Part shown: positions 1-64,000 of the stretch, one piece after another | Layout: every line of letters begins with the position of its first letter | How positions within the stretch are numbered: position 1 is the first letter of the stretch | From: Flavobacterium sp. CECT 9288 | GTDB taxonomy: Bacteria; Bacteroidota; Bacteroidia; Flavobacteriales; Flavobacteriaceae | Reading direction: 5' to 3' | NCBI RefSeq assembly: GCF_918731615.1 | Contig: NZ_OU957226.1 | Coordinates: forward strand, 1,426,001-1,490,000 | DNA length: 64,000 nt | Position numbers and translations under genes: made by a program | Notes under the pieces: generated by a model | Seen by the model: only the letters and a program-made list of their open reading frames with translations | The model's database searches: none | Told to the model about the DNA's origin: nothing

Positions 1-1016
1 CTTTTTTCACTAGCATTTACACTTCCAACCACAATACTGTTTTTTGATTGTTTAAAATTTCCTGTGATGCTTTTAAAACCTTCTACACCTTTGTTTCCAG
101 CAGAAAAAACATGACTGATCGTTGGATTTTCATAAAGTGTTTTGTCATAAACCGAGGCTAGGTTACCGTAAAAATTTTCGATTGTTGTTCCGTAAGAATG
201 ATTTTGAACCGTGGCTCCTTGTAGGCTTGAAATTTCATCTGGAAATAAGGAAAGAAAATTGGAAGACTGAACTTTTGCTTGCGGTGCAACACCTTTTCCA
301 AGTACAGAACTATTTCCTAAACCTGCAACAATAGTTGCCATGGCTGTAGCATGCTGTGATATTTGATTAGATTGCGTGCTTGACTGAATGTGTTTTTGTA
401 GTAAATCAACATCATTAGTGTCAAAAAAGGCATCTTTTACAGATACAATTTGGTTAAAACCATTAATATCAGCAAATTTTTTTCTGGCCCCATTGATTTG
501 GTTAACACTAAAGTTTTGATCTATAATTTTAGATTCAAATGAAGGATTATAAGACTCTAGTGTTACTGACAAAACATCGTTCAAAGGGATGATTTGGTTA
601 AGTATTGTTTTATAATTAGCTTCAACAAGTACTACATTGCCTTGGGGGGTAGTTTCAATTTTTAAGGCATTGAGTTTGTTAATTACATTTTTTACGCTAT
701 CAGTAACTATTGTGTATTTTTTTTTTGAAGAGTGAAATTTTAAACCTGTGGGTAATTTCCATAAATCGTTTAGAGGTAGTGAACTAAGTTTGTGGTTTTC
801 AAATTCTTTTTTTGAAAAGGAAATCACACTAAATTTTGAATCTAATTTTTTTATAATCTTACAATTATTAATAAGCGCATCTTGCGTATTTGCAAGATAA
901 AATTGCGCTAAATTTTTATCTCTTTTTTCTCTAATAAATTTTTTCCATTTTTCTTCTGTTTGTGCAAAAAGGATAAAAGGAAAAATAATGGCAAGTATGG
1001 TATATTTAGTTTTCAT
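1..1016 (-). CDS. S8 family (subtilisin-like) serine protease, C-terminal part cut by window edge
   Basis: The frame is open from an ATG at 1016 to the left edge, so 338 residues are visible and the C-terminus is missing. It starts with a typical signal peptide (MKTKYTILAIIFPFILFAQ), so the product is exported. A propeptide-like region of about 170 residues follows. The catalytic His222 lies in the motif QHATAMATIVAG, and the oxyanion Asn308 in SAGNKG, both hallmarks of subtilases. The catalytic Asp is probably in the VKDAFFDTND segment just upstream. The Ser box and any T9SS sorting domain would lie outside the window. It is transcribed away from the metalloprotease at 1588. Family assignment is firm; the substrate is unknown. 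Confidence 0.85.
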   Translation of the reverse strand, partial: MKTKYTILAIIFPFILFAQTEEKWKKFIREKRDKNLAQFYLANTQDALINNCKIIKKLDSKFSVISFSKKEFENHKLSSLPLNDLWKLPTGLKFHSSKKKYTIVTDSVKNVINKLNALKIETTPQGNVVLVEANYKTILNQIIPLNDVLSVTLESYNPSFESKIIDQNFSVNQINGARKKFADINGFNQIVSVKDAFFDTNDVDLLQKHIQSSTQSNQISQHATAMATIVAGLGNSSVLGKGVAPQAKVQSSNFLSLFPDEISSLQGATVQNHSYGTTIENFYGNLASVYDKTLYENPTISHVFSAGNKGVEGFKSITGNFKQSKNSIVVGSVNASEK

Positions 1017-1587
1017 CAACTTTTTTGGGATGTTAAATAAAGTTTTTAAATCTTATTATAGTGTAAAATAAGTGTTATTAATTTATGTCTAAATCAGATA
1101 TTTTTTTTTAAATAAAACACTTCGAAACTAGGTTTAATTCCATGTAAAAAGTTTTTTTTTAAATTTTAATTCTTACAAAAAATACGTTAAAAATTTAAAA
1201 TAAGCCATTTTAAATTTAAGAATTTTATTTAAATTAAGATCGGGCACAGCTGATTATAAAAACCAAATTTAATCAAATTAAATAGAACTTGTTTTACATA
1301 AATTGATAAATAATTCAAATAACCTGATTTTGTTATAATCATATTCGCAGAAAGTGTTTTTATTTAACAATTTGATTGATGTATTATTAAAAATACAAAA
1401 TAAGCTTAAAACGTATTTGCTGGCTTTGCGAGCTTTTTCAATAAAATAATATAACATTATATGTTAAAATTGTTATATAAATATTTTTATTGTATTCGTA
1501 CAAAAATAATTGTCTAATTTCGATGTAATGATTTTGTAAAGTGTTCACATATACAATTCATTAATTAACCCAAATATAACCAAAACA
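1017..1587. other. Gene-free divergent spacer between two secreted protease genes
   Basis: This is 571 bases of very AT-rich sequence with no convincing open frame. It must contain the promoters of the S8 protease (leftward) and the HEIGH metalloprotease (rightward). A near-consensus -7 element, TAATTTCG, is seen on the plus strand at 1515-1522, about 65 bases before the start at 1588. I see no hairpin or repeat of note. Confidence 0.5.
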
Positions 1588-2418
1588 ATGAAAAAAATTA
1601 AATCAATTTTAGTAATGTCATGCGCAGTTATGGCATTTGTATCTTGTAGTAAAGATGATGAAACCAATCAAACAAAACCTGAGGCTAACAAAATAACCCC
1701 TGAAATTCTAGCTAAAATTAGTGCTTTATCTTTTAATAATAAAGACGTTCAAGTGGTGAAGCATACTAATCCAAATGGAACAACAGAAGATGCTTTCTTA
1801 ATAGAAGGCGATATTGTTATGACTAAAGATCAATTAAATAAAATGGACTTGCACGGTGGTATAACTACTGAGCAGTATCGTACTAATAACCTTGTTTCAG
1901 GACCTAGAACTATTAGAATAGTAGGTTTGTCAGGAACGGGTGCTTCTGCACTAAGTGCTAACATGCGTTCTGGATTGCAGGCGGCTGTAAATAGATACAA
2001 CAATTTAGGTTTAACATTACGTTTTTCTTTAACTTTTAGTTCTAGTACAACCGGAGCTAATATCGTAGTTAGAAGAGCCTCTGGTGGTGCAGGAGGAGTA
2101 GCTGGATTCCCTACAGGAGGAAATCCGTTTAACTCTGTGACGTTGTATTCTGGAATGGATACGTATTCATCAGCAGTTAATTCACATGTTGCTGCTCACG
2201 AAATAGGACACTGTATAGGTTTGCGTCACACAGACTGGTTTAGCCGTCAAAGTTGTGGACAAAATTCAAATGAAGGAACTGCTGGCGTGGGAGCTGTACA
2301 TATTCCAGGAACACCAACAGGTTACGATGCTACATCTTTAATGAGAGCTTGCTTTAGTGGAAGTGATACTGGAGCATTTAATGGTAATGATGTTACTGCT
2401 TTAAATTTCTTGTACTAA
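1588..2418 (+). CDS. M57-type (dual-action HEIGH) zinc metalloprotease, lipoprotein
   Basis: A 276-residue secreted lipoprotein. The N-terminus has a lipoprotein signal with the lipobox ending AFVSC, followed by charged SKDDE residues, so lipidation and export are expected. The extended zinc motif HEIGHCIGLRH spans residues 204-214, giving His204, His208 and His214 as ligands and Glu205 as the catalytic base. This HExxHxxGxxH pattern is the metzincin-like signature of the flavobacterial M57 family. A glycine- and serine-rich stretch precedes it. The gene stands alone and ends at a hairpin terminator. Family is confident; the target proteins are unknown. Confidence 0.85.
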   Translation: MKKIKSILVMSCAVMAFVSCSKDDETNQTKPEANKITPEILAKISALSFNNKDVQVVKHTNPNGTTEDAFLIEGDIVMTKDQLNKMDLHGGITTEQYRTNNLVSGPRTIRIVGLSGTGASALSANMRSGLQAAVNRYNNLGLTLRFSLTFSSSTTGANIVVRRASGGAGGVAGFPTGGNPFNSVTLYSGMDTYSSAVNSHVAAHEIGHCIGLRHTDWFSRQSCGQNSNEGTAGVGAVHIPGTPTGYDATSLMRACFSGSDTGAFNGNDVTALNFLY

Positions 2419-2451
2419 TTATTTTCGTTGAACACTTTACAAAATAAAAAA

Positions 2452-2485
2452 AAAGGCTGTTTCCATAATGTGAAACAGCCTTTTT
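2452..2485. terminator. Bidirectional hairpin terminator
   Basis: The arms AAAGGCTGTTTC and GAAACAGCCTTT enclose an 8-base loop and are flanked by A and T runs on both sides. It lies between the convergent genes ending at 2418 and 2494 and could serve both. Confidence 0.85.
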
Positions 2486-2493
2486 GTTATAAT

Positions 2494-2748
2494 TTAATCT
2501 TCGTTCAACCCGCCAACCTCTTTTATTTGATCTAAAATATTTGTTTGGTTGGGTGAAATATAATTTTTTATTTCAGGTGTGATTTCTTTTTTGAATAGCA
2601 AGTCAAGAGCATTGTATAACTTTAAGAGAACGTCTTTGTCTTCTTTAGCAATTGAAACCGAATTGTTAAAATCGAAAACATAGTTATTAGAATTTCGTAC
2701 TTCTACTTTTATTGTTTTTGGCGTGATTTTAAATTTTACGATGTCCAT
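2494..2748 (-). CDS. Hypothetical protein, 84 residues
   Basis: A small soluble-looking protein with no signal peptide or membrane segment. Residues 1-35 look like alternating beta strands (VKFKITPKTIKVEVRN). The rest is helical and charged, ending GGLNED. I do not recognise a family. Coding status is supported by an ATG start, normal composition for this genome and a good terminator just downstream. It could be a regulatory or structural accessory protein, but nothing in the context indicates a role. Confidence 0.55.
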   Translation of the reverse strand: MDIVKFKITPKTIKVEVRNSNNYVFDFNNSVSIAKEDKDVLLKLYNALDLLFKKEITPEIKNYISPNQTNILDQIKEVGGLNED

Positions 2749-2848
2749 AATGCTGAAAATTAATAATGATACAATTTATTTGCAGTTTTGTGCTTTTCGA
2801 TATTTATTTATTCAAAAGCAAAGAAAGATTAAAAATGAAAAGTGTTGT

Positions 2849-3718
2849 TTATTTTTTTGCAAATAATTTTTTGAATAGCATTACAAAACCTAGTGTTATT
2901 AAACCTATGAATAAAGCAATAACAAATTCAGTAAGGATAGAAGGAATTTGAGGAAATAGACCATGTAAAAAAGGGATTTCATGAACAAATATTCCACCTG
3001 CAACTAATAATAAAGCAATGGTGCCAATAACTGATAAACTCTTTATAACTACAGGTAATGCTTTTACTAGGACATTACCAATTTTTGCACCTATACTATT
3101 TTCATTTTTACTCATGCTGATTAACTTGAGACCCGCTTCGTCCATACGCACAATAAGACCTACGATTCCGTAAACTCCAACTGTGGCAATTAATGCTATA
3201 ATTGATACTACCATGATTTGAGAAGTGATAGGTTTTCCAATAACAGTTCCAAGTGCAATGATTACAATTTCTACCGATAAAATAAAATCAGTAATGATAG
3301 CTGATTTAATTTTTTCTTTTTCAAATGAAAGTATCTGCTCTTCGGTCCATTCTGTAGTTGTAAGCTCTACTTTTGCATGTTCGTGAGGGAAAAAGTATTC
3401 GTAGATTTTTTCGGCTCCTTCATAAGCCAAGTACAAACCACCTAATACCAAAATTATGGTAACAGCTGTTGGTAGAAAATAACTGAGCACAAATGCAATT
3501 GGTAGAATTATTATTTTATTAAGCAACGAACCCTTAGAAATAGCCCATAAAACAGGTAATTCTCGGTTGGAAACGAAACCGGAAGCTTTTTCAGCATTCA
3601 CTGCTAAGTCATCACCTAAAATCCCAGCTGTTTTTTTTGCTGCTATTTTGCTCATTACAGCTACATCATCCATCATTGCTGCGATATCATCTAATAATGC
3701 GAAAAATCCTGATGCCAT
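2849..3718 (-). CDS. DUF808 family membrane protein
   Basis: A 289-residue integral membrane protein matching the DUF808 (YedI-like) family from its start: MASGFFALLDDIAAMMDDVAVMSK, then a conserved KKTAGILGDDLAVNAE segment, then several hydrophobic helices in about residues 65-275. The short C-terminal tail is basic (KKLFAKK). Family function is not established; it is an inner-membrane protein by topology. It is transcribed alone, with 130 bases to the upstream gap and its own AT-rich leader. Family assignment is confident. Confidence 0.85.
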   Translation of the reverse strand: MASGFFALLDDIAAMMDDVAVMSKIAAKKTAGILGDDLAVNAEKASGFVSNRELPVLWAISKGSLLNKIIILPIAFVLSYFLPTAVTIILVLGGLYLAYEGAEKIYEYFFPHEHAKVELTTTEWTEEQILSFEKEKIKSAIITDFILSVEIVIIALGTVIGKPITSQIMVVSIIALIATVGVYGIVGLIVRMDEAGLKLISMSKNENSIGAKIGNVLVKALPVVIKSLSVIGTIALLLVAGGIFVHEIPFLHGLFPQIPSILTEFVIALFIGLITLGFVMLFKKLFAKK

Positions 3719-3926
3719 TTTATTTTTTTTAAGTTTATTAAAAAATTGAATTACAAATTGTAGAAAATTTTCTTTCTGTTTTTTGTTTTGCGAAGCTAAA
3801 ACTTTTTATTCAAACTTTAATTCTTAAAATGTCAAAATGTATGTATTCTACACTTATAAAATTGCTTTTTACTCTTTTCAGAATCTATAGTCATGTACCA
3901 ATTTATCTTGTAATACTTTATTTAAA

Positions 3927-3958
3927 CAAAAAACCACCAGTTCAAAACTGGTGGTTTT
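3927..3958 (-). terminator. Terminator of clpB
   Basis: A 13-bp perfect stem (AAAACCACCAGTT paired with AACTGGTGGTTTT) with a 3-base loop sits 9 bases past the clpB stop. On the minus strand it is followed by a T run. Confidence 0.85.
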
Positions 3959-3966
3959 AATAAATA

Positions 3967-6573
3967 TTAGGAAACTAACTCACTTTGATTCCTAAAGACT
4001 AGTTTGTTATCAAATGCATCAAGCAATATAATGCTATCGGTAGTTATTTTTCCAGCAAGGATTTCTTTGGATAAAGCATTAAGGACTTCACGCTGAATGA
4101 CACGTTTTACTGGTCTGGCACCAAATTGTGGATCATAGCCTTTAGTACTTAAATAGGCTATTGATTCTGGTGTTGCATCCATAGTGATGTTTTGTAGTGC
4201 TAGCATTTTTGTTACAGATTTTAGCTGTAAACTAACAATTTTAGTAATGTTAGCATTTGTCAAAGGAGTAAACATCACAATTTCATCTATACGATTAATA
4301 AATTCTGGTCTGACAGTTTGTTTTAATAAACCTAATACTTCAACTTTGGCTGCCTCGGTAGCAGCCTCAATACTGCCTTTTAAATTTTCAAATTTATCTT
4401 GAATGATTTGGCTACCCATATTAGATGTCATGATGATAATGGTATTTTTAAAATCAGCAAGGCGACCTTTATTATCTGTTAAACGTCCCTCATCAAGTAC
4501 TTGCAATAAAATATTGAAAGTATCTGGATGTGCTTTTTCAATTTCATCCAATAAAATAACAGAATATGGTTTTCTGCGTACGGCTTCTGTTAGTTGCCCG
4601 CCTTCTTCATAACCCACATATCCTGGAGGTGCCCCCACTAATCTACTTACGCTATGGCGTTCTTGGTATTCGCTCATATCAATTCTGGTCATAGCGTTTT
4701 CATCATCAAATAAGTATTCGGCTAAGGCTTTTGCCAATTCGGTTTTTCCCACTCCGGTTGTCCCAAGGAAAAGAAACGTACCCACTGGTTTTTTCATGTC
4801 TTGTAATCCGGCGCGACTTCTTCTTACAGCATCACTTACGGCTTCAATGGCTTCCTCTTGACCTACTACACGGCGGTGTAATTCTTCTTCAAGATGTAAA
4901 AGTTTCTCTCTTTCTCCCTGAAGCATTTTTTGCACAGGAATTCCAGTCCATTTTGCAACAACTTCAGCAATATCCTCGCGTGTAACCTCTTCTTTAATTA
5001 AGGAACTTCCACCGGCTTGATTAACAATAAGTTCTTGATGTAAAATTTCAAGTCGTTCTTGAGCTTCTTTAATTTTACCGTAACGTATTTCGGCTACTTT
5101 TCCGTAATCTCCATCGCGTTCAGCGCGTTCCGCATCATATTTATAATCTTCAATTTCTTTTTTAATCAATTGAATGCCATCAACAACGTCTTTCTCTGAT
5201 TTCCATTTGGTGTAAATCGTGTTTCGATCTTCCTTAAGATTAGCCAGTTCTAGACCAAGAGATTTGAGTTTACTTTCATCTTTTTCTCTTTTAATGGCTT
5301 CAATCTCAATTTCAAGTTGCATTATTTTTCGATCCAAAACATCCAGCTCTTCTGGTTTTGAGTTAATTTCCATTCGGATTTTTGAAGCTGCTTCATCCAT
5401 TAAATCGATGGCTTTATCTGGTAAAAATCGGTTTGTGATGTAACGTTGGGATAATTCAACAGCGGCAATAATTGCTTCATCTTTTATTTGAACCTTGTGG
5501 TGTGTTTCGTATTTTTCCTTAATACCACGAAGTATGGAGATAGCACTATCAGTATCAGGTTCTTCAATTTGGACTTTTTGGAAACGTCTTTCTAATGCTT
5601 TATCCTTTTCAAAATATTTTTGATATTCGTCTAATGTAGTTGCCCCAATAGCGCGTAATTCTCCACGTGCCAATGCTGGTTTTAAAATATTTGCCGCATC
5701 CATAGCACCTTCGCCGCCGCCAGCGCCTACAAGCGTGTGAATTTCGTCAATAAACAAAACGATGTCTCCATCGGCAGCGGTAACCTCTTTTACTACTGAT
5801 TTTAGGCGTTCTTCAAATTCGCCTTTGTATTTAGCACCCGCAATTAATGCCCCCATATCCAATGAAAATACAATTTTATCTTTTAGATTTTCAGGCACAT
5901 CTCCATCTACAATTCTATGTGCTAATCCTTCAGCAATGGCAGTTTTACCTACTCCAGGTTCTCCAACTAGCATAGGATTGTTCTTAGTACGACGTGTTAA
6001 AATTTGTAATACACGTCTAATTTCTTCATCGCGACCTATCACAGGATCTAGTTTGCCAGATTTAGCAAGTTCGTTTAGATTTTTGGCATATTTATTCAAA
6101 GAATTATAGGTCTCCTCAGCAGAAGCCGAGGTTACACGTTCTCCTTTTCTTAGTTCATCAATTGCGGCTTTCAATCCTTTTTCGGTAACACCTTGATCTT
6201 TTAAAATCTGAGACGCTTTAGTCTTCGAGTTAAAAATAGCAAGTATCAAGTGCTCTACCGAAACATACTCGTCATTCATTTTTTTTGCAATTATTTCGGC
6301 TTCGTTTAGCGTGGTATTTGCAGTTCTAGAAAGCATTATTTCGGCACCAGTAACTTTCGGGAAACTTTGAATTGTACTTTCAAGTATTTGAATAAATAAG
6401 GGAACATTTACATTTTGTTTTTTTAATATAAATGGTGCTACGTTTTCATCAACTTCTAAAATAGCTTTAAAAAGATGTTCGTTTTCAATTTGTTGCTGTC
6501 CATAGCTTTGTGCTAATTGTTGCGAAAGTTGGATAGCTTCTTGAGATTTGATGGTAAATTTATTGATATTCAT
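3967..6573 (-). CDS. clpB: ATP-dependent chaperone ClpB
   Basis: An 868-residue Hsp100 disaggregase of standard length. It works with DnaK/DnaJ/GrpE to pull proteins out of aggregates in the cytoplasm. Domains in order are the Clp-N repeat region (residues 1-145), nucleotide-binding domain 1 with Walker A GEPGVGKT near 205, the long coiled-coil middle domain at about 400-525 that distinguishes ClpB from ClpA, and domain 2 with Walker A GTTGVGKT near 605. The MNINKFTIKSQEAI start matches the family. A short inverted repeat (AACAAG/CTTGTT) lies in the leader directly before the ATG. The gene is monocistronic with its own terminator. Confidence 0.97.
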   Translation of the reverse strand: MNINKFTIKSQEAIQLSQQLAQSYGQQQIENEHLFKAILEVDENVAPFILKKQNVNVPLFIQILESTIQSFPKVTGAEIMLSRTANTTLNEAEIIAKKMNDEYVSVEHLILAIFNSKTKASQILKDQGVTEKGLKAAIDELRKGERVTSASAEETYNSLNKYAKNLNELAKSGKLDPVIGRDEEIRRVLQILTRRTKNNPMLVGEPGVGKTAIAEGLAHRIVDGDVPENLKDKIVFSLDMGALIAGAKYKGEFEERLKSVVKEVTAADGDIVLFIDEIHTLVGAGGGEGAMDAANILKPALARGELRAIGATTLDEYQKYFEKDKALERRFQKVQIEEPDTDSAISILRGIKEKYETHHKVQIKDEAIIAAVELSQRYITNRFLPDKAIDLMDEAASKIRMEINSKPEELDVLDRKIMQLEIEIEAIKREKDESKLKSLGLELANLKEDRNTIYTKWKSEKDVVDGIQLIKKEIEDYKYDAERAERDGDYGKVAEIRYGKIKEAQERLEILHQELIVNQAGGSSLIKEEVTREDIAEVVAKWTGIPVQKMLQGEREKLLHLEEELHRRVVGQEEAIEAVSDAVRRSRAGLQDMKKPVGTFLFLGTTGVGKTELAKALAEYLFDDENAMTRIDMSEYQERHSVSRLVGAPPGYVGYEEGGQLTEAVRRKPYSVILLDEIEKAHPDTFNILLQVLDEGRLTDNKGRLADFKNTIIIMTSNMGSQIIQDKFENLKGSIEAATEAAKVEVLGLLKQTVRPEFINRIDEIVMFTPLTNANITKIVSLQLKSVTKMLALQNITMDATPESIAYLSTKGYDPQFGARPVKRVIQREVLNALSKEILAGKITTDSIILLDAFDNKLVFRNQSELVS

Positions 6574-6767
6574 TTTTTTAGTTTTTGCAACAAGTTTTTG
6601 CTTGTTTTGTTAGTAAAATACTTTAATCACAGTTTCTTGTTAATTTATTTTATCTTTGTATCTGATTATTCAATTAATATTCCACAGTAAAATTACAGAC
6701 AAAATGGCTTATTAAATATGATTTATATCATATTGAACAGACAAAATGACTGAAAAACCGACAAATT

Positions 6768-7154
6768 ATGAGTTTTTTTAAAAATATTTTTGGTAGTAGT
6801 GATTCTAATGACCAAACTAATTCAATGACTTGGGAGCCTTTGCAAGCATTAGAACAACTAGATGAAATAGTAGCCCAATCTCAAGTAAAACCTGTTGCCA
6901 TTTTTAAGCATAGCACTCGTTGTAGTGTGAGTAGAATGGCTTTGAAACAGTTTGAGAATGAGTTTAACTTTCCTGAGAAAGTAACTCCTTATTTTTTAGA
7001 TTTAATTGCTTTTAGAGATGTTTCTAATGAGATTGCTTCCCGCTTTGGGGTTACACATCAATCACCACAATTGATTTTGATTAAAGATGGTAAGGCGGTA
7101 TACAATGTTTCTCACAGCGATATTGATGCAGGAGAATTGGGAGCTAAATTATAG
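6768..7154 (+). CDS. ytxJ: Bacillithiol system redox-active protein YtxJ
   Basis: A 128-residue thioredoxin-fold protein of the YtxJ (DUF2847) family, thought to act as a monothiol bacilliredoxin in organisms that make bacillithiol. The single active-site cysteine is Cys52 in STRCSVSRMAL, followed by the typical FPEKVTPYFLDLIAFRDVSNEIA strand-helix region and the cis-proline segment QSPQLIL. No signal peptide is present, so it is cytoplasmic. It is transcribed divergently from clpB and convergently with the membrane-protein pair. It implies that bacillithiol synthesis genes are elsewhere in the genome. Confidence 0.9.
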   Translation: MSFFKNIFGSSDSNDQTNSMTWEPLQALEQLDEIVAQSQVKPVAIFKHSTRCSVSRMALKQFENEFNFPEKVTPYFLDLIAFRDVSNEIASRFGVTHQSPQLILIKDGKAVYNVSHSDIDAGELGAKL

Positions 7155-7179
7155 TCGCAATAACCAATCAAAGAAATTG

Positions 7180-7222
7180 CCAAGGATTTACAAATTTTAG
7201 TTTGTTTATCCTTGGTTTTTTT
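7180..7222 (+). terminator. Terminator of ytxJ
   Basis: Stem CCAAGGAT...ATCCTTGG followed by eight T residues on the plus strand. The T run abuts the stop codon of the convergent gene at 7223. Confidence 0.8.
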
Positions 7223-8383
7223 TTAATAAATTCCTCCAGAACCTCCACCACTGAAATCTCCACCACCAAATTCCATTGGAGATTCCACCGTAGTTTCTGG
7301 TTTTAATCCCAATTGTGTCGCCATAAGTATTTCGGCTGTGCCAAATAGATTTCCTTGCGAGAAACGATCTGGTTGAAAAGTAACACCATTAGTATTGTTT
7401 TTAATCTTTTTTATGGCAAAAAAAGTAAAAGCAAATAATATCAAACCACCAATGGTTAGGGCAATTTCAACAGATAAAACAGCATAGTAAAAACGAATGG
7501 TGTATATTGAAAAACAAAGAGCTAGGATTCCTATCCAAAGCATAAAGCGGTCTTTTTTGAATAAAGACAAAACCAAATAACTCACTGGAACTATAAACGT
7601 AAATCCATAAAAGAAAATGGCAAACGGAATATCGTTATTTGCAGTAACAATTACACCCATTAATTCTCTTGAAAGTTCTCTAACCACCATATAATTTCCT
7701 GATATATAGAATAAAATCAGTGCAAAAGCTTGGGTAAAAATAATGCCATTGTAATAAAATGGAAGTGTTAATTTTGCTAGTAGTTTTTTGCTGCTAAAAT
7801 AGATAGCAATTGTAAAAAACATCATAGTAAAAGGCAGTATCGTTTTTGCGAAAGCGCCTAATTCAAACATCAAGAAAAGTATTGAACAAGTGAGTGTTAC
7901 ACAAAATAAGATAGCCATTGACAGCTGTACATATCTAAGATAACAAAGCAAGGAGGTTACTGATAGTATAAGGGAAATGGTAATTTCGTTTCCTTCTGTG
8001 GAAATACCTATTGCAATTGCTAAGCACAATTGAGCGCCTAATAAAAAAGCATCGTCAAGGCCATAACCATAATATTTTTGATTGGTTAAAACTTCAGCGC
8101 CAATGAATCCAATAATGGCAAAAAGATAAACCAGAAATTGATAATTTTCATTCATTGAATCTAGGCTAATTAGAGTAAGAAAGCCACAAATGGAGGAATA
8201 TAAAAAGCTCCCTAACAGAAAAAATCCAATTCGTATTAAGATGTTTTTTTGACTTTTAAGTACAGTTAATTTTTTATCAATTATGCGAAACTGACTTTCA
8301 TCTATAAATCCGGCTTTTTTTAAAGAGTGACCTTCTGAAACTAGAAACTCTTGCTCTAATTCGGTTTTGTTATATTGCATCAT
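7223..8383 (-). CDS. Polytopic membrane protein with Gly-rich C-terminal tail
   Basis: 386 residues if started at the MMQYNKTELEQEF methionine (8383). A longer in-frame extension to 8440 exists but would lie deep inside the upstream gene. A short helical N-terminus (about 55 residues) is followed by around 11 hydrophobic helices. The protein ends with a flexible tail, FGGGDFSGGGSGGIY. It overlaps the end of the upstream membrane-protein gene by 14 bases, which implies translational coupling. I do not recognise a defined function. The architecture resembles the DUF2157/DUF4401-type neighbour, and the Gly-rich tail resembles those of TPM/DUF2207-type membrane proteins. Confidence 0.75.
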   Translation of the reverse strand: MMQYNKTELEQEFLVSEGHSLKKAGFIDESQFRIIDKKLTVLKSQKNILIRIGFFLLGSFLYSSICGFLTLISLDSMNENYQFLVYLFAIIGFIGAEVLTNQKYYGYGLDDAFLLGAQLCLAIAIGISTEGNEITISLILSVTSLLCYLRYVQLSMAILFCVTLTCSILFLMFELGAFAKTILPFTMMFFTIAIYFSSKKLLAKLTLPFYYNGIIFTQAFALILFYISGNYMVVRELSRELMGVIVTANNDIPFAIFFYGFTFIVPVSYLVLSLFKKDRFMLWIGILALCFSIYTIRFYYAVLSVEIALTIGGLILFAFTFFAIKKIKNNTNGVTFQPDRFSQGNLFGTAEILMATQLGLKPETTVESPMEFGGGDFSGGGSGGIY

Positions 8384-9374
8384 GACTAGCTTTTTTATTG
8401 AATTGTTTAATGAGTCGAATAAAGTAAATGATAGAACCAATAAAGTAAAAGGGAACTAAGAAAAAGAAAGAGATAAATAATTCGCTATCAATATTGCTGA
8501 ATTCTAATAATTTGAACAAGAATATATTTAGACCGATATAGGCATAAATTAAGGTAAAGACAAACAATGAAACCGATTTAATGAGGTAACTGCTACGGTA
8601 AAAATAGTAGCAGGAACCAGCCAATAATATTATAAAAATTCCCCAATAGCTATCGAATAAATTATTAATACAAGCAATGCTAATAATGTGCAAAGCAAAA
8701 GTGAGAAATACTAAGTTAAAATGTTTTTTTAAGTCATTTTTTGAACTGTAAATAGTCCAAATTATTAATGAAATACCCAATAATATAGCTGAATAGCTCA
8801 GGGTATTGTTTTCGTTAAAATCATTGTGAAGTAAAGACTGTGGAGAAACGGATAAACCAATATATGCTGCTAAACCCGTGATTGCGATTGATAAGATACT
8901 TTTATTGTCAAAATAATAGGCACAGAAGAAAGCTATTACAGTAGGAACAACAGTAGCTAAGCCGTAATGGGTACCAAAAACAGCATATTGAAATTGAAGG
9001 TAGCCGATAAAAATACAACTTAATAGTACTGCTGCCAAAATGAGGTAATCAAAAATAGGATTTTCAAATTGAGTTTGTTGTTTTTTAAATCCGATGGCGT
9101 TTTTAAAACTAAAGTAAAAACAAAAAACGGTAATCAACAATAATATAGCCAAAATAGCGATGTGTCCAATGCTATCTATGTTTTGGTAAATTAAAATACC
9201 GATACCTGAAGTAAATAGTAATACAGAGGCGTACAAAAATAATTTAAGCTCAGTATGTAATGAAAAAAGATTTAAATTTCGGTAGGCCTGTACTTGATTA
9301 TATTGTTCAGGGGTTATTAATTCTTTTTCTAAAAGACTTTTCGTTGCCTCTTCTTCAAATTTTTTCATACTCAT
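8370..9374 (-). CDS. DUF2157-like membrane protein
   Basis: A 334-residue protein. The N-terminal 40 residues are helical and soluble (EEEATKSLLEKELITPEQYNQ in outline), the usual DUF2157 opening with the leucine-glutamate-rich domain. About ten transmembrane helices follow. It is the first gene of a two-gene unit with the protein ending at 7223, overlapping it by 14 bases. The pair probably forms one membrane complex, which is inference. The start could be the first or third residue (both Met). Function unknown. Confidence 0.7.
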   Translation of the reverse strand: MSMKKFEEEATKSLLEKELITPEQYNQVQAYRNLNLFSLHTELKLFLYASVLLFTSGIGILIYQNIDSIGHIAILAILLLITVFCFYFSFKNAIGFKKQQTQFENPIFDYLILAAVLLSCIFIGYLQFQYAVFGTHYGLATVVPTVIAFFCAYYFDNKSILSIAITGLAAYIGLSVSPQSLLHNDFNENNTLSYSAILLGISLIIWTIYSSKNDLKKHFNLVFLTFALHIISIACINNLFDSYWGIFIILLAGSCYYFYRSSYLIKSVSLFVFTLIYAYIGLNIFLFKLLEFSNIDSELFISFFFLVPFYFIGSIIYFIRLIKQFNKKASHDAI

Positions 9375-9467
9375 ACTATCTTGAAATTTAAACTCAAATA
9401 TAGGTTTAAAGTGTTAACTTCTCAATAAGAGTATAATTTATTAGTGTTGAATTTTATTGAAACGAAA

Positions 9468-9495
9468 AAATCCATTCTTTTTACAGAATGGATTT
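9468..9495 (-). terminator. Terminator at the end of the arginine operon
   Basis: An AAATCCATTCT/AGAATGGATTT hairpin, followed by a T-rich run on the minus strand, lies 24 bases beyond the argH stop. It marks the 3' end of the arg operon. Confidence 0.75.
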
Positions 9496-9518
9496 ATGAA
9501 AATAGTTGTGATTGATAT

Positions 9519-10802
9519 TTAGTAATAGGCCAATCTCATTTTCTCTATAATCTCGTTCAAACATAGATTGTTAATACTGCCTTCATGTGTGTGTTTGGTT
9601 TCTTTTGGGGATGTAAAAGTTCCGTTTTCCAATTGTTCTGCAACGGCTTTGTATGCATCTCTAAAAGGCATTCCAGTAACTACCATTTCATTTAAAGTGT
9701 CAACCGTAAATAAATAATTGTATTTTGAATCGGCAAGAATATTGTCTTTTACTTCAATGTCTTTTATGGAGAAAATTGCAATATCTAAGCAGGCTTTCAG
9801 GTTTTGAATGGCTGGGAATAAACCTTCTTTTAATAATTGCAAATCTCTGTGATAACCACTCGGTAAGTTGTTAGTAATTAAAGTAATTTCATAAGGTAAG
9901 GCTTGAATTTTATTGCATTTTCCTCGAATTAACTCAAATACATCCGGGTTTTTTTTGTGTGGCATGATGCTGGAACCTGTTGTAAGATGAGATGGTAGTG
10001 TAATGAAATCAAAATTCTGACTCATATACAAACAAACATCCATAGAAAATTTAGCCAAAGTTGCAGCCACACTACTCATTGCAAAAGCAACTGTTTTTTC
10101 TGATTTTCCACGGCTCATTTGAGCGGCTACTGAATTGAATTTTAAAGTTTCAAAACCCAGTTCTTGCGTCGTAAAAGTTCTATCAATAGGGAAGGAGCTG
10201 CCGTAGCCTGCGGCTGAGCCTAATGGATTTTGATCTACAATTTTCAAAGCAGCATTCAACATTGTAATATCATCAATCAAAGTTTCGGCATAAGCAGAAA
10301 ACCACATCCCAAAAGAAGATGGCATTGCAATTTGTAAATGGGTGTAGCCTGGCAATAATACATTTTGATGTTTCTCTGCTGATTCCATCAGTAAATCAAA
10401 AAGGCTTTTTACTTGAGCTTTTAACTCTTTTACTACATCTTTTAAATATAAATTAACATCTACTAAAACTTGATCGTTGCGGGAACGTGCGGTATGAATT
10501 TTTTTTCCTACATCGCCTAATTTTTCTGTTAGCAAATATTCAATTTTCGAATGCACATCTTCAAAGGAATCTTCGATTGTGAAATTTCCAGCAGCAACAT
10601 CAGCAATAATCTCTTTCAATGCAGCTACTAACATATCTGTTTCACTAGCTGTCAATAAACCAATGTTTCCGAGCATTTTAGCATGTGCAATTGAACCTAA
10701 AGCATCGTATTTTGCTAGAACCAAGTCCAGTTCCCTGTCGTTTCCCACAGTGAAATGCTCAATTTGTTTATCTGTTGGTATTCCTTTTTCCCAAAGTTTC
10801 AT
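9519..10802 (-). CDS. argH: Argininosuccinate lyase
   Basis: A 427-residue fumarase/aspartase superfamily enzyme that splits argininosuccinate into arginine and fumarate, the last step of arginine synthesis. The signature loop GSSIMPHKKNPD is present at about residues 280-291, with the catalytic-region motifs HTARSRNDQV and GYTHLQIAMP upstream. It begins MKLWEKGIPTDKQIEHFTVGND, typical of Bacteroidota ArgH. It is the last gene of the arg operon, separated from argE by a spacer of about 155 bases packed with two kinds of dispersed repeat. Confidence 0.96.
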   Translation of the reverse strand: MKLWEKGIPTDKQIEHFTVGNDRELDLVLAKYDALGSIAHAKMLGNIGLLTASETDMLVAALKEIIADVAAGNFTIEDSFEDVHSKIEYLLTEKLGDVGKKIHTARSRNDQVLVDVNLYLKDVVKELKAQVKSLFDLLMESAEKHQNVLLPGYTHLQIAMPSSFGMWFSAYAETLIDDITMLNAALKIVDQNPLGSAAGYGSSFPIDRTFTTQELGFETLKFNSVAAQMSRGKSEKTVAFAMSSVAATLAKFSMDVCLYMSQNFDFITLPSHLTTGSSIMPHKKNPDVFELIRGKCNKIQALPYEITLITNNLPSGYHRDLQLLKEGLFPAIQNLKACLDIAIFSIKDIEVKDNILADSKYNYLFTVDTLNEMVVTGMPFRDAYKAVAEQLENGTFTSPKETKHTHEGSINNLCLNEIIEKMRLAYY

Positions 10803-10811
10803 ATTGTTTTT

Positions 10812-10845
10812 TGTTTCAGGTTTAAAGTTTCATCTTGAAACTTGC
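10812..10845. repeat. TTTCAAG-type dispersed repeat, short copy
   Basis: TTTCAGG/TTTAAAG/TTTCA followed by TTGAAAC forms an imperfect hairpin in the argE-argH spacer. The same motif family occurs at 15172-15221 and 22831-22951. Confidence 0.55.
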
Positions 10846-10868
10846 ATGATCTATAGGAATCGTTTTCA

Positions 10869-10950
10869 TAGCCCCGATAATAGTGAAAATCCTTTTATTT
10901 TTTTTTCTTTAAAAAAATAAAAGATTGTAACGGATAGCGGGAATAGCTCC
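10869..10950 (+). repeat. Dispersed palindromic element, copy A (AGCCCCGAT...GCTCC type)
   Basis: The element begins TAGCCCCGATAATAG. A central A/T-rich hairpin is bordered by AAATCCTTTT and AAAAGATTGTA, then CGGATAGCGGGAATAGCTCC ends it. The ends are shared with copies at 16310-16413 and (inverted) 35611-35696, while the central stem differs in each. It is intergenic between argH and argE. Confidence 0.75.
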
Positions 10951-10958
10951 TAGTCATT

Positions 10959-12029
10959 TTATTGTTTGAAAAAATCAGTTAGTATCTTGATATACAATTG
11001 GATTCCTTCTGTTATTTCATGTATAAATATAAATTCGTTTGCGGAGTGTGACCGCAGGGTTTCACCAGGTCCTAGTTTCAATGATTTGCAACTCAAAACC
11101 GATTGATCTGAAAGGGTAGGCGAGCCGTAGGTGGTTCTTCCTAATGCGATTCCGGCCTGCACCAATCCATGAGAAACAGGAATGGAAGAAGCGTTTAAAT
11201 GCATGGATCTTGGATTAATGTCTGCAGCAACATTTGCTCTTACAGTTTCTAGAATTTCTTGATTGCTGTAACAATCATTTACCCTGATATCTACAACTAA
11301 ATGGCATTCTGCTGGAACTACATTGTGTTGTTTTCCGGCATTAATTTGGGTTACAGTCATTTTAACAGGGCCTAAAACCTCTGAAATTTTTTCGAAATTG
11401 TAGCTGTTAAACCACTCGATTACGGGAATTGCTTTGTAAATGGAATTGTCAAGATTTTGATGTGCGGCATGACTGGCGGTACCTTTTACGATGACATCGA
11501 GAACTAATAAACCTTTTTCGGCTATGGCCAATTGCATTAAAGTGGGTTCGCCTACAATGGCACAATCTAGTTCAGGCAAGTGCTTTAAAACACTGTTTAA
11601 TCCGTTTTTTCCACTGCTTTCCTCTTCTGCAGAGGCTACCATCACCAAATTATAAGGTAAATTTTCATGGGAATAAAAATGGACAAAAGTGGCTAAAAGA
11701 GAAACCAAACACCCGCCAGCATCATTGCTGCCTAAACCAAATAATTTACCCTCTTTTTCAATGGCTTGAAATGGATCATTGGTATAGCCTTGATTTGGGT
11801 TTACCGTGTCGTGGTGAGAATTCAATAGTAGCGTAGGCTTTGTAGCATCAAAATGTTTGTTGAAAGCCCAAACATTATTATTCTCGCGTTTAAAAGGGAT
11901 GTTATTTTGTGTAAACCAATTTTCGATTAAAATTGCTGTTTGATCTTCTTCACTGGAAAATGAAGGTGTTTCAATTAGTGCTTTTAATAGCGCAATGGCT
12001 TCTTGTGTAAGGATTTCTATGTTTTTCAT
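10959..12029 (-). CDS. argE: M20 family deacylase, ArgE-type (N-acyl-citrulline/N-acyl-ornithine deacylase)
   Basis: 356 residues from the ATG at 12029. A GTG start at 12044 is possible but lies inside a dispersed repeat and is less likely. This M20 zinc peptidase removes the N-acyl group of the arginine intermediate. Metal-ligand and catalytic motifs are visible: NSHHDTVNP near residue 75, GSNDAGGC near 105 and SAEEESSGKNG near 140, with the dimerisation domain in the middle. Because the operon encodes an N-acylornithine transcarbamylase, the natural substrate is probably N-acylcitrulline rather than N-acetylornithine; this is inference from context. Confidence 0.85.
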   Translation of the reverse strand: MKNIEILTQEAIALLKALIETPSFSSEEDQTAILIENWFTQNNIPFKRENNNVWAFNKHFDATKPTLLLNSHHDTVNPNQGYTNDPFQAIEKEGKLFGLGSNDAGGCLVSLLATFVHFYSHENLPYNLVMVASAEEESSGKNGLNSVLKHLPELDCAIVGEPTLMQLAIAEKGLLVLDVIVKGTASHAAHQNLDNSIYKAIPVIEWFNSYNFEKISEVLGPVKMTVTQINAGKQHNVVPAECHLVVDIRVNDCYSNQEILETVRANVAADINPRSMHLNASSIPVSHGLVQAGIALGRTTYGSPTLSDQSVLSCKSLKLGPGETLRSHSANEFIFIHEITEGIQLYIKILTDFFKQ

Positions 12030-12039
12030 ACTTATTTTA

Positions 12040-12103
12040 GCCACAGATTCACCGATTTTTTAAAATTGAAAAAGAAATTTTTTCAAAATCGGTTATACTT
12101 GTG
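12040..12103. repeat. ACAGATT-type palindromic spacer element
   Basis: The argB-argE spacer has AGCCACAGATTCACCGATTTT followed, after an A-rich loop, by AAAATCGGT. This makes a hairpin of about 9 bp. A related fragment, GTCACAGATTTTACTG, is in the argC-argG spacer at 16233-16257. Confidence 0.5.
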
Positions 12104-12112
12104 TTTCACTTT

Positions 12113-12898
12113 TTATAATTTGATATTTGTACAAATAGCCGTTGCATCTAGCAACATGCGGTGATGCCCTATTTTTATTTTTTGAACTCCTTTGTTTAAA
12201 CTATTAAAACAGTTGTCCAGTTTAGGAATCATTCCGGAATGTATGGCTTTTTCGGCTTTTAATTTTGCATATAATTCGGAATTTATGTTTTCAATAACTG
12301 AAGAATCGTCTTCGGCATCGAATAGAACTCCTGATTTTTCAAAACAGTAATTCAAAGTTACCTCAAAAACTTCTGATAAAGCGATTGCTAATTCACTGGC
12401 AATCGTGTCTGCGTTTGTGTTTAATAATTGTCCGTTGCCATCGTGTGTAATGGCGCAAAATACAGGTACAAGATTGTTTAAAAGTAACGTTTCTAGTAAG
12501 GGTGTATTTACTTTGTTGACATCACCTACAAAACCATAATTTATTGTTGGGTGATTTCGTTTTTCTGATTGAATCAAATTCCCGTCAGCTCCAGAAAAAC
12601 CGATTGCATTGGTGGAATTGGCTTGTAATTGTGCTACAATATTTTTGTTGATTTGACCAGCATAAATCATGACTACAACTTCTAGCATGGCGGCATCGGT
12701 GATGCGTCTTCCATCAATCATTTGTGGAACTAAACCCATACTTTCGGCTAATTTTGTAGCTGATTTTCCACCGCCATGAACGAGTACTTTGTAGCCTTCG
12801 ATCTTAGAAAAATCTGTTAAAAAATGAGCCAATTCCATCGGGTTATCAATGATATTCCCACCAATTTTTACTAACGTTATCGGTTTTTTATTTTCCAT
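12113..12898 (-). CDS. argB: N-acylglutamate kinase ArgB
   Basis: A 261-residue amino-acid kinase family enzyme that phosphorylates N-acylglutamate on its gamma carboxyl. Visible motifs are KIGGNIID at the N-terminus, the nucleotide-binding VHGGGKSATKLAESMG near residues 40-55, the substrate region GRRITDAAMLEVVVMIYAGQINK and the C-terminal GMIPKLDNC segment. It is slightly shorter than classical arginine-inhibited ArgB and has no N-terminal helix extension, which fits the arginine-insensitive type. In Bacteroides the kinase works on N-succinylglutamate; whether that holds here is not decided by sequence. Confidence 0.93.
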   Translation of the reverse strand: MENKKPITLVKIGGNIIDNPMELAHFLTDFSKIEGYKVLVHGGGKSATKLAESMGLVPQMIDGRRITDAAMLEVVVMIYAGQINKNIVAQLQANSTNAIGFSGADGNLIQSEKRNHPTINYGFVGDVNKVNTPLLETLLLNNLVPVFCAITHDGNGQLLNTNADTIASELAIALSEVFEVTLNYCFEKSGVLFDAEDDSSVIENINSELYAKLKAEKAIHSGMIPKLDNCFNSLNKGVQKIKIGHHRMLLDATAICTNIKL

Positions 12899-12904
12899 TT
12901 AAAA

Positions 12905-12976
12905 AAGGTTCTGAGGTTCTTAGATACAATGGCTCAGAGGACTTAATGCCTTAGAACCTTTGTATCTCAGTGCCTT
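12905..12976. repeat. GGTTCTTAG-type palindromic spacer element
   Basis: Two nested complementary pairs fill the argF'-argB spacer: AAGGTTCTGAGG with CCTTAGAACCTT, and AGATACAA with TTGTATCT. It is a third repeat type, different from those in the neighbouring spacers. Confidence 0.6.
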
Positions 12977-13919
12977 ATTTTTTTAATATTTTTTGAAGCA
13001 CTAATTGTGCTGCGAAGGTTCTATTATTGGCTTGTTCAATAACAATTGAGTTAGGGCCGTCAATCACCTCATCTGATACAATCATATTACGCCTTACGGG
13101 CAAACAATGCATAAACTTTGCATCGTTAGTTAATTTCATTTTATCAGCTGTTACCGTCCAGTTTGGATCAGAATTTGTAATTTGTCCGTATTCAATATAG
13201 TTACTCCAATTTTTGGCATAAATAAAATCAGCGTTTTTAAATGCTTTGTCTTGATTGTATTCAATTTTTGAATCTTTCGTAATTTCAGGATTCAATTCAT
13301 ACCCTTTTGGATGAGTAATTACAAAATCCATATTTTTTTGTAACTGCATCATTTCTACAAAAGAATTGGCAACAGCTTGAGGTAACGCTTTAGGATGTGG
13401 AGCCCATGTTAATACCACTTTGGGTCGGTGCTTGGGTTTAAATTCTTCAATGGTAATAGCATCAGCTAGTGCTTGTAATGGATGTCCCGTGGCGCTCTCC
13501 ATATTAATAATAGGAACAGTTGCATATTTTATAAAACTAGACAGTACTATTTCGGCATTGTCTTTTTCTTTATCAACCAATCCAGCAAATGCTCTTATAG
13601 CAATGACATCACAATATTGAGAAACAACTGCAGCAGCTTCTTTAATATGCTCTGATGCCCCCGAGTTCATTACGGCACCTTCTTCAAATTCTAGGGTCCA
13701 TCCTTCATTGGTAAAGTTCATTACCATGACATTCATTCCTAAATTTAAGGCAGCTTTTTGCGTACTCAATCGAGTTCTTAAACTAGAATTGAAAAACAAC
13801 AATCCTAATGTTTTGTTTTTACCTAACTTTTTATTTTTGAGGGGTTTCTTTTTGATTTTTAAGGCTTTTTTAACCCATGTTTCCAGTACATCTATAGTAT
13901 TGACAGCGTTGTAATTCAT
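12975..13919 (-). CDS. argF': N-acyl-L-ornithine transcarbamylase (SOTCase/AOTCase type)
   Basis: 314 residues. It transfers carbamoyl from carbamoyl phosphate to an N-acylornithine, giving N-acylcitrulline. The carbamoyl-phosphate loop reads FFNSSLRTRLS (residues 42-52). The proline-rich loop PHPKALPQAV (175-183 region) and the FMHCLPVRRN motif are diagnostic of the acylornithine type rather than ordinary OTCase. From memory, the residue before EHI distinguishes Xanthomonas acetyl-ornithine enzymes (Glu92) from the Bacteroides succinyl enzyme (Pro90). Here the equivalent is Ser89 (SGASEHIKEAAAV), so acyl preference cannot be read directly. It sits between argD and argB. Confidence 0.9.
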   Translation of the reverse strand: MNYNAVNTIDVLETWVKKALKIKKKPLKNKKLGKNKTLGLLFFNSSLRTRLSTQKAALNLGMNVMVMNFTNEGWTLEFEEGAVMNSGASEHIKEAAAVVSQYCDVIAIRAFAGLVDKEKDNAEIVLSSFIKYATVPIINMESATGHPLQALADAITIEEFKPKHRPKVVLTWAPHPKALPQAVANSFVEMMQLQKNMDFVITHPKGYELNPEITKDSKIEYNQDKAFKNADFIYAKNWSNYIEYGQITNSDPNWTVTADKMKLTNDAKFMHCLPVRRNMIVSDEVIDGPNSIVIEQANNRTFAAQLVLQKILKK

Positions 13920-14010
13920 GATTTTGTATTTTAATAAGTTATATTAATTTTTATAATATACACTTAATTTGTAGTTGTTTAAGTACTATTACAAATAGTA
14001 TTACTTTATA

Positions 14011-15147
14011 CTATTTTATCTCGACTAAAGCTTCTTGTAAGGCTTTTATAAACAAGTCGATTGCTGGTTTTGTTATTGTTAAAGGAGGTAAAATGCGCAG
14101 TAAGTTTTTGTTGTTTGCATTTCCAGTAAAAATATGTTTGTCGATAATCATCTTTTTACGAAGTGTACTTACGTCAAAATCAAATTCTACGCCCAGCATT
14201 AATCCTCTTCCTTTAACTTGAATTACTTCAGGGATTTGTTTGATTGCTTCCAGAAAATAGGCATAAACGTCATTTACATTATCCATTAATTGTTGCTTTT
14301 CCATTACGTCCAAAACTGCAATTCCGGCTGCACAAGCTAAATGGTTTCCTCCAAAAGTAGTTCCTAATAATCCGTAACTAGCTGTGAATTTTGGAGAAAT
14401 CATAATCCCACCTATAGGAAAACCGTTCCCCATTCCCTTTGCTAAACAAATTATATCGGCTTTAATATCATGATGTTGGTGTGCAAAAAACTTTCCGCTT
14501 CTTCCGTATCCGGATTGTACTTCGTCTAGAATTAAAACAACATCATAAGCTGCGCATATTTTTTCTAAATCTTGAAAAAATGCTGTGGTACCTTGGTCTA
14601 AGCCGCCCACTCCTTGAATACCTTCAATTATTACCGAAGAAACATCGCCTTTTTTGAGTTCGTTTTCAACCAATTCAATGTTGTTCAAGGGTAAAAAAGT
14701 AACAATTTGCTGTGCATTGATTGGTGCCACAATTTTTTTATTGTCAGTCACTGCAACTGCTGCAGAAGTCCTACCATGAAAGGAATTCTCAAAAGCAATT
14801 ACGCGCGATTTATGGTTGTGAAACGAGGCTAATTTCAAAGCGTTTTCATTGGCTTCGGCTCCGGAACTGCACAAGAATAAAGTGTAGTCCTCTAATCCTG
14901 AAAGTTTCCCTAACTTTTGGGCTAATTCAACTTGCAGTGGATTCTGAATAGCATTTGAATAGAAACTGATGTTGTCTAATTGTTTTTTTAAGGCAGTGAC
15001 ATAGTCTGGTTGGGTGTGTCCAATGGAAATTACACCATGACCGCCGTATAAATCTAAATATTCTATTCCGTTTTCGTCTGTAATAGTGCAATCTAATGCT
15101 TTTACTGGTGTGATGCTGTATAATGGGTAAACGTCAAATAAGTTCAT
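14011..15147 (-). CDS. argD: Acylornithine aminotransferase
   Basis: 378 residues from the MNLFDVYPLY methionine. An upstream in-frame Met at 15186 would add 13 residues (MKLETLNHLNKKE), but those codons come from the dispersed TTTCAAG repeat. It is a PLP-dependent class-III aminotransferase that converts N-acylglutamate semialdehyde to N-acylornithine. Motifs are YLDLYGGHGVISIGH near the start, FCSSGAEANENALK for PLP phosphate binding, LILDEVQSGYGR, and the Schiff-base lysine in CLAKGMGNGFPIGG. It is the fourth gene in the operon, downstream of argC. Confidence 0.92.
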   Translation of the reverse strand: MNLFDVYPLYSITPVKALDCTITDENGIEYLDLYGGHGVISIGHTQPDYVTALKKQLDNISFYSNAIQNPLQVELAQKLGKLSGLEDYTLFLCSSGAEANENALKLASFHNHKSRVIAFENSFHGRTSAAVAVTDNKKIVAPINAQQIVTFLPLNNIELVENELKKGDVSSVIIEGIQGVGGLDQGTTAFFQDLEKICAAYDVVLILDEVQSGYGRSGKFFAHQHHDIKADIICLAKGMGNGFPIGGIMISPKFTASYGLLGTTFGGNHLACAAGIAVLDVMEKQQLMDNVNDVYAYFLEAIKQIPEVIQVKGRGLMLGVEFDFDVSTLRKKMIIDKHIFTGNANNKNLLRILPPLTITKPAIDLFIKALQEALVEIK

Positions 15148-15171
15148 TTCTTTTTTGTTTAAATGGTTTAA

Positions 15172-15221
15172 GGTTTCAAGTTTCAAGTTACGTGAGCAAC
15201 CTGAAACTTGAAACTTGAAAC
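15172..15221. repeat. TTTCAAG-type dispersed repeat, hairpin copy
   Basis: GGTTTCAAGTTTCAAGTT is followed, after an 8-base loop, by AACCTGAAACTTGAAAC, giving a near-perfect long hairpin. It fills the argD-argC spacer. Related copies are in the argH-argE spacer and upstream of miaE. Confidence 0.75.
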
Positions 15222-15227
15222 AAATTT

Positions 15228-16205
15228 TTAAAATCCGGATGGTTTCAAATGCAATCCTGTGGTTTCATCTAATCCAAACATTAAATTCATGTTTTGTATG
15301 GCTTGTCCTGAAGCTCCTTTTGTTAAATTATCGATTACTGAAGTTATCAATAACCGGTTTCCTTTTTTCATTAAACTAATAATGCATTTATTGGTTTGCA
15401 CCACTTGTTTCATGTTGATTCCTGTGGTAGTAACCGTAACAAAAGGTTGGTCTTGGTAATAAGTCTCATATTTTGCTACTAAATCTTCCAGACTATCTTC
15501 GATTGTTGTGTATAATGTGGCGAATATTCCTCTGGCAAAATCACCTCTGTTGGGTACAAAAATCAATTCGTTTGCGTAATCCGCTTGCAATTGGTGGACA
15601 CTTTGGTTTATTTCCCCTAGATGTTGGTGTTCAAAAGCTTTGTAATGTGACATGTTGTTTGATCTCCAGCTAAAATGTGTTGTTTCTGAAGGGGTTACTC
15701 CGGCTCCCGTACTTCCTGTTGTAGCATTGATATGAACGTCAGTTGTGAGTATTCCGGCTTTCGCCAAAGGCAATAATGCCAGTTGAATTGCTGTTGCAAA
15801 ACAACCTGGATTAGCTATAAATTGAGCGTTTTTAATGGCTGATTTGTTCAATTCAGGTAAACCATAAACAAAAGACTTTTCATTGAATTCTTTGTCTTTT
15901 GTCAATCTGAAATCATTACCCAAATCAATAATTTTAGTATGACTTGCAAATTGATTTTGTTCTAAAAATGATTTTGATTTTCCATGACCTAAACACAAGA
16001 AAACTACGTTCACGTTTGGATTTACGGTATCAGTAAAATTCATTTCGATATCACCGAGTAAATCATGGTGCGCTACAGAAAGCGGCTTTCCAGCATTTGT
16101 TGTACTGAAAACAAAATCAATGGTTGCGTGAGGATGAAACATTAGAATTCTAATTAATTCTCCTGCTGTATATCCTGATCCACCTATTATACCGATAGTA
16201 ATCAT
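15228..16205 (-). CDS. argC: N-acyl-gamma-glutamyl-phosphate reductase
   Basis: A 325-residue NADPH-dependent reductase of the third step. The N-terminal Rossmann motif is GIIGGSGYTAGELIR (about residues 5-19). The active-site cysteine lies in ANPGCFATAIQLALLPL near residue 135, and the catalytic histidine region is FVPNRGDFARGI. The length fits the short ArgC type common in Bacteroidota. The spacer to argG is about 225 bases and carries one complete copy of the AGCCCCGAT repeat element. Confidence 0.94.
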   Translation of the reverse strand: MITIGIIGGSGYTAGELIRILMFHPHATIDFVFSTTNAGKPLSVAHHDLLGDIEMNFTDTVNPNVNVVFLCLGHGKSKSFLEQNQFASHTKIIDLGNDFRLTKDKEFNEKSFVYGLPELNKSAIKNAQFIANPGCFATAIQLALLPLAKAGILTTDVHINATTGSTGAGVTPSETTHFSWRSNNMSHYKAFEHQHLGEINQSVHQLQADYANELIFVPNRGDFARGIFATLYTTIEDSLEDLVAKYETYYQDQPFVTVTTTGINMKQVVQTNKCIISLMKKGNRLLITSVIDNLTKGASGQAIQNMNLMFGLDETTGLHLKPSGF

Positions 16206-16309
16206 AATTTTTATTTTTTCGAATTATTTATTGTCACAGATTTTACTGATTTCCATAGATTTGATATTGTATTTTTTTAAGTTTCTAAAAAAGCACTATT
16301 TTTCTCTTT

Positions 16310-16413
16310 AGCCCCGATTGCAGTGGAAATCCTTTTCCTTTTTTTTCAAAAAGGAAAAGATTGTAGCGTAAAGCGGGACGATTTTTCTGGAAATGCAAAA
16401 TATTTCTGCTCCT
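16310..16413 (+). repeat. Dispersed palindromic element, copy B
   Basis: Begins TAGCCCCGATTGCAGTGGAA, then a stem with CCTTTTCCTTTTT against AAAAAGGAAAAG, then ATTGTAGCG, AAAGCGGGACGA and a terminal GCTCCTA. It has the same ends as copies A and C but a different central stem. It lies between argC and argG. Confidence 0.75.
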
Positions 16414-16430
16414 AAAAAAAACGCTATTTA

Positions 16431-17624
16431 TTATTCGTATGTTTCATTATTTACCGATGAAAATATGTTTTGAGCATTACCAAGAATTTTGATAAATCCT
16501 TTGGCATCATCAGAAGTCCATGCATTGTTCATTTCTCCGTATTGTCCAAAACTCGTATTCATTAAATCATTTTCAGATTCGATTCCGTCAAGCGAAAAAT
16601 GATAGGGTTTTAGTGTAACGGTCACTTTTCCGTTGACAGTATGTTGGGTGTCTTGCAAAAAAGTTTCGATATTTCTCATCACAGGATCAAGAAATTGCCC
16701 CTCATGAAACAGCATTCCGTACCAGTTGCCGAGTTGTTCTTTCCAGTATTGCTGCCATTTTCCTAGTGTGTGTTTCTCTAATAAATGGTGTGCTTTGATG
16801 ATAATTAAAGGTGCGGCAGCCTCAAAACCTACTCTTCCTTTAATGCCAATAATGGTATCACCTACGTGAATGTCTCTACCTATTGCGTAGGCATTAGCCA
16901 GTTTTTCAAGAGTAACAATATTAGCCGAAGGTTTGTCTTTAATGCCATTTATAGCTACTAATTCTCCTTTTTCAAATTCTAAGGTTACTTTTTCTGCGCC
17001 CTCTTTTACCAATTGAGAAGGATAAGCTTCGCTAGGTAGCGCTTGATGCGATGTTAAAGTTTCTTTCCCGCCTACACTTGTTCCCCATAACCCTTTGTTA
17101 ATAGAATATTGTGCTTTTTCCCAAGAATATGAAACTCCGTTTTTAGCTAAATAATCTACTTCTTCCTGTCTTGATAATTTCAAATCTCGAATAGGAGTGA
17201 TGATTTCAATTTCGGGTGCGATGGTTTGGAAAATTAAATCAAAACGAATTTGGTCATTACCAGCGCCAGTACTTCCGTGTGCAATGGCACTTGCGCCAAC
17301 AGATTTTGCATATTTAATGGCTTCGATAGCTTGAAAAACACGTTCAGCACTTACAGAAAGTGGATAGGTATTGTTTTTTAATACATTTCCAAAAATTAAA
17401 TACTTGATGGCTTTATCATAATACTTATCTACAATGGTAAGATTGGTGTGCTTTGCACTTCCAAGTTCATACGCTCTTGTTGTTATGCTTTCTAATTCTT
17501 CAGCGGTAAATCCACCAGTATCTACTAGTACGGTGTGAACTTCAAAACCTTTTTCGTTTTTTAAATATTTCAGGCAGTAGGAAGTATCAAGACCTCCACT
17601 ATATGCTAATACTACTTTTTTCAT
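16431..17624 (-). CDS. argG: Argininosuccinate synthase
   Basis: 397 residues starting at MKKVVLAYSGGLDTS. An apparent 34-residue upstream extension is encoded by repeat-like spacer and should not be used. The enzyme joins citrulline and aspartate with ATP. The P-loop AYSGGLDTS is at residues 5-13, and the substrate motifs VDTGGF, AHGSTGAGNDQIRFD and SYSWEKAQYSINKGLWG are present. It is the second gene of the operon. Having argG before the N-acyl pathway genes while argH ends the operon places both final steps under the same control. Confidence 0.95.
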   Translation of the reverse strand: MKKVVLAYSGGLDTSYCLKYLKNEKGFEVHTVLVDTGGFTAEELESITTRAYELGSAKHTNLTIVDKYYDKAIKYLIFGNVLKNNTYPLSVSAERVFQAIEAIKYAKSVGASAIAHGSTGAGNDQIRFDLIFQTIAPEIEIITPIRDLKLSRQEEVDYLAKNGVSYSWEKAQYSINKGLWGTSVGGKETLTSHQALPSEAYPSQLVKEGAEKVTLEFEKGELVAINGIKDKPSANIVTLEKLANAYAIGRDIHVGDTIIGIKGRVGFEAAAPLIIIKAHHLLEKHTLGKWQQYWKEQLGNWYGMLFHEGQFLDPVMRNIETFLQDTQHTVNGKVTVTLKPYHFSLDGIESENDLMNTSFGQYGEMNNAWTSDDAKGFIKILGNAQNIFSSVNNETYE

Positions 17625-17639
17625 TTTTTCATTTTTTTC

Positions 17640-17730
17640 TTCCCCCAGCCCTCCGAAGGAGAGGGTGCCAATACTGGCAAAAGGGAATGTTATTTTATGT
17701 AATTTTTCTTCTATGTCTTGGCTCACGTCC
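17640..17730. repeat. CCCTCC/GGAGGG-type spacer element
   Basis: The spacer between the GNAT gene and argG has CCCCCAGCCCTCCGAAGGAGAGGGTG, then TGCCAATACTGGCA, and ends with TCACGTCCCTTC/AAGTAGGGGG. It is GC-richer than its surroundings, with several short palindromes. It is a different class from the other arg spacers. No second copy is visible in this window, so calling it a dispersed repeat is inference. Confidence 0.45.
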
Positions 17731-17745
17731 CTTCAAGTAGGGGGT

Positions 17746-18363
17746 TTATTTATCTAAAAATACCGCTTGTTTTATTTTCTTCAAACGGTTCCAAATCCGG
17801 ACATTGAAAGGATGTTTTGGTGGGTCTTTTGGTTTTTCATTTGGATCATATAGCATGCCTGTACACAAGCACATTTTGTTGTCTTTGCTTTTCAAAATTT
17901 CATAATTAGTGCAGGTTTGACAGCCTTTCCAAAAGCTCGGGTCATTTGTAAGCTCTGAAAAAGGAACTGGTTTGTATCCCAAATCAGAATTTATTTTCAT
18001 TACTGCTAAGCCTGTTGTAATCCCAAAAACTTTTGCTTCAGGATATTTTTTTAGCGAGTAATCAAACACAAACGACTTTATTTTTTTTGCCAAACCAAGA
18101 TTTCTGTAATCTGGATGAACAATTAAGCCTGAATGTGCTACAAACTGGCCATGTTGCCAACTCTCGATATAACAAAAACCTGCAAATTTCCCGTTGTCAA
18201 GTGCAATAACGGCGTCTTGAGTCTCCATTTTTTTCTGGATATACTCAGGCGTTCTTTTAGCAATACCAGTACCTCTTAAAAGTGCTGATAACTCTATTGT
18301 TTCGCATATTTCTTGCGCATATTTGTAGTGCTCTTCCTGAGTTGTGACAATGGAAATGTTCAT
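17746..18363 (-). CDS. GNAT acyltransferase, candidate N-acylglutamate synthase
   Basis: A 205-residue protein opening the arg operon. It has the GNAT fold: the acetyl-CoA loop is around residues 87-94 (RNLGLAKK), following the beta4 strand GLIVHPDY. No classical ArgA or ArgJ is in the cluster, and a diverged GNAT protein has been proposed for this step in Bacteroidota, so it probably makes N-acetyl- or N-succinyl-glutamate. An unusual C-terminal cysteine set, Cys148, Cys151, Cys165 and Cys167 (GCQTC...CLC), could bind a metal. The tail is basic (NRLKKIKQ). GNAT family is firm; the reaction is inferred from context. Confidence 0.7.
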   Translation of the reverse strand: MNISIVTTQEEHYKYAQEICETIELSALLRGTGIAKRTPEYIQKKMETQDAVIALDNGKFAGFCYIESWQHGQFVAHSGLIVHPDYRNLGLAKKIKSFVFDYSLKKYPEAKVFGITTGLAVMKINSDLGYKPVPFSELTNDPSFWKGCQTCTNYEILKSKDNKMCLCTGMLYDPNEKPKDPPKHPFNVRIWNRLKKIKQAVFLDK

Positions 18364-18365
18364 TT

Positions 18366-18373
18366 CAAAAGTA
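18366..18373 (-). promoter_or_regulatory. -7 element TACTTTTG directly before the GNAT start codon
   Basis: A perfect TAnnTTTG match ends two bases before the ATG at 18363. If used, the transcript would be leaderless or nearly so. No clear TTG -33 box is seen at the right distance, so it may be fortuitous. Confidence 0.3.
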
Positions 18374-18684
18374 GAATTTGGATGTTATAAAATGATTTTT
18401 GATTAAAAGCTAAAATGAATTTTAGGCAATATGAATTTGCACTAAAATCTAAAGAATAGATGTAGTATTTTGATTTACAATAAAATACAGTAAATACTAT
18501 AAAAAATAAAGGATATAATAATCCAATAGAGTTTGATAATGTCAAAACAAAAAAAATGAAAATATGAATAAATGAGAAACAGCTCTAGGAAAATATAGTT
18601 ATAGTGTCCGTACTTCGGGAGAAGCGGTTAGCATGTTTGTCCGTGACAAAGAAGTTATATGTACGTTTGTATTATTCACAGCTG

Positions 18685-18712
18685 CAAAAGTACATTTTTT
18701 TTTGAATTTCAA
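18685..18712 (-). promoter_or_regulatory. Candidate promoter TTG-N17-TACTTTTG
   Basis: The minus strand shows TTG (18710-18712) and TACTTTTG (18685-18692), matching the flavobacterial -33/-7 pattern. It would drive the structured leader at 18603-18680 towards the arg operon. Confidence 0.45.
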
Positions 18713-18757
18713 CTATTTAATTTTTATTTGTAACAAATTATGTAACTATTGTGTTAT

Positions 18758-18803
18758 TAAAAAAAAAAAAAAAACTCCTAGAACGTAGTGCTCTAGGAGT
18801 TTT
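18758..18803 (-). terminator. Terminator of the lipoprotein gene at 18823
   Basis: Stem ACTCCTAGA/TCTAGGAGT, followed on the minus strand by an exceptionally long run of about 17 T residues. Confidence 0.9.
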
Positions 18804-18822
18804 AATGAAAGATTTATAAAGG

Positions 18823-20007
18823 TTAGTTTCTAAATCTATTTTGAGTAATAATGTTTTTAATTTTTGCTTTTAGATCTTGACCAGTATCATAAATCATTTG
18901 TTCGCTGTTAGGGAACATAACAGGTTTTCTGTCAAAATACGCAAAATAGTTATCGTCCGAGGCGCGTCTGTCTCCATTACAAGTGGCATAAGTATTTTCA
19001 AAAACAAACTCGCTTGTCAAAGGAAATGTTTGAATTAGTTGATTGGTTCTTAGATTAACGTAATCTATTTTAGCTGTAACTTGCGAAGATTTAAATTGTC
19101 TGAATTCATAAATTCTGGCGGTTACCGTTTTTAAATTGTCAACCATTACTACTTTTCCTTTTTCATCTAGAACCTCTTTACCATTAGCATCAATTAGTTT
19201 TTTTACACCGTCTTTTATCACTCGTTCTTTAACAAATTCGCGTTCTTTAACTTGTTCTGGTGAAATAAAAATATCTCTAAAATTGATGACCATTCCATAA
19301 TCATAAACAATACCTTTTTGTTTGTTGTTGTGATAAACTGTCCAAGCATCATTTAATCCAAAAGTGCTAAAATCTAACAAGTCATCTTGCAAACGTGCTG
19401 GGATGATCATGTTTGTCTCATTTTTTGTAGTAACCGAAACAAAATCACAGCCTTTAAATTTTGCTTCATCCATTAATTTTAAAACGTCTTTATAGTTTGG
19501 ATTGATCTGGTTGAGATAATTTAAGTCATTAAATGCTTTTCTAAAATTCATTTTATCATTTGACACCATTAATTTCTTTGCATTTGCATATAAATAAGCC
19601 GCTAGTGCATTTTTACTACTTACAATTTTATCACTATAATCATCAAAGGGAAAGATGGCATTTCTACCTTCGTTTAATAATTTTAAGGGTAAAATTGGTT
19701 TTATGTTTTCTTGTCTTTGATTTAATTGTACATAGGTGTTATAAATTTTTTCTAGCTGAGCAGGATTATTTTCTTTAGTCCACAAGTTAATATAGTTGAG
19801 ATCTCTATCTTTAGCTTTGGCGAAAGCCTCTTCCAGGAGATAAACGTAATCTTGTTTTCCTTTTTTATCCTTGTTACTTCTTAAACTTGAAATAGCATTA
19901 TCTATTGCTTGATCATAATTACCTGAGCTTAATGCATTTTGGGTTTGCTTTACTCCACAGGAGGAAATAAAAATAAATAAGATAAATAGAGTAGTAATTT
20001 TTTTCAT
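18823..20007 (-). CDS. Lipoprotein of unknown function
   Basis: 394 residues from MKKITTLFILFIFISSCGV; an in-frame Met 33 bases upstream would precede the signal peptide and is rejected. The lipobox ISSC makes it a lipoprotein. Residues 15-180 look like helical TPR-type repeats (NALSSGNYDQAIDNAISSLR is typical). Residues 200-390 appear beta-rich and include YEFRQFKSSQVTAKIDYVNLRT. I recognise the pattern from flavobacterial genomes but no assigned function. It is a single gene with a strong terminator, probably anchored in the envelope. Confidence 0.75.
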   Translation of the reverse strand: MKKITTLFILFIFISSCGVKQTQNALSSGNYDQAIDNAISSLRSNKDKKGKQDYVYLLEEAFAKAKDRDLNYINLWTKENNPAQLEKIYNTYVQLNQRQENIKPILPLKLLNEGRNAIFPFDDYSDKIVSSKNALAAYLYANAKKLMVSNDKMNFRKAFNDLNYLNQINPNYKDVLKLMDEAKFKGCDFVSVTTKNETNMIIPARLQDDLLDFSTFGLNDAWTVYHNNKQKGIVYDYGMVINFRDIFISPEQVKEREFVKERVIKDGVKKLIDANGKEVLDEKGKVVMVDNLKTVTARIYEFRQFKSSQVTAKIDYVNLRTNQLIQTFPLTSEFVFENTYATCNGDRRASDDNYFAYFDRKPVMFPNSEQMIYDTGQDLKAKIKNIITQNRFRN

Positions 20008-20102
20008 AAGCGTTAATTTTAGGGGTAGAATGTTGAGCAATATTTTTTATTTCTAGCGAAAAGAATATTTCAAAAAGCTAAATTCAAATATAATGCCAAA
20101 AA

Positions 20103-20135
20103 AAACCTAACAAAAATAGTATAATTGTTAGGTTT
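20103..20135 (-). terminator. Hairpin after fahA
   Basis: AAACCTAACA pairs with TGTTAGGTTT, with a T-rich run following on the minus strand, 24 bases beyond the fahA stop. Confidence 0.75.
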
Positions 20136-20158
20136 CAAAATGTAATTTTATATAAATT

Positions 20159-21442
20159 TTATTTTCGAACGAAAGGAGGTAATAGCTTGCTTGAAACTTC
20201 TCCAAAACCAATACGTACATGACCGTTTTTGCAAAAACCTTTCATGATTACGGTATCATTATCATTTATAAATTTACGCTCTGTGTTATCGCTCATTTTT
20301 ATTGGGTTTTTTCCACCCCAAGTAAGTTCAAGCATAGAACCAAAACTATCTTCAGTAGGTCCCGATATCGTTCCTGATCCCATCATATCTCCAGAGTTTA
20401 CTCTACATCCATTTGAGGTGTGGTGCGTCAATTGTTGGCTCATAGTCCAATACATGTATTTAAAATTAGACTTAGAAACTACAGTAGCCTCGCTATTTTC
20501 AGGTTGAATGGCTACTTCTAAGTTAATGTCAAAGGAGTGTTTTCCTTTTTGTTGTAAATACGGTAGGGGCGTAGGCTCTTGTTTAGGACCTTTTGTTCTA
20601 AAAGGTTCTAGTGCATCCATAGTAACTATCCATGGTGAAATTGAAGAGGCAAAATTTTTAGCCAAAAATGGTCCTAGCGGAACGTATTCCCATTTTTGAA
20701 TATCACGAGCGCTCCAGTCATTTAATAACACCATCCCAAAAATATAATCTTCGGCTTCGGTTACAGGAATATTTTCACCCATTATATTGACGTCAGTTGT
20801 GATAAACGCAGTTTCAAGTTCAAAATCAACAGAACGGGACGGACCAAAAACTGGACTAGTTTCCCCGTGAGGTAATGTTTGTCCCATGGGTCTGTGAACA
20901 GGAATTCCAGATGGAACGATCGTTGAACTACGACCGTGATAACCCACTGGAATATGAAGCCAGTTAGGTAATAACGCGTTTTCAGGATCACGAAACATTT
21001 TCCCAACATTAGTAGCATGTTCTTTACTCGAATAAAAATCAGTGTAATCACCTATTAAAACAGGCAATTGCATTTCAACATCTTCCATTTTAAAGATTAC
21101 AATATCTCTGTCCTTAGTATTATTTTGTAGTTTGGTATTATTGGCATCAAAGAGTTCAGCAATGCGGTTTCTTACCAGTCTCCATGTTTTTTTCCCATCT
21201 GATATGAAGTCATTCAGTGTATCCTGCATAAACATATCATCGGTAAGTTCAATACCTTCAAAATAATTGAGTTGTTGTAGTGCACCTAGATCTATGGCAT
21301 AGTCGCCTATTCTTGTTCCTACAGTAACAATATTTTCTTTAGTTAGGAAAACTCCGAAGGGTATATTTTGAATAGGGAAATCACTGTTTTCAGGTACTTC
21401 TAACCATGATTTTCTATTGGTATCGTTTGCTGTTATTGGCAT
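20159..21442 (-). CDS. fahA: Fumarylacetoacetase
   Basis: A 427-residue hydrolase that splits 4-fumarylacetoacetate to fumarate and acetoacetate, the last step of tyrosine and homogentisate breakdown. The family pattern is clear: MYSSK-like region FYSSKEHATNVGKMFR near residue 137, WLHIPVGYHGRSSTIVPSG, the metal acidic residues in DFELETAFI, NDWSARDIQKWEYVPLGPF and GDMMGSGTISGP. The N-terminal domain precedes it (residues 1-125), as in animal FAH. It is cytoplasmic and monocistronic, and divergent from glyA across about 108 bases. Confidence 0.95.
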   Translation of the reverse strand: MPITANDTNRKSWLEVPENSDFPIQNIPFGVFLTKENIVTVGTRIGDYAIDLGALQQLNYFEGIELTDDMFMQDTLNDFISDGKKTWRLVRNRIAELFDANNTKLQNNTKDRDIVIFKMEDVEMQLPVLIGDYTDFYSSKEHATNVGKMFRDPENALLPNWLHIPVGYHGRSSTIVPSGIPVHRPMGQTLPHGETSPVFGPSRSVDFELETAFITTDVNIMGENIPVTEAEDYIFGMVLLNDWSARDIQKWEYVPLGPFLAKNFASSISPWIVTMDALEPFRTKGPKQEPTPLPYLQQKGKHSFDINLEVAIQPENSEATVVSKSNFKYMYWTMSQQLTHHTSNGCRVNSGDMMGSGTISGPTEDSFGSMLELTWGGKNPIKMSDNTERKFINDNDTVIMKGFCKNGHVRIGFGEVSSKLLPPFVRK

Positions 21443-21517
21443 ATGATGTTAATTATTTTGTTAAAAAATTACTCATCAAATATATTATAATCTAAGTATT
21501 AACCAAACGTTTTTTTG

Positions 21518-21525
21518 TATTTTTG
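21518..21525 (+). promoter_or_regulatory. -7 element of glyA
   Basis: TATTTTTG, a TAnnTTTG match, lies 25 bases before the glyA ATG in the divergent fahA-glyA spacer. No clear -33 box is visible. Confidence 0.5.
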
Positions 21526-21550
21526 CTATAAATTAACGAAATTCAAAAAA

Positions 21551-22825
21551 ATGCAACGCGACGAACAAATTTTTGACCTTATTCTAGAAGAACAAGAAAG
21601 ACAAATACACGGATTAGAACTAATAGCATCAGAGAACTTTGTAAGTGACGAGGTGATGGAAGCTGCAGGATCTGTACTAACTAATAAATATGCCGAAGGA
21701 TATCCTGGCAAAAGATACTACGGAGGTTGCGAGGTAGTTGATGTGGTAGAGCAAATTGCTATTGATAGAGCTAAAGAGCTTTTTGGTGCGGCTTACGCCA
21801 ATGTACAACCACACTCTGGCTCACAAGCTAACACAGCAGTTTACCATGCTTGTATAAAGCCAGGTGATAAAATCTTAGGATTTGATTTATCTCATGGAGG
21901 TCATCTTACACACGGATCACCTGTAAATTTTTCTGGACGTTTATATACACCTTCTTTTTATGGTGTAGACCCAGAAACTGGTCTTTTGGATTACGATAAA
22001 ATTCAAGAAATTGCAACTAGAGAACAACCAAAATTGATTATCGCTGGAGCATCTGCTTACTCGCGCGACATGGATTTTGCTCGTTTTAGAGTAATTGCTG
22101 ACAGCGTTGGAGCTATTTTATTAGCTGATATTTCTCATCCTGCAGGACTTATTGCAAAAGGCTTGATGAATGATCCTTTACCTCATTGCCATATTGTAAC
22201 TACAACGACTCACAAAACTTTACGTGGACCACGTGGAGGATTAATTTTGATGGGTAAAGATTTCGAAAATCCGTTTGGATTAACTACTCCAAAAGGAGAA
22301 ATTAGAATGATGTCATCTTTGCTTGATTTAGCTGTATTTCCTGGTAATCAAGGCGGACCTTTGATGCATATCATTGCTGCAAAAGCGGTTGCTTTTGGAG
22401 AAGCATTACAAGACGAATTTTTTACCTATGCACTACAATTGCAAAAAAATGCTAAAGCTATGGCCGAAGCTTTTGTAAAACGTGGTTACCAAATTATTTC
22501 TGGTGGTACTGATAATCACATGATGTTGATTGATTTAAGAAATAAAAATATTTCTGGTAAAGAGGCTGAAAATGCTTTGGTTAAAGCTGAAATTACAGTG
22601 AATAAAAATATGGTTCCATTTGATGATAAATCACCATTTGTTACTTCTGGTATTCGTGTGGGAACTGCGGCAATTACAACCCGAGGTCTTGTAGAGGCTG
22701 ATATGGAAACTATCGTAGATTTAATTGATAGAGTGATTGTAGATCATACTAATGAAGCTGTGATAGAGGCTGTGGCCAATGAAGTAAATGAAATGATGAG
22801 CGAAAGAGCTATTTTCGTTTATTAA
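21551..22825 (+). CDS. glyA: Serine hydroxymethyltransferase
   Basis: 424 residues from [11 protein letters not shown]; a longer frame starting 36 bases upstream crosses the promoter and is rejected. A PLP enzyme that converts serine and tetrahydrofolate to glycine and 5,10-methylene-THF. Motifs are [30 protein letters not shown], the PLP site [10 protein letters not shown] and the Schiff-base lysine in [14 protein letters not shown]. Standard length for the family. The gene is followed by a spacer with TTTCAAG-type repeats and then miaE. Confidence 0.97.
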
Positions 22826-22830
22826 TTAAT

Positions 22831-22951
22831 TGTTTAAGGTTTCAGGTTTAAAGTTTAAAGTTTTGTGTTTACGGAATGGTATCGCAAAATTTTAAACTTT
22901 TTTAGTTCTAAGTAAAACTTGAAACTTGAAACTATTTTTAAAACTTGAAAC
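22831..22951. repeat. TTTCAAG-type dispersed repeat, expanded copy
   Basis: TTTAAGGTTTCAGGTTTAAAG blocks on the left face ACTTGAAACTTGAAAC and AAACTTGAAAC blocks on the right, forming a long imperfect inverted repeat. It occupies nearly the whole glyA-miaE spacer. The same family is in two arg-operon spacers. Confidence 0.65.
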
Positions 22952-22960
22952 TAATTTAAA

Positions 22961-23554
22961 ATGGGTGTATTACGATTACAATTGCCAACAGACCCAAGAT
23001 GGGTCAATATTGTAGAGAAAAATATTGAAGAAATCTTAACAGATCATGCTTGGTGCGAACAAAAAGCAGCTACAAATGCCATTACAATTATTACGAACAA
23101 CTCTGAACATCAGGACTTAGTTAAAGATTTATTGGCTCTAGCCAAAGAAGAAATTGATCATTTTGAGCAAGTGCATAATATCATCATTAAGCGTGGATTA
23201 AAATTGGGCAGAGAACGAAAAGACGATTATGTAAATGAGCTATACCTGTACATGAAAAAAAGCAGCAATGGCAGTAGAGTTTCAAGTCTTGTAGAGCGTT
23301 TGCTTTTTTCAGCAATGATTGAAGCCAGAAGTTGTGAGCGATTTAAAGTTTTATCCGAAAACATTAAGGATCCAGAATTAGCTTTATTCTACAGAGAATT
23401 AATGGAGAGTGAAGCAGGTCATTATACCACATTTATAACCTATGCACGTAAATACGGCGAAGGAATTGATGTTGAAAAACGTTGGAGAGAGTGGTTAGAA
23501 TTTGAAGAGTCGGTAATTACAAAATATGGGAACAGTGAAACCATACACGGATAA
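22961..23554 (+). CDS. miaE: tRNA-(ms2io6A37) hydroxylase, MiaE-type
   Basis: A 197-residue ferritin-like diiron protein. Family members hydroxylate the isopentenyl side chain of ms2i6A at position 37 of tRNAs reading UNN codons. Diiron ligand motifs are visible: DHAWCEQKAA (Glu), KEEIDHFEQVH (ExxH type), IEARSCERF (Glu) and ESEAGHYTTF (ExxH). The W-E-E-F segment near the C-terminus is also typical. It is cytoplasmic and probably separately transcribed from glyA, since the spacer is 135 bases of repeat. Confidence 0.92.
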   Translation: MGVLRLQLPTDPRWVNIVEKNIEEILTDHAWCEQKAATNAITIITNNSEHQDLVKDLLALAKEEIDHFEQVHNIIIKRGLKLGRERKDDYVNELYLYMKKSSNGSRVSSLVERLLFSAMIEARSCERFKVLSENIKDPELALFYRELMESEAGHYTTFITYARKYGEGIDVEKRWREWLEFEESVITKYGNSETIHG

Positions 23555-23800
23555 AATACAAACCGTTCTTTAATCCCATTAAATTTTAATCCCACAAAAA
23601 GTATCATTTCAAAATACTATTCAAAGCATTTTTTAATTTAAAGTTTTATAAGTTAAAAAACTGAAATTCAATTTTTACTATTTGTAGAAAAAGTGTCGGA
23701 GTTTCAAATTTTGCAGTGCTTTAAGTAGCTTTAACATGGATATTTGCGTATATTTATAGAAAGAAATTACAGCAATCTGTAAAGATAAATATAAGATGAA

Positions 23801-24895
23801 ATGAATATGAAATTACAAGTGCAATTTTTTTTGGTAATGCTGAGTCTGCTTTCTTGTTCCAAAAAGGAAACAGAAGAAATGAAACCAACTGTAGGAGAAG
23901 TTACTGAAACGGTGTATGCCTCAGGAGTTTTAAAAGCGGATGGGCAGTATACGGTATTTGCCACTGTAAATGGAACACTGCAAAAAGTAAATGTTATTGC
24001 CGGTCAATCCATTAGTAAAGGGCAGTCGCTATTTGAATTGGAAAGTGATAAAGCGGAATTAAATACTGAGAATGCTCGATTAGCGTATCAATTAAGTTTG
24101 GAAAGCAGTCGTTATATTCAGGATAAAATTGCCGAAATGGAAATGAAAGTCCAATCAAGCAGAGACAAATTTACCCTGGACGAATCCATTTATAACCGAA
24201 ATAAAAACATCAGAAATCAAGGTGGAATTTCGGAAGTTGATTTTGAAAGAGTCGAATTAGCGTATAAAAGTTCCAAAATTAATTTCGAATCTGCTAAAAA
24301 GCAATTAGCACAACTCAAAGCCCAATTGCGTAATGATCAAAGCAGAAATTCTGTCAACTTAAAAATCAACCAGAAATCCCAGAGTGATTTTAGTGTTAAA
24401 AGTGCTTTCTCTGGAAAATTATTTGATGTCTTAGTAAAAGAAGGAACATTAGTTACGCCGCAAACTCCTTTAGCAATAATTGGTCAAGAATATTCATATT
24501 TATTAGAACTGGAAGTAGACGAAAATGATATGGTTCGCGTGAGAACGGGTCAAAAAGTATTGGTGACAATGGATAGTTATAAAAGGCAGGTTTTTGATGC
24601 TGTCATTGATAAAATTTATCCAATAATGAACGAACGTTCCCGTACTTTTAAAATTGAAGCACATTTTATAAAACCACCCAAAAAACTCTACCCAAATCTT
24701 ACTGCCGAAGCTAATATTATCATTCAGATTAAGAAAAATGCCATTACGATTCCAAAAGCATATTTAATACAAGGCAAATATGTTTTAGTAAATAAAGATG
24801 AAAAACGCGAAGTAAAAACGGGTTTAAGTGATTATCAAAAAGTAGAAATACTATCCGGTTTAACCGCCGTAGAAACCATTTATAAACCTCAATAA
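23801..24895 (+). CDS. Membrane-fusion (MacA/RND-adaptor-like) lipoprotein
   Basis: A 364-residue periplasmic adaptor. Its N-terminus, MKLQVQFFLVMLSLLSCSKK, has a lipobox (LLSC), so it is anchored by lipid. It has the HlyD/MacA layout: a biotinyl-lipoyl half near residues 40-75 (VNVIAGQSISKGQSLFELES), a coiled-coil hairpin at about 85-180, then the second half (GKLFDVLVKEGTLVTPQTPL) and a beta-barrel. Its stop overlaps the permease start by one base, so the three genes to 26834 form a tightly coupled operon. No TolC-type outer-membrane gene follows. Confidence 0.88.
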   Translation: MNMKLQVQFFLVMLSLLSCSKKETEEMKPTVGEVTETVYASGVLKADGQYTVFATVNGTLQKVNVIAGQSISKGQSLFELESDKAELNTENARLAYQLSLESSRYIQDKIAEMEMKVQSSRDKFTLDESIYNRNKNIRNQGGISEVDFERVELAYKSSKINFESAKKQLAQLKAQLRNDQSRNSVNLKINQKSQSDFSVKSAFSGKLFDVLVKEGTLVTPQTPLAIIGQEYSYLLELEVDENDMVRVRTGQKVLVTMDSYKRQVFDAVIDKIYPIMNERSRTFKIEAHFIKPPKKLYPNLTAEANIIIQIKKNAITIPKAYLIQGKYVLVNKDEKREVKTGLSDYQKVEILSGLTAVETIYKPQ

Positions 24896-26151
24896 TGAAC
24901 TTTAAACTCATTTTAAACGTTGCATTGCATTTGCTACGGGCTCGATTGAAACAAACGATTGTTGCAGCTATTGGAGTAACGTTCAGTATTGCGATGTTTA
25001 TTGCTTTGGTTAGTTTTATGAATGGTTTGAATGATTTATTGGATGGATTAATGCTCAATAGAACTCCTCATGTACTGTTGTACAATGAAATAAAACCTTC
25101 AGAAAACCAACCTGTTTTCTTGTCCGAGGACTTTAAAAAAAACACCAATTTTGTTCGTTCTATTAAACCCAAAGACCGAGGAAAGTCCATTTACAACAGT
25201 AAAACCATTCTGGCTGTTTTAAAACAAGATCCGCGTGTTATTGACGTTGCACCAAAGGTGACTTCGCCGGTTTTTTTTAATTCAGGGACTATTGAAATAT
25301 CAGGGGTAATTAATGGGATTGATGTTTTATCTGAAGATAAATTATTTAAAATCAGCGATTATATCATTGAAGGAAAAGTAGCTGACCTGCTTCAGAATAA
25401 CAGCATTATTATAGGGAAAGGTTTGTCAGATAAAATGTTGCTTACCAATGGAGATATCATCAAGATTACGACTTCTAAAGGAAATTTAGCTTCGCTTAAA
25501 ATTGTGGGTATTTCTGAAATTGGTATTTCTGAAATTGATAATGTGATGAGTTATACCTCTTTGACGACAGCTCAAAAAATACTGGGAGAACCTACAAATT
25601 ACATCACGGACATTCAGCTAAATTTGTATGATATGAGTGCTGCACCTGCTGTTGCAAAAGAGTTTCAGGACACCTTTAATTTAGATACAATTGATTATCA
25701 AACCGCAAATTCTCAGTTTGAAACAGGAAGCTCAGTGCGAAGTATCATTTCCTATTCCGTTGGTGTGGTGTTGCTAATTGTTGCCGGTTTTGGGATTTAT
25801 AATATTCTGAACATGATGATTTATGAAAAAATGGACAGTATTGCGATTTTGAAAGCGACAGGATTTTCTGGAAATGATGTGAAATGGATTTTTGTTTCAC
25901 TATCTATTATTATTGGTTTGGTGGGAGGGTTGTTTGGTTTGCTGTTTGGATTTGTTTTTTCTTCTATCATAGATGTGATTCCGTTTGAAACGGCTTCTTT
26001 ACCTACGGTGAAAACCTATCCTATTAATTACAATCCTATATATTATGGCATCGGGATTACTTTTGCATTGTTTACCACGACTATTGCCGGACTTTTTCCT
26101 GCCTTAAAAGCCAGTAAAGTAGATCCAGTAGAAATCATCAGAGGAAAATAA
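24895..26151 (+). CDS. ABC transporter permease (MacB/FtsX-type)
   Basis: A 418-residue permease with the MacB/LolC topology: one transmembrane helix at about residues 15-40, a large periplasmic domain (40-275), then three helices (about 280-310, 330-360, 380-405). It ends with the family motif ALKASKVDPVEIIRGK. It partners the ATPase at 26154 and the adaptor at 23801. The complex probably extrudes a hydrophobic compound, peptide or lipoprotein, driven from the cytoplasm; the substrate is unknown. Two bases separate it from the ATPase gene. Confidence 0.9.
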   Translation: MNFKLILNVALHLLRARLKQTIVAAIGVTFSIAMFIALVSFMNGLNDLLDGLMLNRTPHVLLYNEIKPSENQPVFLSEDFKKNTNFVRSIKPKDRGKSIYNSKTILAVLKQDPRVIDVAPKVTSPVFFNSGTIEISGVINGIDVLSEDKLFKISDYIIEGKVADLLQNNSIIIGKGLSDKMLLTNGDIIKITTSKGNLASLKIVGISEIGISEIDNVMSYTSLTTAQKILGEPTNYITDIQLNLYDMSAAPAVAKEFQDTFNLDTIDYQTANSQFETGSSVRSIISYSVGVVLLIVAGFGIYNILNMMIYEKMDSIAILKATGFSGNDVKWIFVSLSIIIGLVGGLFGLLFGFVFSSIIDVIPFETASLPTVKTYPINYNPIYYGIGITFALFTTTIAGLFPALKASKVDPVEIIRGK

Positions 26152-26153
26152 AA

Positions 26154-26834
26154 ATGGAAAATAATGCTGTTTTAGAGACCATTGGACTAAGTAAATATTT
26201 TTACGATCCTGTAAAATTTCAGGTATTGAAAGAAATAAGTATGCGTGTTAATCACGGAGAGTTTGTTTCGATAGTTGGGAAATCTGGCTGTGGCAAATCG
26301 ACATTATTGTATTTACTTTCTACGATGGATACGGATTATGACGGTCAGATAATGATTCACAACGAACTTGTCACGGGAAAAACCGACAAAGAATTGGCAT
26401 TAATCAGAAATGAAAAAATAGGTTTTGTATTTCAGTTTCATTACTTACTGTCAGAATATAATGTGCTAAAAAATGTAATGCTTCCGGGGATGAAGTTAGC
26501 TAAATACTCGGATAAAGAATTAGAGCATCGCGCCATGCAACATTTAAAAACGTTAGACATGCAGGATCAAGCGCTGAAAATGCCTAATCAATTGAGCGGT
26601 GGACAAAAACAGCGTGTGGCAATTGCACGTGCTTTGATCAACGATCCGTTGATTATAATGGGGGATGAGCCTACAGGGAATTTAGATAAGAAAAACAGTG
26701 ACATGGTTTTTGATATTTTCAATAAATTAACTCAGGAGAAAAATCAAACTTTATTGGTGGTTACGCACGACAATGATTTTGCCCAAAAAACCAATAGAAT
26801 TATTACCATGGAAGATGGGAAAATAATTTCTTAA
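26154..26834 (+). CDS. ABC transporter ATP-binding protein (LolD/MacB-type)
   Basis: A 226-residue ATPase with all nucleotide-binding motifs: Walker [10 protein letters not shown] (near residue 44), the Q-loop in [13 protein letters not shown], signature [15 protein letters not shown], Walker [14 protein letters not shown] and H-loop VVTHDND. The Q-loop sequence [19 protein letters not shown] places it in the LolD/MacB group. It completes the operon adaptor-permease-ATPase. Confidence 0.93.
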
Positions 26835-26838
26835 AGTT

Positions 26839-27408
26839 CTATTTAACAATAATTTCGTGTTTGTAGAGCAATCCTTTCAAACCTTCTAAAGCAAAAATCG
26901 CTTTTTTTAATTTTGTTGTTTTGGGGTCAATCATATAATTGTAACTGGTTTTGAAATCAGCTTTGTTAGCAATTGCTTTCGCAAACTCAGAACGGTATAG
27001 ATCACAGTTTTCAAAAACGACTTCGGTCAAATCTGTACTCATAAAATCTACCGCAATAATACTGCAATTCGTAAATGATGTTCCTTTTATTTTTAAAGAA
27101 TAAAATTTGGAGAAATCCAAAACACAATCCTTAAAAGCAATTTCGAAAATTAATTTATCGCACATCGCAAAATTCACGTCTTTGATTTCACAGCGATTGA
27201 AAGTTACAGTTCTAAAGGCGACATAATTAATTTTTGCCTTGCTAAATATACAATCATCGAAGGTGCAATCAATAAAAGTAACAGCTACAAAAGTACATTG
27301 AGAAAAATTACAATTGGTAAAAGTACAACATTCGAACTCCTGATGATTCAATTCATGTTCGCTATAAAGAATGTCAGTAAATTGATTGTCATAGGTGTAT
27401 GAAGCCAT
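26839..27408 (-). CDS. Pentapeptide-repeat protein
   Basis: 189 residues, of which about 20-150 form a regular five-residue repeat with Phe/Leu at the centre and Cys/Thr/Ala beside it (CTFTNCNFSQCTF, DCTFDDCIF). This gives a right-handed quadrilateral beta-helix. Cysteines are unusually many, about 13. It is in the size range of MfpA/Qnr-type DNA-gyrase protecting proteins, but there is no loop pattern that proves that role. The C-terminal 40 residues (YNYMIDPKTTKLKKA) match the common Bacteroidota version. It is convergent with the ABC operon. Confidence 0.85.
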   Translation of the reverse strand: MASYTYDNQFTDILYSEHELNHQEFECCTFTNCNFSQCTFVAVTFIDCTFDDCIFSKAKINYVAFRTVTFNRCEIKDVNFAMCDKLIFEIAFKDCVLDFSKFYSLKIKGTSFTNCSIIAVDFMSTDLTEVVFENCDLYRSEFAKAIANKADFKTSYNYMIDPKTTKLKKAIFALEGLKGLLYKHEIIVK

Positions 27409-27648
27409 TTAAAAGTTTGATGATTAGTAAAATGTAGTTGCACAAAGTAACACATTATCTTGATGGAAAAAGATCTATTCTTAAAATTAGTTTTCAGATA
27501 GTAAAAGTAATTTTATGTTATTTAAAAGGCTCTGGCAGTTTCATAATAAAAGATGTGGTTTAATAGTTTATACTGGGAATTATGTAACTCTTTAAAATTA
27601 TTGATGAGTTAAATTTTCATAATTTTATAACAATTAAATTTACTTATT

Positions 27649-28692
27649 ATGATACTTACAAAAGGATATGCGGCACAAGATGCCAAATCAGATTTAGCTC
27701 CTTGGAATTTTGAACGAAGAGCTCTTGGACCAAATGATGTTCAGTTTGATATACAATTTTGTGGTGTTTGTCACAGTGACTTACATCAAATAAAAAATGA
27801 TTGGGGAGGATCTATTTACCCAATGGTTCCTGGACATGAAATTGTTGGTAAAGTAGTTGGAGTAGGGGAAAAGGTAACACGCTTTAAAGTAGGTGATTTA
27901 GCGGGAACAGGTTGTCTTGTGGACTCTTGTAGAACTTGCGAAAATTGTAAAGAGGGATTAGAACAATTTTGTATCAACGGAAGAACAGATACGTATAATG
28001 CACTGGGTCAAGATGGCGTTACACCCACATACGGAGGGTATTCAAACACCATTGTAGTTCATGAGGATTTTGTATTGCATATTTCAGATAAATTAGATTT
28101 AGCGGCAGTAGCTCCGTTATTGTGTGCAGGAATAACAACCTATTCTCCATTAAAACATTGGAAAGTAGGAAAAGGACATAAGCTGGCTGTACTAGGTCTT
28201 GGAGGACTTGGGCATATGACCGTTAAGTTTGGTGTTGCTTTTGGTGCTGAAGTTACTGTTTTGAGTACTTCACCAGATAAAGAACAAGATGCAAAAAAAC
28301 TAGGGGCACATCATTTTATTGTGACCAAAGATGAAAAACAATTAGCAAAAGCAGCAGGAACATTTGATTTTATTTTAGATACTGTTTCAGCGCCACATGA
28401 TCTAAATTTGTATTTGTCCTTGTTACGCGTAAACGGAGTTCATATTTGTGTTGGAGTGCCACCTACGCCTTATCAAGTTCATGCTTTTAGTTTAATTGGT
28501 GGTCGACGTAGTTTAGCTGGATCGTTAATTGGAGGATTACCAGAAACACAAGAAATGTTAGATTACTGTGCTTCTAATGGTATTGTATCAGATATTGAAT
28601 TAATCGATATGAAAGATATTCATGAAGCGTATGAACGTATGACAAAAGGAGATGTGCGCTACCGTTTTGTAATTGATATGGCTACATTGTAA
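27649..28692 (+). CDS. NAD(P)-dependent zinc alcohol dehydrogenase (YahK/cinnamyl-alcohol type)
   Basis: A 347-residue medium-chain dehydrogenase/reductase. Catalytic zinc ligands are Cys in FCGVCHSDLHQ and His in PGHEIVG. The structural zinc site is the four-cysteine lobe CLVDSCRTCENCKEG near residues 93-107, and the Rossmann motif is GLGGLGHMTVK near 184. The HSDLH and C-terminal DVRYRFVIDM segments fit the YahK group, which reduces a range of aldehydes with NADPH. Single gene with a strong terminator. The physiological substrate is not predicted. Confidence 0.9.
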   Translation: MILTKGYAAQDAKSDLAPWNFERRALGPNDVQFDIQFCGVCHSDLHQIKNDWGGSIYPMVPGHEIVGKVVGVGEKVTRFKVGDLAGTGCLVDSCRTCENCKEGLEQFCINGRTDTYNALGQDGVTPTYGGYSNTIVVHEDFVLHISDKLDLAAVAPLLCAGITTYSPLKHWKVGKGHKLAVLGLGGLGHMTVKFGVAFGAEVTVLSTSPDKEQDAKKLGAHHFIVTKDEKQLAKAAGTFDFILDTVSAPHDLNLYLSLLRVNGVHICVGVPPTPYQVHAFSLIGGRRSLAGSLIGGLPETQEMLDYCASNGIVSDIELIDMKDIHEAYERMTKGDVRYRFVIDMATL

Positions 28693-28717
28693 TAAAAGAT
28701 TACTGTTTTAAAGCAAA

Positions 28718-28757
28718 AAAAATCGCTACCAGCAATTATTGGTAGCGATTTTTTTTT
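28718..28757. terminator. Bidirectional terminator
   Basis: AATCGCTACCA pairs with TGGTAGCGATT, with an A run before it and a T run after it. It serves the alcohol dehydrogenase gene and the convergent S9 peptidase gene. Confidence 0.88.
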
Positions 28758-28773
28758 GTCTAAGTACTTTTAA

Positions 28774-30927
28774 TTATTTAGTCAAAAAACGTTGAAAAAA
28801 TTCGTAAGTTCTTAACATTTGATCCAAACGTTGCCTGTTGTCGCCATTACGAGTAATTTCGTGTGTAGCTCCCGGATGAACAACGAATTCTACCGGGCGG
28901 TCTAAAACTTTTAAACTTCTAAACATCATTTCGGCTTGCACAAATCCTGTTCTACGATCGTTAGCTCCGTGAAAAATGATAAAAGGTGTTGTAATGTTTT
29001 GAACGTAATTAATTGGTGATTCACGAGTTAGTATTTCTTTAACTTTTGGTTCCCAAGGATAACCTCCAAAATAATTTGGTACCAATCGCCATGCATTTCC
29101 TTCTCCAAAAAATGTATTCAAATCGTAAACACCTCTTTGAGCGCAAGCCGCTTTAAAGCGATTGTCATGACTGATGATCCAAGCTGTTAAATATCCTGCG
29201 TAAGAACCACCGGTGATGAATAAATTAGATTGATCTGCCCAACCTTCGGCAACGGTTTTGTCGAGAGCGGTTAAAACATCGCTTGCTGGTCCTTTGCCCC
29301 AATCATTAACATTGGCTCTCAAAAAGTCAAGACCGTAACCGCCAGATCCACGCGGATTGCTGTATACTACGCCATATCCTTTACTACAAAAATATTGGTA
29401 TTCATGCCACATACTTTCCTCACCCGGTCCCCACATAGCAGATGGTCCGCCATGAATTTCTAGTAACAAAGGCGCTTTTTCACCACTTGTGGTTTGAGTT
29501 GGTTTCATTACCCAATATTCAACGGTTAGTCCTAACTCGTTTACAAAACTTTTCTTTTCCGGATAAGATAGTTTTTTGGCTAAAACCCAATTGTTGAAGG
29601 TGCTTACTTTGTTTTCTTTCTTGAAATTGGAGTCAGCTGTATACAACTCTGATGGATTGCTTACTTGAGTCTTGCTGTAAAGAAAACCATCTGCAACTAA
29701 ATCAAAACTAGAGATTCCTTGATCTGCTGCTGATAAAGCCTCAATTTTTTTAGATGATAGCGCAATTCGGTGTAAAACATTCCCACCGTTCATTTGCGAT
29801 GTAAAATAAAGGAATTTGTCGTCTTTGCTCCATTTTAGATTAGAGATGTTGCGGTCAAACGGAATCGTTTGAATTGATTCAGGCTCCCCGTTTAGGGACA
29901 TAATTGATAAAGTTGGAATGCTCACGAATGAAGTGGCTCCTGATAAAAATGCAATCCATTTTCCAGAAGAACTAACAGATGCATTGCTGTAGCGTTTCCC
30001 GTTCTCGCCTAAAATCATTTTAAAATTGCTACCGTCAGGGGCTACCGTAAATAATTCACTTTCTTGGGAACGGTCTGGATTTTCGAGATTGTCTACGTCA
30101 CCAGATAATAATATTTGAGTTCCATTTGCAAAATATTCTGCCGATGAAAAGCTATAAAATCCACTGGTAATGGCTTTTGGGATGCTGTTTTGCTCTGCTA
30201 CTGTTTCAAAAAAATGGTTAAAATTTAGTTCAGATGATAAATTACTTTCGCTTTGAAAGTTTAACTTGTTTAAGACAATAGCTTTTTTATCGGTAGCGTT
30301 TTGGTTTAAATACGCTCTTACTTCAGCCAATGATCCGTTCGGATTGGCTTTGATTTTAGTATTGGCCAAATAATCATTTGATGTAAAACCAGGTTTTTCA
30401 GTATTCCAGTTTGGAACTTCTTTTTTAGGATTTAAAATAGAGTCTTTCAAAAGTTCTTGTAGTGAAATACTAGCTGAAAAAAGTATTTTTTTTCCATCAG
30501 GCGACCATTTTGGATTATTGGCACCATATTTAAAATTGGTAAGTTGCGTGGCTTCTCCGCCTTCCATATCAAGGACAAAAATTTGAGTTTTGTCTTTTAC
30601 AAACCTTGTAAAAGCTAGTTTTTTTCCATCAGGACTCCATGCTGGTCTTGATGCGCCATTTTTATCAGATGTTACTTGCTTTACAGTATTTGAATTTTCT
30701 TTATTCCAAGAGTAAATCTGGGTGCGATAGGTGTAATCTAATGAACTGTTTTCGTCGCTCTCAATGTAGGTAACAGTGAAAGCAGCTTTTTTTCCATCTG
30801 GAGAACTAGTAATACTATTTACGTTTTTTATTTTTAGCAGATCGGTTAGTTCAATTAGATCACTGCCATTTTGTGCACTTGCAAAATGAATGGGAATAAA
30901 TAATAAAAGGGTTAGAAATTTTTTCAT
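28774..30927 (-). CDS. S9 family (prolyl oligopeptidase-like) serine peptidase
   Basis: A 717-residue exported peptidase. The signal peptide is MKKFLTLLLFIPIHFASAQ. A seven-bladed TolB/DPP-like beta-propeller spans about 25-430, with repeated WSPDGKK motifs. The alpha/beta-hydrolase domain then has the nucleophile in GGSYAGYLTAW (Ser), the acid in FHGANDRRTG (Asp) and the base in HPGATHEI (His). It is probably a periplasmic dipeptidyl or oligopeptidase that feeds peptide uptake. It is monocistronic. The type of cleavage, dipeptidyl or acylaminoacyl, cannot be told by eye. Confidence 0.92.
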   Translation of the reverse strand: MKKFLTLLLFIPIHFASAQNGSDLIELTDLLKIKNVNSITSSPDGKKAAFTVTYIESDENSSLDYTYRTQIYSWNKENSNTVKQVTSDKNGASRPAWSPDGKKLAFTRFVKDKTQIFVLDMEGGEATQLTNFKYGANNPKWSPDGKKILFSASISLQELLKDSILNPKKEVPNWNTEKPGFTSNDYLANTKIKANPNGSLAEVRAYLNQNATDKKAIVLNKLNFQSESNLSSELNFNHFFETVAEQNSIPKAITSGFYSFSSAEYFANGTQILLSGDVDNLENPDRSQESELFTVAPDGSNFKMILGENGKRYSNASVSSSGKWIAFLSGATSFVSIPTLSIMSLNGEPESIQTIPFDRNISNLKWSKDDKFLYFTSQMNGGNVLHRIALSSKKIEALSAADQGISSFDLVADGFLYSKTQVSNPSELYTADSNFKKENKVSTFNNWVLAKKLSYPEKKSFVNELGLTVEYWVMKPTQTTSGEKAPLLLEIHGGPSAMWGPGEESMWHEYQYFCSKGYGVVYSNPRGSGGYGLDFLRANVNDWGKGPASDVLTALDKTVAEGWADQSNLFITGGSYAGYLTAWIISHDNRFKAACAQRGVYDLNTFFGEGNAWRLVPNYFGGYPWEPKVKEILTRESPINYVQNITTPFIIFHGANDRRTGFVQAEMMFRSLKVLDRPVEFVVHPGATHEITRNGDNRQRLDQMLRTYEFFQRFLTK

Positions 30928-31106
30928 GAAATCGTCTTTAGTAACACATTAGTTTTTTTCTAAACTAGTACAAAAAACAGAGATATCAAAACAGAAAAAA
31001 AGGAAACAGAAAAAGTTTTTGCGCTTCTGTCAATTATTACAAGCCCGATGGTTCTGTGTAGGTTTTTAAAAAGGAATTTTTTGAGACCTGCAGAGAGTAT
31101 AAACAT

Positions 31107-31136
31107 AAAAAAAACCCCAACAAATGCTGGGGTTTT
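31107..31136 (-). terminator. Terminator of tRNA-Arg
   Basis: AAAACCCCA pairs with TGGGGTTTT with an 8-base loop, followed by T residues on the minus strand, directly after the tRNA 3' end. Confidence 0.85.
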
Positions 31137-31137
31137 G

Positions 31138-31211
31138 TGACCTCGACTGGATTCAAACCAGTAACCTCTTGAGCCGTAATCAAGTGCGCTATTCAGTTGC
31201 GCCACGAGGCC
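31138..31211 (-). tRNA. tRNA-Arg(ACG)
   Basis: On the minus strand the acceptor arm GGCCTCG pairs with CGAGGTC (one G-T pair). The anticodon arm is CTTGA-TTACGGC-TCAAG with anticodon ACG. The T-arm has TTCGAATC-like TTTGAATCC, and the 3' discriminator is A. CCA is not encoded. Length is 74 bases. It reads CGN codons after deamination of the first anticodon base. Confidence 0.93.
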
Positions 31212-31248
31212 TTTTTTATAAAGCGACTATTTGTCTTGCTTGCGGGTG

Positions 31249-31278
31249 CAAATATAGGCATAAATGTGTAATTTGCAA
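31249..31278 (-). promoter_or_regulatory. Promoter of tRNA-Arg
   Basis: TTG (31276-31278), 19 bases, then TATATTTG (31249-31256): a full match to the Bacteroidota -33/-7 pattern, about 38 bases before the tRNA. Confidence 0.75.
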
Positions 31279-31306
31279 GCGTAAAAATGTAAAAAAATAA
31301 AAAAAA

Positions 31307-31819
31307 ATGAACTTAAAAAATTACATCCGTGATATTCAGGGTTTTCCTAAAAAAGAAATTGTGTTTAAAGATATCACTCCGCTACTTTTAGATCCTCAGG
31401 CAACTCAAAAATGCCTTGAAGAACTAGTCAATGCTGTGAAAGATTTGCAAATATCAACCGTAATTGGTGTTGAAAGTAGGGGTTTCTTTTTCGGAACATT
31501 GCTGGCGCAACAATTAAATGTGGGTTTTGTTCCAGTTCGAAAGCCTAAAAAGTTGCCTTATGAAACAATTTCGGCTACGTACGCACTTGAATATGGCACC
31601 GATTCGTTAGAAATTCACATTGATGCTATCAAAAAAGGCGACCGCGTACTTATTCATGATGATGTTTTGGCTACTGGTGGGACTGCAGCAGCCGTATGTG
31701 AATTAGTAGAACGTTTAGGTGGAGTGGTGGTGCAGTGCAATTTTTTAATGGAGTTGTCCTTTTTAAATGGTCGCGATAAAATTAAAAACTACGACACTTT
31801 TGCGGTGCTAACGTATTAG
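31307..31819 (+). CDS. apt: Adenine phosphoribosyltransferase
   Basis: A 170-residue type-I phosphoribosyltransferase that salvages adenine to AMP with PRPP. The start MNLKNYIRDIQGFPKKEIVFKDITPLL is the family opening. VIGVESRGFFFG carries the purine-contact loop, and the PRPP-binding motif is VLIHDDVLATGGTAAA near residue 115. Standard length. It is transcribed divergently from the tRNA-Arg gene, and its TAG stop overlaps the last four bases of a small gene on the opposite strand. Confidence 0.96.
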   Translation: MNLKNYIRDIQGFPKKEIVFKDITPLLLDPQATQKCLEELVNAVKDLQISTVIGVESRGFFFGTLLAQQLNVGFVPVRKPKKLPYETISATYALEYGTDSLEIHIDAIKKGDRVLIHDDVLATGGTAAAVCELVERLGGVVVQCNFLMELSFLNGRDKIKNYDTFAVLTY

Positions 31820-31956
31820 CTCAGCGCACGCGAAGTTACATAATAGCGGTAGGCTAATAAAGCAAGTTGCCATTTTTTGGCTTTAGAGATGTCTGTTCCG
31901 CGTTTGGTGAAACTGGGTAACACTATTTTATTGATTTGAGCTAAAACTTTGTACAT
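31816..31956 (-). CDS. Conserved small basic protein, 46 residues
   Basis: The frame encodes MYKVLAQINKIVLPSFTKRG, then TDISKAKKWQLALLAYRYYV and TSRALS. It has an ATG start, normal codon usage, and a perfect -7 element (TACCTTTG) about 18 bases upstream. I recall similar short proteins with the same KINK-ILPS...KA-KWQ-A...RYYVT pattern at flavobacterial genomes, so it is probably real. It is basic (pI high) and amphipathic, with no signal peptide. Its stop codon overlaps the apt stop on the other strand. Function unknown. Confidence 0.75.
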   Translation of the reverse strand: MYKVLAQINKIVLPSFTKRGTDISKAKKWQLALLAYRYYVTSRALS

Positions 31957-31973
31957 CTGTTATTTTTTTGAGG

Positions 31974-31981
31974 CAAAGGTA
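31974..31981 (-). promoter_or_regulatory. -7 element of the 46-residue gene
   Basis: TACCTTTG on the minus strand, 17 bases before the ATG at 31956. No obvious -33 box is seen. Confidence 0.5.
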
Positions 31982-31985
31982 TAAA

Positions 31986-32017
31986 AAAAGACAGTCTTGG
32001 GTTGAGACTGTCTTTTT
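31986..32017. terminator. Terminator of the M56 gene
   Basis: AAAAAGACAGTCT pairs with AGACTGTCTTTTT. It lies 7 bases past the M56 stop on the minus strand and separates the operon from the 46-residue gene. Confidence 0.85.
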
Positions 32018-32023
32018 ATGGTA

Positions 32024-33661
32024 TTACTTTTTATTTAACTTTTGACTAATTTTTTCATATTGTAATTCATATTCATTCATTTCCTTCTCAAAAATTTTCA
32101 TTTCTTTTTCAAATACTTTCATTTCCTTATCGTAATCTTTTACAGCAGGATCAAGTTTTTTCATTTCCATTTCATAAAGTGCTAACTTACGTTCAAAGTC
32201 TTTTATTTTAGGTTCAATTTTTTTTAATTTTAGCTCATAGGTTGCCATTTCTTTTTCATATTTCTCCATAGCCTTTTTATTAAAGATGTTTGAGGGAACT
32301 TGCGGAACTTCAGGATAATCGGGTGCAATTGGCGCTTCCATTAAATTTTCATAAGGGTGATTTGGAGGGGTTGGAGGTGTTGGGGGAGTTAGTTCTGAAA
32401 GCTCCTCGTGAATACTATCTATATAATCTGAATCCTCTTCGGTTTCAGTTAAGTTATTTATAGATGCAACTGATTTTTTTTTCTTATTAATCTCTCCCGA
32501 GTAAATACGAACTTTTCCTTGTCCAATATTATTAAAATAACATTCAAATTTAATTTCTTGAATTGGTGTGTTTCCAGCTAATGTTATTGTACTTTTTTCA
32601 CCGGACTCTTGTATAAGTTCAATATTTAAAGCAGTAATTTCATCATCTGAATTTCTTTTAATTCCTTTAACTTGGCAATTAATGTTAAAGTCTTTTTTTA
32701 GAGATTTAATGTCTTCTTTTATTTCTTCATCTGTTGAATATCGATTAATCGTATAATCAACATCAATTGGCTCTTTATTTTCAATTTGATTTTGTTCTTG
32801 CGCTAAAACTTTAATTTGAAACAAGAACACAAAGGCAACTAATGCTGGAACAATTACTACATATTTCCATGAATTCCATTTTTTTGATTGATTTTTGTTT
32901 AACATAACGATTCGTTTTTTGATTAATGATTGATAAAAATGATTGGTAATGGCAACACAATTTTCGTGTGTAGTTATTTTTAAGAGCGTGAATTGATACG
33001 CTTTTTTGTCGGATATTTTTTTAGTGGCTTCATTATCTGCGATGAATTCTAAATTTTGCAAGATTGCTTTTTTATACAACCAAGCAAAAGGATTGAACCA
33101 AAATACAACACAAAATAGTCTTGAAATTAATACGTCAACAGTATGGTTTTGCTCGCTGTGCACTTTTTCATGTTCCAAAATATCTTCTAATTCGGCTTTG
33201 CTGTACAAGGTAGAATTGTAAACTATAGTATTAAAAAAAGAGAAAGGCGCTATGTTTTCTGTGGTGTCAATGTATTTAAAATCGGCTTGATTTTTAAAGT
33301 GTTTTCCTTTTAATACACGGTATAAACTATACAAATCCAAAGCAAGTTTTAGTAGAAAAAGAAGTATTCCAATGGCGTATAGCATTCCAATAACTAAGTA
33401 CCAATTGATTTCCGAAATATCCTTTTCAGAACTAGTAGATAATGGAATTTGGGACCAGTCAATTATGTTTGTGCTTGGTTCAACCCAAACAATTTTTGTA
33501 AAAGCCACCAATGGCAAAACAACCGAAGTGAATAAACCCAATACTAAAAACCATCGGTTACCAGTAAAAAAAGTTTCTTTTCGTAGTAAAAAATGATACG
33601 CTACAAAAAAAAGTGCTAATAAGCCGCTGGATTTTATGAGATATAAGTAAAGTGCTTCCAT
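32024..33661 (-). CDS. M56 (BlaR1/MecR1-like) membrane metallopeptidase
   Basis: A 545-residue signalling protease. Transmembrane helices lie at about residues 5-25, 35-58, 88-110 and 265-285. The cytoplasmic zinc motif HEKVH is at 164-168, with the third ligand region LEFIADNEA at 204-212. BlaR1 homologues cut the paired BlaI repressor. No beta-lactam-binding domain follows. Instead the periplasmic part has a globular region, a proline-rich linker (PTPPTPPNHP) and a long heptad coiled coil (EMKVFEKEMKIFEKEM) to the C-terminus, so the sensed signal is something else. It is 37 bases downstream of the BlaI-type gene. Confidence 0.85.
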   Translation of the reverse strand: MEALYLYLIKSSGLLALFFVAYHFLLRKETFFTGNRWFLVLGLFTSVVLPLVAFTKIVWVEPSTNIIDWSQIPLSTSSEKDISEINWYLVIGMLYAIGILLFLLKLALDLYSLYRVLKGKHFKNQADFKYIDTTENIAPFSFFNTIVYNSTLYSKAELEDILEHEKVHSEQNHTVDVLISRLFCVVFWFNPFAWLYKKAILQNLEFIADNEATKKISDKKAYQFTLLKITTHENCVAITNHFYQSLIKKRIVMLNKNQSKKWNSWKYVVIVPALVAFVFLFQIKVLAQEQNQIENKEPIDVDYTINRYSTDEEIKEDIKSLKKDFNINCQVKGIKRNSDDEITALNIELIQESGEKSTITLAGNTPIQEIKFECYFNNIGQGKVRIYSGEINKKKKSVASINNLTETEEDSDYIDSIHEELSELTPPTPPTPPNHPYENLMEAPIAPDYPEVPQVPSNIFNKKAMEKYEKEMATYELKLKKIEPKIKDFERKLALYEMEMKKLDPAVKDYDKEMKVFEKEMKIFEKEMNEYELQYEKISQKLNKK

Positions 33662-33698
33662 GCTGGTTTTAGTTTTTGGTTAGTTGGTTTTAAATAGC

Positions 33699-34067
33699 TT
33701 AGCTGTTTTGTTCTTGTTGCTCAATCATGTTTAAAATTTCACGCAATTCAGCTGCCGAAATTTTTTCTTCTTTTGCAAAATGGGAAACCATATTTTTATA
33801 GGAGCTATTAAAAAACGTGTCAATTGCGGTATGCATAAAACGCTTGCGGTATTCTTCAAGGCTCACCGTTGGGAAATACTGATGCGAATTGCCATAGGCG
33901 GTGTGCGATACATATCCTTTTTCTTCAAGATTGCGAACTATGGTTGATAATGTATTGTAATGCGGTTGGTCTTCGGTAATTTCATTCATAATGTCTTTCA
34001 CGAAAGCTTTTTGTAGTTTCCAGACAATGTGCATGATTTCTTCTTCTTTGTTAGTTAGTTTTTGCAT
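33699..34067 (-). CDS. BlaI/MecI/CopY-family repressor
   Basis: A 122-residue winged-helix repressor. Residues 1-70 hold the DNA-binding domain (LTNKEEEIMHIVWKLQK, then the recognition helix YNTLSTIVRNLEEKGYV), and 70-120 form the dimerisation helices. In staphylococcal BlaI the partner protease cuts between Asn and Phe in a similar place; here the equivalent is His96-Phe97 in MVSHFAKEE. It is the first gene of the two-gene unit with the M56 protease. Three regularly spaced dyads upstream are its probable operators. Confidence 0.92.
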   Translation of the reverse strand: MQKLTNKEEEIMHIVWKLQKAFVKDIMNEITEDQPHYNTLSTIVRNLEEKGYVSHTAYGNSHQYFPTVSLEEYRKRFMHTAIDTFFNSSYKNMVSHFAKEEKISAAELREILNMIEQQEQNS

Positions 34068-34093
34068 GATATTTTTATTTGATTCAAACGTAC

Positions 34094-34149
34094 AACTATA
34101 TTTCTAGTTTACAAACTATTTTTATAGTTATTTAACTAAAATTATAGTT
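34094..34149 (-). promoter_or_regulatory. Three tandem AACTA-N6-TAGTT operators
   Basis: Dyads of the form AACTA-N6-TAGTT lie at 34094-34109, 34114-34129 and 34134-34149. All half-sites are exact, and the starts are exactly 20 bases apart, close to two helical turns. They lie 27-82 bases upstream of the BlaI-type start codon. They are the natural candidate for autoregulatory binding, with three dimers aligned on one face of the DNA. Confidence 0.8.
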
Positions 34150-34213
34150 TTTGTAATGGGTGGTATGTTTTTAAATAGTCTAAATATCTGTTATATATTG
34201 TTTTACTGTTTCA

Positions 34214-34337
34214 GGTTGGGCCGCGTGAGGGATAGGAGCAAACCGCCGCAGCGGTGTGGATAGCCCGACCGTAATCTAAAAAAGGGGCTTATTCAACGCT
34301 ATGTTGATAAGCCCCTTTTTAGATTAGGGTCACGCCC
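34214..34337. repeat. GC-rich dispersed palindromic element with a long central hairpin
   Basis: It starts GGTTGGGCCGCGTGAGGG, continues GATAGGAGCAAACC, GCCGCAGCGG and GTGGATAGCCCGACC, then a stem of about 23 bp (ATCTAAAAAAGGGGCTTAT against its complement, 34273-34326), and closes AGGGTCACGCCC. The GCTATCC and GCTCC words (read on the minus strand) recall the AGCCCCGAT elements. It may also terminate the MFS gene. Confidence 0.6.
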
Positions 34338-34348
34338 AAATTATAAAA

Positions 34349-35572
34349 TTATTTAGATCGTTTTTCCTGCTGAACTAGTTTTTGCAACCACATGCAACCT
34401 GCAACGGCAAAAATCCCAAGTGTTCCCATAATGAACCAATTTGCTTGATAACCCCAACTGTCAATAATTTCCAAACCTGTTTTTGAACTGGCAATATGCG
34501 CTAAGCTAAAACTCATGGTAAACAAAGCCATATAGCGGCCCTCATGACCTTTTGGTGCTCTACTAAGGGCAAAGGAATTGGAGAAGGGAAATATAAACAT
34601 CTCGCCAAAAGTGATAAAAATAATACTAACCACTAAGATGCCAGCCCAAATATTAAGCAATAAAACGTAAAAACTAAGTGACATAAGTAAGGATCCCCAA
34701 AGGATTATCCTAAGTTTTTTGATATTTTTTCTTTGGCTAAAACTTACAATGGGCATTTCCAGAAAGAAAATTAAGAGACCATTTAGGGACAATAAAAGTC
34801 CGCTTTGAAACTCCGTTAATCCAAATTTTTCATTGTGATACAGCGGTAAAGTGGTGAAAAGTTGGAAAAATAAAACTGCAGTTATAAAGCATACAAAAAG
34901 AAAAATCCAAAATATTTTGTCTTTGAAAACTGATGCTGGAATCTCAGTTTCACTAGTGATGCTATTCAAATCGGATGGTTTTTTGCGTTCTTTTACGAGA
35001 AGTGTAAAAATTAAAATAGAAATGATACAAGAACTCCCATCAACCCAAAATAAGCCGCTATAGCCCATATTCATGATGATTAATCCTCCTAATGCTGGTC
35101 CTGCCGTAAAACCAAGGTTTACCGCAAGGCGCACTAATGTCAAGGCTCTGGTACGATTTTCAGGTTTTGCATAGGTAGCTAGTGAGACGTACATGGCGGG
35201 ACGAAACATATCAGCAACGGTCATGATCACAAACATTCCGGCACACAATCCCCAAAATGTTCTTATATATTGTACCATAAAAAGCAATAGTCCGCTAGTG
35301 AATAAGCTGAATATCATAATTTTGTAAAACCCTATTTTGTCTGATAATTTACCTCCCAACCAAGAGCCAAGCATGGATCCAAAGCCAAAAGCTACCATAA
35401 TCCAGCCCACTTGCGCGTAGGAGAAATGTAAATCCTCCTTTAAATATTTCGATAAAAAGGGAAGCACCATGGTTCCGGCACGATTAATAAAAGTAATTAA
35501 GGTAAGGATCCAAATTTCTCTGGTAAATCCTCTAAAATTATTGATGTAGCGTTGAAAAGCAGTTTGCAGCAT
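34349..35572 (-). CDS. MFS transporter
   Basis: A 407-residue major-facilitator permease with 12 predicted helices. The loop 2-3 motif GSWLGGKLSDKIGFYK near residue 75 and motif C-like GPALGGLII near 160 are typical of drug-efflux (DHA1) members. A long central cytoplasmic loop (residues 190-215) divides the halves. It is monocistronic, and a GC-rich palindrome follows it. The substrate is unknown; multidrug or sugar efflux are both possible. Confidence 0.85.
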   Translation of the reverse strand: MLQTAFQRYINNFRGFTREIWILTLITFINRAGTMVLPFLSKYLKEDLHFSYAQVGWIMVAFGFGSMLGSWLGGKLSDKIGFYKIMIFSLFTSGLLLFMVQYIRTFWGLCAGMFVIMTVADMFRPAMYVSLATYAKPENRTRALTLVRLAVNLGFTAGPALGGLIIMNMGYSGLFWVDGSSCIISILIFTLLVKERKKPSDLNSITSETEIPASVFKDKIFWIFLFVCFITAVLFFQLFTTLPLYHNEKFGLTEFQSGLLLSLNGLLIFFLEMPIVSFSQRKNIKKLRIILWGSLLMSLSFYVLLLNIWAGILVVSIIFITFGEMFIFPFSNSFALSRAPKGHEGRYMALFTMSFSLAHIASSKTGLEIIDSWGYQANWFIMGTLGIFAVAGCMWLQKLVQQEKRSK

Positions 35573-35610
35573 AAAGTAGTTTTGTGAGTTACAAATTTAC
35601 AATGTTTTTT

Positions 35611-35696
35611 AGGAGCTTTTTCCAGCTATTCGCTACAATCTTGTATTTTTTCTAAAGAAAAAAAATACAAGGATTTTCGCTGCTATCTGGGCTAAG
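35611..35696 (-). repeat. Dispersed palindromic element, copy C (inverted)
   Basis: Reads as the reverse of copies A and B: AGGAGC..., AGCTATTCGCTACAATCTTG, a central stem TGTATTTTTTCT/AGAAAAAAAATACA, AAGGATTTTCGCTG and CTATCTGGGCTA. It is located between the divergent MFS and DUF1684 genes. Confidence 0.7.
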
Positions 35697-35736
35697 GAAT
35701 AGGCTTTTCATGACGTTTCTTGCTCCTTAATTTTCG

Positions 35737-35767
35737 TTGTGGTATTGTAACTTTTACACTATTTTTG
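35737..35767 (+). promoter_or_regulatory. Promoter of the DUF1684 gene
   Basis: TTG (35737-35739), 20 bases, then TATTTTTG (35760-35767). It lies 16 bases before the TTG start codon, which supports that start. Confidence 0.6.
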
Positions 35768-35783
35768 CATAAAAATCAAACCA

Positions 35784-36386
35784 TTGAAAACTGCACTGAC
35801 CTTTTTTATTTGTTTACAACTCACTTTTGTTGTGGCACAAGAGTCCTATAATGCTAATGCGTTAACTCAGTTTCAACAAGAACTAAACGCGCAGTATTCA
35901 AACCCAGAAAAAAGTCCGCTCACGGCACAAGATCGAGCAGTTTTTAAATCTTTGGAATTTTTTCCTGCAAACCCAACTTATTTTGTGACTGCAAAATTAG
36001 TTAGAACACCTAGTGAGCAACCTTTTTTAATGAAAACATCAACCGATAGAAAACCAACGTACATTAAATACGGTGAAGTTTATTTTACTATGGATGGTCA
36101 AGAATTTAAGTTGAATGTATATCAAAATATGGAGTTGTCTAAAAAAAAGGAATACGTCAATTACTTATTTCTACCATTTTCGGATGTAACATCAGGTCAT
36201 GAAAGTTACCTTGGCGGGCGATACATAGATTTACAAATACCTGAGGGTGATGTTATAACAATAGATTTTAATAAGGCATACAATCCGTATTGTGCGTATA
36301 ATCCCGGTTATTCTTGTCCCTTAGTACCATTAGAAAATGATTTAAGTATAGCTATTAAGGCTGGTGTTAAAAAGTTTCATGACTAA
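35784..36386 (+). CDS. DUF1684 family exported protein (TTG start)
   Basis: 200 residues. The first codon is TTG at 35784: there is no in-frame ATG before the signal peptide KTALTFFICLQLTFVVAQ, and a promoter sits just upstream, so TTG is the likely start. The DUF1684 body includes the F-E-F-F-PANPTYFV region, a strand pair ending KEYVNYLFLPFSD, and the conserved FNKAYNPYCAYNPGYSCPL motif. That motif (NPyC-YN) is the best conserved part of the family and holds two cysteines. It is the first gene of a unit with tatD and tcdA. Function unknown. Confidence 0.85.
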   Translation: MKTALTFFICLQLTFVVAQESYNANALTQFQQELNAQYSNPEKSPLTAQDRAVFKSLEFFPANPTYFVTAKLVRTPSEQPFLMKTSTDRKPTYIKYGEVYFTMDGQEFKLNVYQNMELSKKKEYVNYLFLPFSDVTSGHESYLGGRYIDLQIPEGDVITIDFNKAYNPYCAYNPGYSCPLVPLENDLSIAIKAGVKKFHD

Positions 36387-37039
36387 TGGAATTTTTCAAT
36401 TTACATACGCATCACTTTACAAATCAATCTGGGATCCTAGAGTTGGTGAATCAATATCCTCATGAATTTGATGCGAAACTCCCTTTTTATTCTATCGGGA
36501 TTCATCCTTGGTATATCACAGAAGAACGTGTTGAGGCTGATTTAAAAATCATTGAAACACAATTACAACAATCTAATTGTCTTGCAGTAGGCGAATGTGG
36601 CCTGGATAAACGCATTGAAATCCCGCTAGAATTGCAGCAAGTGGTTTTTGAAAAGCAATTGCTTTTAGCACAAAAATTCAATAAACCAGTTGTCATTCAT
36701 TGTGTGGCTGCTTTTGATGAATTGATTGTCATTAAAAGAAAGCTCAACATCTCAGTTCCGATACTAATTCATGGATTTTCTAAAAATGCAATTGTAGCTA
36801 AGCAATTGTTAGAGCAGGGATTTTACCTTTCTTTTGGAAAATATTTATTGCGTAATCCAGCTTTAGAGTCGGTTTTTAAAAGCATTCCCCAAGAACGTTT
36901 TTTTCTAGAAACCGATACTGTTGCAGATGGGATAAAAGCCGTTTATGAACGTGCTGCCCAATACAAAGAAACCACAGTCGAAGAAATTCAAAAAATCATA
37001 AATAATAACTTTAGTACTGTTTTTGGAATTCAATTTTAA
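36386..37039 (+). CDS. TatD-family metal-dependent hydrolase
   Basis: A 217-residue amidohydrolase-fold protein, likely a DNase or a deoxyribonucleoside-related phosphohydrolase. Metal ligands are visible: HTHH at residues 7-10, Glu in GECGLDKRI, His in VVIHCVAAF, His in LIHGFSKN and Asp in LETDTVADG. It is somewhat shorter than TatD (about 260). Its start overlaps the upstream stop by one base. The next gene, tcdA, starts 41 bases downstream. Confidence 0.88.
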   Translation: MEFFNLHTHHFTNQSGILELVNQYPHEFDAKLPFYSIGIHPWYITEERVEADLKIIETQLQQSNCLAVGECGLDKRIEIPLELQQVVFEKQLLLAQKFNKPVVIHCVAAFDELIVIKRKLNISVPILIHGFSKNAIVAKQLLEQGFYLSFGKYLLRNPALESVFKSIPQERFFLETDTVADGIKAVYERAAQYKETTVEEIQKIINNNFSTVFGIQF

Positions 37040-37079
37040 TTGGATAGCATATAAACAATACACTTTTAAACATAAAAAA

Positions 37080-37793
37080 ATGGCAGAATGGACAGAAAGA
37101 GCAGAACTTTTATTTAAAAAAGAAGGTTTGGCTAATTTACAAAATGCAAACGTATTAGTAGTAGGATTAGGAGGCGTAGGCTCATTTGCTGCTGAATTTT
37201 TGGCGAGAGCCGGAGTAGGCAAAATGACAATTGTAGATGGGGATGTGGTAGATATTACCAATATTAACAGACAATTGCCTGCTTTGCACTCTACAGTTGG
37301 ACAACCAAAAATTATGATCGTTGGCGATAGATTGATGGATATTAACCCAGAATTGCAATTAACACGCGTGCAAGAATTTTTATCACCTGAGCGTGCTTTT
37401 GAGATTGTTACGGAGGAGTTTGATTATGTTTTGGATTGTATTGATAGTGTGACGCCAAAACTAAATTTAATCCTTGCAGCAAAACGCAAAAGAGTAAAAA
37501 TCATAAGCAGCATGGGCGCTGGTGGAAAAATGGAAGCCTCCAAAGTAAAAGTGACTGATATTACGAATACTGTAAATTGCTTTTTTGCCAAAACAATTCG
37601 CAGACGCTTGAAAGAGCTAAAAATAGATAAATTAAAAGTTGTTTTCTCCTCTGAAATTCAAGACGAATCTAGTTTAAGAATGACCGATGGCTCTAATTTT
37701 AAAAAATCGTTTTACGGAACTAACAGCTATATGCCTGGTTTGTTTGGGTTGTATGCCGCTGAAACGGTGATTCGTTATTTGATTAAAAAATAG
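37080..37793 (+). CDS. tcdA: tRNA threonylcarbamoyladenosine dehydratase
   Basis: 237 residues from MAEWTERAELLFKKEG; the frame extends 57 bases further upstream into tatD without support. This E1-like enzyme uses ATP to cyclise t6A37 of tRNAs to ct6A. The nucleotide-binding motif GLGGVGSFAAEFLARAGVG is at residues 21-39, with DxDxVDxTNxNRQ in VDGDVVDITNINRQ. The conserved SSMGAGGKMEASKVKVTDI and FCGTVSY-like tail (GTNSYMPGLFGL) fit TcdA. The product acts in the cytoplasm. Confidence 0.9.
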   Translation: MAEWTERAELLFKKEGLANLQNANVLVVGLGGVGSFAAEFLARAGVGKMTIVDGDVVDITNINRQLPALHSTVGQPKIMIVGDRLMDINPELQLTRVQEFLSPERAFEIVTEEFDYVLDCIDSVTPKLNLILAAKRKRVKIISSMGAGGKMEASKVKVTDITNTVNCFFAKTIRRRLKELKIDKLKVVFSSEIQDESSLRMTDGSNFKKSFYGTNSYMPGLFGLYAAETVIRYLIKK

Positions 37794-37864
37794 TAATGTC
37801 TTTTTTATGTCTGTATTCAATTATAATTAATTCATAACTAGTAATTCATAACTCATAATTTAAA

Positions 37865-38539
37865 ATGATACAAACAGTAATTTTTGATATGGATGGCGTA
37901 ATCGTAGATACAGAGCCGGTTCACCGCTACGCGTATTTCAAGCAATTTGAAGAGCTAAATATTGCTGTTACCGAGGAAATGTACACTTCATTTACAGGTT
38001 TTTCAACTAAAAATACATTCCAGAAATTAAAGGAACATTTTGATGTTGAAGCTGATGTTGAAACGTTAATTCAAAGGAAACGTTCCTTATTCAATGATGC
38101 TTTTGATCATAAAGAAGATTTAGAATTACTGAATGGTGTAGCGCATTTAATCAAAGATTTACATAGCAATGGTATACAATTGATTTTGGCGTCCTCAGCA
38201 TCAAAAGTTACCATAGAACGCGTTTTTAACAGGTTTAAGTTACACCATTATTTTTCACATGTAGTTAGTGGCGAAGATTTTCCACAATCAAAACCACATC
38301 CTGCCATATTTGAACATGCAGCAAGCCTTTCTATTGCCCCAAAAGAGAATTGCATTGTTATCGAAGATAGTACTAATGGCATTAAAGCAGCAAAAGACGC
38401 TGGACTTTTATGTATAGGATATGACAGCGAACATTCTATAAATCAAGATTTATCTCTTGCAGATGTTGTTATTCATCATTTTATGGAGCTTGACGCTACC
38501 ATTGTGAGTAAAATGGATTCTAAATTAAGGAATAATTAA
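37865..38539 (+). CDS. HAD-superfamily hydrolase (beta-phosphoglucomutase-like)
   Basis: A 224-residue subfamily IA HAD phosphatase. The nucleophile motif is FDMDGVIVDTEP (residues 6-17), motif II SS near residue 112 (LASSASK), motif III Lys in SKPHPAIF, and motif IV EDSTNGIKAA. The cap domain lies between 18 and 90. Likely substrates are sugar phosphates. It is 71 bases downstream of tcdA. Confidence 0.88.
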   Translation: MIQTVIFDMDGVIVDTEPVHRYAYFKQFEELNIAVTEEMYTSFTGFSTKNTFQKLKEHFDVEADVETLIQRKRSLFNDAFDHKEDLELLNGVAHLIKDLHSNGIQLILASSASKVTIERVFNRFKLHHYFSHVVSGEDFPQSKPHPAIFEHAASLSIAPKENCIVIEDSTNGIKAAKDAGLLCIGYDSEHSINQDLSLADVVIHHFMELDATIVSKMDSKLRNN

Positions 38540-38590
38540 CATTTAAGAAGTGCTGAATTTGTAAATTTGAATCTCATAAAATAAAAAACC

Positions 38591-39436
38591 ATGAAAAAAA
38601 TGATTATCGCGCTAGCCCTTTTTGTGGCTGGTTTTAGTGCCGAAGCACAATTAAGAACTCCTCAATCTAGTCCTAAAACTACTATAAATCAAGTGGTAGG
38701 ATTAACTGATGTTGAAATTACTTACTCAAGACCAAGTGCAAAAGGTAGAGTTGTTTTTGGAAATTTAATTCCGTTTGGTAAACTTTGGAGAACAGGTGCT
38801 AATGAAAATACCATAGTTTCGTTTAGTGATGATGTAGTAATTGATGGTAAAACATTAAAAAAAGGGAAATATTCATTATTTACTATTCCAAAAATTGAAA
38901 GTTGGGATGTTATTTTCTATAAAACGATTGACAATTGGGGAAATCCTGAGGAGTGGAAAGAAGAAAATGTGGCCTTAAAAACATCGGTTAAGCCAGAAAC
39001 ATTAAACAAAAGCGTAGAGACTTTTACAATAGGAGTGAGCGGTTTAGACAATAATTATGCTTTTCTAGAAATGTATTGGGAAAACTCTTATGCTGCAGTA
39101 AAGTTTGAAGTGCCTACTCAGCAAAAAGCAACAGCTAATATTGAAAAAGTTTTAGCTGGTCCATCTGCTGGGGATTATTTCTCTGCAGCTCAATTTTTGT
39201 TTCAATCTAATGGAGATGCTAACAAAGCATTGGCTCATGTTAACAAAGCATTAGACATGACAAAAGAAAAACCTTTTTGGTACAACAGATTAAAATCTTT
39301 GATTCAAGCAAAATTAGGCGATAAAAAAGGTGCTGTTGAAACTGCAAAAGCTTCTTTAGCAGCAGCAGAAATTGCAAAAAATCAAGATTATGTAAAAATG
39401 AATAAAGATAGTATTGCAGAGTGGAGTAAAAGCTAA
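38591..39436 (+). CDS. DUF2911 domain exported protein
   Basis: 281 residues with a signal peptide (MKKMIIALALFVAGFSAEAQ). The DUF2911 domain covers about 25-175 and shows the typical YSRPSAKGR, FGKLWRTGANENT, GKYSLFTIP and WDVIFYK motifs. The last 90 residues are helical and resemble TPR units (ALAHVNKALDM, GDKKGAVETAKASL). Secreted or periplasmic. The DUF2911 domain is common in Bacteroidota and has no proven function. Confidence 0.87.
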   Translation: MKKMIIALALFVAGFSAEAQLRTPQSSPKTTINQVVGLTDVEITYSRPSAKGRVVFGNLIPFGKLWRTGANENTIVSFSDDVVIDGKTLKKGKYSLFTIPKIESWDVIFYKTIDNWGNPEEWKEENVALKTSVKPETLNKSVETFTIGVSGLDNNYAFLEMYWENSYAAVKFEVPTQQKATANIEKVLAGPSAGDYFSAAQFLFQSNGDANKALAHVNKALDMTKEKPFWYNRLKSLIQAKLGDKKGAVETAKASLAAAEIAKNQDYVKMNKDSIAEWSKS

Positions 39437-39456
39437 AAAGCAAAACAAAATATTTT

Positions 39457-39493
39457 AAATCCCGAATTACCATGGTAGTTCGGGATTTTTTTT
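39457..39493 (+). terminator. Terminator of the DUF2911 gene
   Basis: AAATCCCGAA pairs with TTCGGGATTT and a T run follows. A second palindrome, TACCATGGTA, lies in the loop. Confidence 0.85.
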
Positions 39494-39675
39494 AGGTGAT
39501 AATCTTGGATTATGGGATTTTCAATAAGCTCCTTTCTTATTAAATAATCTGTTTATATTTTATTGCTCAACTTCATGTATTCAAGTTGAAAATTTGATAA
39601 AATCCATAATAGTAGTACTAAACTAAAATTTGCTGGCTCTCACTTTTATATTTATTATAGGAACGAATATTAAAT

Positions 39676-39724
39676 AAAAAATCTTATTCAGGTTTTAAAA
39701 CTATAAAACAAGAATAAGATTTTT
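39676..39724 (-). terminator. Terminator of the symporter operon
   Basis: AAAAATCTTATTC pairs with GAATAAGATTTTT around a 23-base loop, downstream of the symporter stop. Confidence 0.6.
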
Positions 39725-39744
39725 ATCAAGAATAAGCACAGTAT

Positions 39745-41472
39745 TTAGTGCGCTACTTCTTTTTGGGATTTTCTAAAAATTGTAAACTGAAACAGCAATG
39801 AAATCATTATAGTTAGCATGGCGCCAATAAAATTCAGCCATAAATAGCCTAATTTTTCCTGCCCGCTAGGATAGACATAAATAGCATAGTAAAAAATAAT
39901 AAAAATGGTGAGTTGGCTTAGCACTGCGCTATAAAAAATAGCTTTTGATTGTACTTTCTGGATGTAAAAACCAACCAAAAATATCCCTAAAACTGTTCCG
40001 TAAAATATTGATCCAATGATGTTTACGAGTTGTATTAAGTTTTCAAAAAGGGTCCCTACACAGGCAAATAGAATGGCAATTACTCCCCATAAAAGCGTAA
40101 AAAACTTGGTTGCATACAAATAATGTTTATCTGATTTTTCACCTTTTACATTTCTTTTATAAATATCGATTGCTGTTGTAGATGCTAAGGCATTAAGTCC
40201 TGAGGCAGTTGATGACATGGCTGCCGATATAATTACAGCCAATAATAACCCAATAAGACCTTTGGGCAAATAATTAAGAATAAAATGAAAAAACACATAA
40301 TCTTTATCGTTAGTTTCGCTAGTACCATCTGCTTTTAGAATGATTTCTTTGGCTTTGTCTCTTAAATCTTTTTCTTTATTAGATAATGCAACCAATTCTT
40401 TTCTCAATATAGGATTGTCATAATCTTGGTTAAGCTGATCAATATACAGTAAGTTGATTACTTTTTTATCTTCAGAAAGATCATTCAATTTTTGCTCTAA
40501 TGCGTTATACTCTCCTTTATAAACTGATTTTTCAATCAATGTTTTATTGTTTGGATTAAAATTTAAAGGCACCGGATTAAACTGAAAAAAGACAAAAACC
40601 ATGACACCTGTAAGTAATATGAAAAACTGCATTGGAACTTTTAAAAGTCCGTTCATGATAAGCCCCATTTGACTCTCTCTGACAGATTTTCCTGACAAGT
40701 ACCGACCTACTTGGGATTGATCTGTTCCAAAATAGGCTAAAGCCAAGAAAAAACCGCCTGTAATTCCACTCCAAAATGTATACTTTTCTTCGGGATCAAA
40801 GGAGAAATTGACAATATCCATTTTATCATTGGCACCCGCAATATGAAGTGCACTAGTAAAGGTCATGTCATTAGGTAAATAATAAAGGATTAGAAAAAAT
40901 GTGATAAACATTCCAGACATGATTACAAACATTTGCTGTTTTTGAGTCACATTAACCGCTTTTGTTCCTCCGGAAAACGTGTAAATAATCACTAAAACCC
41001 CAATGACAATATTCATGTAGGTGAGGTTCCAACCCAATATGGCTGATAAAATAATGGCAGGTGCATAAATGGTAAGACCCGTTCCAAGGCCCCTTTGAAA
41101 TAAAAATAAGATTGCAGCTAGTGAACGTGTTTTTAAATCAAATCTTTTTTCAAGATATTCATAAGCAGTGTACACTTTATACTTGTGGTACAACGGAATA
41201 AAGGTTACACAAATTATAACCATGGCAATAGGCAAACCAAAATAGAACTGCACAAAACCCATTCCGTCATGATAAGCCTGACCAGGTGTAGATAAAAAAG
41301 TAATTGCACTTGCTTGAGTTGCCATTACCGATAGTCCTACGACATACCACGGAGTTTCGTTATTACCAAGTATAAAATCTTCAACGTTTTTACTTCCTTT
41401 TGTTTTCCAAGCTCCGTAAACAACAATAAAAAGTAATGTAACAATTAGTATAATCCAGTCAAATAATTGCAT
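39745..41472 (-). CDS. Sodium:solute symporter (SSS family)
   Basis: A 575-residue membrane protein with about 13 helices of the LeuT-fold SSS family. A long soluble insertion (about residues 310-385, rich in Lys, Asp and Asn) separates helices 8 and 9 and is larger than in typical members. Motifs: GLSVMATQASAITFLSTPGQAYHDGMGFVQFYFG near residue 46 and SAAMSSTASGLNALASTTAIDIYKR near 412, the latter typical of Na+ site residues. It starts three bases after the stop of the 35-residue peptide gene and is the last gene of the operon. Confidence 0.92.
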   Translation of the reverse strand: MQLFDWIILIVTLLFIVVYGAWKTKGSKNVEDFILGNNETPWYVVGLSVMATQASAITFLSTPGQAYHDGMGFVQFYFGLPIAMVIICVTFIPLYHKYKVYTAYEYLEKRFDLKTRSLAAILFLFQRGLGTGLTIYAPAIILSAILGWNLTYMNIVIGVLVIIYTFSGGTKAVNVTQKQQMFVIMSGMFITFFLILYYLPNDMTFTSALHIAGANDKMDIVNFSFDPEEKYTFWSGITGGFFLALAYFGTDQSQVGRYLSGKSVRESQMGLIMNGLLKVPMQFFILLTGVMVFVFFQFNPVPLNFNPNNKTLIEKSVYKGEYNALEQKLNDLSEDKKVINLLYIDQLNQDYDNPILRKELVALSNKEKDLRDKAKEIILKADGTSETNDKDYVFFHFILNYLPKGLIGLLLAVIISAAMSSTASGLNALASTTAIDIYKRNVKGEKSDKHYLYATKFFTLLWGVIAILFACVGTLFENLIQLVNIIGSIFYGTVLGIFLVGFYIQKVQSKAIFYSAVLSQLTIFIIFYYAIYVYPSGQEKLGYLWLNFIGAMLTIMISLLFQFTIFRKSQKEVAH

Positions 41473-41475
41473 AGT

Positions 41476-41583
41476 TTAAGAGTATAATTTCATAATAAGA
41501 CAAAAAATGGCAATGTATATGGCATTTGCCACCAATACCCATGTGTAATTTTTTTTCCAAGTTTTTTGTTTCGGTGGTTCCAT
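41476..41583 (-). CDS. Small single-pass membrane peptide, 35 residues
   Basis: The frame encodes MEPPKQKTWKKNYTWVLVAN, then AIYIAIFCLIMKLYS. A basic N-terminus is followed by one transmembrane helix of about 20 residues, so the N-terminus is likely inside. It fits exactly between the PIG-L stop (9 bases upstream) and the symporter start (3 bases downstream). I recall the same short sequence pattern before SSS symporters in other Flavobacteriia. It is probably a symporter subunit or regulator; this is inference from position. Confidence 0.75.
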   Translation of the reverse strand: MEPPKQKTWKKNYTWVLVANAIYIAIFCLIMKLYS

Positions 41584-41592
41584 AGTTATGAA

Positions 41593-44124
41593 TTAAAGCT
41601 TGTTGTTTTGAACTGAAATAGTTTGTGATGGCTTCAAAGAAATGATATTCGAAATTAATTTATACGCTCCTGTAACACCTTCTGGAAGCTCTCTAAAAAA
41701 GCTTAAACCTGTGTAAACATAGTGACCTTTACCGTAAGGTGCTATGAGTAACGCACCATTTTTTGGGGTTTCTCCTTTGTCATTTGATGAAAAAATAGGA
41801 GTAAAGGCCGGATCAAATTCATTTGGGTAATATAATCCTTGCTCTTGTTTCCAGCCTTTAAAATCTTGTGCCGTTATTGTATTAGGATAATTCATGACGG
41901 GATGATTTGGATCCAAAAATCGTATTTCTGCATCCTCTTCGGTAACACGATCACGAGATAATTTTATAGGATAAGGTGCTATGTCATTGGTCACTAAATC
42001 ACCTGCAGTATTGTATTGAACAATCATTGTTTTTCCATTTTTTATAAAATCAAAAAGGATTGCTTGTTTGTTAACCAATGCGTTTATGGTATTGTAAGCT
42101 CTAACTCCTGTCATTACTACATCAAAGTTTTCTAACTTTTCTGGAGTGATATCTTCAGCTTTAAGCAAAGTAACTTTATAGCCTAATTGGGATAAACTAT
42201 TTGGCACCTCATCACCTGCACCCATGATATAAGCAATTTTTTCTTCATTAGTTTTTAAATCGGTTTTGATACATTTAGCCGAAGCTGTTTGTAGTACTTG
42301 CTGTTTCGTAATATGGTCGTAAGAAATGATAATTTGTTCTTTATCAAATCTTTTATTGTCAATAATTGCAACACTTTTAGCTATTGTTTCCTCGGCTTTT
42401 TTTGGAGCTGTAACATCAAAATAAAAAATTTGCTCCATTCCCTTTTTTTCAAATGAAAACGGAATGTTTTGAGGTGTTACTGTCCAGTTTTTTGGAAGTT
42501 CAAGCTGTAAATTTCCTTTAATATTATCTTTACCAGCTTTAATTTTAACACCTACTTGTTTAGTTTTTGTGTCTTTAAAAAGCAAAACCTTATTTGTAAT
42601 TGCAGTAGTTACCTCTGGAACAATATCAAGGTAATTGTAAACTTCACCTTTTACGTCATCATTATATTTGTAAACAATGGTACGCTCATATGGAATTTCA
42701 ATTCCGTTGATTCGAATATTAAATTCTACTTTCGCTTCTCTTAAAATGTCAGGAACGCCTCTTTCATTTTGGTCGTTTACGGTATACATTCCGGTTGTAC
42801 CCGCATCTTGCAACCAATATGGTTGTGTATAATTTAGGTTTTCAGGAAGTTTAAAATCAAGATTTATTATTTTCAGTACATTATTTTTTAAATCTTGATT
42901 TTGACTAGAAATGGTATTATTTGGCAATGTTTGTACACTAATCAATTCCATGGGAATGGCACTTCTATTGATTGCTTCAAGTTTTAATTTTAGAGTACTA
43001 CCGGGAGTTGCCTCTTGGTTTTGGGCAACTGCCTCTAGGTATAAACCGGCACAAGCGGCAATGATTTCTTTTACTGCGGCTGCTTTTACTGGTGTCCATT
43101 GATTAGGCTCTAAGGCTTGCATCATGGTGTAGGCTTTCGCCAAATTTGGAATACTTGCCGAAGGGTTTTTGTGATCAAATTCTTTTGCTATGATTGCTAG
43201 TAGTTCGCCAATAGGAGCGCCTCCTTTTACACGATTCCATGAGGTATCAATACCTTCAAAAAGTGTTTTTTTATCCAATAAAGGATCTCCATTTATGAAT
43301 TCTAGATATTCAGTCTCTTCGCCGCGTGCACCTGTACTACCAAAACCTTGCGATTGATGGCGACTGCGACTCAAAGCAGCAATTTCTTGGTTTGATTTTC
43401 CTAAATTACTGTAATAGGTTCCTGTTTGAAGGCTAATTAAATTGGTTTTATCAGCAGCATTGAATTTTTCTATGGAACCGTAAAACCACCACGAAGTATT
43501 AAAAAATTGTCTTTTAGTTTGCCAAGGCTTTACAAATTGTAATTGATCGGGAAAAACAGTCGGATCATTAGCCATTTTAAAACTTTCAACGCTTAGCATG
43601 GCTGATGCGGTGTGATGTCCGTGTGTAGTTCCTGGAGATCTATGATCAAAGCGATTTACAATTACATCTGGTTGGAATTTTCGAATGGCCCAAATTACAT
43701 CAGCCAATACTTTTTCTTTTTCCCAAATGGATAAAGTTTCCGTTGGATTTTTTGAAAAACCAAAATCATTAGCTCTTGAGAAAAATTGCTCTCCGCCATC
43801 TATTTTCCTAGCTTCTATAAGTTCTTGTGTTCGAATAACACCCAGTAATTCTCGTAACTGTGTACCAATTAAATTTTGACCACCATCTCCTCTGGTTAAA
43901 GAGAGATAAGCTGTACGTGCTTTTTGATCATTGGCAAGAAAAGAAATAAGTCTCGTATTCTCATCGTCAGGGTGAGCAGCTATGTATAATACTGAGCCTA
44001 AAAAATTGAGTTTTTCAATTTGATTGTAAATTTCAACTGAATTAAGTTTTTGAGGTTGTTGTGCATTTGTGATTTGCAAACAAATTAGCAATACAATACT
44101 GATTAAGTAGCTTTTTTTATACAT
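41593..44124 (-). CDS. PIG-L (LmbE-like) family deacetylase, large multidomain secreted form
   Basis: 843 residues with an N-terminal signal peptide (ending TNAQQ). The LmbE deacetylase domain is in residues 30-290: zinc/catalytic AAHPDDENTRL at 49-59 and HGHHTASA near 165. The middle (about 360-630) is made of beta-sandwich modules. The C-terminal part (about 640-835) resembles a GATase1-like/ThuA domain (IMGAGDEVPNSL, VMTGVRAYNT). The reaction is probably deacetylation of a glycan or N-acetyl sugar. It heads an operon with a tiny membrane peptide and an SSS symporter that may import the product. Confidence 0.87.
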   Translation of the reverse strand: MYKKSYLISIVLLICLQITNAQQPQKLNSVEIYNQIEKLNFLGSVLYIAAHPDDENTRLISFLANDQKARTAYLSLTRGDGGQNLIGTQLRELLGVIRTQELIEARKIDGGEQFFSRANDFGFSKNPTETLSIWEKEKVLADVIWAIRKFQPDVIVNRFDHRSPGTTHGHHTASAMLSVESFKMANDPTVFPDQLQFVKPWQTKRQFFNTSWWFYGSIEKFNAADKTNLISLQTGTYYSNLGKSNQEIAALSRSRHQSQGFGSTGARGEETEYLEFINGDPLLDKKTLFEGIDTSWNRVKGGAPIGELLAIIAKEFDHKNPSASIPNLAKAYTMMQALEPNQWTPVKAAAVKEIIAACAGLYLEAVAQNQEATPGSTLKLKLEAINRSAIPMELISVQTLPNNTISSQNQDLKNNVLKIINLDFKLPENLNYTQPYWLQDAGTTGMYTVNDQNERGVPDILREAKVEFNIRINGIEIPYERTIVYKYNDDVKGEVYNYLDIVPEVTTAITNKVLLFKDTKTKQVGVKIKAGKDNIKGNLQLELPKNWTVTPQNIPFSFEKKGMEQIFYFDVTAPKKAEETIAKSVAIIDNKRFDKEQIIISYDHITKQQVLQTASAKCIKTDLKTNEEKIAYIMGAGDEVPNSLSQLGYKVTLLKAEDITPEKLENFDVVMTGVRAYNTINALVNKQAILFDFIKNGKTMIVQYNTAGDLVTNDIAPYPIKLSRDRVTEEDAEIRFLDPNHPVMNYPNTITAQDFKGWKQEQGLYYPNEFDPAFTPIFSSNDKGETPKNGALLIAPYGKGHYVYTGLSFFRELPEGVTGAYKLISNIISLKPSQTISVQNNKL

Positions 44125-44225
44125 TATCTAAATATATTATTCCTTTAACTCCAAATGTAGGGATTAAATATTTTTTACAAAATTTTTTAACGTTCGATAC
44201 TGTTTATAAAATCTTTTAAACAACC

Positions 44226-44263
44226 AAAGGGAGAAAAACAACTAATGTCTTTCTCCCTTTTTT
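44226..44263 (-). terminator. Terminator of the RDH-rich paralogue gene
   Basis: AAAGGGAGAAA pairs with TTTCTCCCTTT with a 13-base loop, just past the stop at 44276. Confidence 0.8.
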
Positions 44264-44275
44264 ATGTGCTAATGC

Positions 44276-44803
44276 TTAATCTCTATCACGGCCTCGATCA
44301 TCATCTCTGTCGTGTCTTTTATTTTTGTAATATTTACGATCATCATGGCGGTCATTATCTCTACGATTTCTATGATCTCCAGGATTACTAGGTCTCTCGT
44401 TTAAGTACACTCTTCTATCTACATGATAAACAACATTTCTAGGTTCATTACCTCTATATCCCCTATAATATTTTACTCTATGTGTTCTAAAATGATTGTA
44501 AGGACTTGGACCATGGTAATCGTTAAGAACTACTTTACACCCTGTGTTTAAATTGTAATTTCTGTATTGGTTGGGTAAAAACCTTGCACGAATCCATCGT
44601 CCATGATCAAAATAAATGAATCGGGTAGCTCTTACATCATAATACGCTTCTACGTCTGGAAGGTAGTAATACTCCGCATTTACATTTCCTACATGTCCCC
44701 AAGAAGGAGCTCTACCGATATTTACATTTACAGATATTTGTGCTTGTATTGAACTTGAAACTAATAAAATAATTCCAGCAACTATTAATTTGATCGTTTT
44801 CAT
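44276..44803 (-). CDS. Secreted protein with Arg/Asp/His-rich tail (tandem paralogue 1)
   Basis: 175 residues. The signal peptide ends SIQAQ. The folded domain (25-125) has SVNVNIGRAPSWG, DVEAYYDVRATRFIYF, RWIRARFLPNQYRNYNL, KVVLNDYHG and KYYRGYRG. It shares at least half its residues with the next gene upstream, a clear tandem duplication. The tail (about 133-175) is almost only Arg, Asp, His, Lys and Asn (RNRRDNDRHDDRKYY), highly charged and disordered. Family known only as a hypothetical in Flavobacteriia. Possible cell-surface or metal-binding role. Confidence 0.75.
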   Translation of the reverse strand: MKTIKLIVAGIILLVSSSIQAQISVNVNIGRAPSWGHVGNVNAEYYYLPDVEAYYDVRATRFIYFDHGRWIRARFLPNQYRNYNLNTGCKVVLNDYHGPSPYNHFRTHRVKYYRGYRGNEPRNVVYHVDRRVYLNERPSNPGDHRNRRDNDRHDDRKYYKNKRHDRDDDRGRDRD

Positions 44804-44966
44804 ATTATCCTATTTTAGTAATTTATTAAAAAATTGTTTTATTATCACTAACAACAATTTTCAACAACTGTGCCAAAACAGATTAAGTAACATTTACTTA
44901 AGAAAAAGTAAAATACATAAAAAAAATAAGTTAATATTTAAGTATTTGATTATTAAATATTTATAT

Positions 44967-45467
44967 TTATTTTTTACCTTTCCCATGACCATTATTTCCT
45001 TTGTCTTTTTTATTGTTTCCGTGATTTCCCGGCTCGCTTTTGTAATTTTTATTGGCTTTGATTGAACTTGAATTATTCACTTTGTAAACTCCAATATTTT
45101 TTTGAGGTTTACCTTTGTACCCTTTATAATATTTTATTTTGTGTGTTTTAAAATTAGCGTAAGGAGTTTTACCACGATAATCATTCAACACTACCTTGTA
45201 TCCATTATATAAGTTATAGCTTCGATATTGATTGGGTAAATTTCTAGATCTGATCCATCGACCATTACCTAAAAAAATAAATACTGTTGCTCTAACGTCA
45301 TAATACGCTTCAATATCTGGTAAATAATAATAGTCTACTGCTGAATATCCTGATGGTCCCCAAGCTGGAGGTGTACCGATATTTACATTTACAGATACTT
45401 GTGCTTGTGTGGAGAAAGAATATGTCATAAACAATATTCCTATTAAAAGGATTTGGATTGTTTTCAT
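44967..45467 (-). CDS. Secreted protein with Lys/Gly/Asn-rich tail (tandem paralogue 2)
   Basis: 166 residues from MKTIQILLIGILFM; the frame continues upstream but the signal peptide marks the start. The body is the same as the neighbour: SVNVNIGTPPAWG, DIEAYYDVRATVFIFL, GRWIRSRNLPNQYRSYNL, KVVLNDYRG, KYYKGYKG. The C-terminal tail differs: KSEPGNHGNNKKDKG and NNGHGKGKK, rich in Lys, Gly and Asn with no Asp/Arg clustering. About 160 bases separate it from the paralogue, so they may be separately expressed. Confidence 0.75.
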   Translation of the reverse strand: MKTIQILLIGILFMTYSFSTQAQVSVNVNIGTPPAWGPSGYSAVDYYYLPDIEAYYDVRATVFIFLGNGRWIRSRNLPNQYRSYNLYNGYKVVLNDYRGKTPYANFKTHKIKYYKGYKGKPQKNIGVYKVNNSSSIKANKNYKSEPGNHGNNKKDKGNNGHGKGKK

Positions 45468-45519
45468 TTGATAAATTTTTATAGAATTAGTGTTAAAATG
45501 TATGATGCCAAGAAAAAAA

Positions 45520-45547
45520 ATGAGGAAACGATGATTCGTTTCCTCAT
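45520..45547 (-). terminator. Terminator of the gene at 45568
   Basis: TGAGGAAACG pairs with CGTTTCCTCA, with an adjacent A run (a T run on the minus strand). Confidence 0.8.
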
Positions 45548-45567
45548 AAGTCTTGATCCTTTTTAAT

Positions 45568-45885
45568 TTATAACAACAATATAAGTAAAAGCACAATGAT
45601 AATTATTGCCCCTACAGATAAATAGACACCATTCCCCGTAGATTTTAATTCTGTTTTTATAGCACGAACTTCTTTTCTCAGCTCTTTTTTTTCTGTACGA
45701 CTCATTTGTGATTTGTCCATTGCTTTTATCTCTTCAAGACGATTCAATAAAACTTTAACTTCTGCTGGGACTTCTTTTGGAGTAGAAGAAATTGTAGTTG
45801 GATTTTTTTCAGCGGCAAATACTTGTGTTGGTAGTACACTTAATGACAACACCATCATCATTAAGTAGAAGGTAACTTTTTTCAT
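45568..45885 (-). CDS. Small envelope protein with signal peptide, coiled coil and C-terminal membrane anchor
   Basis: 105 residues. A signal peptide (to VFAAE, about residue 25) is followed by a charged helical segment with heptad character (LLNRLEEIKAMDKSQMSRTEKKELRKEV in outline, residues 44-80). A hydrophobic C-terminal helix (YLSVGAIIIIVLLLILLL) anchors it, probably with the body in the periplasm. Similar short proteins are common in Flavobacterium genomes but have no defined role. Its own terminator separates it from the tandem paralogues. Confidence 0.75.
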   Translation of the reverse strand: MKKVTFYLMMMVLSLSVLPTQVFAAEKNPTTISSTPKEVPAEVKVLLNRLEEIKAMDKSQMSRTEKKELRKEVRAIKTELKSTGNGVYLSVGAIIIIVLLLILLL

Positions 45886-46028
45886 TATTATTGGTTTTAA
45901 AAGTGATTATTATGTTAACAAATTTAAACCATTAGTATACTCTTGACTTATATAATTTGAACTATAAATTGTATAATTCACACGCAATTTTTTATGTGAA
46001 TTAAGGTTTTTAGATGTTTGATTTTTAG

Positions 46029-47849
46029 TTATTTATACTTTACTATTCTTGGTTTCGCTAAATCAAAATCTTGTAAGCTGAAATCAGTTGTTTCAACTGC
46101 GTTTGTTTTAAAAATTGAACTCCCATTGCCAGGTATTGTTGGGTAATAGGATAGCGAAATTTGGAAAGAATTAAAAACAAGGTAATCGTTATTGATAATG
46201 AATCCAATGCTCAACTTAGAATAGGCTTTGCTTTTTAAAAAACTTTTTGAGCTGTTGCCTAGCCCTGCAATTGAGTAGTTGATAAATGGATTTAAGCGAA
46301 ATCCCCATAGGTTCCATGGGGAGTATCCTTGAGTTTGTAGTGTTAAAATAGCCTTTTGAGTTCCATAAGTTGCCATTGTAAAACCACTAAGACCATTATT
46401 GTCATTTATTGATAATTGATCACCGTAGGCATTAGCTCTTTTAGAACCAATTATTATCTGTGGTTTTACAAATTGTCGAATTTTCCACTTACCAATTGTC
46501 ATTAAGTTAGTAAAATAGTTGGCTTCAAAAGTAAATGCAGTTTGCATCGTATTTGAGTTTTCTAAAAATGTTCCAAATTCAAAATTGGTACTTAAAAAGC
46601 CCCATTTGTAAAAGTTACCAAAAGACGCACGAGAACCTAGATACATACGTCCAGCATTATTTTTATATTGATATCCGCCTGTTAATGCATATATTCTACC
46701 AATAGGTATATCCTCAATAATACCATATTGAAATATGTAACGATCACGAACGAAGGTGCGTGACGAAATTCCTATCCCAATTAAGGCAAGTTTTTCACTA
46801 GAATAAAAATCTTCGGGATCGTATACCGCTGTAGGACTTTCTAAATATTTTAAATTCATAAATCGGCTCGTTACAACAAGATTTGTAGTTCGGTCACTAA
46901 CAGAGTTCCCTTTAAATAGTTTGAAAGCACGTCCTACCCATAAGTCATGTGTATTGTATTTAAAATTTTGAAATGCAAAAACATTAGTTAAGTCAGGAAG
47001 AGAATCTTTTCTAAACTGTTGATCGATATAAATTCCGCCTGCCCATTTTGTCAAAGGCGAATAAAATGGCCGTTCAATAGTAATACTTTTGCCATAATAC
47101 CCGTCTAAATCTATTTGGTACCTTACTTTGGTGTTTATGAATGTATTTTTAATGTTAGGGACACTATACGCCACATCATAAGCAGTTTTTGAATCACTAA
47201 ATTGTTTTTTTATTTTATTTTCAAATTGATGTCCTGACCCTAAAAAATTACGTTCATTAATTTCAATATTCATTTTTGAGCTTGAAAGTGATCCTTTTGG
47301 AATAATACTCCAGGAATCTAAAATACGAATAGAAATGTCAACGGAATCAGGGCTATTGGCAATGCTTTGCGGAGCCACATCTACGCGGTTTATGTATCTT
47401 TGCGAGCGAATCAATCGTTCAGATTCTCTTACAAGTAAAGAATCAAAAGGTTTGTTTTTTTTAATTAAAAGTAAATTTAAAATAGCTAGCCTATTGGTTT
47501 TTACATGGATTTTATTACCGGTACGCTCTGCCCAATTTTTTGGTTTTTTTGAAGTGTCAACATCAGAGTATCCAAAAGGATCTAAGGTTACGATGTTTAT
47601 TTTTCGAATAATTTTACCTTCGTAATTGGAGTATTGTTTTTGTACTTGTTTAGTGCTTCTGCTTTTTATAACTGAAGATCTAAAGATTAGTTTGTGCATC
47701 ACCTGTGTAAACTTGGTCTTTTTAGAAAAGTTTTTAATATTGGAATAGATGGCAGTACTATCCTTTGAAGTCGCTTTTTTTTGTGCAAAAGTCAACTGTC
47801 CTGCACAAAGAATAAGCAGGGATAATAAAGTTTTTGTTAGGGTACTCAT
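46029..47849 (-). CDS. Outer-membrane beta-barrel protein, Omp85/POTRA-like
   Basis: 606 residues with a signal peptide ending LTFAQ. After a basic segment, residues 75-170 look like a POTRA domain (GKIIRKINIVTLDPFGY, LIRSQRYINRVDVAP, DSVDISIRILDSW). From about 180 to the end there are many amphipathic strands of a barrel (KYNTHDLWVGRAF, SLSYYPTIPGNGSSIFK). The order, one POTRA then a barrel, suggests an Omp85-type translocase variant or related porin. It is monocistronic. Its neighbours (AI-2E family, MscS) are also envelope proteins. Confidence 0.72.
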   Translation of the reverse strand: MSTLTKTLLSLLILCAGQLTFAQKKATSKDSTAIYSNIKNFSKKTKFTQVMHKLIFRSSVIKSRSTKQVQKQYSNYEGKIIRKINIVTLDPFGYSDVDTSKKPKNWAERTGNKIHVKTNRLAILNLLLIKKNKPFDSLLVRESERLIRSQRYINRVDVAPQSIANSPDSVDISIRILDSWSIIPKGSLSSSKMNIEINERNFLGSGHQFENKIKKQFSDSKTAYDVAYSVPNIKNTFINTKVRYQIDLDGYYGKSITIERPFYSPLTKWAGGIYIDQQFRKDSLPDLTNVFAFQNFKYNTHDLWVGRAFKLFKGNSVSDRTTNLVVTSRFMNLKYLESPTAVYDPEDFYSSEKLALIGIGISSRTFVRDRYIFQYGIIEDIPIGRIYALTGGYQYKNNAGRMYLGSRASFGNFYKWGFLSTNFEFGTFLENSNTMQTAFTFEANYFTNLMTIGKWKIRQFVKPQIIIGSKRANAYGDQLSINDNNGLSGFTMATYGTQKAILTLQTQGYSPWNLWGFRLNPFINYSIAGLGNSSKSFLKSKAYSKLSIGFIINNDYLVFNSFQISLSYYPTIPGNGSSIFKTNAVETTDFSLQDFDLAKPRIVKYK

Positions 47850-47945
47850 TTTATAAAAATCAAGGGTACAGTTGACAGACTGAAATAACTACCCCTCAAT
47901 CAATGATGGGGTAGGCATAGGATATAGAAACTAAAACTTATTGAT

Positions 47946-49145
47946 CTATTCTTTAGTTTTTGAGGGGTCAATTTCAGTTGTAGTTTCTGTAAACATTGGA
48001 AGTTGAACCTCTGTGATTATAACATTGGGTTTTGACTCTTCCTCTGAATCAAAAAGGGGTAATTTTATGTTACGCCACGTGTATGTTTTGGGTAAATGAT
48101 CACCCATAAGGTAACCCCAAGGCTCTAGTGTGTCTATTCTGTCGAAAATTACTTTCAAAACAGCCAATATAGGCAGTGCAAGAAACATTCCAGAAACCCC
48201 TGCTATGGCACCACCAATAATGATGGCAATAATAGATATAAATGCATTGATTTCAACTTTTGAACTTACAATTAACGGTACCAAAATATTGTTATCAATA
48301 AGCTGAACTACTACAGTTACTGCGATAACACCAATAATTATAGATAAATCAGGTGTGCCTGTTAAAGTGGCCACGATACTTAAAACTCCTGCAAAAAGAA
48401 TTCCTATGTATGGAATTAAGTTTAAAATTCCGGTCATCACTCCTAATAATATGGCATATTTAACACCTATTAACATCAATCCAATTGTTGTCATTGTAGC
48501 TACTAATATCATTTCTATAATTAACCCCACGATATAACTGTTTATAGCAATACGAATGTTGGTCAATATATCTTTTAGTTTATGATGGTGTTCTTTATCA
48601 ACAAGTTTTGATAAAAACATCAAAAAGTGGGTTCGGTATAATAATATTAAAAAAGTGTAAATAGGTATTAGGGTTAAATTTACAAGAGTATCTGTAAATG
48701 ACATCAATGTTGTGCCCAAAATCTCTTTTCCTTTTTCTAAGGAATCTTCGGCTGCAGTATCAATATATTGTTTTTGTTCTCTGGAACTTACATGAAACGT
48801 ATCTCTAATGAAACCTTGAATATTGGATAGATGGATGTTTATGTTTTTCTCAATCTTATCAAAATCTTCAGCAAAATCACTAATTTGATAGGATAAAAAA
48901 ACAAATAGTCCAATGAAGAACAAGATGAATAAAATCACTACAATCATTACTGCTAAGACGTTGGGAAACCTAAGTTTTAATTTTAAAAATTGAGCAATTG
49001 GATATAATAAGATTGCAAACAAAAACGACATTATAATGGGAACAATTATATTTTGCCCTATGTAAAATATAAAAATCAAGGCAATTAAACCCAATGTGAT
49101 AAAAGTAAGCTTAGCGTAAAAAGGAAATTTTAGTTCTTCGTTCAT
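47946..49145 (-). CDS. AI-2E family transporter
   Basis: A 399-residue membrane protein of the AI-2E/UPF0118 exporter family with about eight helices. The pattern is visible: an N-terminal pair (FITLGLIALIFIFYIGQNIIVPIIMSFLFAILLYPIA), a cytoplasmic or periplasmic domain around residues 75-150, then helices with TGILNLIPYIGILFAGVLS and a C-terminal IIGGAIAGVSGMFLALPILAVLKVIFD motif. The C-terminal tail (about 60 residues) is hydrophilic. Some members export autoinducer-2 or act as Na+/H+ antiporters; the role here is open. Confidence 0.9.
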   Translation of the reverse strand: MNEELKFPFYAKLTFITLGLIALIFIFYIGQNIIVPIIMSFLFAILLYPIAQFLKLKLRFPNVLAVMIVVILFILFFIGLFVFLSYQISDFAEDFDKIEKNINIHLSNIQGFIRDTFHVSSREQKQYIDTAAEDSLEKGKEILGTTLMSFTDTLVNLTLIPIYTFLILLYRTHFLMFLSKLVDKEHHHKLKDILTNIRIAINSYIVGLIIEMILVATMTTIGLMLIGVKYAILLGVMTGILNLIPYIGILFAGVLSIVATLTGTPDLSIIIGVIAVTVVVQLIDNNILVPLIVSSKVEINAFISIIAIIIGGAIAGVSGMFLALPILAVLKVIFDRIDTLEPWGYLMGDHLPKTYTWRNIKLPLFDSEEESKPNVIITEVQLPMFTETTTEIDPSKTKE

Positions 49146-49298
49146 ATAGAAATAGTTTGAGTTGTCTTACAAATATATAAGAACAATTTACAGTACAAAA
49201 ATCAATAAAAAACCTCAACTAGTAATTACATCATTACTTCAAATGATTACAATATTATCACATAATAAATTCTTGTTTCTCTTTACTATAGGAAACTA

Positions 49299-49862
49299 TT
49301 AATCTGTAAATTCTTGATCAGCATGTTTATTTTTAATAATCGAAATCCCTTTTTGCAGCAATAAATTGTTTGGAAAAATGATTTTTTCACCTTCATCGGT
49401 CAATAAAAAAACATGAAATGCACCTATATCCTCAATCTCTGCTTGAATGGGAAAATCTTTATCATGAATTTTTATTACATCACCAATTTTGAACGGAAAT
49501 GAAAAAAAAAGAATTATTCCTGATGTAATATTACTTAAAATAGACCATTGCGCAAACATGGCTACACCAACAACGGTGGTAAATGAAGATAAAGCAATAA
49601 TAATATCTTTGGGTTGTACTCCCCAAACAATAATCAACGCAATTACTACCAATATATTGATGAACAAATGAAGGTATTTGATCACTAAATTAGTTCTGTG
49701 CTCAATTGTTAAATTAGACTTTGCATATCTTCTCACAATTTTTGTTGTGATATATCGTAACAAAAAGAGTAATACACCTACAATTCCTGTAGCTATAACC
49801 TCTTTAGAATATTCGTTTACCAATTGAATTAACATAGCTTTATAGTTTTGAAAGGTAATCAA
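49299..49862 (-). CDS. Small MscS-like mechanosensitive channel domain protein
   Basis: 187 residues. An N-terminal transmembrane helix (about 20-40) and two more (50-100) are followed by the pore-lining helix (SSFTTVVGVAMFAQWSILSNITSGIILFFS) and a beta domain (FKIGDVIKIHDKDFPIQAEIEDIGAFHVFLLTDEGEKIIFPNN), which is the MscS signature. It overlaps maf by 23 bases if started at 49862; a Met at 49835 (MLIQLVNEY) would begin just after the maf stop and may be the true start. It lacks the C-terminal alpha/beta domain of full MscS. Confidence 0.87.
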   Translation of the reverse strand: MITFQNYKAMLIQLVNEYSKEVIATGIVGVLLFLLRYITTKIVRRYAKSNLTIEHRTNLVIKYLHLFINILVVIALIIVWGVQPKDIIIALSSFTTVVGVAMFAQWSILSNITSGIILFFSFPFKIGDVIKIHDKDFPIQAEIEDIGAFHVFLLTDEGEKIIFPNNLLLQKGISIIKNKHADQEFTD

Positions 49863-50421
49863 ACACTTTATCAGTAGGCATTCCCATTACGTTTGCATAA
49901 GATCCTTCAATTCTTGAAACTCCTATAAAACCAATCCATTCTTGAATTCCATAAGATCCAGCTTTGTCATAAGGTTTATAATTTTCTAAATAATACGCAA
50001 TAGCTTCATCACTTAGTGCAGTAAAAGTGACTTTTGTAACTTCATGAATAACCTCTATTTTTTCCGAAGTTTTAAAACAAACCGATGTAATTACTTCATG
50101 TGTCGCATTCGATAAGGATTTTAAAATTTCAAAAGCATTTGCTTTATCTTTTGGTTTACCCAAAGCTTTACCTTCATGCCAAACAATGGTATCACTAGTT
50201 ACTAAAAGTTCATTTTTATCCAGTTCGTTTTCAAAAGCCGATGCTTTTAATACCGCTAAATAATCAGTTATTTCATGTGCTTTTAATTCAGGTGGATAAA
50301 CTTCTTCTATTTCTTTGAGTCTAATTTCAAAATCGAGGTCTAAATCTTTAAAAAATTGTTGGCGTCTTGGCGAACCCGAAGCTAGAATTATTTTGTAATC
50401 TTTCAGTTTGTTTTTAAGCAT
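49840..50421 (-). CDS. maf: Maf-like nucleoside-triphosphate pyrophosphatase
   Basis: A 193-residue Maf protein, a house-cleaning nucleotide pyrophosphatase for modified or excess NTPs such as dTTP/UTP. Family motifs are the LASGSPRRQQFF start (residues 14-25), the catalytic SDTIVWHEGKALGKPKD region and the KAGSYGIQEWIG motif. Its start overlaps the stop of the prenyltransferase by 8 bases. It is part of the five-gene unit 49299-52689. Confidence 0.93.
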   Translation of the reverse strand: MLKNKLKDYKIILASGSPRRQQFFKDLDLDFEIRLKEIEEVYPPELKAHEITDYLAVLKASAFENELDKNELLVTSDTIVWHEGKALGKPKDKANAFEILKSLSNATHEVITSVCFKTSEKIEVIHEVTKVTFTALSDEAIAYYLENYKPYDKAGSYGIQEWIGFIGVSRIEGSYANVMGMPTDKVFDYLSKL

Positions 50422-51334
50422 TGTATTTGATGTTTATTCGGATAATAGCTGATGATAAAATTCCAAAAAAGAGTATCCACTTGAGTACAACGCTCAAATT
50501 TTTAAAATCTTTTGTTGCGTTTGCAGTATATATTTTAACAATAAAAAATAATAGCGGGCCTACTACAAATAACAACAAATAAATAGTTACAAAAAACAAG
50601 TTTAGTAAGTAACTGTTAATATAGTATAAAATGGTTGCAAGAGGAATAAAGCTTAGGGCAAAAACAGTTTTTGCGGCTCTAGACTTTCCTATTGCAATAG
50701 GCAGCGTGTACATACCTTGATTAAAATCACCATCATTATCCTCAATATCTTTGACAATTTCTCTAATAAAATTAATCATAAAAGCAAAGACAGCGTAGTC
50801 AAGAAGTATTGAAAATAAGATACCCATTTGCTGTTTATTATCAGGCCCAGTGGCAGGATACAAATCAAAAACACCTATAATTACAACACTAAAAGACAAT
50901 AAAAGTGCTACAACTACATTGCCTATAAGTAACATTTGCTTCAAACTTGTTGCATAAAGGTAGAGCGTAGCTGCGATCAGTACAAAAATTGAGGCAAAAC
51001 CAGGTTTAGAAATTACATTTGAAAGATAAAAACCTATTCCTACTCCCAAAATTGTGAGTCCCACATATAAATTGTAAGCTTGAGATTCAGAAATGCTTTT
51101 TCCAACGGTCATTCTACTGGGTTTGTTGATGGCATCTGTACCTTGATCAAAAATATCATTTATCACATAGCCACCCGCTGCAATGCATACAGAAGATAAA
51201 ACAAGCAAAAGGTATTGCCAATCTTGAAGTGCCAATGTTACATTTTCGAATTGAAAATATCCAAATCTAAAAACGAGTTGCATCAAAGCAAGCATTAAGA
51301 GATTTTGATATCGAATGAGTTTTAAATAGTGCAT
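50414..51334 (-). CDS. UbiA-family prenyltransferase (GGGP geranylgeranyltransferase-like)
   Basis: A 306-residue integral membrane prenyltransferase with about nine helices. The first aspartate-rich motif NDIFDQGTDAINKPSR is near residue 60, and the second, REIVKDIEDNDGD, is near 190. Databases usually name this Bacteroidota group geranylgeranylglycerol-phosphate geranylgeranyltransferase, but the acceptor is unproven. It overlaps maf by 8 bases and sits 70 bases from the KdsC-like phosphatase. Confidence 0.87.
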   Translation of the reverse strand: MHYLKLIRYQNLLMLALMQLVFRFGYFQFENVTLALQDWQYLLLVLSSVCIAAGGYVINDIFDQGTDAINKPSRMTVGKSISESQAYNLYVGLTILGVGIGFYLSNVISKPGFASIFVLIAATLYLYATSLKQMLLIGNVVVALLLSFSVVIIGVFDLYPATGPDNKQQMGILFSILLDYAVFAFMINFIREIVKDIEDNDGDFNQGMYTLPIAIGKSRAAKTVFALSFIPLATILYYINSYLLNLFFVTIYLLLFVVGPLLFFIVKIYTANATKDFKNLSVVLKWILFFGILSSAIIRINIKYNA

Positions 51335-51404
51335 AATTTTACGTTTAAAATCATTTTAAAACTAAATTGATTTTATTTAGTATTGGGAGAAAAAATAGTA
51401 TTAA

Positions 51405-51932
51405 CTAATCATGATTACCTTCAAAATGGGTGTTCCATTTTCCTTGAGTTTTCATAACTTGTTCAATAACATCACGCGCAGCCCCTTTACCGCCATGTTT
51501 ATGAGATATATAGCCTGAAATGGTTTTTATTTCAGGACTAGCATCTTGCGGGCAGGTAGCCAAACCTACTAATTTCATCACATGATAATCTGGAATATCA
51601 TCACCCATGTATAATACGTTTTCAGGTTTTATTTGGTACAAACCGGCATATTCATTAAAGGTTTCCACTTTATTAGGTGTGCCCAAATAAATATCGGTTA
51701 TACCTAGATTTCGTAAGCGTATTCGAACACCTTCGTTACTGCCGCCAGAAATAATACACACTTTATATCCGCTTTCTACAGCTGCTTTCATGGCATATCC
51801 ATCGCGAATGTTCATTGTTCTTAACATTTCACCTTCATTGGTCACAAAAACAGATCCATCTGTAAGTACACCATCTACATCAAAAATAAATGTAGTGATA
51901 TCATTCATTATTTCCTTATAACTTTTTGACAT
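51405..51932 (-). CDS. KdsC-like HAD phosphatase
   Basis: A 175-residue HAD phosphatase without a cap domain. Motif I is FDVDGVLTDGSVF (residues 18-30), motif II ISGGSN, and Lys in TPNKVETF; motif III/IV is YMGDDIPDY. The order and length match 3-deoxy-D-manno-octulosonate 8-phosphate phosphatase (KdsC), used in Kdo formation for lipopolysaccharide, or a related sugar phosphatase. It overlaps the DUF2520 gene by 17 bases; a Met nine codons in (51908) would avoid the overlap. Confidence 0.88.
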   Translation of the reverse strand: MSKSYKEIMNDITTFIFDVDGVLTDGSVFVTNEGEMLRTMNIRDGYAMKAAVESGYKVCIISGGSNEGVRIRLRNLGITDIYLGTPNKVETFNEYAGLYQIKPENVLYMGDDIPDYHVMKLVGLATCPQDASPEIKTISGYISHKHGGKGAARDVIEQVMKTQGKWNTHFEGNHD

Positions 51933-52689
51933 TTTCTTGAATAGATTGGGTTAGAATTTTATAAATGTTTAAATATTTTTTGTGTGCCAAAAAAGTTTCA
52001 TGCGCTTCAATGGTTTTTTGGTCGTTCCTTTTTGCAGGCCCAGTTTGGGCTTCTTGTGGAGTTAAAATTTCAAGTTTTTGAACAGTTTCAAAAATTAACG
52101 GCTTCAAAATTTCAAAAGGAATTTGGTTGTCCTGACAAATTTCTTGGCTAATTTGGAACAAATGATTGGTGAAATTATTGGCAAATACGGCAGCAACATG
52201 CAATGCTCTTCTTTGTTCTGAATTGATTGCATACACTTTTTTAGAAATTGATTGTGCTATTTTAAGTAGGATATGATAATCTGGTGCGTTTTCACTTTCA
52301 AGACAAATAGGTATTTTAGAAAAGTCTACTTTTTTATTTTTTGTAAAAGTTTGTAAAGGATAAAAAACACCTTTTCTATTGTCTTCATGGATTGCGGTAA
52401 GTGGAATGCTACCTGATGTATGTACTACTAATCGGTTTTTAAAAGGGAGCTTTGCCGAAACTTCTTCAATAGCATCATCGGCAACACATATAATGTATAC
52501 ATCTGCCTCGGCAAGGGAATTAAAATCATCTGTAATTTGATTCCAAGACAGTAGGTGAGACAGTGTTGATTTTTGCCTTGTGTAGACTTGTATTAATTCA
52601 ATTTCTTTGTTTTGTTCCTCAATTTGAAAAGCCTCAATTAAATGTTGAGCTACATTTCCAGAACCTATAATTACTACTTTATGCATCAT
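51916..52689 (-). CDS. DUF2520 / Rossmann-fold oxidoreductase-like protein
   Basis: 257 residues. The N-terminal Rossmann domain opens VVIIGSGNVAQHLIEAF (residues 4-20), with the NAD(P)-binding glycine motif, and a C-terminal all-helical DUF2520 domain follows from about 125 (ISKKVYAINSEQRRALHVAAVFANNFTNHLF). Related to 6-phosphogluconate-type and F420-NADP reductases. The substrate is unknown. It is the first gene of the cluster running to the MscS-like gene, and is divergent from the CcsBA gene at 52885. Confidence 0.85.
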   Translation of the reverse strand: MMHKVVIIGSGNVAQHLIEAFQIEEQNKEIELIQVYTRQKSTLSHLLSWNQITDDFNSLAEADVYIICVADDAIEEVSAKLPFKNRLVVHTSGSIPLTAIHEDNRKGVFYPLQTFTKNKKVDFSKIPICLESENAPDYHILLKIAQSISKKVYAINSEQRRALHVAAVFANNFTNHLFQISQEICQDNQIPFEILKPLIFETVQKLEILTPQEAQTGPAKRNDQKTIEAHETFLAHKKYLNIYKILTQSIQENVKKL

Positions 52690-52845
52690 ACAAAATTAGA
52701 AAAAAAATTAGAAAAAAAAATCAATTGGAGATTACTGTAAAAATGTAACAGTTTGAAACCGAAAATAAATGTTTTTATCTCTTAACACCTCCTTAATTTT
52801 GATTTAATTAACAAATGTCAGCTAAAAGTACTCAACATTTTTAAG

Positions 52846-52853
52846 TACTTTTG
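52846..52853 (+). promoter_or_regulatory. -7 element of the cytochrome c biogenesis gene
   Basis: TACTTTTG, a full TAnnTTTG match, lies 31 bases before the ATG at 52885. Confidence 0.5.
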
Positions 52854-52884
52854 TGGCAATTTTACAAAACATAATCTCCTAAAA

Positions 52885-55800
52885 ATGGAAAAAAAAATAG
52901 TTTCTTTTTTGTTTTCTACACGTTTGATGGCTTTCTTGTTTATAGCATATGCAGTTGCTATGGGTACCGGAACTTTTATAGAAAGTAAATACAATACAGA
53001 CACTGCAAAAATCTTGATTTACAATGCTTGGTGGTTTGAGGCCATTCATGTCTTTTTTGTGATTAATTTTATTGGTAACATCAAGCGATATCAATTATTA
53101 AAAAAAGAAAAGTGGGCTACCTTGTTGCTCCATTTGTCTTTTATTTTCATCATTATAGGGGCATTTGTAACCCGTTACATCAGTTATGAAGGAGTAATGC
53201 CTATACGTGAAGGAGCTGCTGAAAATCAAATTTTTTCAGAGAAAACGTTTCTTACCGTCTTTGTTGATGGCGAATATAAAGGCGAAATGAAGCGTAGGGT
53301 TTTTGAAAAACAAGTTTTACTTTCACCTGTTACAAATAATGATTTTAGTATTACTGGAAAATTTGCCGATACCCCATTTGAAGTAGAATATGAAAGCTTT
53401 GTGATGGGTGCCAAGGAAATTATAAAACCTGATCCTAAGGGAATTGTATACTTAAAAATTGTTGAAGCCGGTGATGGTGGCAGGCACGAACATTTCCTGA
53501 AAGAAGGTGAAGTTCAAAACATTCATAACGTTTTGTTTTCACTTAATAAATTCACTGATGGAGCTATTAATATTACAACAACTGGAAAGCAATACACCAT
53601 TCAAACTCCATTTGAAGGGAATTTTATGCGTATGGCCGATAAGTTACAAGGTAAAGTGACCAAGGATAATGCACAACCCTTAATGATGCGTTCTTTATAC
53701 AGCATAGGCGAAATGCGTTTTGTATTTCCAGATCCTGCCGTAAAAGGAGTAATAGACTACGAATCGGATAATGATTTTAAAGCTAAAACGCATGAAGATG
53801 CTATTACATTTAAAATAAAAGCAGAAGGTCAGGAAAAAACAGTTACTCTTTTAGGAACCAAAGGTAAAGTAGGGGAGTCTAAAACGGTTAAAATTGGAAA
53901 AATAGATTATTCTTTTTTCTATGGAAGCAAAGCCTATGTATTACCTTTTAAAATCAAATTGAATGATTTTATTGCTCAAAAATACCCAGGAACAGAGAAA
54001 AGTTATTCCTCTTTTGAAAGTAAAGTAACGGTTCAAGATAAAGAGCCATTTGATGCCCGAATTTATATGAATAATGTTTTAGATTATGAAGGATATCGTT
54101 TTTTTCAATCGGGATTTGACCCGGATGAAAAAGGAACTATTTTATCCGTAAACCATGATTTTTGGGGTACTTTGTTAACGTACATCGGTTATTTTATGTT
54201 ATATTTTGCTATGATGGCCATTATGTTTACTAAATATTCAAGATTTGCTGATCTAAAAAGAAAATTGGATGTAGTAAAATCCAAAAAAGCAAAATTGCTA
54301 GGGGTTTGCCTTTTGTTTTTTAGTATGAGCGGTATGGCTCAAGAACACGACCATGCTGAACATGAAGGTCACGCCCATACTGAAGCTCCTGCAAGTAAAG
54401 CAACTACTAGTGAAAAACCAGCACAACACAGCAGTCATTCTAAGAAAAAATTAAGCCAAGAGGAATTATTGGCTTTAATAACAAAATATAAGGTTTCTGA
54501 GGCTCATGCCGCAAAATTTGGTAGATTAGTGATTCAAGATGGTGGTGGAAGAATGAAACCAATCAACACTTTTTCATCAGAATTATTGCGAAAAGTAAGC
54601 CAGAGTGATTCTTATAATGATATGAATTCAGATCAAGTTTTCTTATCTATAACTCAGTATGCTAGTTATTGGATTGAGATTCCTATCATTCATTTAAGAA
54701 GTGGAAACGACAGTTTGCGGAAAATAATTGGGGTAGACAAGAAAGCCAAAGTTGCTCCGTTTGTAGCTTTTTTTGACGAAAAAGGGAATTACAAACTTTC
54801 TAAATACCTAGACGAGTCCTATAAAGCGGCTAATCCTAATCGATTTGAGAAAGATTTTATAGATACAGACAAAAGGGTAAATCTTATGGAGTCTGCATTG
54901 AGTGGGCGTATCCTGAAAATTTTCCCGATTCCAGAGGATAAAAATAATAAGTGGGTTTCCTTTTTAGAATTGAATGAGGCTGGTTTTAAAGGTATGGAAG
55001 CCACATATACTAAAAATGTGTTGCCTTTGTATTTTGGTTCATTAGCAACGGCATCTACGTCAGGAGATTTTAAAACTGCTGATGAATTGGTAGAAAGTAT
55101 TACTGGTTTTCAAAAACGTTTTGGTAGTAAAGTAAGACCAAGTGAGGACAGAATTACATCAGAGGTATTGTATAACAAATACGATATTTTTAGTAAATTA
55201 ACCACTTGGTATATTTTAGCTGCTATTGCAATGTTGTTTTTCACCATTTTACAAATTTTCAAAGAACGTAAGTGGTTGCAATTTTCAGTAAATGGGATGC
55301 ATATAATAATAGGTTTACTTTTTGTTTTACATACAGTAGGTTTAATTGCAAGATGGTATATTTCTGGACATGCACCTTGGAGTAATGCTTATGAATCTAT
55401 CATTTATATTGCATGGGCAACAATGTTTTTTGGATTGGCATTTGACCGTAAATCAAAACTTACTGTGGCTTCCTCAGCATTTGTAACTGCAATGATTTTA
55501 TTTGCAGCAAACTTGAACTGGATTGATCCCGAAATTGCCAACCTACAACCTGTTTTGAACTCGTATTGGTTAATGATTCACGTTGCGGTGATCGTAGGAA
55601 GTTATGGTCCATTAGCTTTAGGTATGATTCTGGGAGCTGTAGCATTATTGCTAATTATGTTTACCAATGAAAAGAATAAAGTAAAAATGGATTTAAACAT
55701 TAAAGAAATTACTTATATCAATGAAATGGCACTTACAATTGGACTTATCATGCTTACCATTGGTAACTTTTTGGGAGGACAATGGGCAAATGAAAGTTGG

Positions 55801-56106
55801 GGTAGGTATTGGGGATGGGACCCAAAAGAAACTTGGGCTTTGATTACCATTATGGTTTATGTATTTGTAATTCATGCTCGTTTTGTTCCTTCATTGCGTG
55901 GAAAATGGATTTTTAATTTAATGAGTATGTTTGCTTTCATCTCTACATTGTTTACGTATTATGGAGTGAACTTTCACTTAGTAGGATTACACTCGTATGC
56001 AAGTGGTGAAGCACATTCACTAAGTTGGATTTGGTATACTAGTGGAGTAATTGCATTATTTGGTGCTTTATCCTATCCAAAATATAGAAAGTATTATAAG
56101 AAATAA
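52885..56106 (+). CDS. ccsBA: Fused System II cytochrome c biogenesis protein (CcsB-CcsA)
   Basis: A 1073-residue fusion. The ResB/CcsB-like part is residues 1-475, with four helices and a large periplasmic domain. The CcsA part is about 770-1073, with the haem-handling WWD-type motif ESWGRYWGWDPKETWALIT near residue 972 and His residues in FHLVGLHSYASGEAHS near 1030. The two parts carry haem to apocytochrome c at the outer face of the inner membrane. The linker at about 485-520 is strikingly His-rich (HDHAEHEGHAHTEA) and could bind metal. It stands alone and has a terminator. Confidence 0.9.
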   Translation: MEKKIVSFLFSTRLMAFLFIAYAVAMGTGTFIESKYNTDTAKILIYNAWWFEAIHVFFVINFIGNIKRYQLLKKEKWATLLLHLSFIFIIIGAFVTRYISYEGVMPIREGAAENQIFSEKTFLTVFVDGEYKGEMKRRVFEKQVLLSPVTNNDFSITGKFADTPFEVEYESFVMGAKEIIKPDPKGIVYLKIVEAGDGGRHEHFLKEGEVQNIHNVLFSLNKFTDGAINITTTGKQYTIQTPFEGNFMRMADKLQGKVTKDNAQPLMMRSLYSIGEMRFVFPDPAVKGVIDYESDNDFKAKTHEDAITFKIKAEGQEKTVTLLGTKGKVGESKTVKIGKIDYSFFYGSKAYVLPFKIKLNDFIAQKYPGTEKSYSSFESKVTVQDKEPFDARIYMNNVLDYEGYRFFQSGFDPDEKGTILSVNHDFWGTLLTYIGYFMLYFAMMAIMFTKYSRFADLKRKLDVVKSKKAKLLGVCLLFFSMSGMAQEHDHAEHEGHAHTEAPASKATTSEKPAQHSSHSKKKLSQEELLALITKYKVSEAHAAKFGRLVIQDGGGRMKPINTFSSELLRKVSQSDSYNDMNSDQVFLSITQYASYWIEIPIIHLRSGNDSLRKIIGVDKKAKVAPFVAFFDEKGNYKLSKYLDESYKAANPNRFEKDFIDTDKRVNLMESALSGRILKIFPIPEDKNNKWVSFLELNEAGFKGMEATYTKNVLPLYFGSLATASTSGDFKTADELVESITGFQKRFGSKVRPSEDRITSEVLYNKYDIFSKLTTWYILAAIAMLFFTILQIFKERKWLQFSVNGMHIIIGLLFVLHTVGLIARWYISGHAPWSNAYESIIYIAWATMFFGLAFDRKSKLTVASSAFVTAMILFAANLNWIDPEIANLQPVLNSYWLMIHVAVIVGSYGPLALGMILGAVALLLIMFTNEKNKVKMDLNIKEITYINEMALTIGLIMLTIGNFLGGQWANESWGRYWGWDPKETWALITIMVYVFVIHARFVPSLRGKWIFNLMSMFAFISTLFTYYGVNFHLVGLHSYASGEAHSLSWIWYTSGVIALFGALSYPKYRKYYKK

Positions 56107-56416
56107 ATAGCATTTCTATCTATTGAAAAGGGTTTAACTGTAGTAGAGTTAAACCCTTTTTTTGTGCCATATATCACCTTGAACTTTTATGTATTGTATT
56201 TTTTGGTTATTTCAAAATTGTACGTGTGGTGATAGGCTGCTAATAACCTTTCACTTTGTATCTAAAAAGAAAAGTTTCAATTTTATATTGCATTGTTAAT
56301 CATGTATTTATAATATGTAATTATACACTTGTTAATAATTATTATTTCCGATTAAATGCAAATTTTATCGTTGAAATACATTTTATTTATGTAATATTGT
56401 ATAAAATATTATATTT
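56107..56416. other. Spacer with terminator before the T9SS gene
   Basis: 310 bases. The hairpin AAAAGGGTTTAACT/AGTTAAACCCTTTT lies at 56126-56163. The remainder is AT-rich, and a -7-like TAATATTG near 56391 may drive the T9SS protein. No other feature is seen. Confidence 0.6.
56126..56163 (+). terminator. Terminator of ccsBA
   Basis: AAAAGGGTTTAACT pairs with AGTTAAACCCTTTT and a T run follows, 20 bases past the stop. Confidence 0.88.
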
Positions 56417-56887
56417 ATGAGGTACTTACTTATATTATTTACGGTGACTTTTCAAGGTCAAGTTTTACATCATCAGATGGTTTCTGCACAAGGAGCTTCC
56501 AAAAAATTACCAGATGGGATTTCAGTTTCACAAACGATTGGCCAAAACAGTAATGTTGGAACTTCAAGTTTTGATTATGTGATTCAGCAGGGATTTCAAC
56601 AGAGTTTTTGGGGAAAGTATATTGCCTCAAATCCACCCGAGAAAATAAAATTTAATACATATCCCAATCCATTTATTAGCGCACTAAATTTTGAATTCTC
56701 AAAACTTATTTCAGAAGATATTGAAGTAAATGTTTTTGATATCAGTGGTAGGTTGGTTTTTAATCAAAGTAAAAAAGCAGATAATTTCCTCTTGACTGTT
56801 TTGCTTCCGTTTTTATCAAGAGGAGAATACCTAGTTCGCTTAAATACTTCAACGTTTTCAGTATATACCAAAATCATAAAACTATGA
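56417..56887 (+). CDS. Small secreted protein with T9SS type-A sorting domain
   Basis: 156 residues. A signal-like N-terminus (MRYLLILFTVTFQGQ) is followed by a 60-residue region (SQTIGQNSNVGTSSFDYVIQQGFQQSFWGKY). From residue 75 comes the type IX secretion C-terminal domain: FNTYPNPFISALNFEFS, VNVFDISGRLVFNQ and GEYLVRLNTSTFSVYTKIIKL. The product is exported by the Por/T9SS machinery and may be attached to the surface. It is positioned about 340 bases upstream of the giant fibre gene and may be co-regulated with it. Confidence 0.85.
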   Translation: MRYLLILFTVTFQGQVLHHQMVSAQGASKKLPDGISVSQTIGQNSNVGTSSFDYVIQQGFQQSFWGKYIASNPPEKIKFNTYPNPFISALNFEFSKLISEDIEVNVFDISGRLVFNQSKKADNFLLTVLLPFLSRGEYLVRLNTSTFSVYTKIIKL

Positions 56888-57168
56888 CAAAAAATTACAC
56901 TTCCTTATGTGAGTATTTAGCAGCATTTTTCCGAATAATGAAAGTAAATTTTTTGTCGAAGCATGCTTTTATTTTTTTTCCGTTTACTGCCGTGCGAAAT
57001 TTTCCTTTACTCTTCTCCGATTTTCGAAAACAGTTGCTTCTTATTCAACGCAGAATAATTAGAGTATTCGCCAATAAGAATCTTCAGAATAGCAATATGA
57101 GTTATTTAATACTTCCCATTGTAGTGGAACTTCCAAAAGTTCTATCGAAAACGTGTAGGCAATTCTAA
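56884..57168 (+). CDS. Doubtful open frame, 94 residues
   Basis: This ATG overlaps the previous stop (ATGA) and runs 94 codons. Composition is basic and aromatic (FFPFTAVRNFP, KQLLLIQRRIIR), with no signal peptide, no known motif and codon use unlike neighbouring genes. It is probably non-coding spacer leading to the fibre gene, but it may be a translationally coupled small protein. I list it as doubtful rather than as a confident gene. Confidence 0.25.
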   Translation: MTKNYTSLCEYLAAFFRIMKVNFLSKHAFIFFPFTAVRNFPLLFSDFRKQLLLIQRRIIRVFANKNLQNSNMSYLILPIVVELPKVLSKTCRQF

Positions 57169-57229
57169 TTTTTTTAGAACAACTTCAATCTTATTTTTTT
57201 AAAATTTATCACATTTAATGAATCAAATT

Positions 57230-60200
57230 ATGAAAAAAATTATTTTGCTCTTCATCTTTTTTCTTTGTGTAAAGGGTTTTGCACAAAGCAATGGAATTAC
57301 GTATCAGGCCGTTATTTTGAAACCCACTAATAAAATTTCTTCAGTAACTAGTGAAAATCTGCCTGTAGCAAACAAAAACGTATGCATGCAATTCCAGTTT
57401 GTAGATGAGTTTTCAAAGATCGAATACCAGGAAGTTATTCAAACCACGACAGATCAATACGGGATGGTAAATCTTGTAATAGGTACAGGTACTCGCAATG
57501 GTGGTTATGCATCATCTTTTGATAATATAGCATGGGTTGCGGCTCAAAAAAAGTTGGTTGTAAGTATTAACATTTCAGGCGATTGTTCGTCATTTACTGA
57601 AATTAGCAATCAACCGTTTACGACCGTTCCGTTTGCTTATGCCGCAATAAATAGTACGAATGTAACAGGTGTTGTAGCTGTTGAAAATGGAGGTACGAAT
57701 GCTACCACGATTTTAGGAGCCAAAACGACATTGGAACTGGATCAAGTTGATAACACATCGGATGTTGCAAAGCCAATTAGTGATGCTACGAAATCAGCAC
57801 TCCAATTGAAAGAAGATATAGCCAACAAAAGCACTAATTTTACACAAGATGGAAGTTCGGACGTTAAGTTTCCAACTGTGAAAGCAACTAAAACGTATGT
57901 AGATACAGGAATAAATACACTATTTGCAACAACGCAAACCGCTTTAGATTTAAAAGCAAATTTGGCTTCGCCAACATTTACAGGAACCGTTTCGGGAATC
58001 GATAAAACGATGGTAGGATTGTCGAATGTGGATAACACCAGCGATGCCAACAAACCTATTTCTACGGCTGCTCAATCAGCGTTAAATTTAAAAGCAAATT
58101 TAGCTTCACCAACTTTTACAGGATCGGTTTCGGGAATTGATAAAACAATGGTTGGCTTAGCAAACGTTGATAACACTAGCGATGCCAATAAACCCGTTTC
58201 AGCTGCTGCTCAAACTGCTTTAGATTTAAAAGCCAATTTAGTTTCGCCAACTTTTACAGGAACGGTTTCAGGAATTGATAAAACAATGGTTGGATTGTCG
58301 AATGTGGACAACACTAGCGATGCGAATAAACCTGTTTCTGCAGCAACACAATCAGGTTTAGATTTAAAAGCAAATTTAGCTTCGCCAACTTTCACAGGAA
58401 CCGTTTCAGGAATTGATAAAACGATGGTTGGCTTAGGCAATGTCGATAACACTAGCGATGCGAACAAACCAGTTTCTACGGCAGCGCAAACCGCTTTAGA
58501 TTTAAAAGCGAATTTAGCTTCGCCAACTTTTACAGGAACGGTTTCAGGAATTGATAAAACAATGGTTGGATTGTCGAATGTGGATAACACTAGCGATGCC
58601 AATAAACCAACTTCAGTAGCAACACAATCAGCTTTAGATTTAAAAGCGAATTTGGCTTCACCAACATTCACAGGAACGGTTTCAGGAATTGATAAAACGA
58701 TGGTGGGATTGTCGAATGTGGACAATACCAGCGATGCGAATAAACCTGTTTCTGCAGCAACACAATCAGCTTTAGATTTAAAAGCAAATTTAGCTTCGCC
58801 AACTTTCACAGGAACCGTTTCAGGAATTGATAAAACGATGGTTGGCTTAGGCAATGTCGATAACACTAGCGATGCGAACAAACCAGTTTCTACGGCAGCG
58901 CAAACCGCTTTAGATTTAAAAGCGAATTTGGCTTCACCAACATTCACAGGAACGGTTTCAGGAATTGATAAAACAATGGTTGGCTTAGGCAATGTCGATA
59001 ACACTAGTGATGCGAACAAACCTATTTCAGCTGCTGCTCAAAACGCTTTAGATTTAAAAGCACCTTTGAATTCGCCAACTTTTACAGGAACGGTTTCAGG
59101 AATTGATAAAACAATGGTTGGCTTAGGCAATGTCGACAACACTAGTGATGCGAACAAACCAGTTTCAGCTGCTGCTCAAAACGCTTTAGATTTAAAAGCA
59201 AATTTGGCTTCTCCAACTTTCACAGGAACGGTTTCAGGAATCGATAAAACGATGGTTGGATTGTCGAATGTGGACAACACTAGCGATGCGAATAAACCTG
59301 TTTCTGCAGCAACACAATCAGGTTTAGATTTAAAAGCAAATTTAGCTTCGCCAACTTTCACAGGAACCGTTTCAGGAATTGATAAAACGATGGTTGGCTT
59401 AGGCAATGTCGATAACACTAGCGATGCGAACAAACCAGTTTCTACGGCAGCGCAAACCGCTTTAGATTTAAAAGCGAATTTAGCTTCGCCAACTTTTACA
59501 GGAACGGTTTCAGGAATTGATAAAACAATGGTTGGATTGTCGAATGTGGACAACACTAGCGATGCGAATAAACCTGTTTCTGCAGCAACACAATCAGGTT
59601 TAGATTTAAAAGCAAATTTAGCTTCGCCAACTTTCACAGGAACCGTTTCAGGAATTGATAAAACGATGGTTGGCTTAGGCAATGTCGATAACACTAGCGA
59701 TGCGAACAAACCAGTTTCTACGGCAGCGCAAACCGCTTTAGATTTAAAAGCGAATTTAGCTTCGCCAACTTTTACAGGAACGGTTTCAGGAATTGATAAA
59801 ACAATGGTTGGATTGTCGAATGTGGATAACACTAGCGATGCCAATAAACCAACTTCAGTAGCAACACAATCAGCTTTAGATTTAAAAGCGAATTTGGCTT
59901 CACCAACATTCACAGGAACGGTTTCAGGAATTGATAAAACGATGGTGGGATTGTCGAATGTGGACAATACCAGCGATGCGAATAAACCTGTTTCTGCAGC
60001 AACACAATCAGCTTTAGATTTAAAAGCAAATTTAGCTTCGCCAACTTTCACAGGAACCGTTTCAGGAATTGATAAAACGATGGTTGGCTTAGGCAATGTC
60101 GATAACACTAGCGATGCGAACAAACCAGTTTCTACGGCAGCGCAAACCGCTTTAGATTTAAAAGCGAATTTGGCTTCACCAACATTCACAGGAACGGTTT

Positions 60201-63200
60201 CAGGAATTGATAAAACAATGGTTGGCTTAGGCAATGTCGATAACACTAGTGATGCGAACAAACCTATTTCAGCTGCTGCTCAAAACGCTTTAGATTTAAA
60301 AGCACCTTTGAATTCGCCAACTTTTACAGGAACGGTTTCAGGAATTGATAAAACAATGGTTGGCTTAGGCAATGTCGACAACACTAGTGATGCGAACAAA
60401 CCAGTTTCAGCTGCTGCTCAAAACGCTTTAGATTTAAAAGCAAATTTGGCTTCTCCAACTTTCACAGGAACGGTTTCAGGAATCGATAAAACGATGGTTG
60501 GATTGTCGAATGTAGATAACACCAGCGATGCGAACAAACCTGTTTCTGCAGCAACACAATCAGCTTTAGATTTAAAAGCAAATTTAGCTTCGCCAACTTT
60601 CACAGGAACCGTTTCAGGAATTGATAAAACGATGGTTGGCTTAGGCAATGTCGATAACACTAGCGATGCGAACAAACCAGTTTCTACGGCAGCGCAAACC
60701 GCTTTAGATTTAAAAGCAAATTTAGCTTCGCCAACATTCACAGGAACCGTTTCAGGAATTGATAAAACGATGGTTGGATTGTCCAATGTCGATAACACCA
60801 GCGATGCGAACAAACCAACTTCAGCAGCAACACAATCAGCTTTAGATTTAAAAGCGAATTTGAATTCGCCAATATTTACCGGAACCGTTTCGGGAATTGA
60901 TAAAACGATGGTTGGATTGTCCAATGTCGATAACACCAGCGATGCGAACAAGCCAGTTTCTTCTGCTGCGCAAACCGCTTTAGATTTAAAAGCAAATTTA
61001 GCTTCGCCAACTTTCACAGGAACCGTTTCAGGAATTGATAAAACAATGGTTGGCTTAGCGAACGTTGATAATACTTCGGATGCCAACAAACCAGTTTCAG
61101 CTGCTGCGCAATCATCCTTGGATTTAAAAGCAAATTTGGCTTCTCCAACTTTCACAGGAACCGTTTCAGGAATTGATAAAACAATGGTTGGCTTAGCGAA
61201 CGTTGATAATACTTCGGATGCCAACAAACCAGTTTCAGCTGCTGCGCAATCATCCTTGGATTTAAAAGCAAATTTGGCTTCTCCAACTTTCACAGGAACC
61301 GTTTCTGGAATTGATAAAACGATGGTGGGATTATCCAATGTGGACAATACCAGCGATGCGAACAAACCTATTTCAACTGCTGCGCAATCTGCCTTGGACT
61401 TAAAAGCGAACTTAGCTTCGCCAACTTTTACAGGAACGGTTTCAGGAATTGATAAAACGATGGTTGGATTGTCCAATGTGGACAATACCAGCGATGCGAA
61501 CAAACCAACTTCAGCAGCAACACAATCAGCTTTAGATTTAAAAGCGAATTTGAATTCGCCAATATTTACCGGAACCGTTTCGGGAATTGATAAAACGATG
61601 GTGGGCTTGGCAAACGTTGATAACACCAGCGATGTAAACAAACCAACTTCAGCAGCAACACAATCAGCATTAGATTTAAAAGCGAACTTAGCTTCGCCAA
61701 CTTTTACAGGAACGGTTTCAGGAATTGATAAAACAATGGTGGGATTGTCGAATGTGGATAACACTAGCGATGCGAACAAGCCAGTTTCTTCTGCTGCGCA
61801 AACCGCTTTAGATTTAAAAGCAAATTTAGCTTCGCCAACTTTCACAGGAACCGTTTCAGGAATTGATAAAACAATGGTTGGCTTAGCGAATGTGGACAAT
61901 ACCAGCGATGCGAACAAACCAGTTTCAGCTGCTGCTCAAAATGCTTTAGATTTAAAAGCAAATTTGGCTTCTCCAACTTTCACAGGAACCGTTTCTGGAA
62001 TTGATAAAACGATGGTGGGATTATCCAATGTGGACAATACCAGCGATGCGAACAAACCTATTTCAACTGCTGCGCAATCTGCCTTGGACTTAAAAGCGAA
62101 CTTAGCTTCTCCAACTTTCACAGGAACCGTTTCTGGAATTGATAAAACGATGGTGGGATTATCCAATGTGGACAATACCAGCGATGCGAACAAACCTATT
62201 TCAACTGCTGCGCAATCTGCCTTGGACTTAAAAGCGAACTTAGCTTCGCCAACTTTTACAGGAACGGTTTCAGGAATTGATAAAACGATGGTTGGATTGT
62301 CCAATGTGGACAATACCAGCGATGCGAACAAACCAACTTCAGCAGCAACACAATCAGCTTTAGATTTAAAAGCGAATTTGAATTCGCCAATATTTACCGG
62401 AACCGTTTCGGGAATTGATAAAACGATGGTGGGCTTGGCAAACGTTGATAACACCAGCGATGTAAACAAACCAACTTCAGCAGCAACACAATCAGCATTA
62501 GATTTAAAAGCGAACTTAGCTTCGCCAACTTTTACAGGAACGGTTTCAGGAATTGATAAAACAATGGTGGGATTGTCGAATGTGGATAACACTAGCGATG
62601 CGAACAAGCCAGTTTCTTCTGCTGCGCAAACCGCTTTAGATTTAAAAGCAAATTTGGCTTCTCCAACTTTCACAGGAACCGTTTCAGGAATTGATAAAAC
62701 AATGGTTGGCTTATCGAACGTTGATAATACTTCGGATGCCAACAAACCAGTTTCAGCTGCTGCGCAATCATCCTTGGATTTAAAAGCAAATTTGGCTTCT
62801 CCAACTTTCACAGGAACCGTTTCTGGAATTGATAAAACGATGGTGGGATTATCCAATGTGGACAATACCAGCGATGCGAACAAACCTATTTCAACTGCTG
62901 CGCAATCTGCCTTGGACTTAAAAGCGAACTTAGCTTCGCCAACTTTTACAGGAACGGTTTCAGGAATTGATAAAACAATGGTGGGATTGTCGAATGTGGA
63001 TAACACCAGCGATGCGAACAAACCAGTTTCTACGGCAGCGCAAACCGCTTTAGATTTAAAAGCGAATTTGGCTTCACCAACATTCACAGGAACGGTTTCA
63101 GGAATTGATAAAACGATGGTTGGATTGTCAAATGTCGATAACACTAGCGATGCGAACAAACCAGTTTCTACGGCAGCGCAAACCGCTTTAGATTTAAAAG

Positions 63201-64000
63201 CGAATTTGGCTTCACCAACTTTTACAGGATCACCTCTAGCACCAACTCCAACCGCAGGAGTTTCTAATGGCTTAATAGCAACAACAGAATTTGTAACAGA
63301 TGCTGTTGCAACTGCTACAGCAAATACGAATACTAATTTCGTTAATTTAACATCTGCTCAAACAATTTCAGGGGTAAAAAGTTTTAGCGTTGATGCAGTG
63401 ATTAATGGAATTACAGTAGGTAGAGGGAATTTTAATGAAAATTCAAATACAGCTGTGGGACTAGGAACTTTAGCAAATAATGCTGGGTATGCTAATACTG
63501 GAGTAGGTAGAGGGGCATTAGCCTCAAATGGGGCGGCAGGAGGAAATACGGCATTGGGTTATATTGCATTATCAAACAATGTTTCAGGAACAGACAATGT
63601 TGCCATAGGTACGCAAACATTGCAGACAAATGTATCAGGGTCACAAAATACTGCTATTGGAAAAAATGCAAATGTTGCAACAGATGGTATTTCTAATTCG
63701 GTAGCAATTGGCGCAAATGCAATAGTTACCTCTTCAAATACTATTCAATTAGGATCAGATGGTAGTGGTTCACATGCACCTATAACAGATGTAAAAACTA
63801 GTGGTGCTATCACTGCAGCTTCGTTCAAAGTAGCTGGAGGAACAGCCGCACAATTTTTAAAAGCAGATGGTTCAGTTTCAACTGAAGCTATTTTGGAAGT
63901 TGCAGACGAATTTAGTGCAACTACGGCTCAAACTTCATTTACTTTAACGCAAACTAAATCACCCAACAGCAAGGTTAAAATGTATATCAATGGAATACGA
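57230..64000 (+). CDS. Giant secreted fibre-like protein with 38 tail-fibre repeats, truncated at right edge
   Basis: The frame is open from ATG 57230 (an in-frame Met at 57218 is also possible) to the last base: 2257 codons, no stop. Signal peptide MKKIILLFIFFLCVKGFAQ. Residues 22-165 form a beta-rich N-terminal domain (GITYQAVIL, VCMQFQFVD, QYGMVNLVIGTG, FTTVPFAYAAINS). Then come one degenerate unit and 38 units of 46 residues (238-1985) with the fixed core GIDKTMVGL-NVDNTSD-NKP and ALDLKANL-SPTFTG. Residues 1986-2060 are SPLAPTPTAGV-type linker, and about 2066-2182 YadA-like NTAIG/NVAIG beta-roll turns. LASPTFTG and VDNTSDANKP are phage tail-fibre hallmarks, so a trimeric fibre is likely. 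The C-terminus lies outside the window. Confidence 0.9.
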   Translation, partial: MKKIILLFIFFLCVKGFAQSNGITYQAVILKPTNKISSVTSENLPVANKNVCMQFQFVDEFSKIEYQEVIQTTTDQYGMVNLVIGTGTRNGGYASSFDNIAWVAAQKKLVVSINISGDCSSFTEISNQPFTTVPFAYAAINSTNVTGVVAVENGGTNATTILGAKTTLELDQVDNTSDVAKPISDATKSALQLKEDIANKSTNFTQDGSSDVKFPTVKATKTYVDTGINTLFATTQTALDLKANLASPTFTGTVSGIDKTMVGLSNVDNTSDANKPISTAAQSALNLKANLASPTFTGSVSGIDKTMVGLANVDNTSDANKPVSAAAQTALDLKANLVSPTFTGTVSGIDKTMVGLSNVDNTSDANKPVSAATQSGLDLKANLASPTFTGTVSGIDKTMVGLGNVDNTSDANKPVSTAAQTALDLKANLASPTFTGTVSGIDKTMVGLSNVDNTSDANKPTSVATQSALDLKANLASPTFTGTVSGIDKTMVGLSNVDNTSDANKPVSAATQSALDLKANLASPTFTGTVSGIDKTMVGLGNVDNTSDANKPVSTAAQTALDLKANLASPTFTGTVSGIDKTMVGLGNVDNTSDANKPISAAAQNALDLKAPLNSPTFTGTVSGIDKTMVGLGNVDNTSDANKPVSAAAQNALDLKANLASPTFTGTVSGIDKTMVGLSNVDNTSDANKPVSAATQSGLDLKANLASPTFTGTVSGIDKTMVGLGNVDNTSDANKPVSTAAQTALDLKANLASPTFTGTVSGIDKTMVGLSNVDNTSDANKPVSAATQSGLDLKANLASPTFTGTVSGIDKTMVGLGNVDNTSDANKPVSTAAQTALDLKANLASPTFTGTVSGIDKTMVGLSNVDNTSDANKPTSVATQSALDLKANLASPTFTGTVSGIDKTMVGLSNVDNTSDANKPVSAATQSALDLKANLASPTFTGTVSGIDKTMVGLGNVDNTSDANKPVSTAAQTALDLKANLASPTFTGTVSGIDKTMVGLGNVDNTSDANKPISAAAQNALDLKAPLNSPTFTGTVSGIDKTMVGLGNVDNTSDANKPVSAAAQNALDLKANLASPTFTGTVSGIDKTMVGLSNVDNTSDANKPVSAATQSALDLKANLASPTFTGTVSGIDKTMVGLGNVDNTSDANKPVSTAAQTALDLKANLASPTFTGTVSGIDKTMVGLSNVDNTSDANKPTSAATQSALDLKANLNSPIFTGTVSGIDKTMVGLSNVDNTSDANKPVSSAAQTALDLKANLASPTFTGTVSGIDKTMVGLANVDNTSDANKPVSAAAQSSLDLKANLASPTFTGTVSGIDKTMVGLANVDNTSDANKPVSAAAQSSLDLKANLASPTFTGTVSGIDKTMVGLSNVDNTSDANKPISTAAQSALDLKANLASPTFTGTVSGIDKTMVGLSNVDNTSDANKPTSAATQSALDLKANLNSPIFTGTVSGIDKTMVGLANVDNTSDVNKPTSAATQSALDLKANLASPTFTGTVSGIDKTMVGLSNVDNTSDANKPVSSAAQTALDLKANLASPTFTGTVSGIDKTMVGLANVDNTSDANKPVSAAAQNALDLKANLASPTFTGTVSGIDKTMVGLSNVDNTSDANKPISTAAQSALDLKANLASPTFTGTVSGIDKTMVGLSNVDNTSDANKPISTAAQSALDLKANLASPTFTGTVSGIDKTMVGLSNVDNTSDANKPTSAATQSALDLKANLNSPIFTGTVSGIDKTMVGLANVDNTSDVNKPTSAATQSALDLKANLASPTFTGTVSGIDKTMVGLSNVDNTSDANKPVSSAAQTALDLKANLASPTFTGTVSGIDKTMVGLSNVDNTSDANKPVSAAAQSSLDLKANLASPTFTGTVSGIDKTMVGLSNVDNTSDANKPISTAAQSALDLKANLASPTFTGTVSGIDKTMVGLSNVDNTSDANKPVSTAAQTALDLKANLASPTFTGTVSGIDKTMVGLSNVDNTSDANKPVSTAAQTALDLKANLASPTFTGSPLAPTPTAGVSNGLIATTEFVTDAVATATANTNTNFVNLTSAQTISGVKSFSVDAVINGITVGRGNFNENSNTAVGLGTLANNAGYANTGVGRGALASNGAAGGNTALGYIALSNNVSGTDNVAIGTQTLQTNVSGSQNTAIGKNANVATDGISNSVAIGANAIVTSSNTIQLGSDGSGSHAPITDVKTSGAITAASFKVAGGTAAQFLKADGSVSTEAILEVADEFSATTAQTSFTLTQTKSPNSKVKMYINGIR
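57941..63184 (+). repeat. Tandem 138-bp coding repeat, 38 units
   Basis: Units start every 138 bases from 57941. The GATAAAAC landmark is at 58001 and at 63107, exactly 37 periods apart, and spot checks (58139, 60761) fall in register, so no indels. Units are nearly identical, differing mainly by synonymous changes and at the AQ-linker positions. Blocks of 9 units (1242-bp offset, 58233-59269 vs 59475-60511) and 6 units (828-bp offset, about 61279-61820 vs 62107-62648) match over long stretches, as do single and double units. Confidence 0.93.

Follow-up and report, generated by a model that had tools for sequence, protein, structure and literature searches.

How phage-fibre-like adhesins that lack an anchor are exported and held at the cell surface is an open question, and it is raised by a giant repeat gene in Flavobacterium sp. 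CECT 9288 (3.70-Mb genome, two-contig assembly). We analyzed a 64,000-nucleotide stretch of this genome (the window) and read the fibre gene on beyond its edge. The gene encodes a protein of 2294 aa; its start, chosen by homology, is the ATG at 57230, and its stop codon, at 64114, lies beyond the window. The original prediction of a giant open frame with 38 repeat units was confirmed, and neither a frameshift nor an early stop was found past the edge. The protein begins with a signal peptide (57230..57286; this and all features below are on the + strand), which was read from the sequence and corresponds to a helix at residues 2-16 of an AF2 model; Q19 at its end is invariant in both family alignments (A1 and A4). 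It is followed by a beta-rich N-terminal domain with conserved C52 and C119 (57287..57649), identified as MAT_N-like by the profile NF053851 and modelled by AF2 with strands across residues 23-130 (mean pLDDT 81). The linker (57650..57940) contains a FPTVKATKTYVD module as well as a single divergent VDNTSD unit, and its module types also occur in the shafts of relatives. The shaft proper comprises 38 tandem 138-bp units of 46 aa each (57941..63184), of the phage-tail-fibre type by their matches to PHROG tail families. After a partial 39th unit and a linker to the head (63185..63427) comes a YadA-head-like beta-roll with a stalk behind it (63428..63895), assigned from fold matches and an AF2 model of the equivalent part of a relative (L066). 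The C-terminal module (EVADEF...RIQFDYFY) runs from 63896 to the window edge at 64000 and on to the stop. Comparison with L066 gave dN/dS values of 0.134 for the N-terminal 235 codons and 0.103 for the C-terminal 228 codons, and the N-terminal part compared with L065 (F. tiangeerense) gave 0.075, all indicating purifying selection.

The 38 full units and the beginning of the 39th are in perfect register. Variation among the 38 units is almost entirely silent (dS 0.63, dN 0.053, ratio 0.085), and the array is under purifying selection. Identical units recurred in 6 of 29 comparisons at a shift of nine units and in 3 of 32 at a shift of six, the pattern that copying of several units at a time would leave; the array grew block by block. 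The same exact copies might suggest that the count of 38 is an assembly artefact, as might the contig of L065, which matches at 97% in its best segment and breaks inside its second unit. We consider such an artefact unlikely, since every unit is in register despite heavy silent divergence, the frame is open throughout and the assembly has only two contigs. The other close relative, L066 (Flavobacterium sp. I-STPP5a, 91%), has 16 units and a second head roll, and the largest unit count in the other 79 named loci described below was 13; these counts are lower bounds wherever the frame runs off the contig, as it does in 32 of the 80. Among 234 family proteins the largest count was 20. The window therefore holds the longest array seen, the extreme of a variable trait. 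In L066, the closest complete relative (L066:10001-14680), an in-frame stop in the second unit, which we counted across, reflects either a sequencing error or decay.

The similarity of this gene to phage genes is extensive. A query of three units matched 271 of 50,697 phage records, at 60-80% identity in the best place in 218 of the 271. The roll matches phage structural proteins by sequence, and the fold of the C-terminal module resembles phage tailspike, neck and T7 gp17 N-terminal domains. The fibre thus shares its LASPTFTG..VDNTSDANKP unit, roll and C-terminal module with the tail fibres of phages of Arthrobacter, Mycobacterium, Synechococcus and others, and differs from them in its cellular signal peptide and N-domain and in the lack of phage neighbours in the stretches viewed. 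These matches would be in keeping with a phage tail fibre, either within a prophage or in the remains of a recent phage, but that reading is largely refuted and retains only a very slight probability. The protein has a Sec-type start, and we saw by eye no tail or baseplate genes among the window ORFs or in the 32 kb downstream. The N-domain had no significant match in the 50,697 phage records (best E 1), and none of 23 stretches from a two-pattern scan of IMG/VR was confirmed, and the domain is found in 80 of 150 genomes of the genus. By eye, the flanks are ccsA-like upstream and dihydrouridine-synthase-like downstream, and both recur in several relatives. The earlier view, that the gene is no prophage component but encodes a secreted cellular protein resembling a phage fibre, was supported, and no phage genes were seen downstream.

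The N-domain links the fibre to its closest described kind, the mosaic adhesive trimer (MAT) fibres of Bdellovibrio bacteriovorus, which are displayed on the cell surface (PMC10769870). Each of the 21 Bdellovibrio MATs carries a beta-rich domain of approximately 130 aa immediately behind its signal peptide, and what binds this conserved N-domain at the surface awaits identification (PMC10769870). The window fibre likewise has a beta-rich domain of this size directly after its signal peptide, and it matched NF053851 (Bdello_MAT_N) with E 2.3e-5 and 24.2 bits, against a curated cut-off of 60 bits. At E<=1e-3 the profile matched all 21 of the 21 aligned family members (A1), with a best E of 1.5e-7, and it was found in 77 of 296 Bacteroidota genomes and in 0 of 14 control genomes. 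None of the 296 Bacteroidota genomes had a match above the curated cut-off, and because the scores lie under it we call the family MAT-like and do not file it as MAT. The mosaic build of MAT proteins, a conserved N-terminus with exchanged C-termini, is also seen in the family. In addition to the signal peptide, the related N-domain and the exchanged C-terminal ends, the two groups share a phage-fibre-like body. They differ in that the window fibre belongs to the Bacteroidota, has an N-domain scoring under the MAT_N cut-off and carries a much longer homogeneous array, and in that fibre genes of its family have upstream of them a partner gene with a type IX secretion (T9SS) tag, in many loci together with a barrel-like gene.

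The locus had been proposed as a candidate for an undescribed system. As a system standing alone this was not supported: the fibre belongs to a broad Bacteroidota family, and its N-domain is related to that of the described MAT fibres. The N-domain with the linker was present in 56 of the 150 genus genomes at E<=1e-3, and a wider N-domain profile gave the count of 80 mentioned above at E<=1e-8. A pattern scan of GTDB contigs gave 233 stretches, of which 195 were confirmed; the 80 kept as named loci came mostly from Flavobacterium but also from Pedobacter, Pricia, Aquirufa, Polaribacter and others. Family proteins numbered 216 out of 2047 candidates, and their source names were mostly 'hypothetical' or 'beta strand repeat-containing', so that many proteins under such names are now linked to a described adhesive family. 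By eye, a single N-domain is combined with different shafts (SPTFTG units, a TTNLATEV type and a KSTDVTTDG..KTYVD type), and the C-termini vary among relatives, with precomputed S74, DUF1566-type, FISUMP, collagen and YadA_head domains. Lectin-like C-termini and head rolls also occur. These proteins form a large, unnamed Bacteroidota fibre family with the same N-domain and interchangeable shafts and C-termini. One locus (L055:2358-20000) has a pair of fibre genes, both preceded by a small T9SS gene of their own, as well as more fibre-like genes. Three relatives combine the same N-domain with an OmpA-type C-terminal domain (L071 by Pfam, L038 and L093 by eye); such ends are expected to be periplasmic and are therefore at odds with a simple picture in which the C-terminus points outward.

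The complete fibre contains no type Vc anchor, no T9SS sorting domain and no Peptidase_S74 domain (PF13884) in Pfam and NCBIfam scans at E<=1, so the anchors for which the original prediction had suggested a search are all missing from these profile scans. A type Vc trimeric autotransporter, held by its own C-terminal barrel, would account for the YadA-type head, and some matches of the C-terminal region carry the name trimeric autotransporter adhesin in their source. The window fibre does share the head-type beta-roll with type Vc adhesins (YadA, EibD, CbpF), but we found no C-terminal membrane anchor by Pfam or NCBIfam in the complete protein, and its C-terminus is a phage-type module that differs between relatives, which makes this identity extremely improbable. 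A fibre that remains periplasmic and works there as a spacer or tether would fit the OmpA-type ends of the three relatives and the lack of a surface anchor of its own. This is improbable in turn, given the head rolls and lectin-like C-termini of relatives, the surface display of MAT fibres (PMC10769870) and a predicted length that exceeds the periplasm. We regard a MAT-like surface fibre as the probable identity of the protein: a long, presumably trimeric adhesion fibre that would work like the Bdellovibrio MAT fibres. The N-domain would stay at the cell surface with the C-terminus pointing outward, and the shaft would serve as a trimeric spacer on the order of 0.1 micrometre or more, with a length of about 136 nm when scaled from the published model of approximately 550 Angstrom for Bd3182, of about 922 residues.

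What is new at this locus is a small, near-bare T9SS type A protein encoded just upstream of the fibre. The gene (56417..56887) specifies a secreted protein of 156 aa with a signal peptide, a conserved region of approximately 60 aa (LHHQM..QTIGQ..QGFQQ; alignment A2) and a type A sorting domain scoring 43.9 bits against TIGR04183 (cut-off 23) and 42.3 bits against PF18962 (cut-off 27); little else is present. The sorting domain is a likeness to the T9SS type A and B substrates of Flavobacterium (RemA, and SprB with SprF), from which the fibre differs in having none itself. In its own genome this gene is the sole match that covers the whole partner model; 2 of the 13 matches are in short frames and the others are the sorting domains of large proteins. 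The T9SS core genes PorU and SprA are present in the genome above cut-off. The dN/dS of the small gene was 0.216 against L066 and 0.263 against L065, which also indicates purifying selection.

The partner gene was upstream of 22 of 22 fibres in a first set (21 fibres on 20 stretches and the window's own, after one weak row was dropped) and in 75 of the 80 named loci, which come partly from the same records. Of the 41 N-domain hits at E<=1e-30 in the 150 genus genomes, 39 were preceded by the partner on the same strand at a distance of 22-1261 bp, or 40 of 42 when one weaker N-domain hit (G001) is counted. Conversely, 40 of 46 partner hits at E<=1e-15 were upstream of an N-domain, and four of the remaining six were at contig ends; these partner hits came from 30 genomes, all 30 of which have the N-domain. 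The other 50 of the 80 genomes with an N-domain at E<=1e-8 had only weaker N-domain hits and no partner at E<=1e-15. Because all these loci are related and partly overlapping, we sampled 40 further genomes in the order in which their MAT_N matches were listed, skipping two with in-frame stops; seven of the 40 belonged to the same genus. A short partner ORF ended within 700 bp upstream in 25 of these 40 loci (5 of the 7 from the same genus and 20 of the 33 from other genera). The 15 loci without a counted partner include one (L178) that has such a gene by eye and one whose match sat in a frame of 807 aa. Among hand-picked loci the partner was found in 15 of 20, and one of the remaining five (L163) has it downstream. 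The partner is conserved across several families of the phylum, yet it is not universal. In distant Bacteroidota (L165-L172), frames of 1378-4741 aa with a MAT_N match were accompanied by an upstream partner-like ORF of 189-247 aa in seven of eight loci.

The small protein may supply what the fibre lacks, through export of the two as a complex or as a surface dock. Alternatively, it could be a surface protein in its own right that shares only regulation with the fibre and takes no part in fibre export; adjacency alone is compatible with this, as are the 15 of 40 unselected loci without a counted partner. Against independence, several families across the phylum retain the pair, and beyond its sorting domain the small protein carries next to no cargo; we consider independence rather doubtful. 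We incline modestly toward the reading of a surface fibre in which the T9SS partner is involved in some way. Adjacency is not interaction, and that the partner exports or docks the fibre, judged from gene order and domain content, is a close call falling slightly short of an even chance. Type A substrates are believed to emerge from the translocon with the CTD leading and in complex with PorV (PMC10994853). We tentatively suggest, as a somewhat unlikely version of the proposal, that the small protein acts as a sorting signal in trans: it would bind the N-domain, take the CTD-less fibre through the T9SS and stay behind as its dock. If true, this would be a two-component T9SS export route, and the surface element still sought for MAT-type N-domains would be identified in the Bacteroidota. 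The relatives with OmpA-type ends and the loci without a partner are what chiefly argues against any one simple picture. With the pair of a fibre and a mini T9SS substrate, the question of export and surface holding can be put to the test in a genus that has laboratory genetics in place (F. johnsoniae).

A gene starting 25 bp after the fibre stop encodes a secreted protein of 1028 aa with GGGWT, Ig-like and arabinofuranosidase-B-like domains (dN/dS 0.123 against L066). The C-terminal module of the fibre may hold this protein as a separately made tip, an idea that we consider rather unlikely. After two loci with short flanks were dropped, an ORF followed within 147 bp in 21 of 21 loci with the same tip and within 400 bp in 22 of 26 loci with other tips, so the downstream link is not specific.

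Between the partner and the fibre, many relatives carry a gene for a barrel-like protein of approximately 205 aa, which was full length in 63 of the 80 loci, partial or split in five and absent in 12. Genes of type B adhesins often have a dedicated outer-membrane partner encoded next to them (PMC12618676, PMC10994853); PorP/SprF was absent from the families listed for the barrel-like protein. The window has a gap at the corresponding site (56888..57229), inferred from position, in which MTKNY is the only start-like reading left. We found no significant barrel match in the window and no copy elsewhere in the genome, and a gene lost in this way cannot be essential. A barrel remnant was recovered from one record (L037/L070), with 37.7 bits over 56 aa and a profile E of 8e-6; an E of 2e-8 was computed against four short gap sequences only. 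From these sequences, it looks as if the barrel-like gene is being lost in one branch while the fibre and the T9SS partner stay. Partial or decayed barrel-like copies were seen at L037:7915-8215 and upstream of the fibre in L069, L092 and L130. In eight loci (L039, L040, L043, L045, L046 and L050-L052), the operon is preceded by a divergent gene that by eye has the look of a membrane-bound AraC-type regulator.
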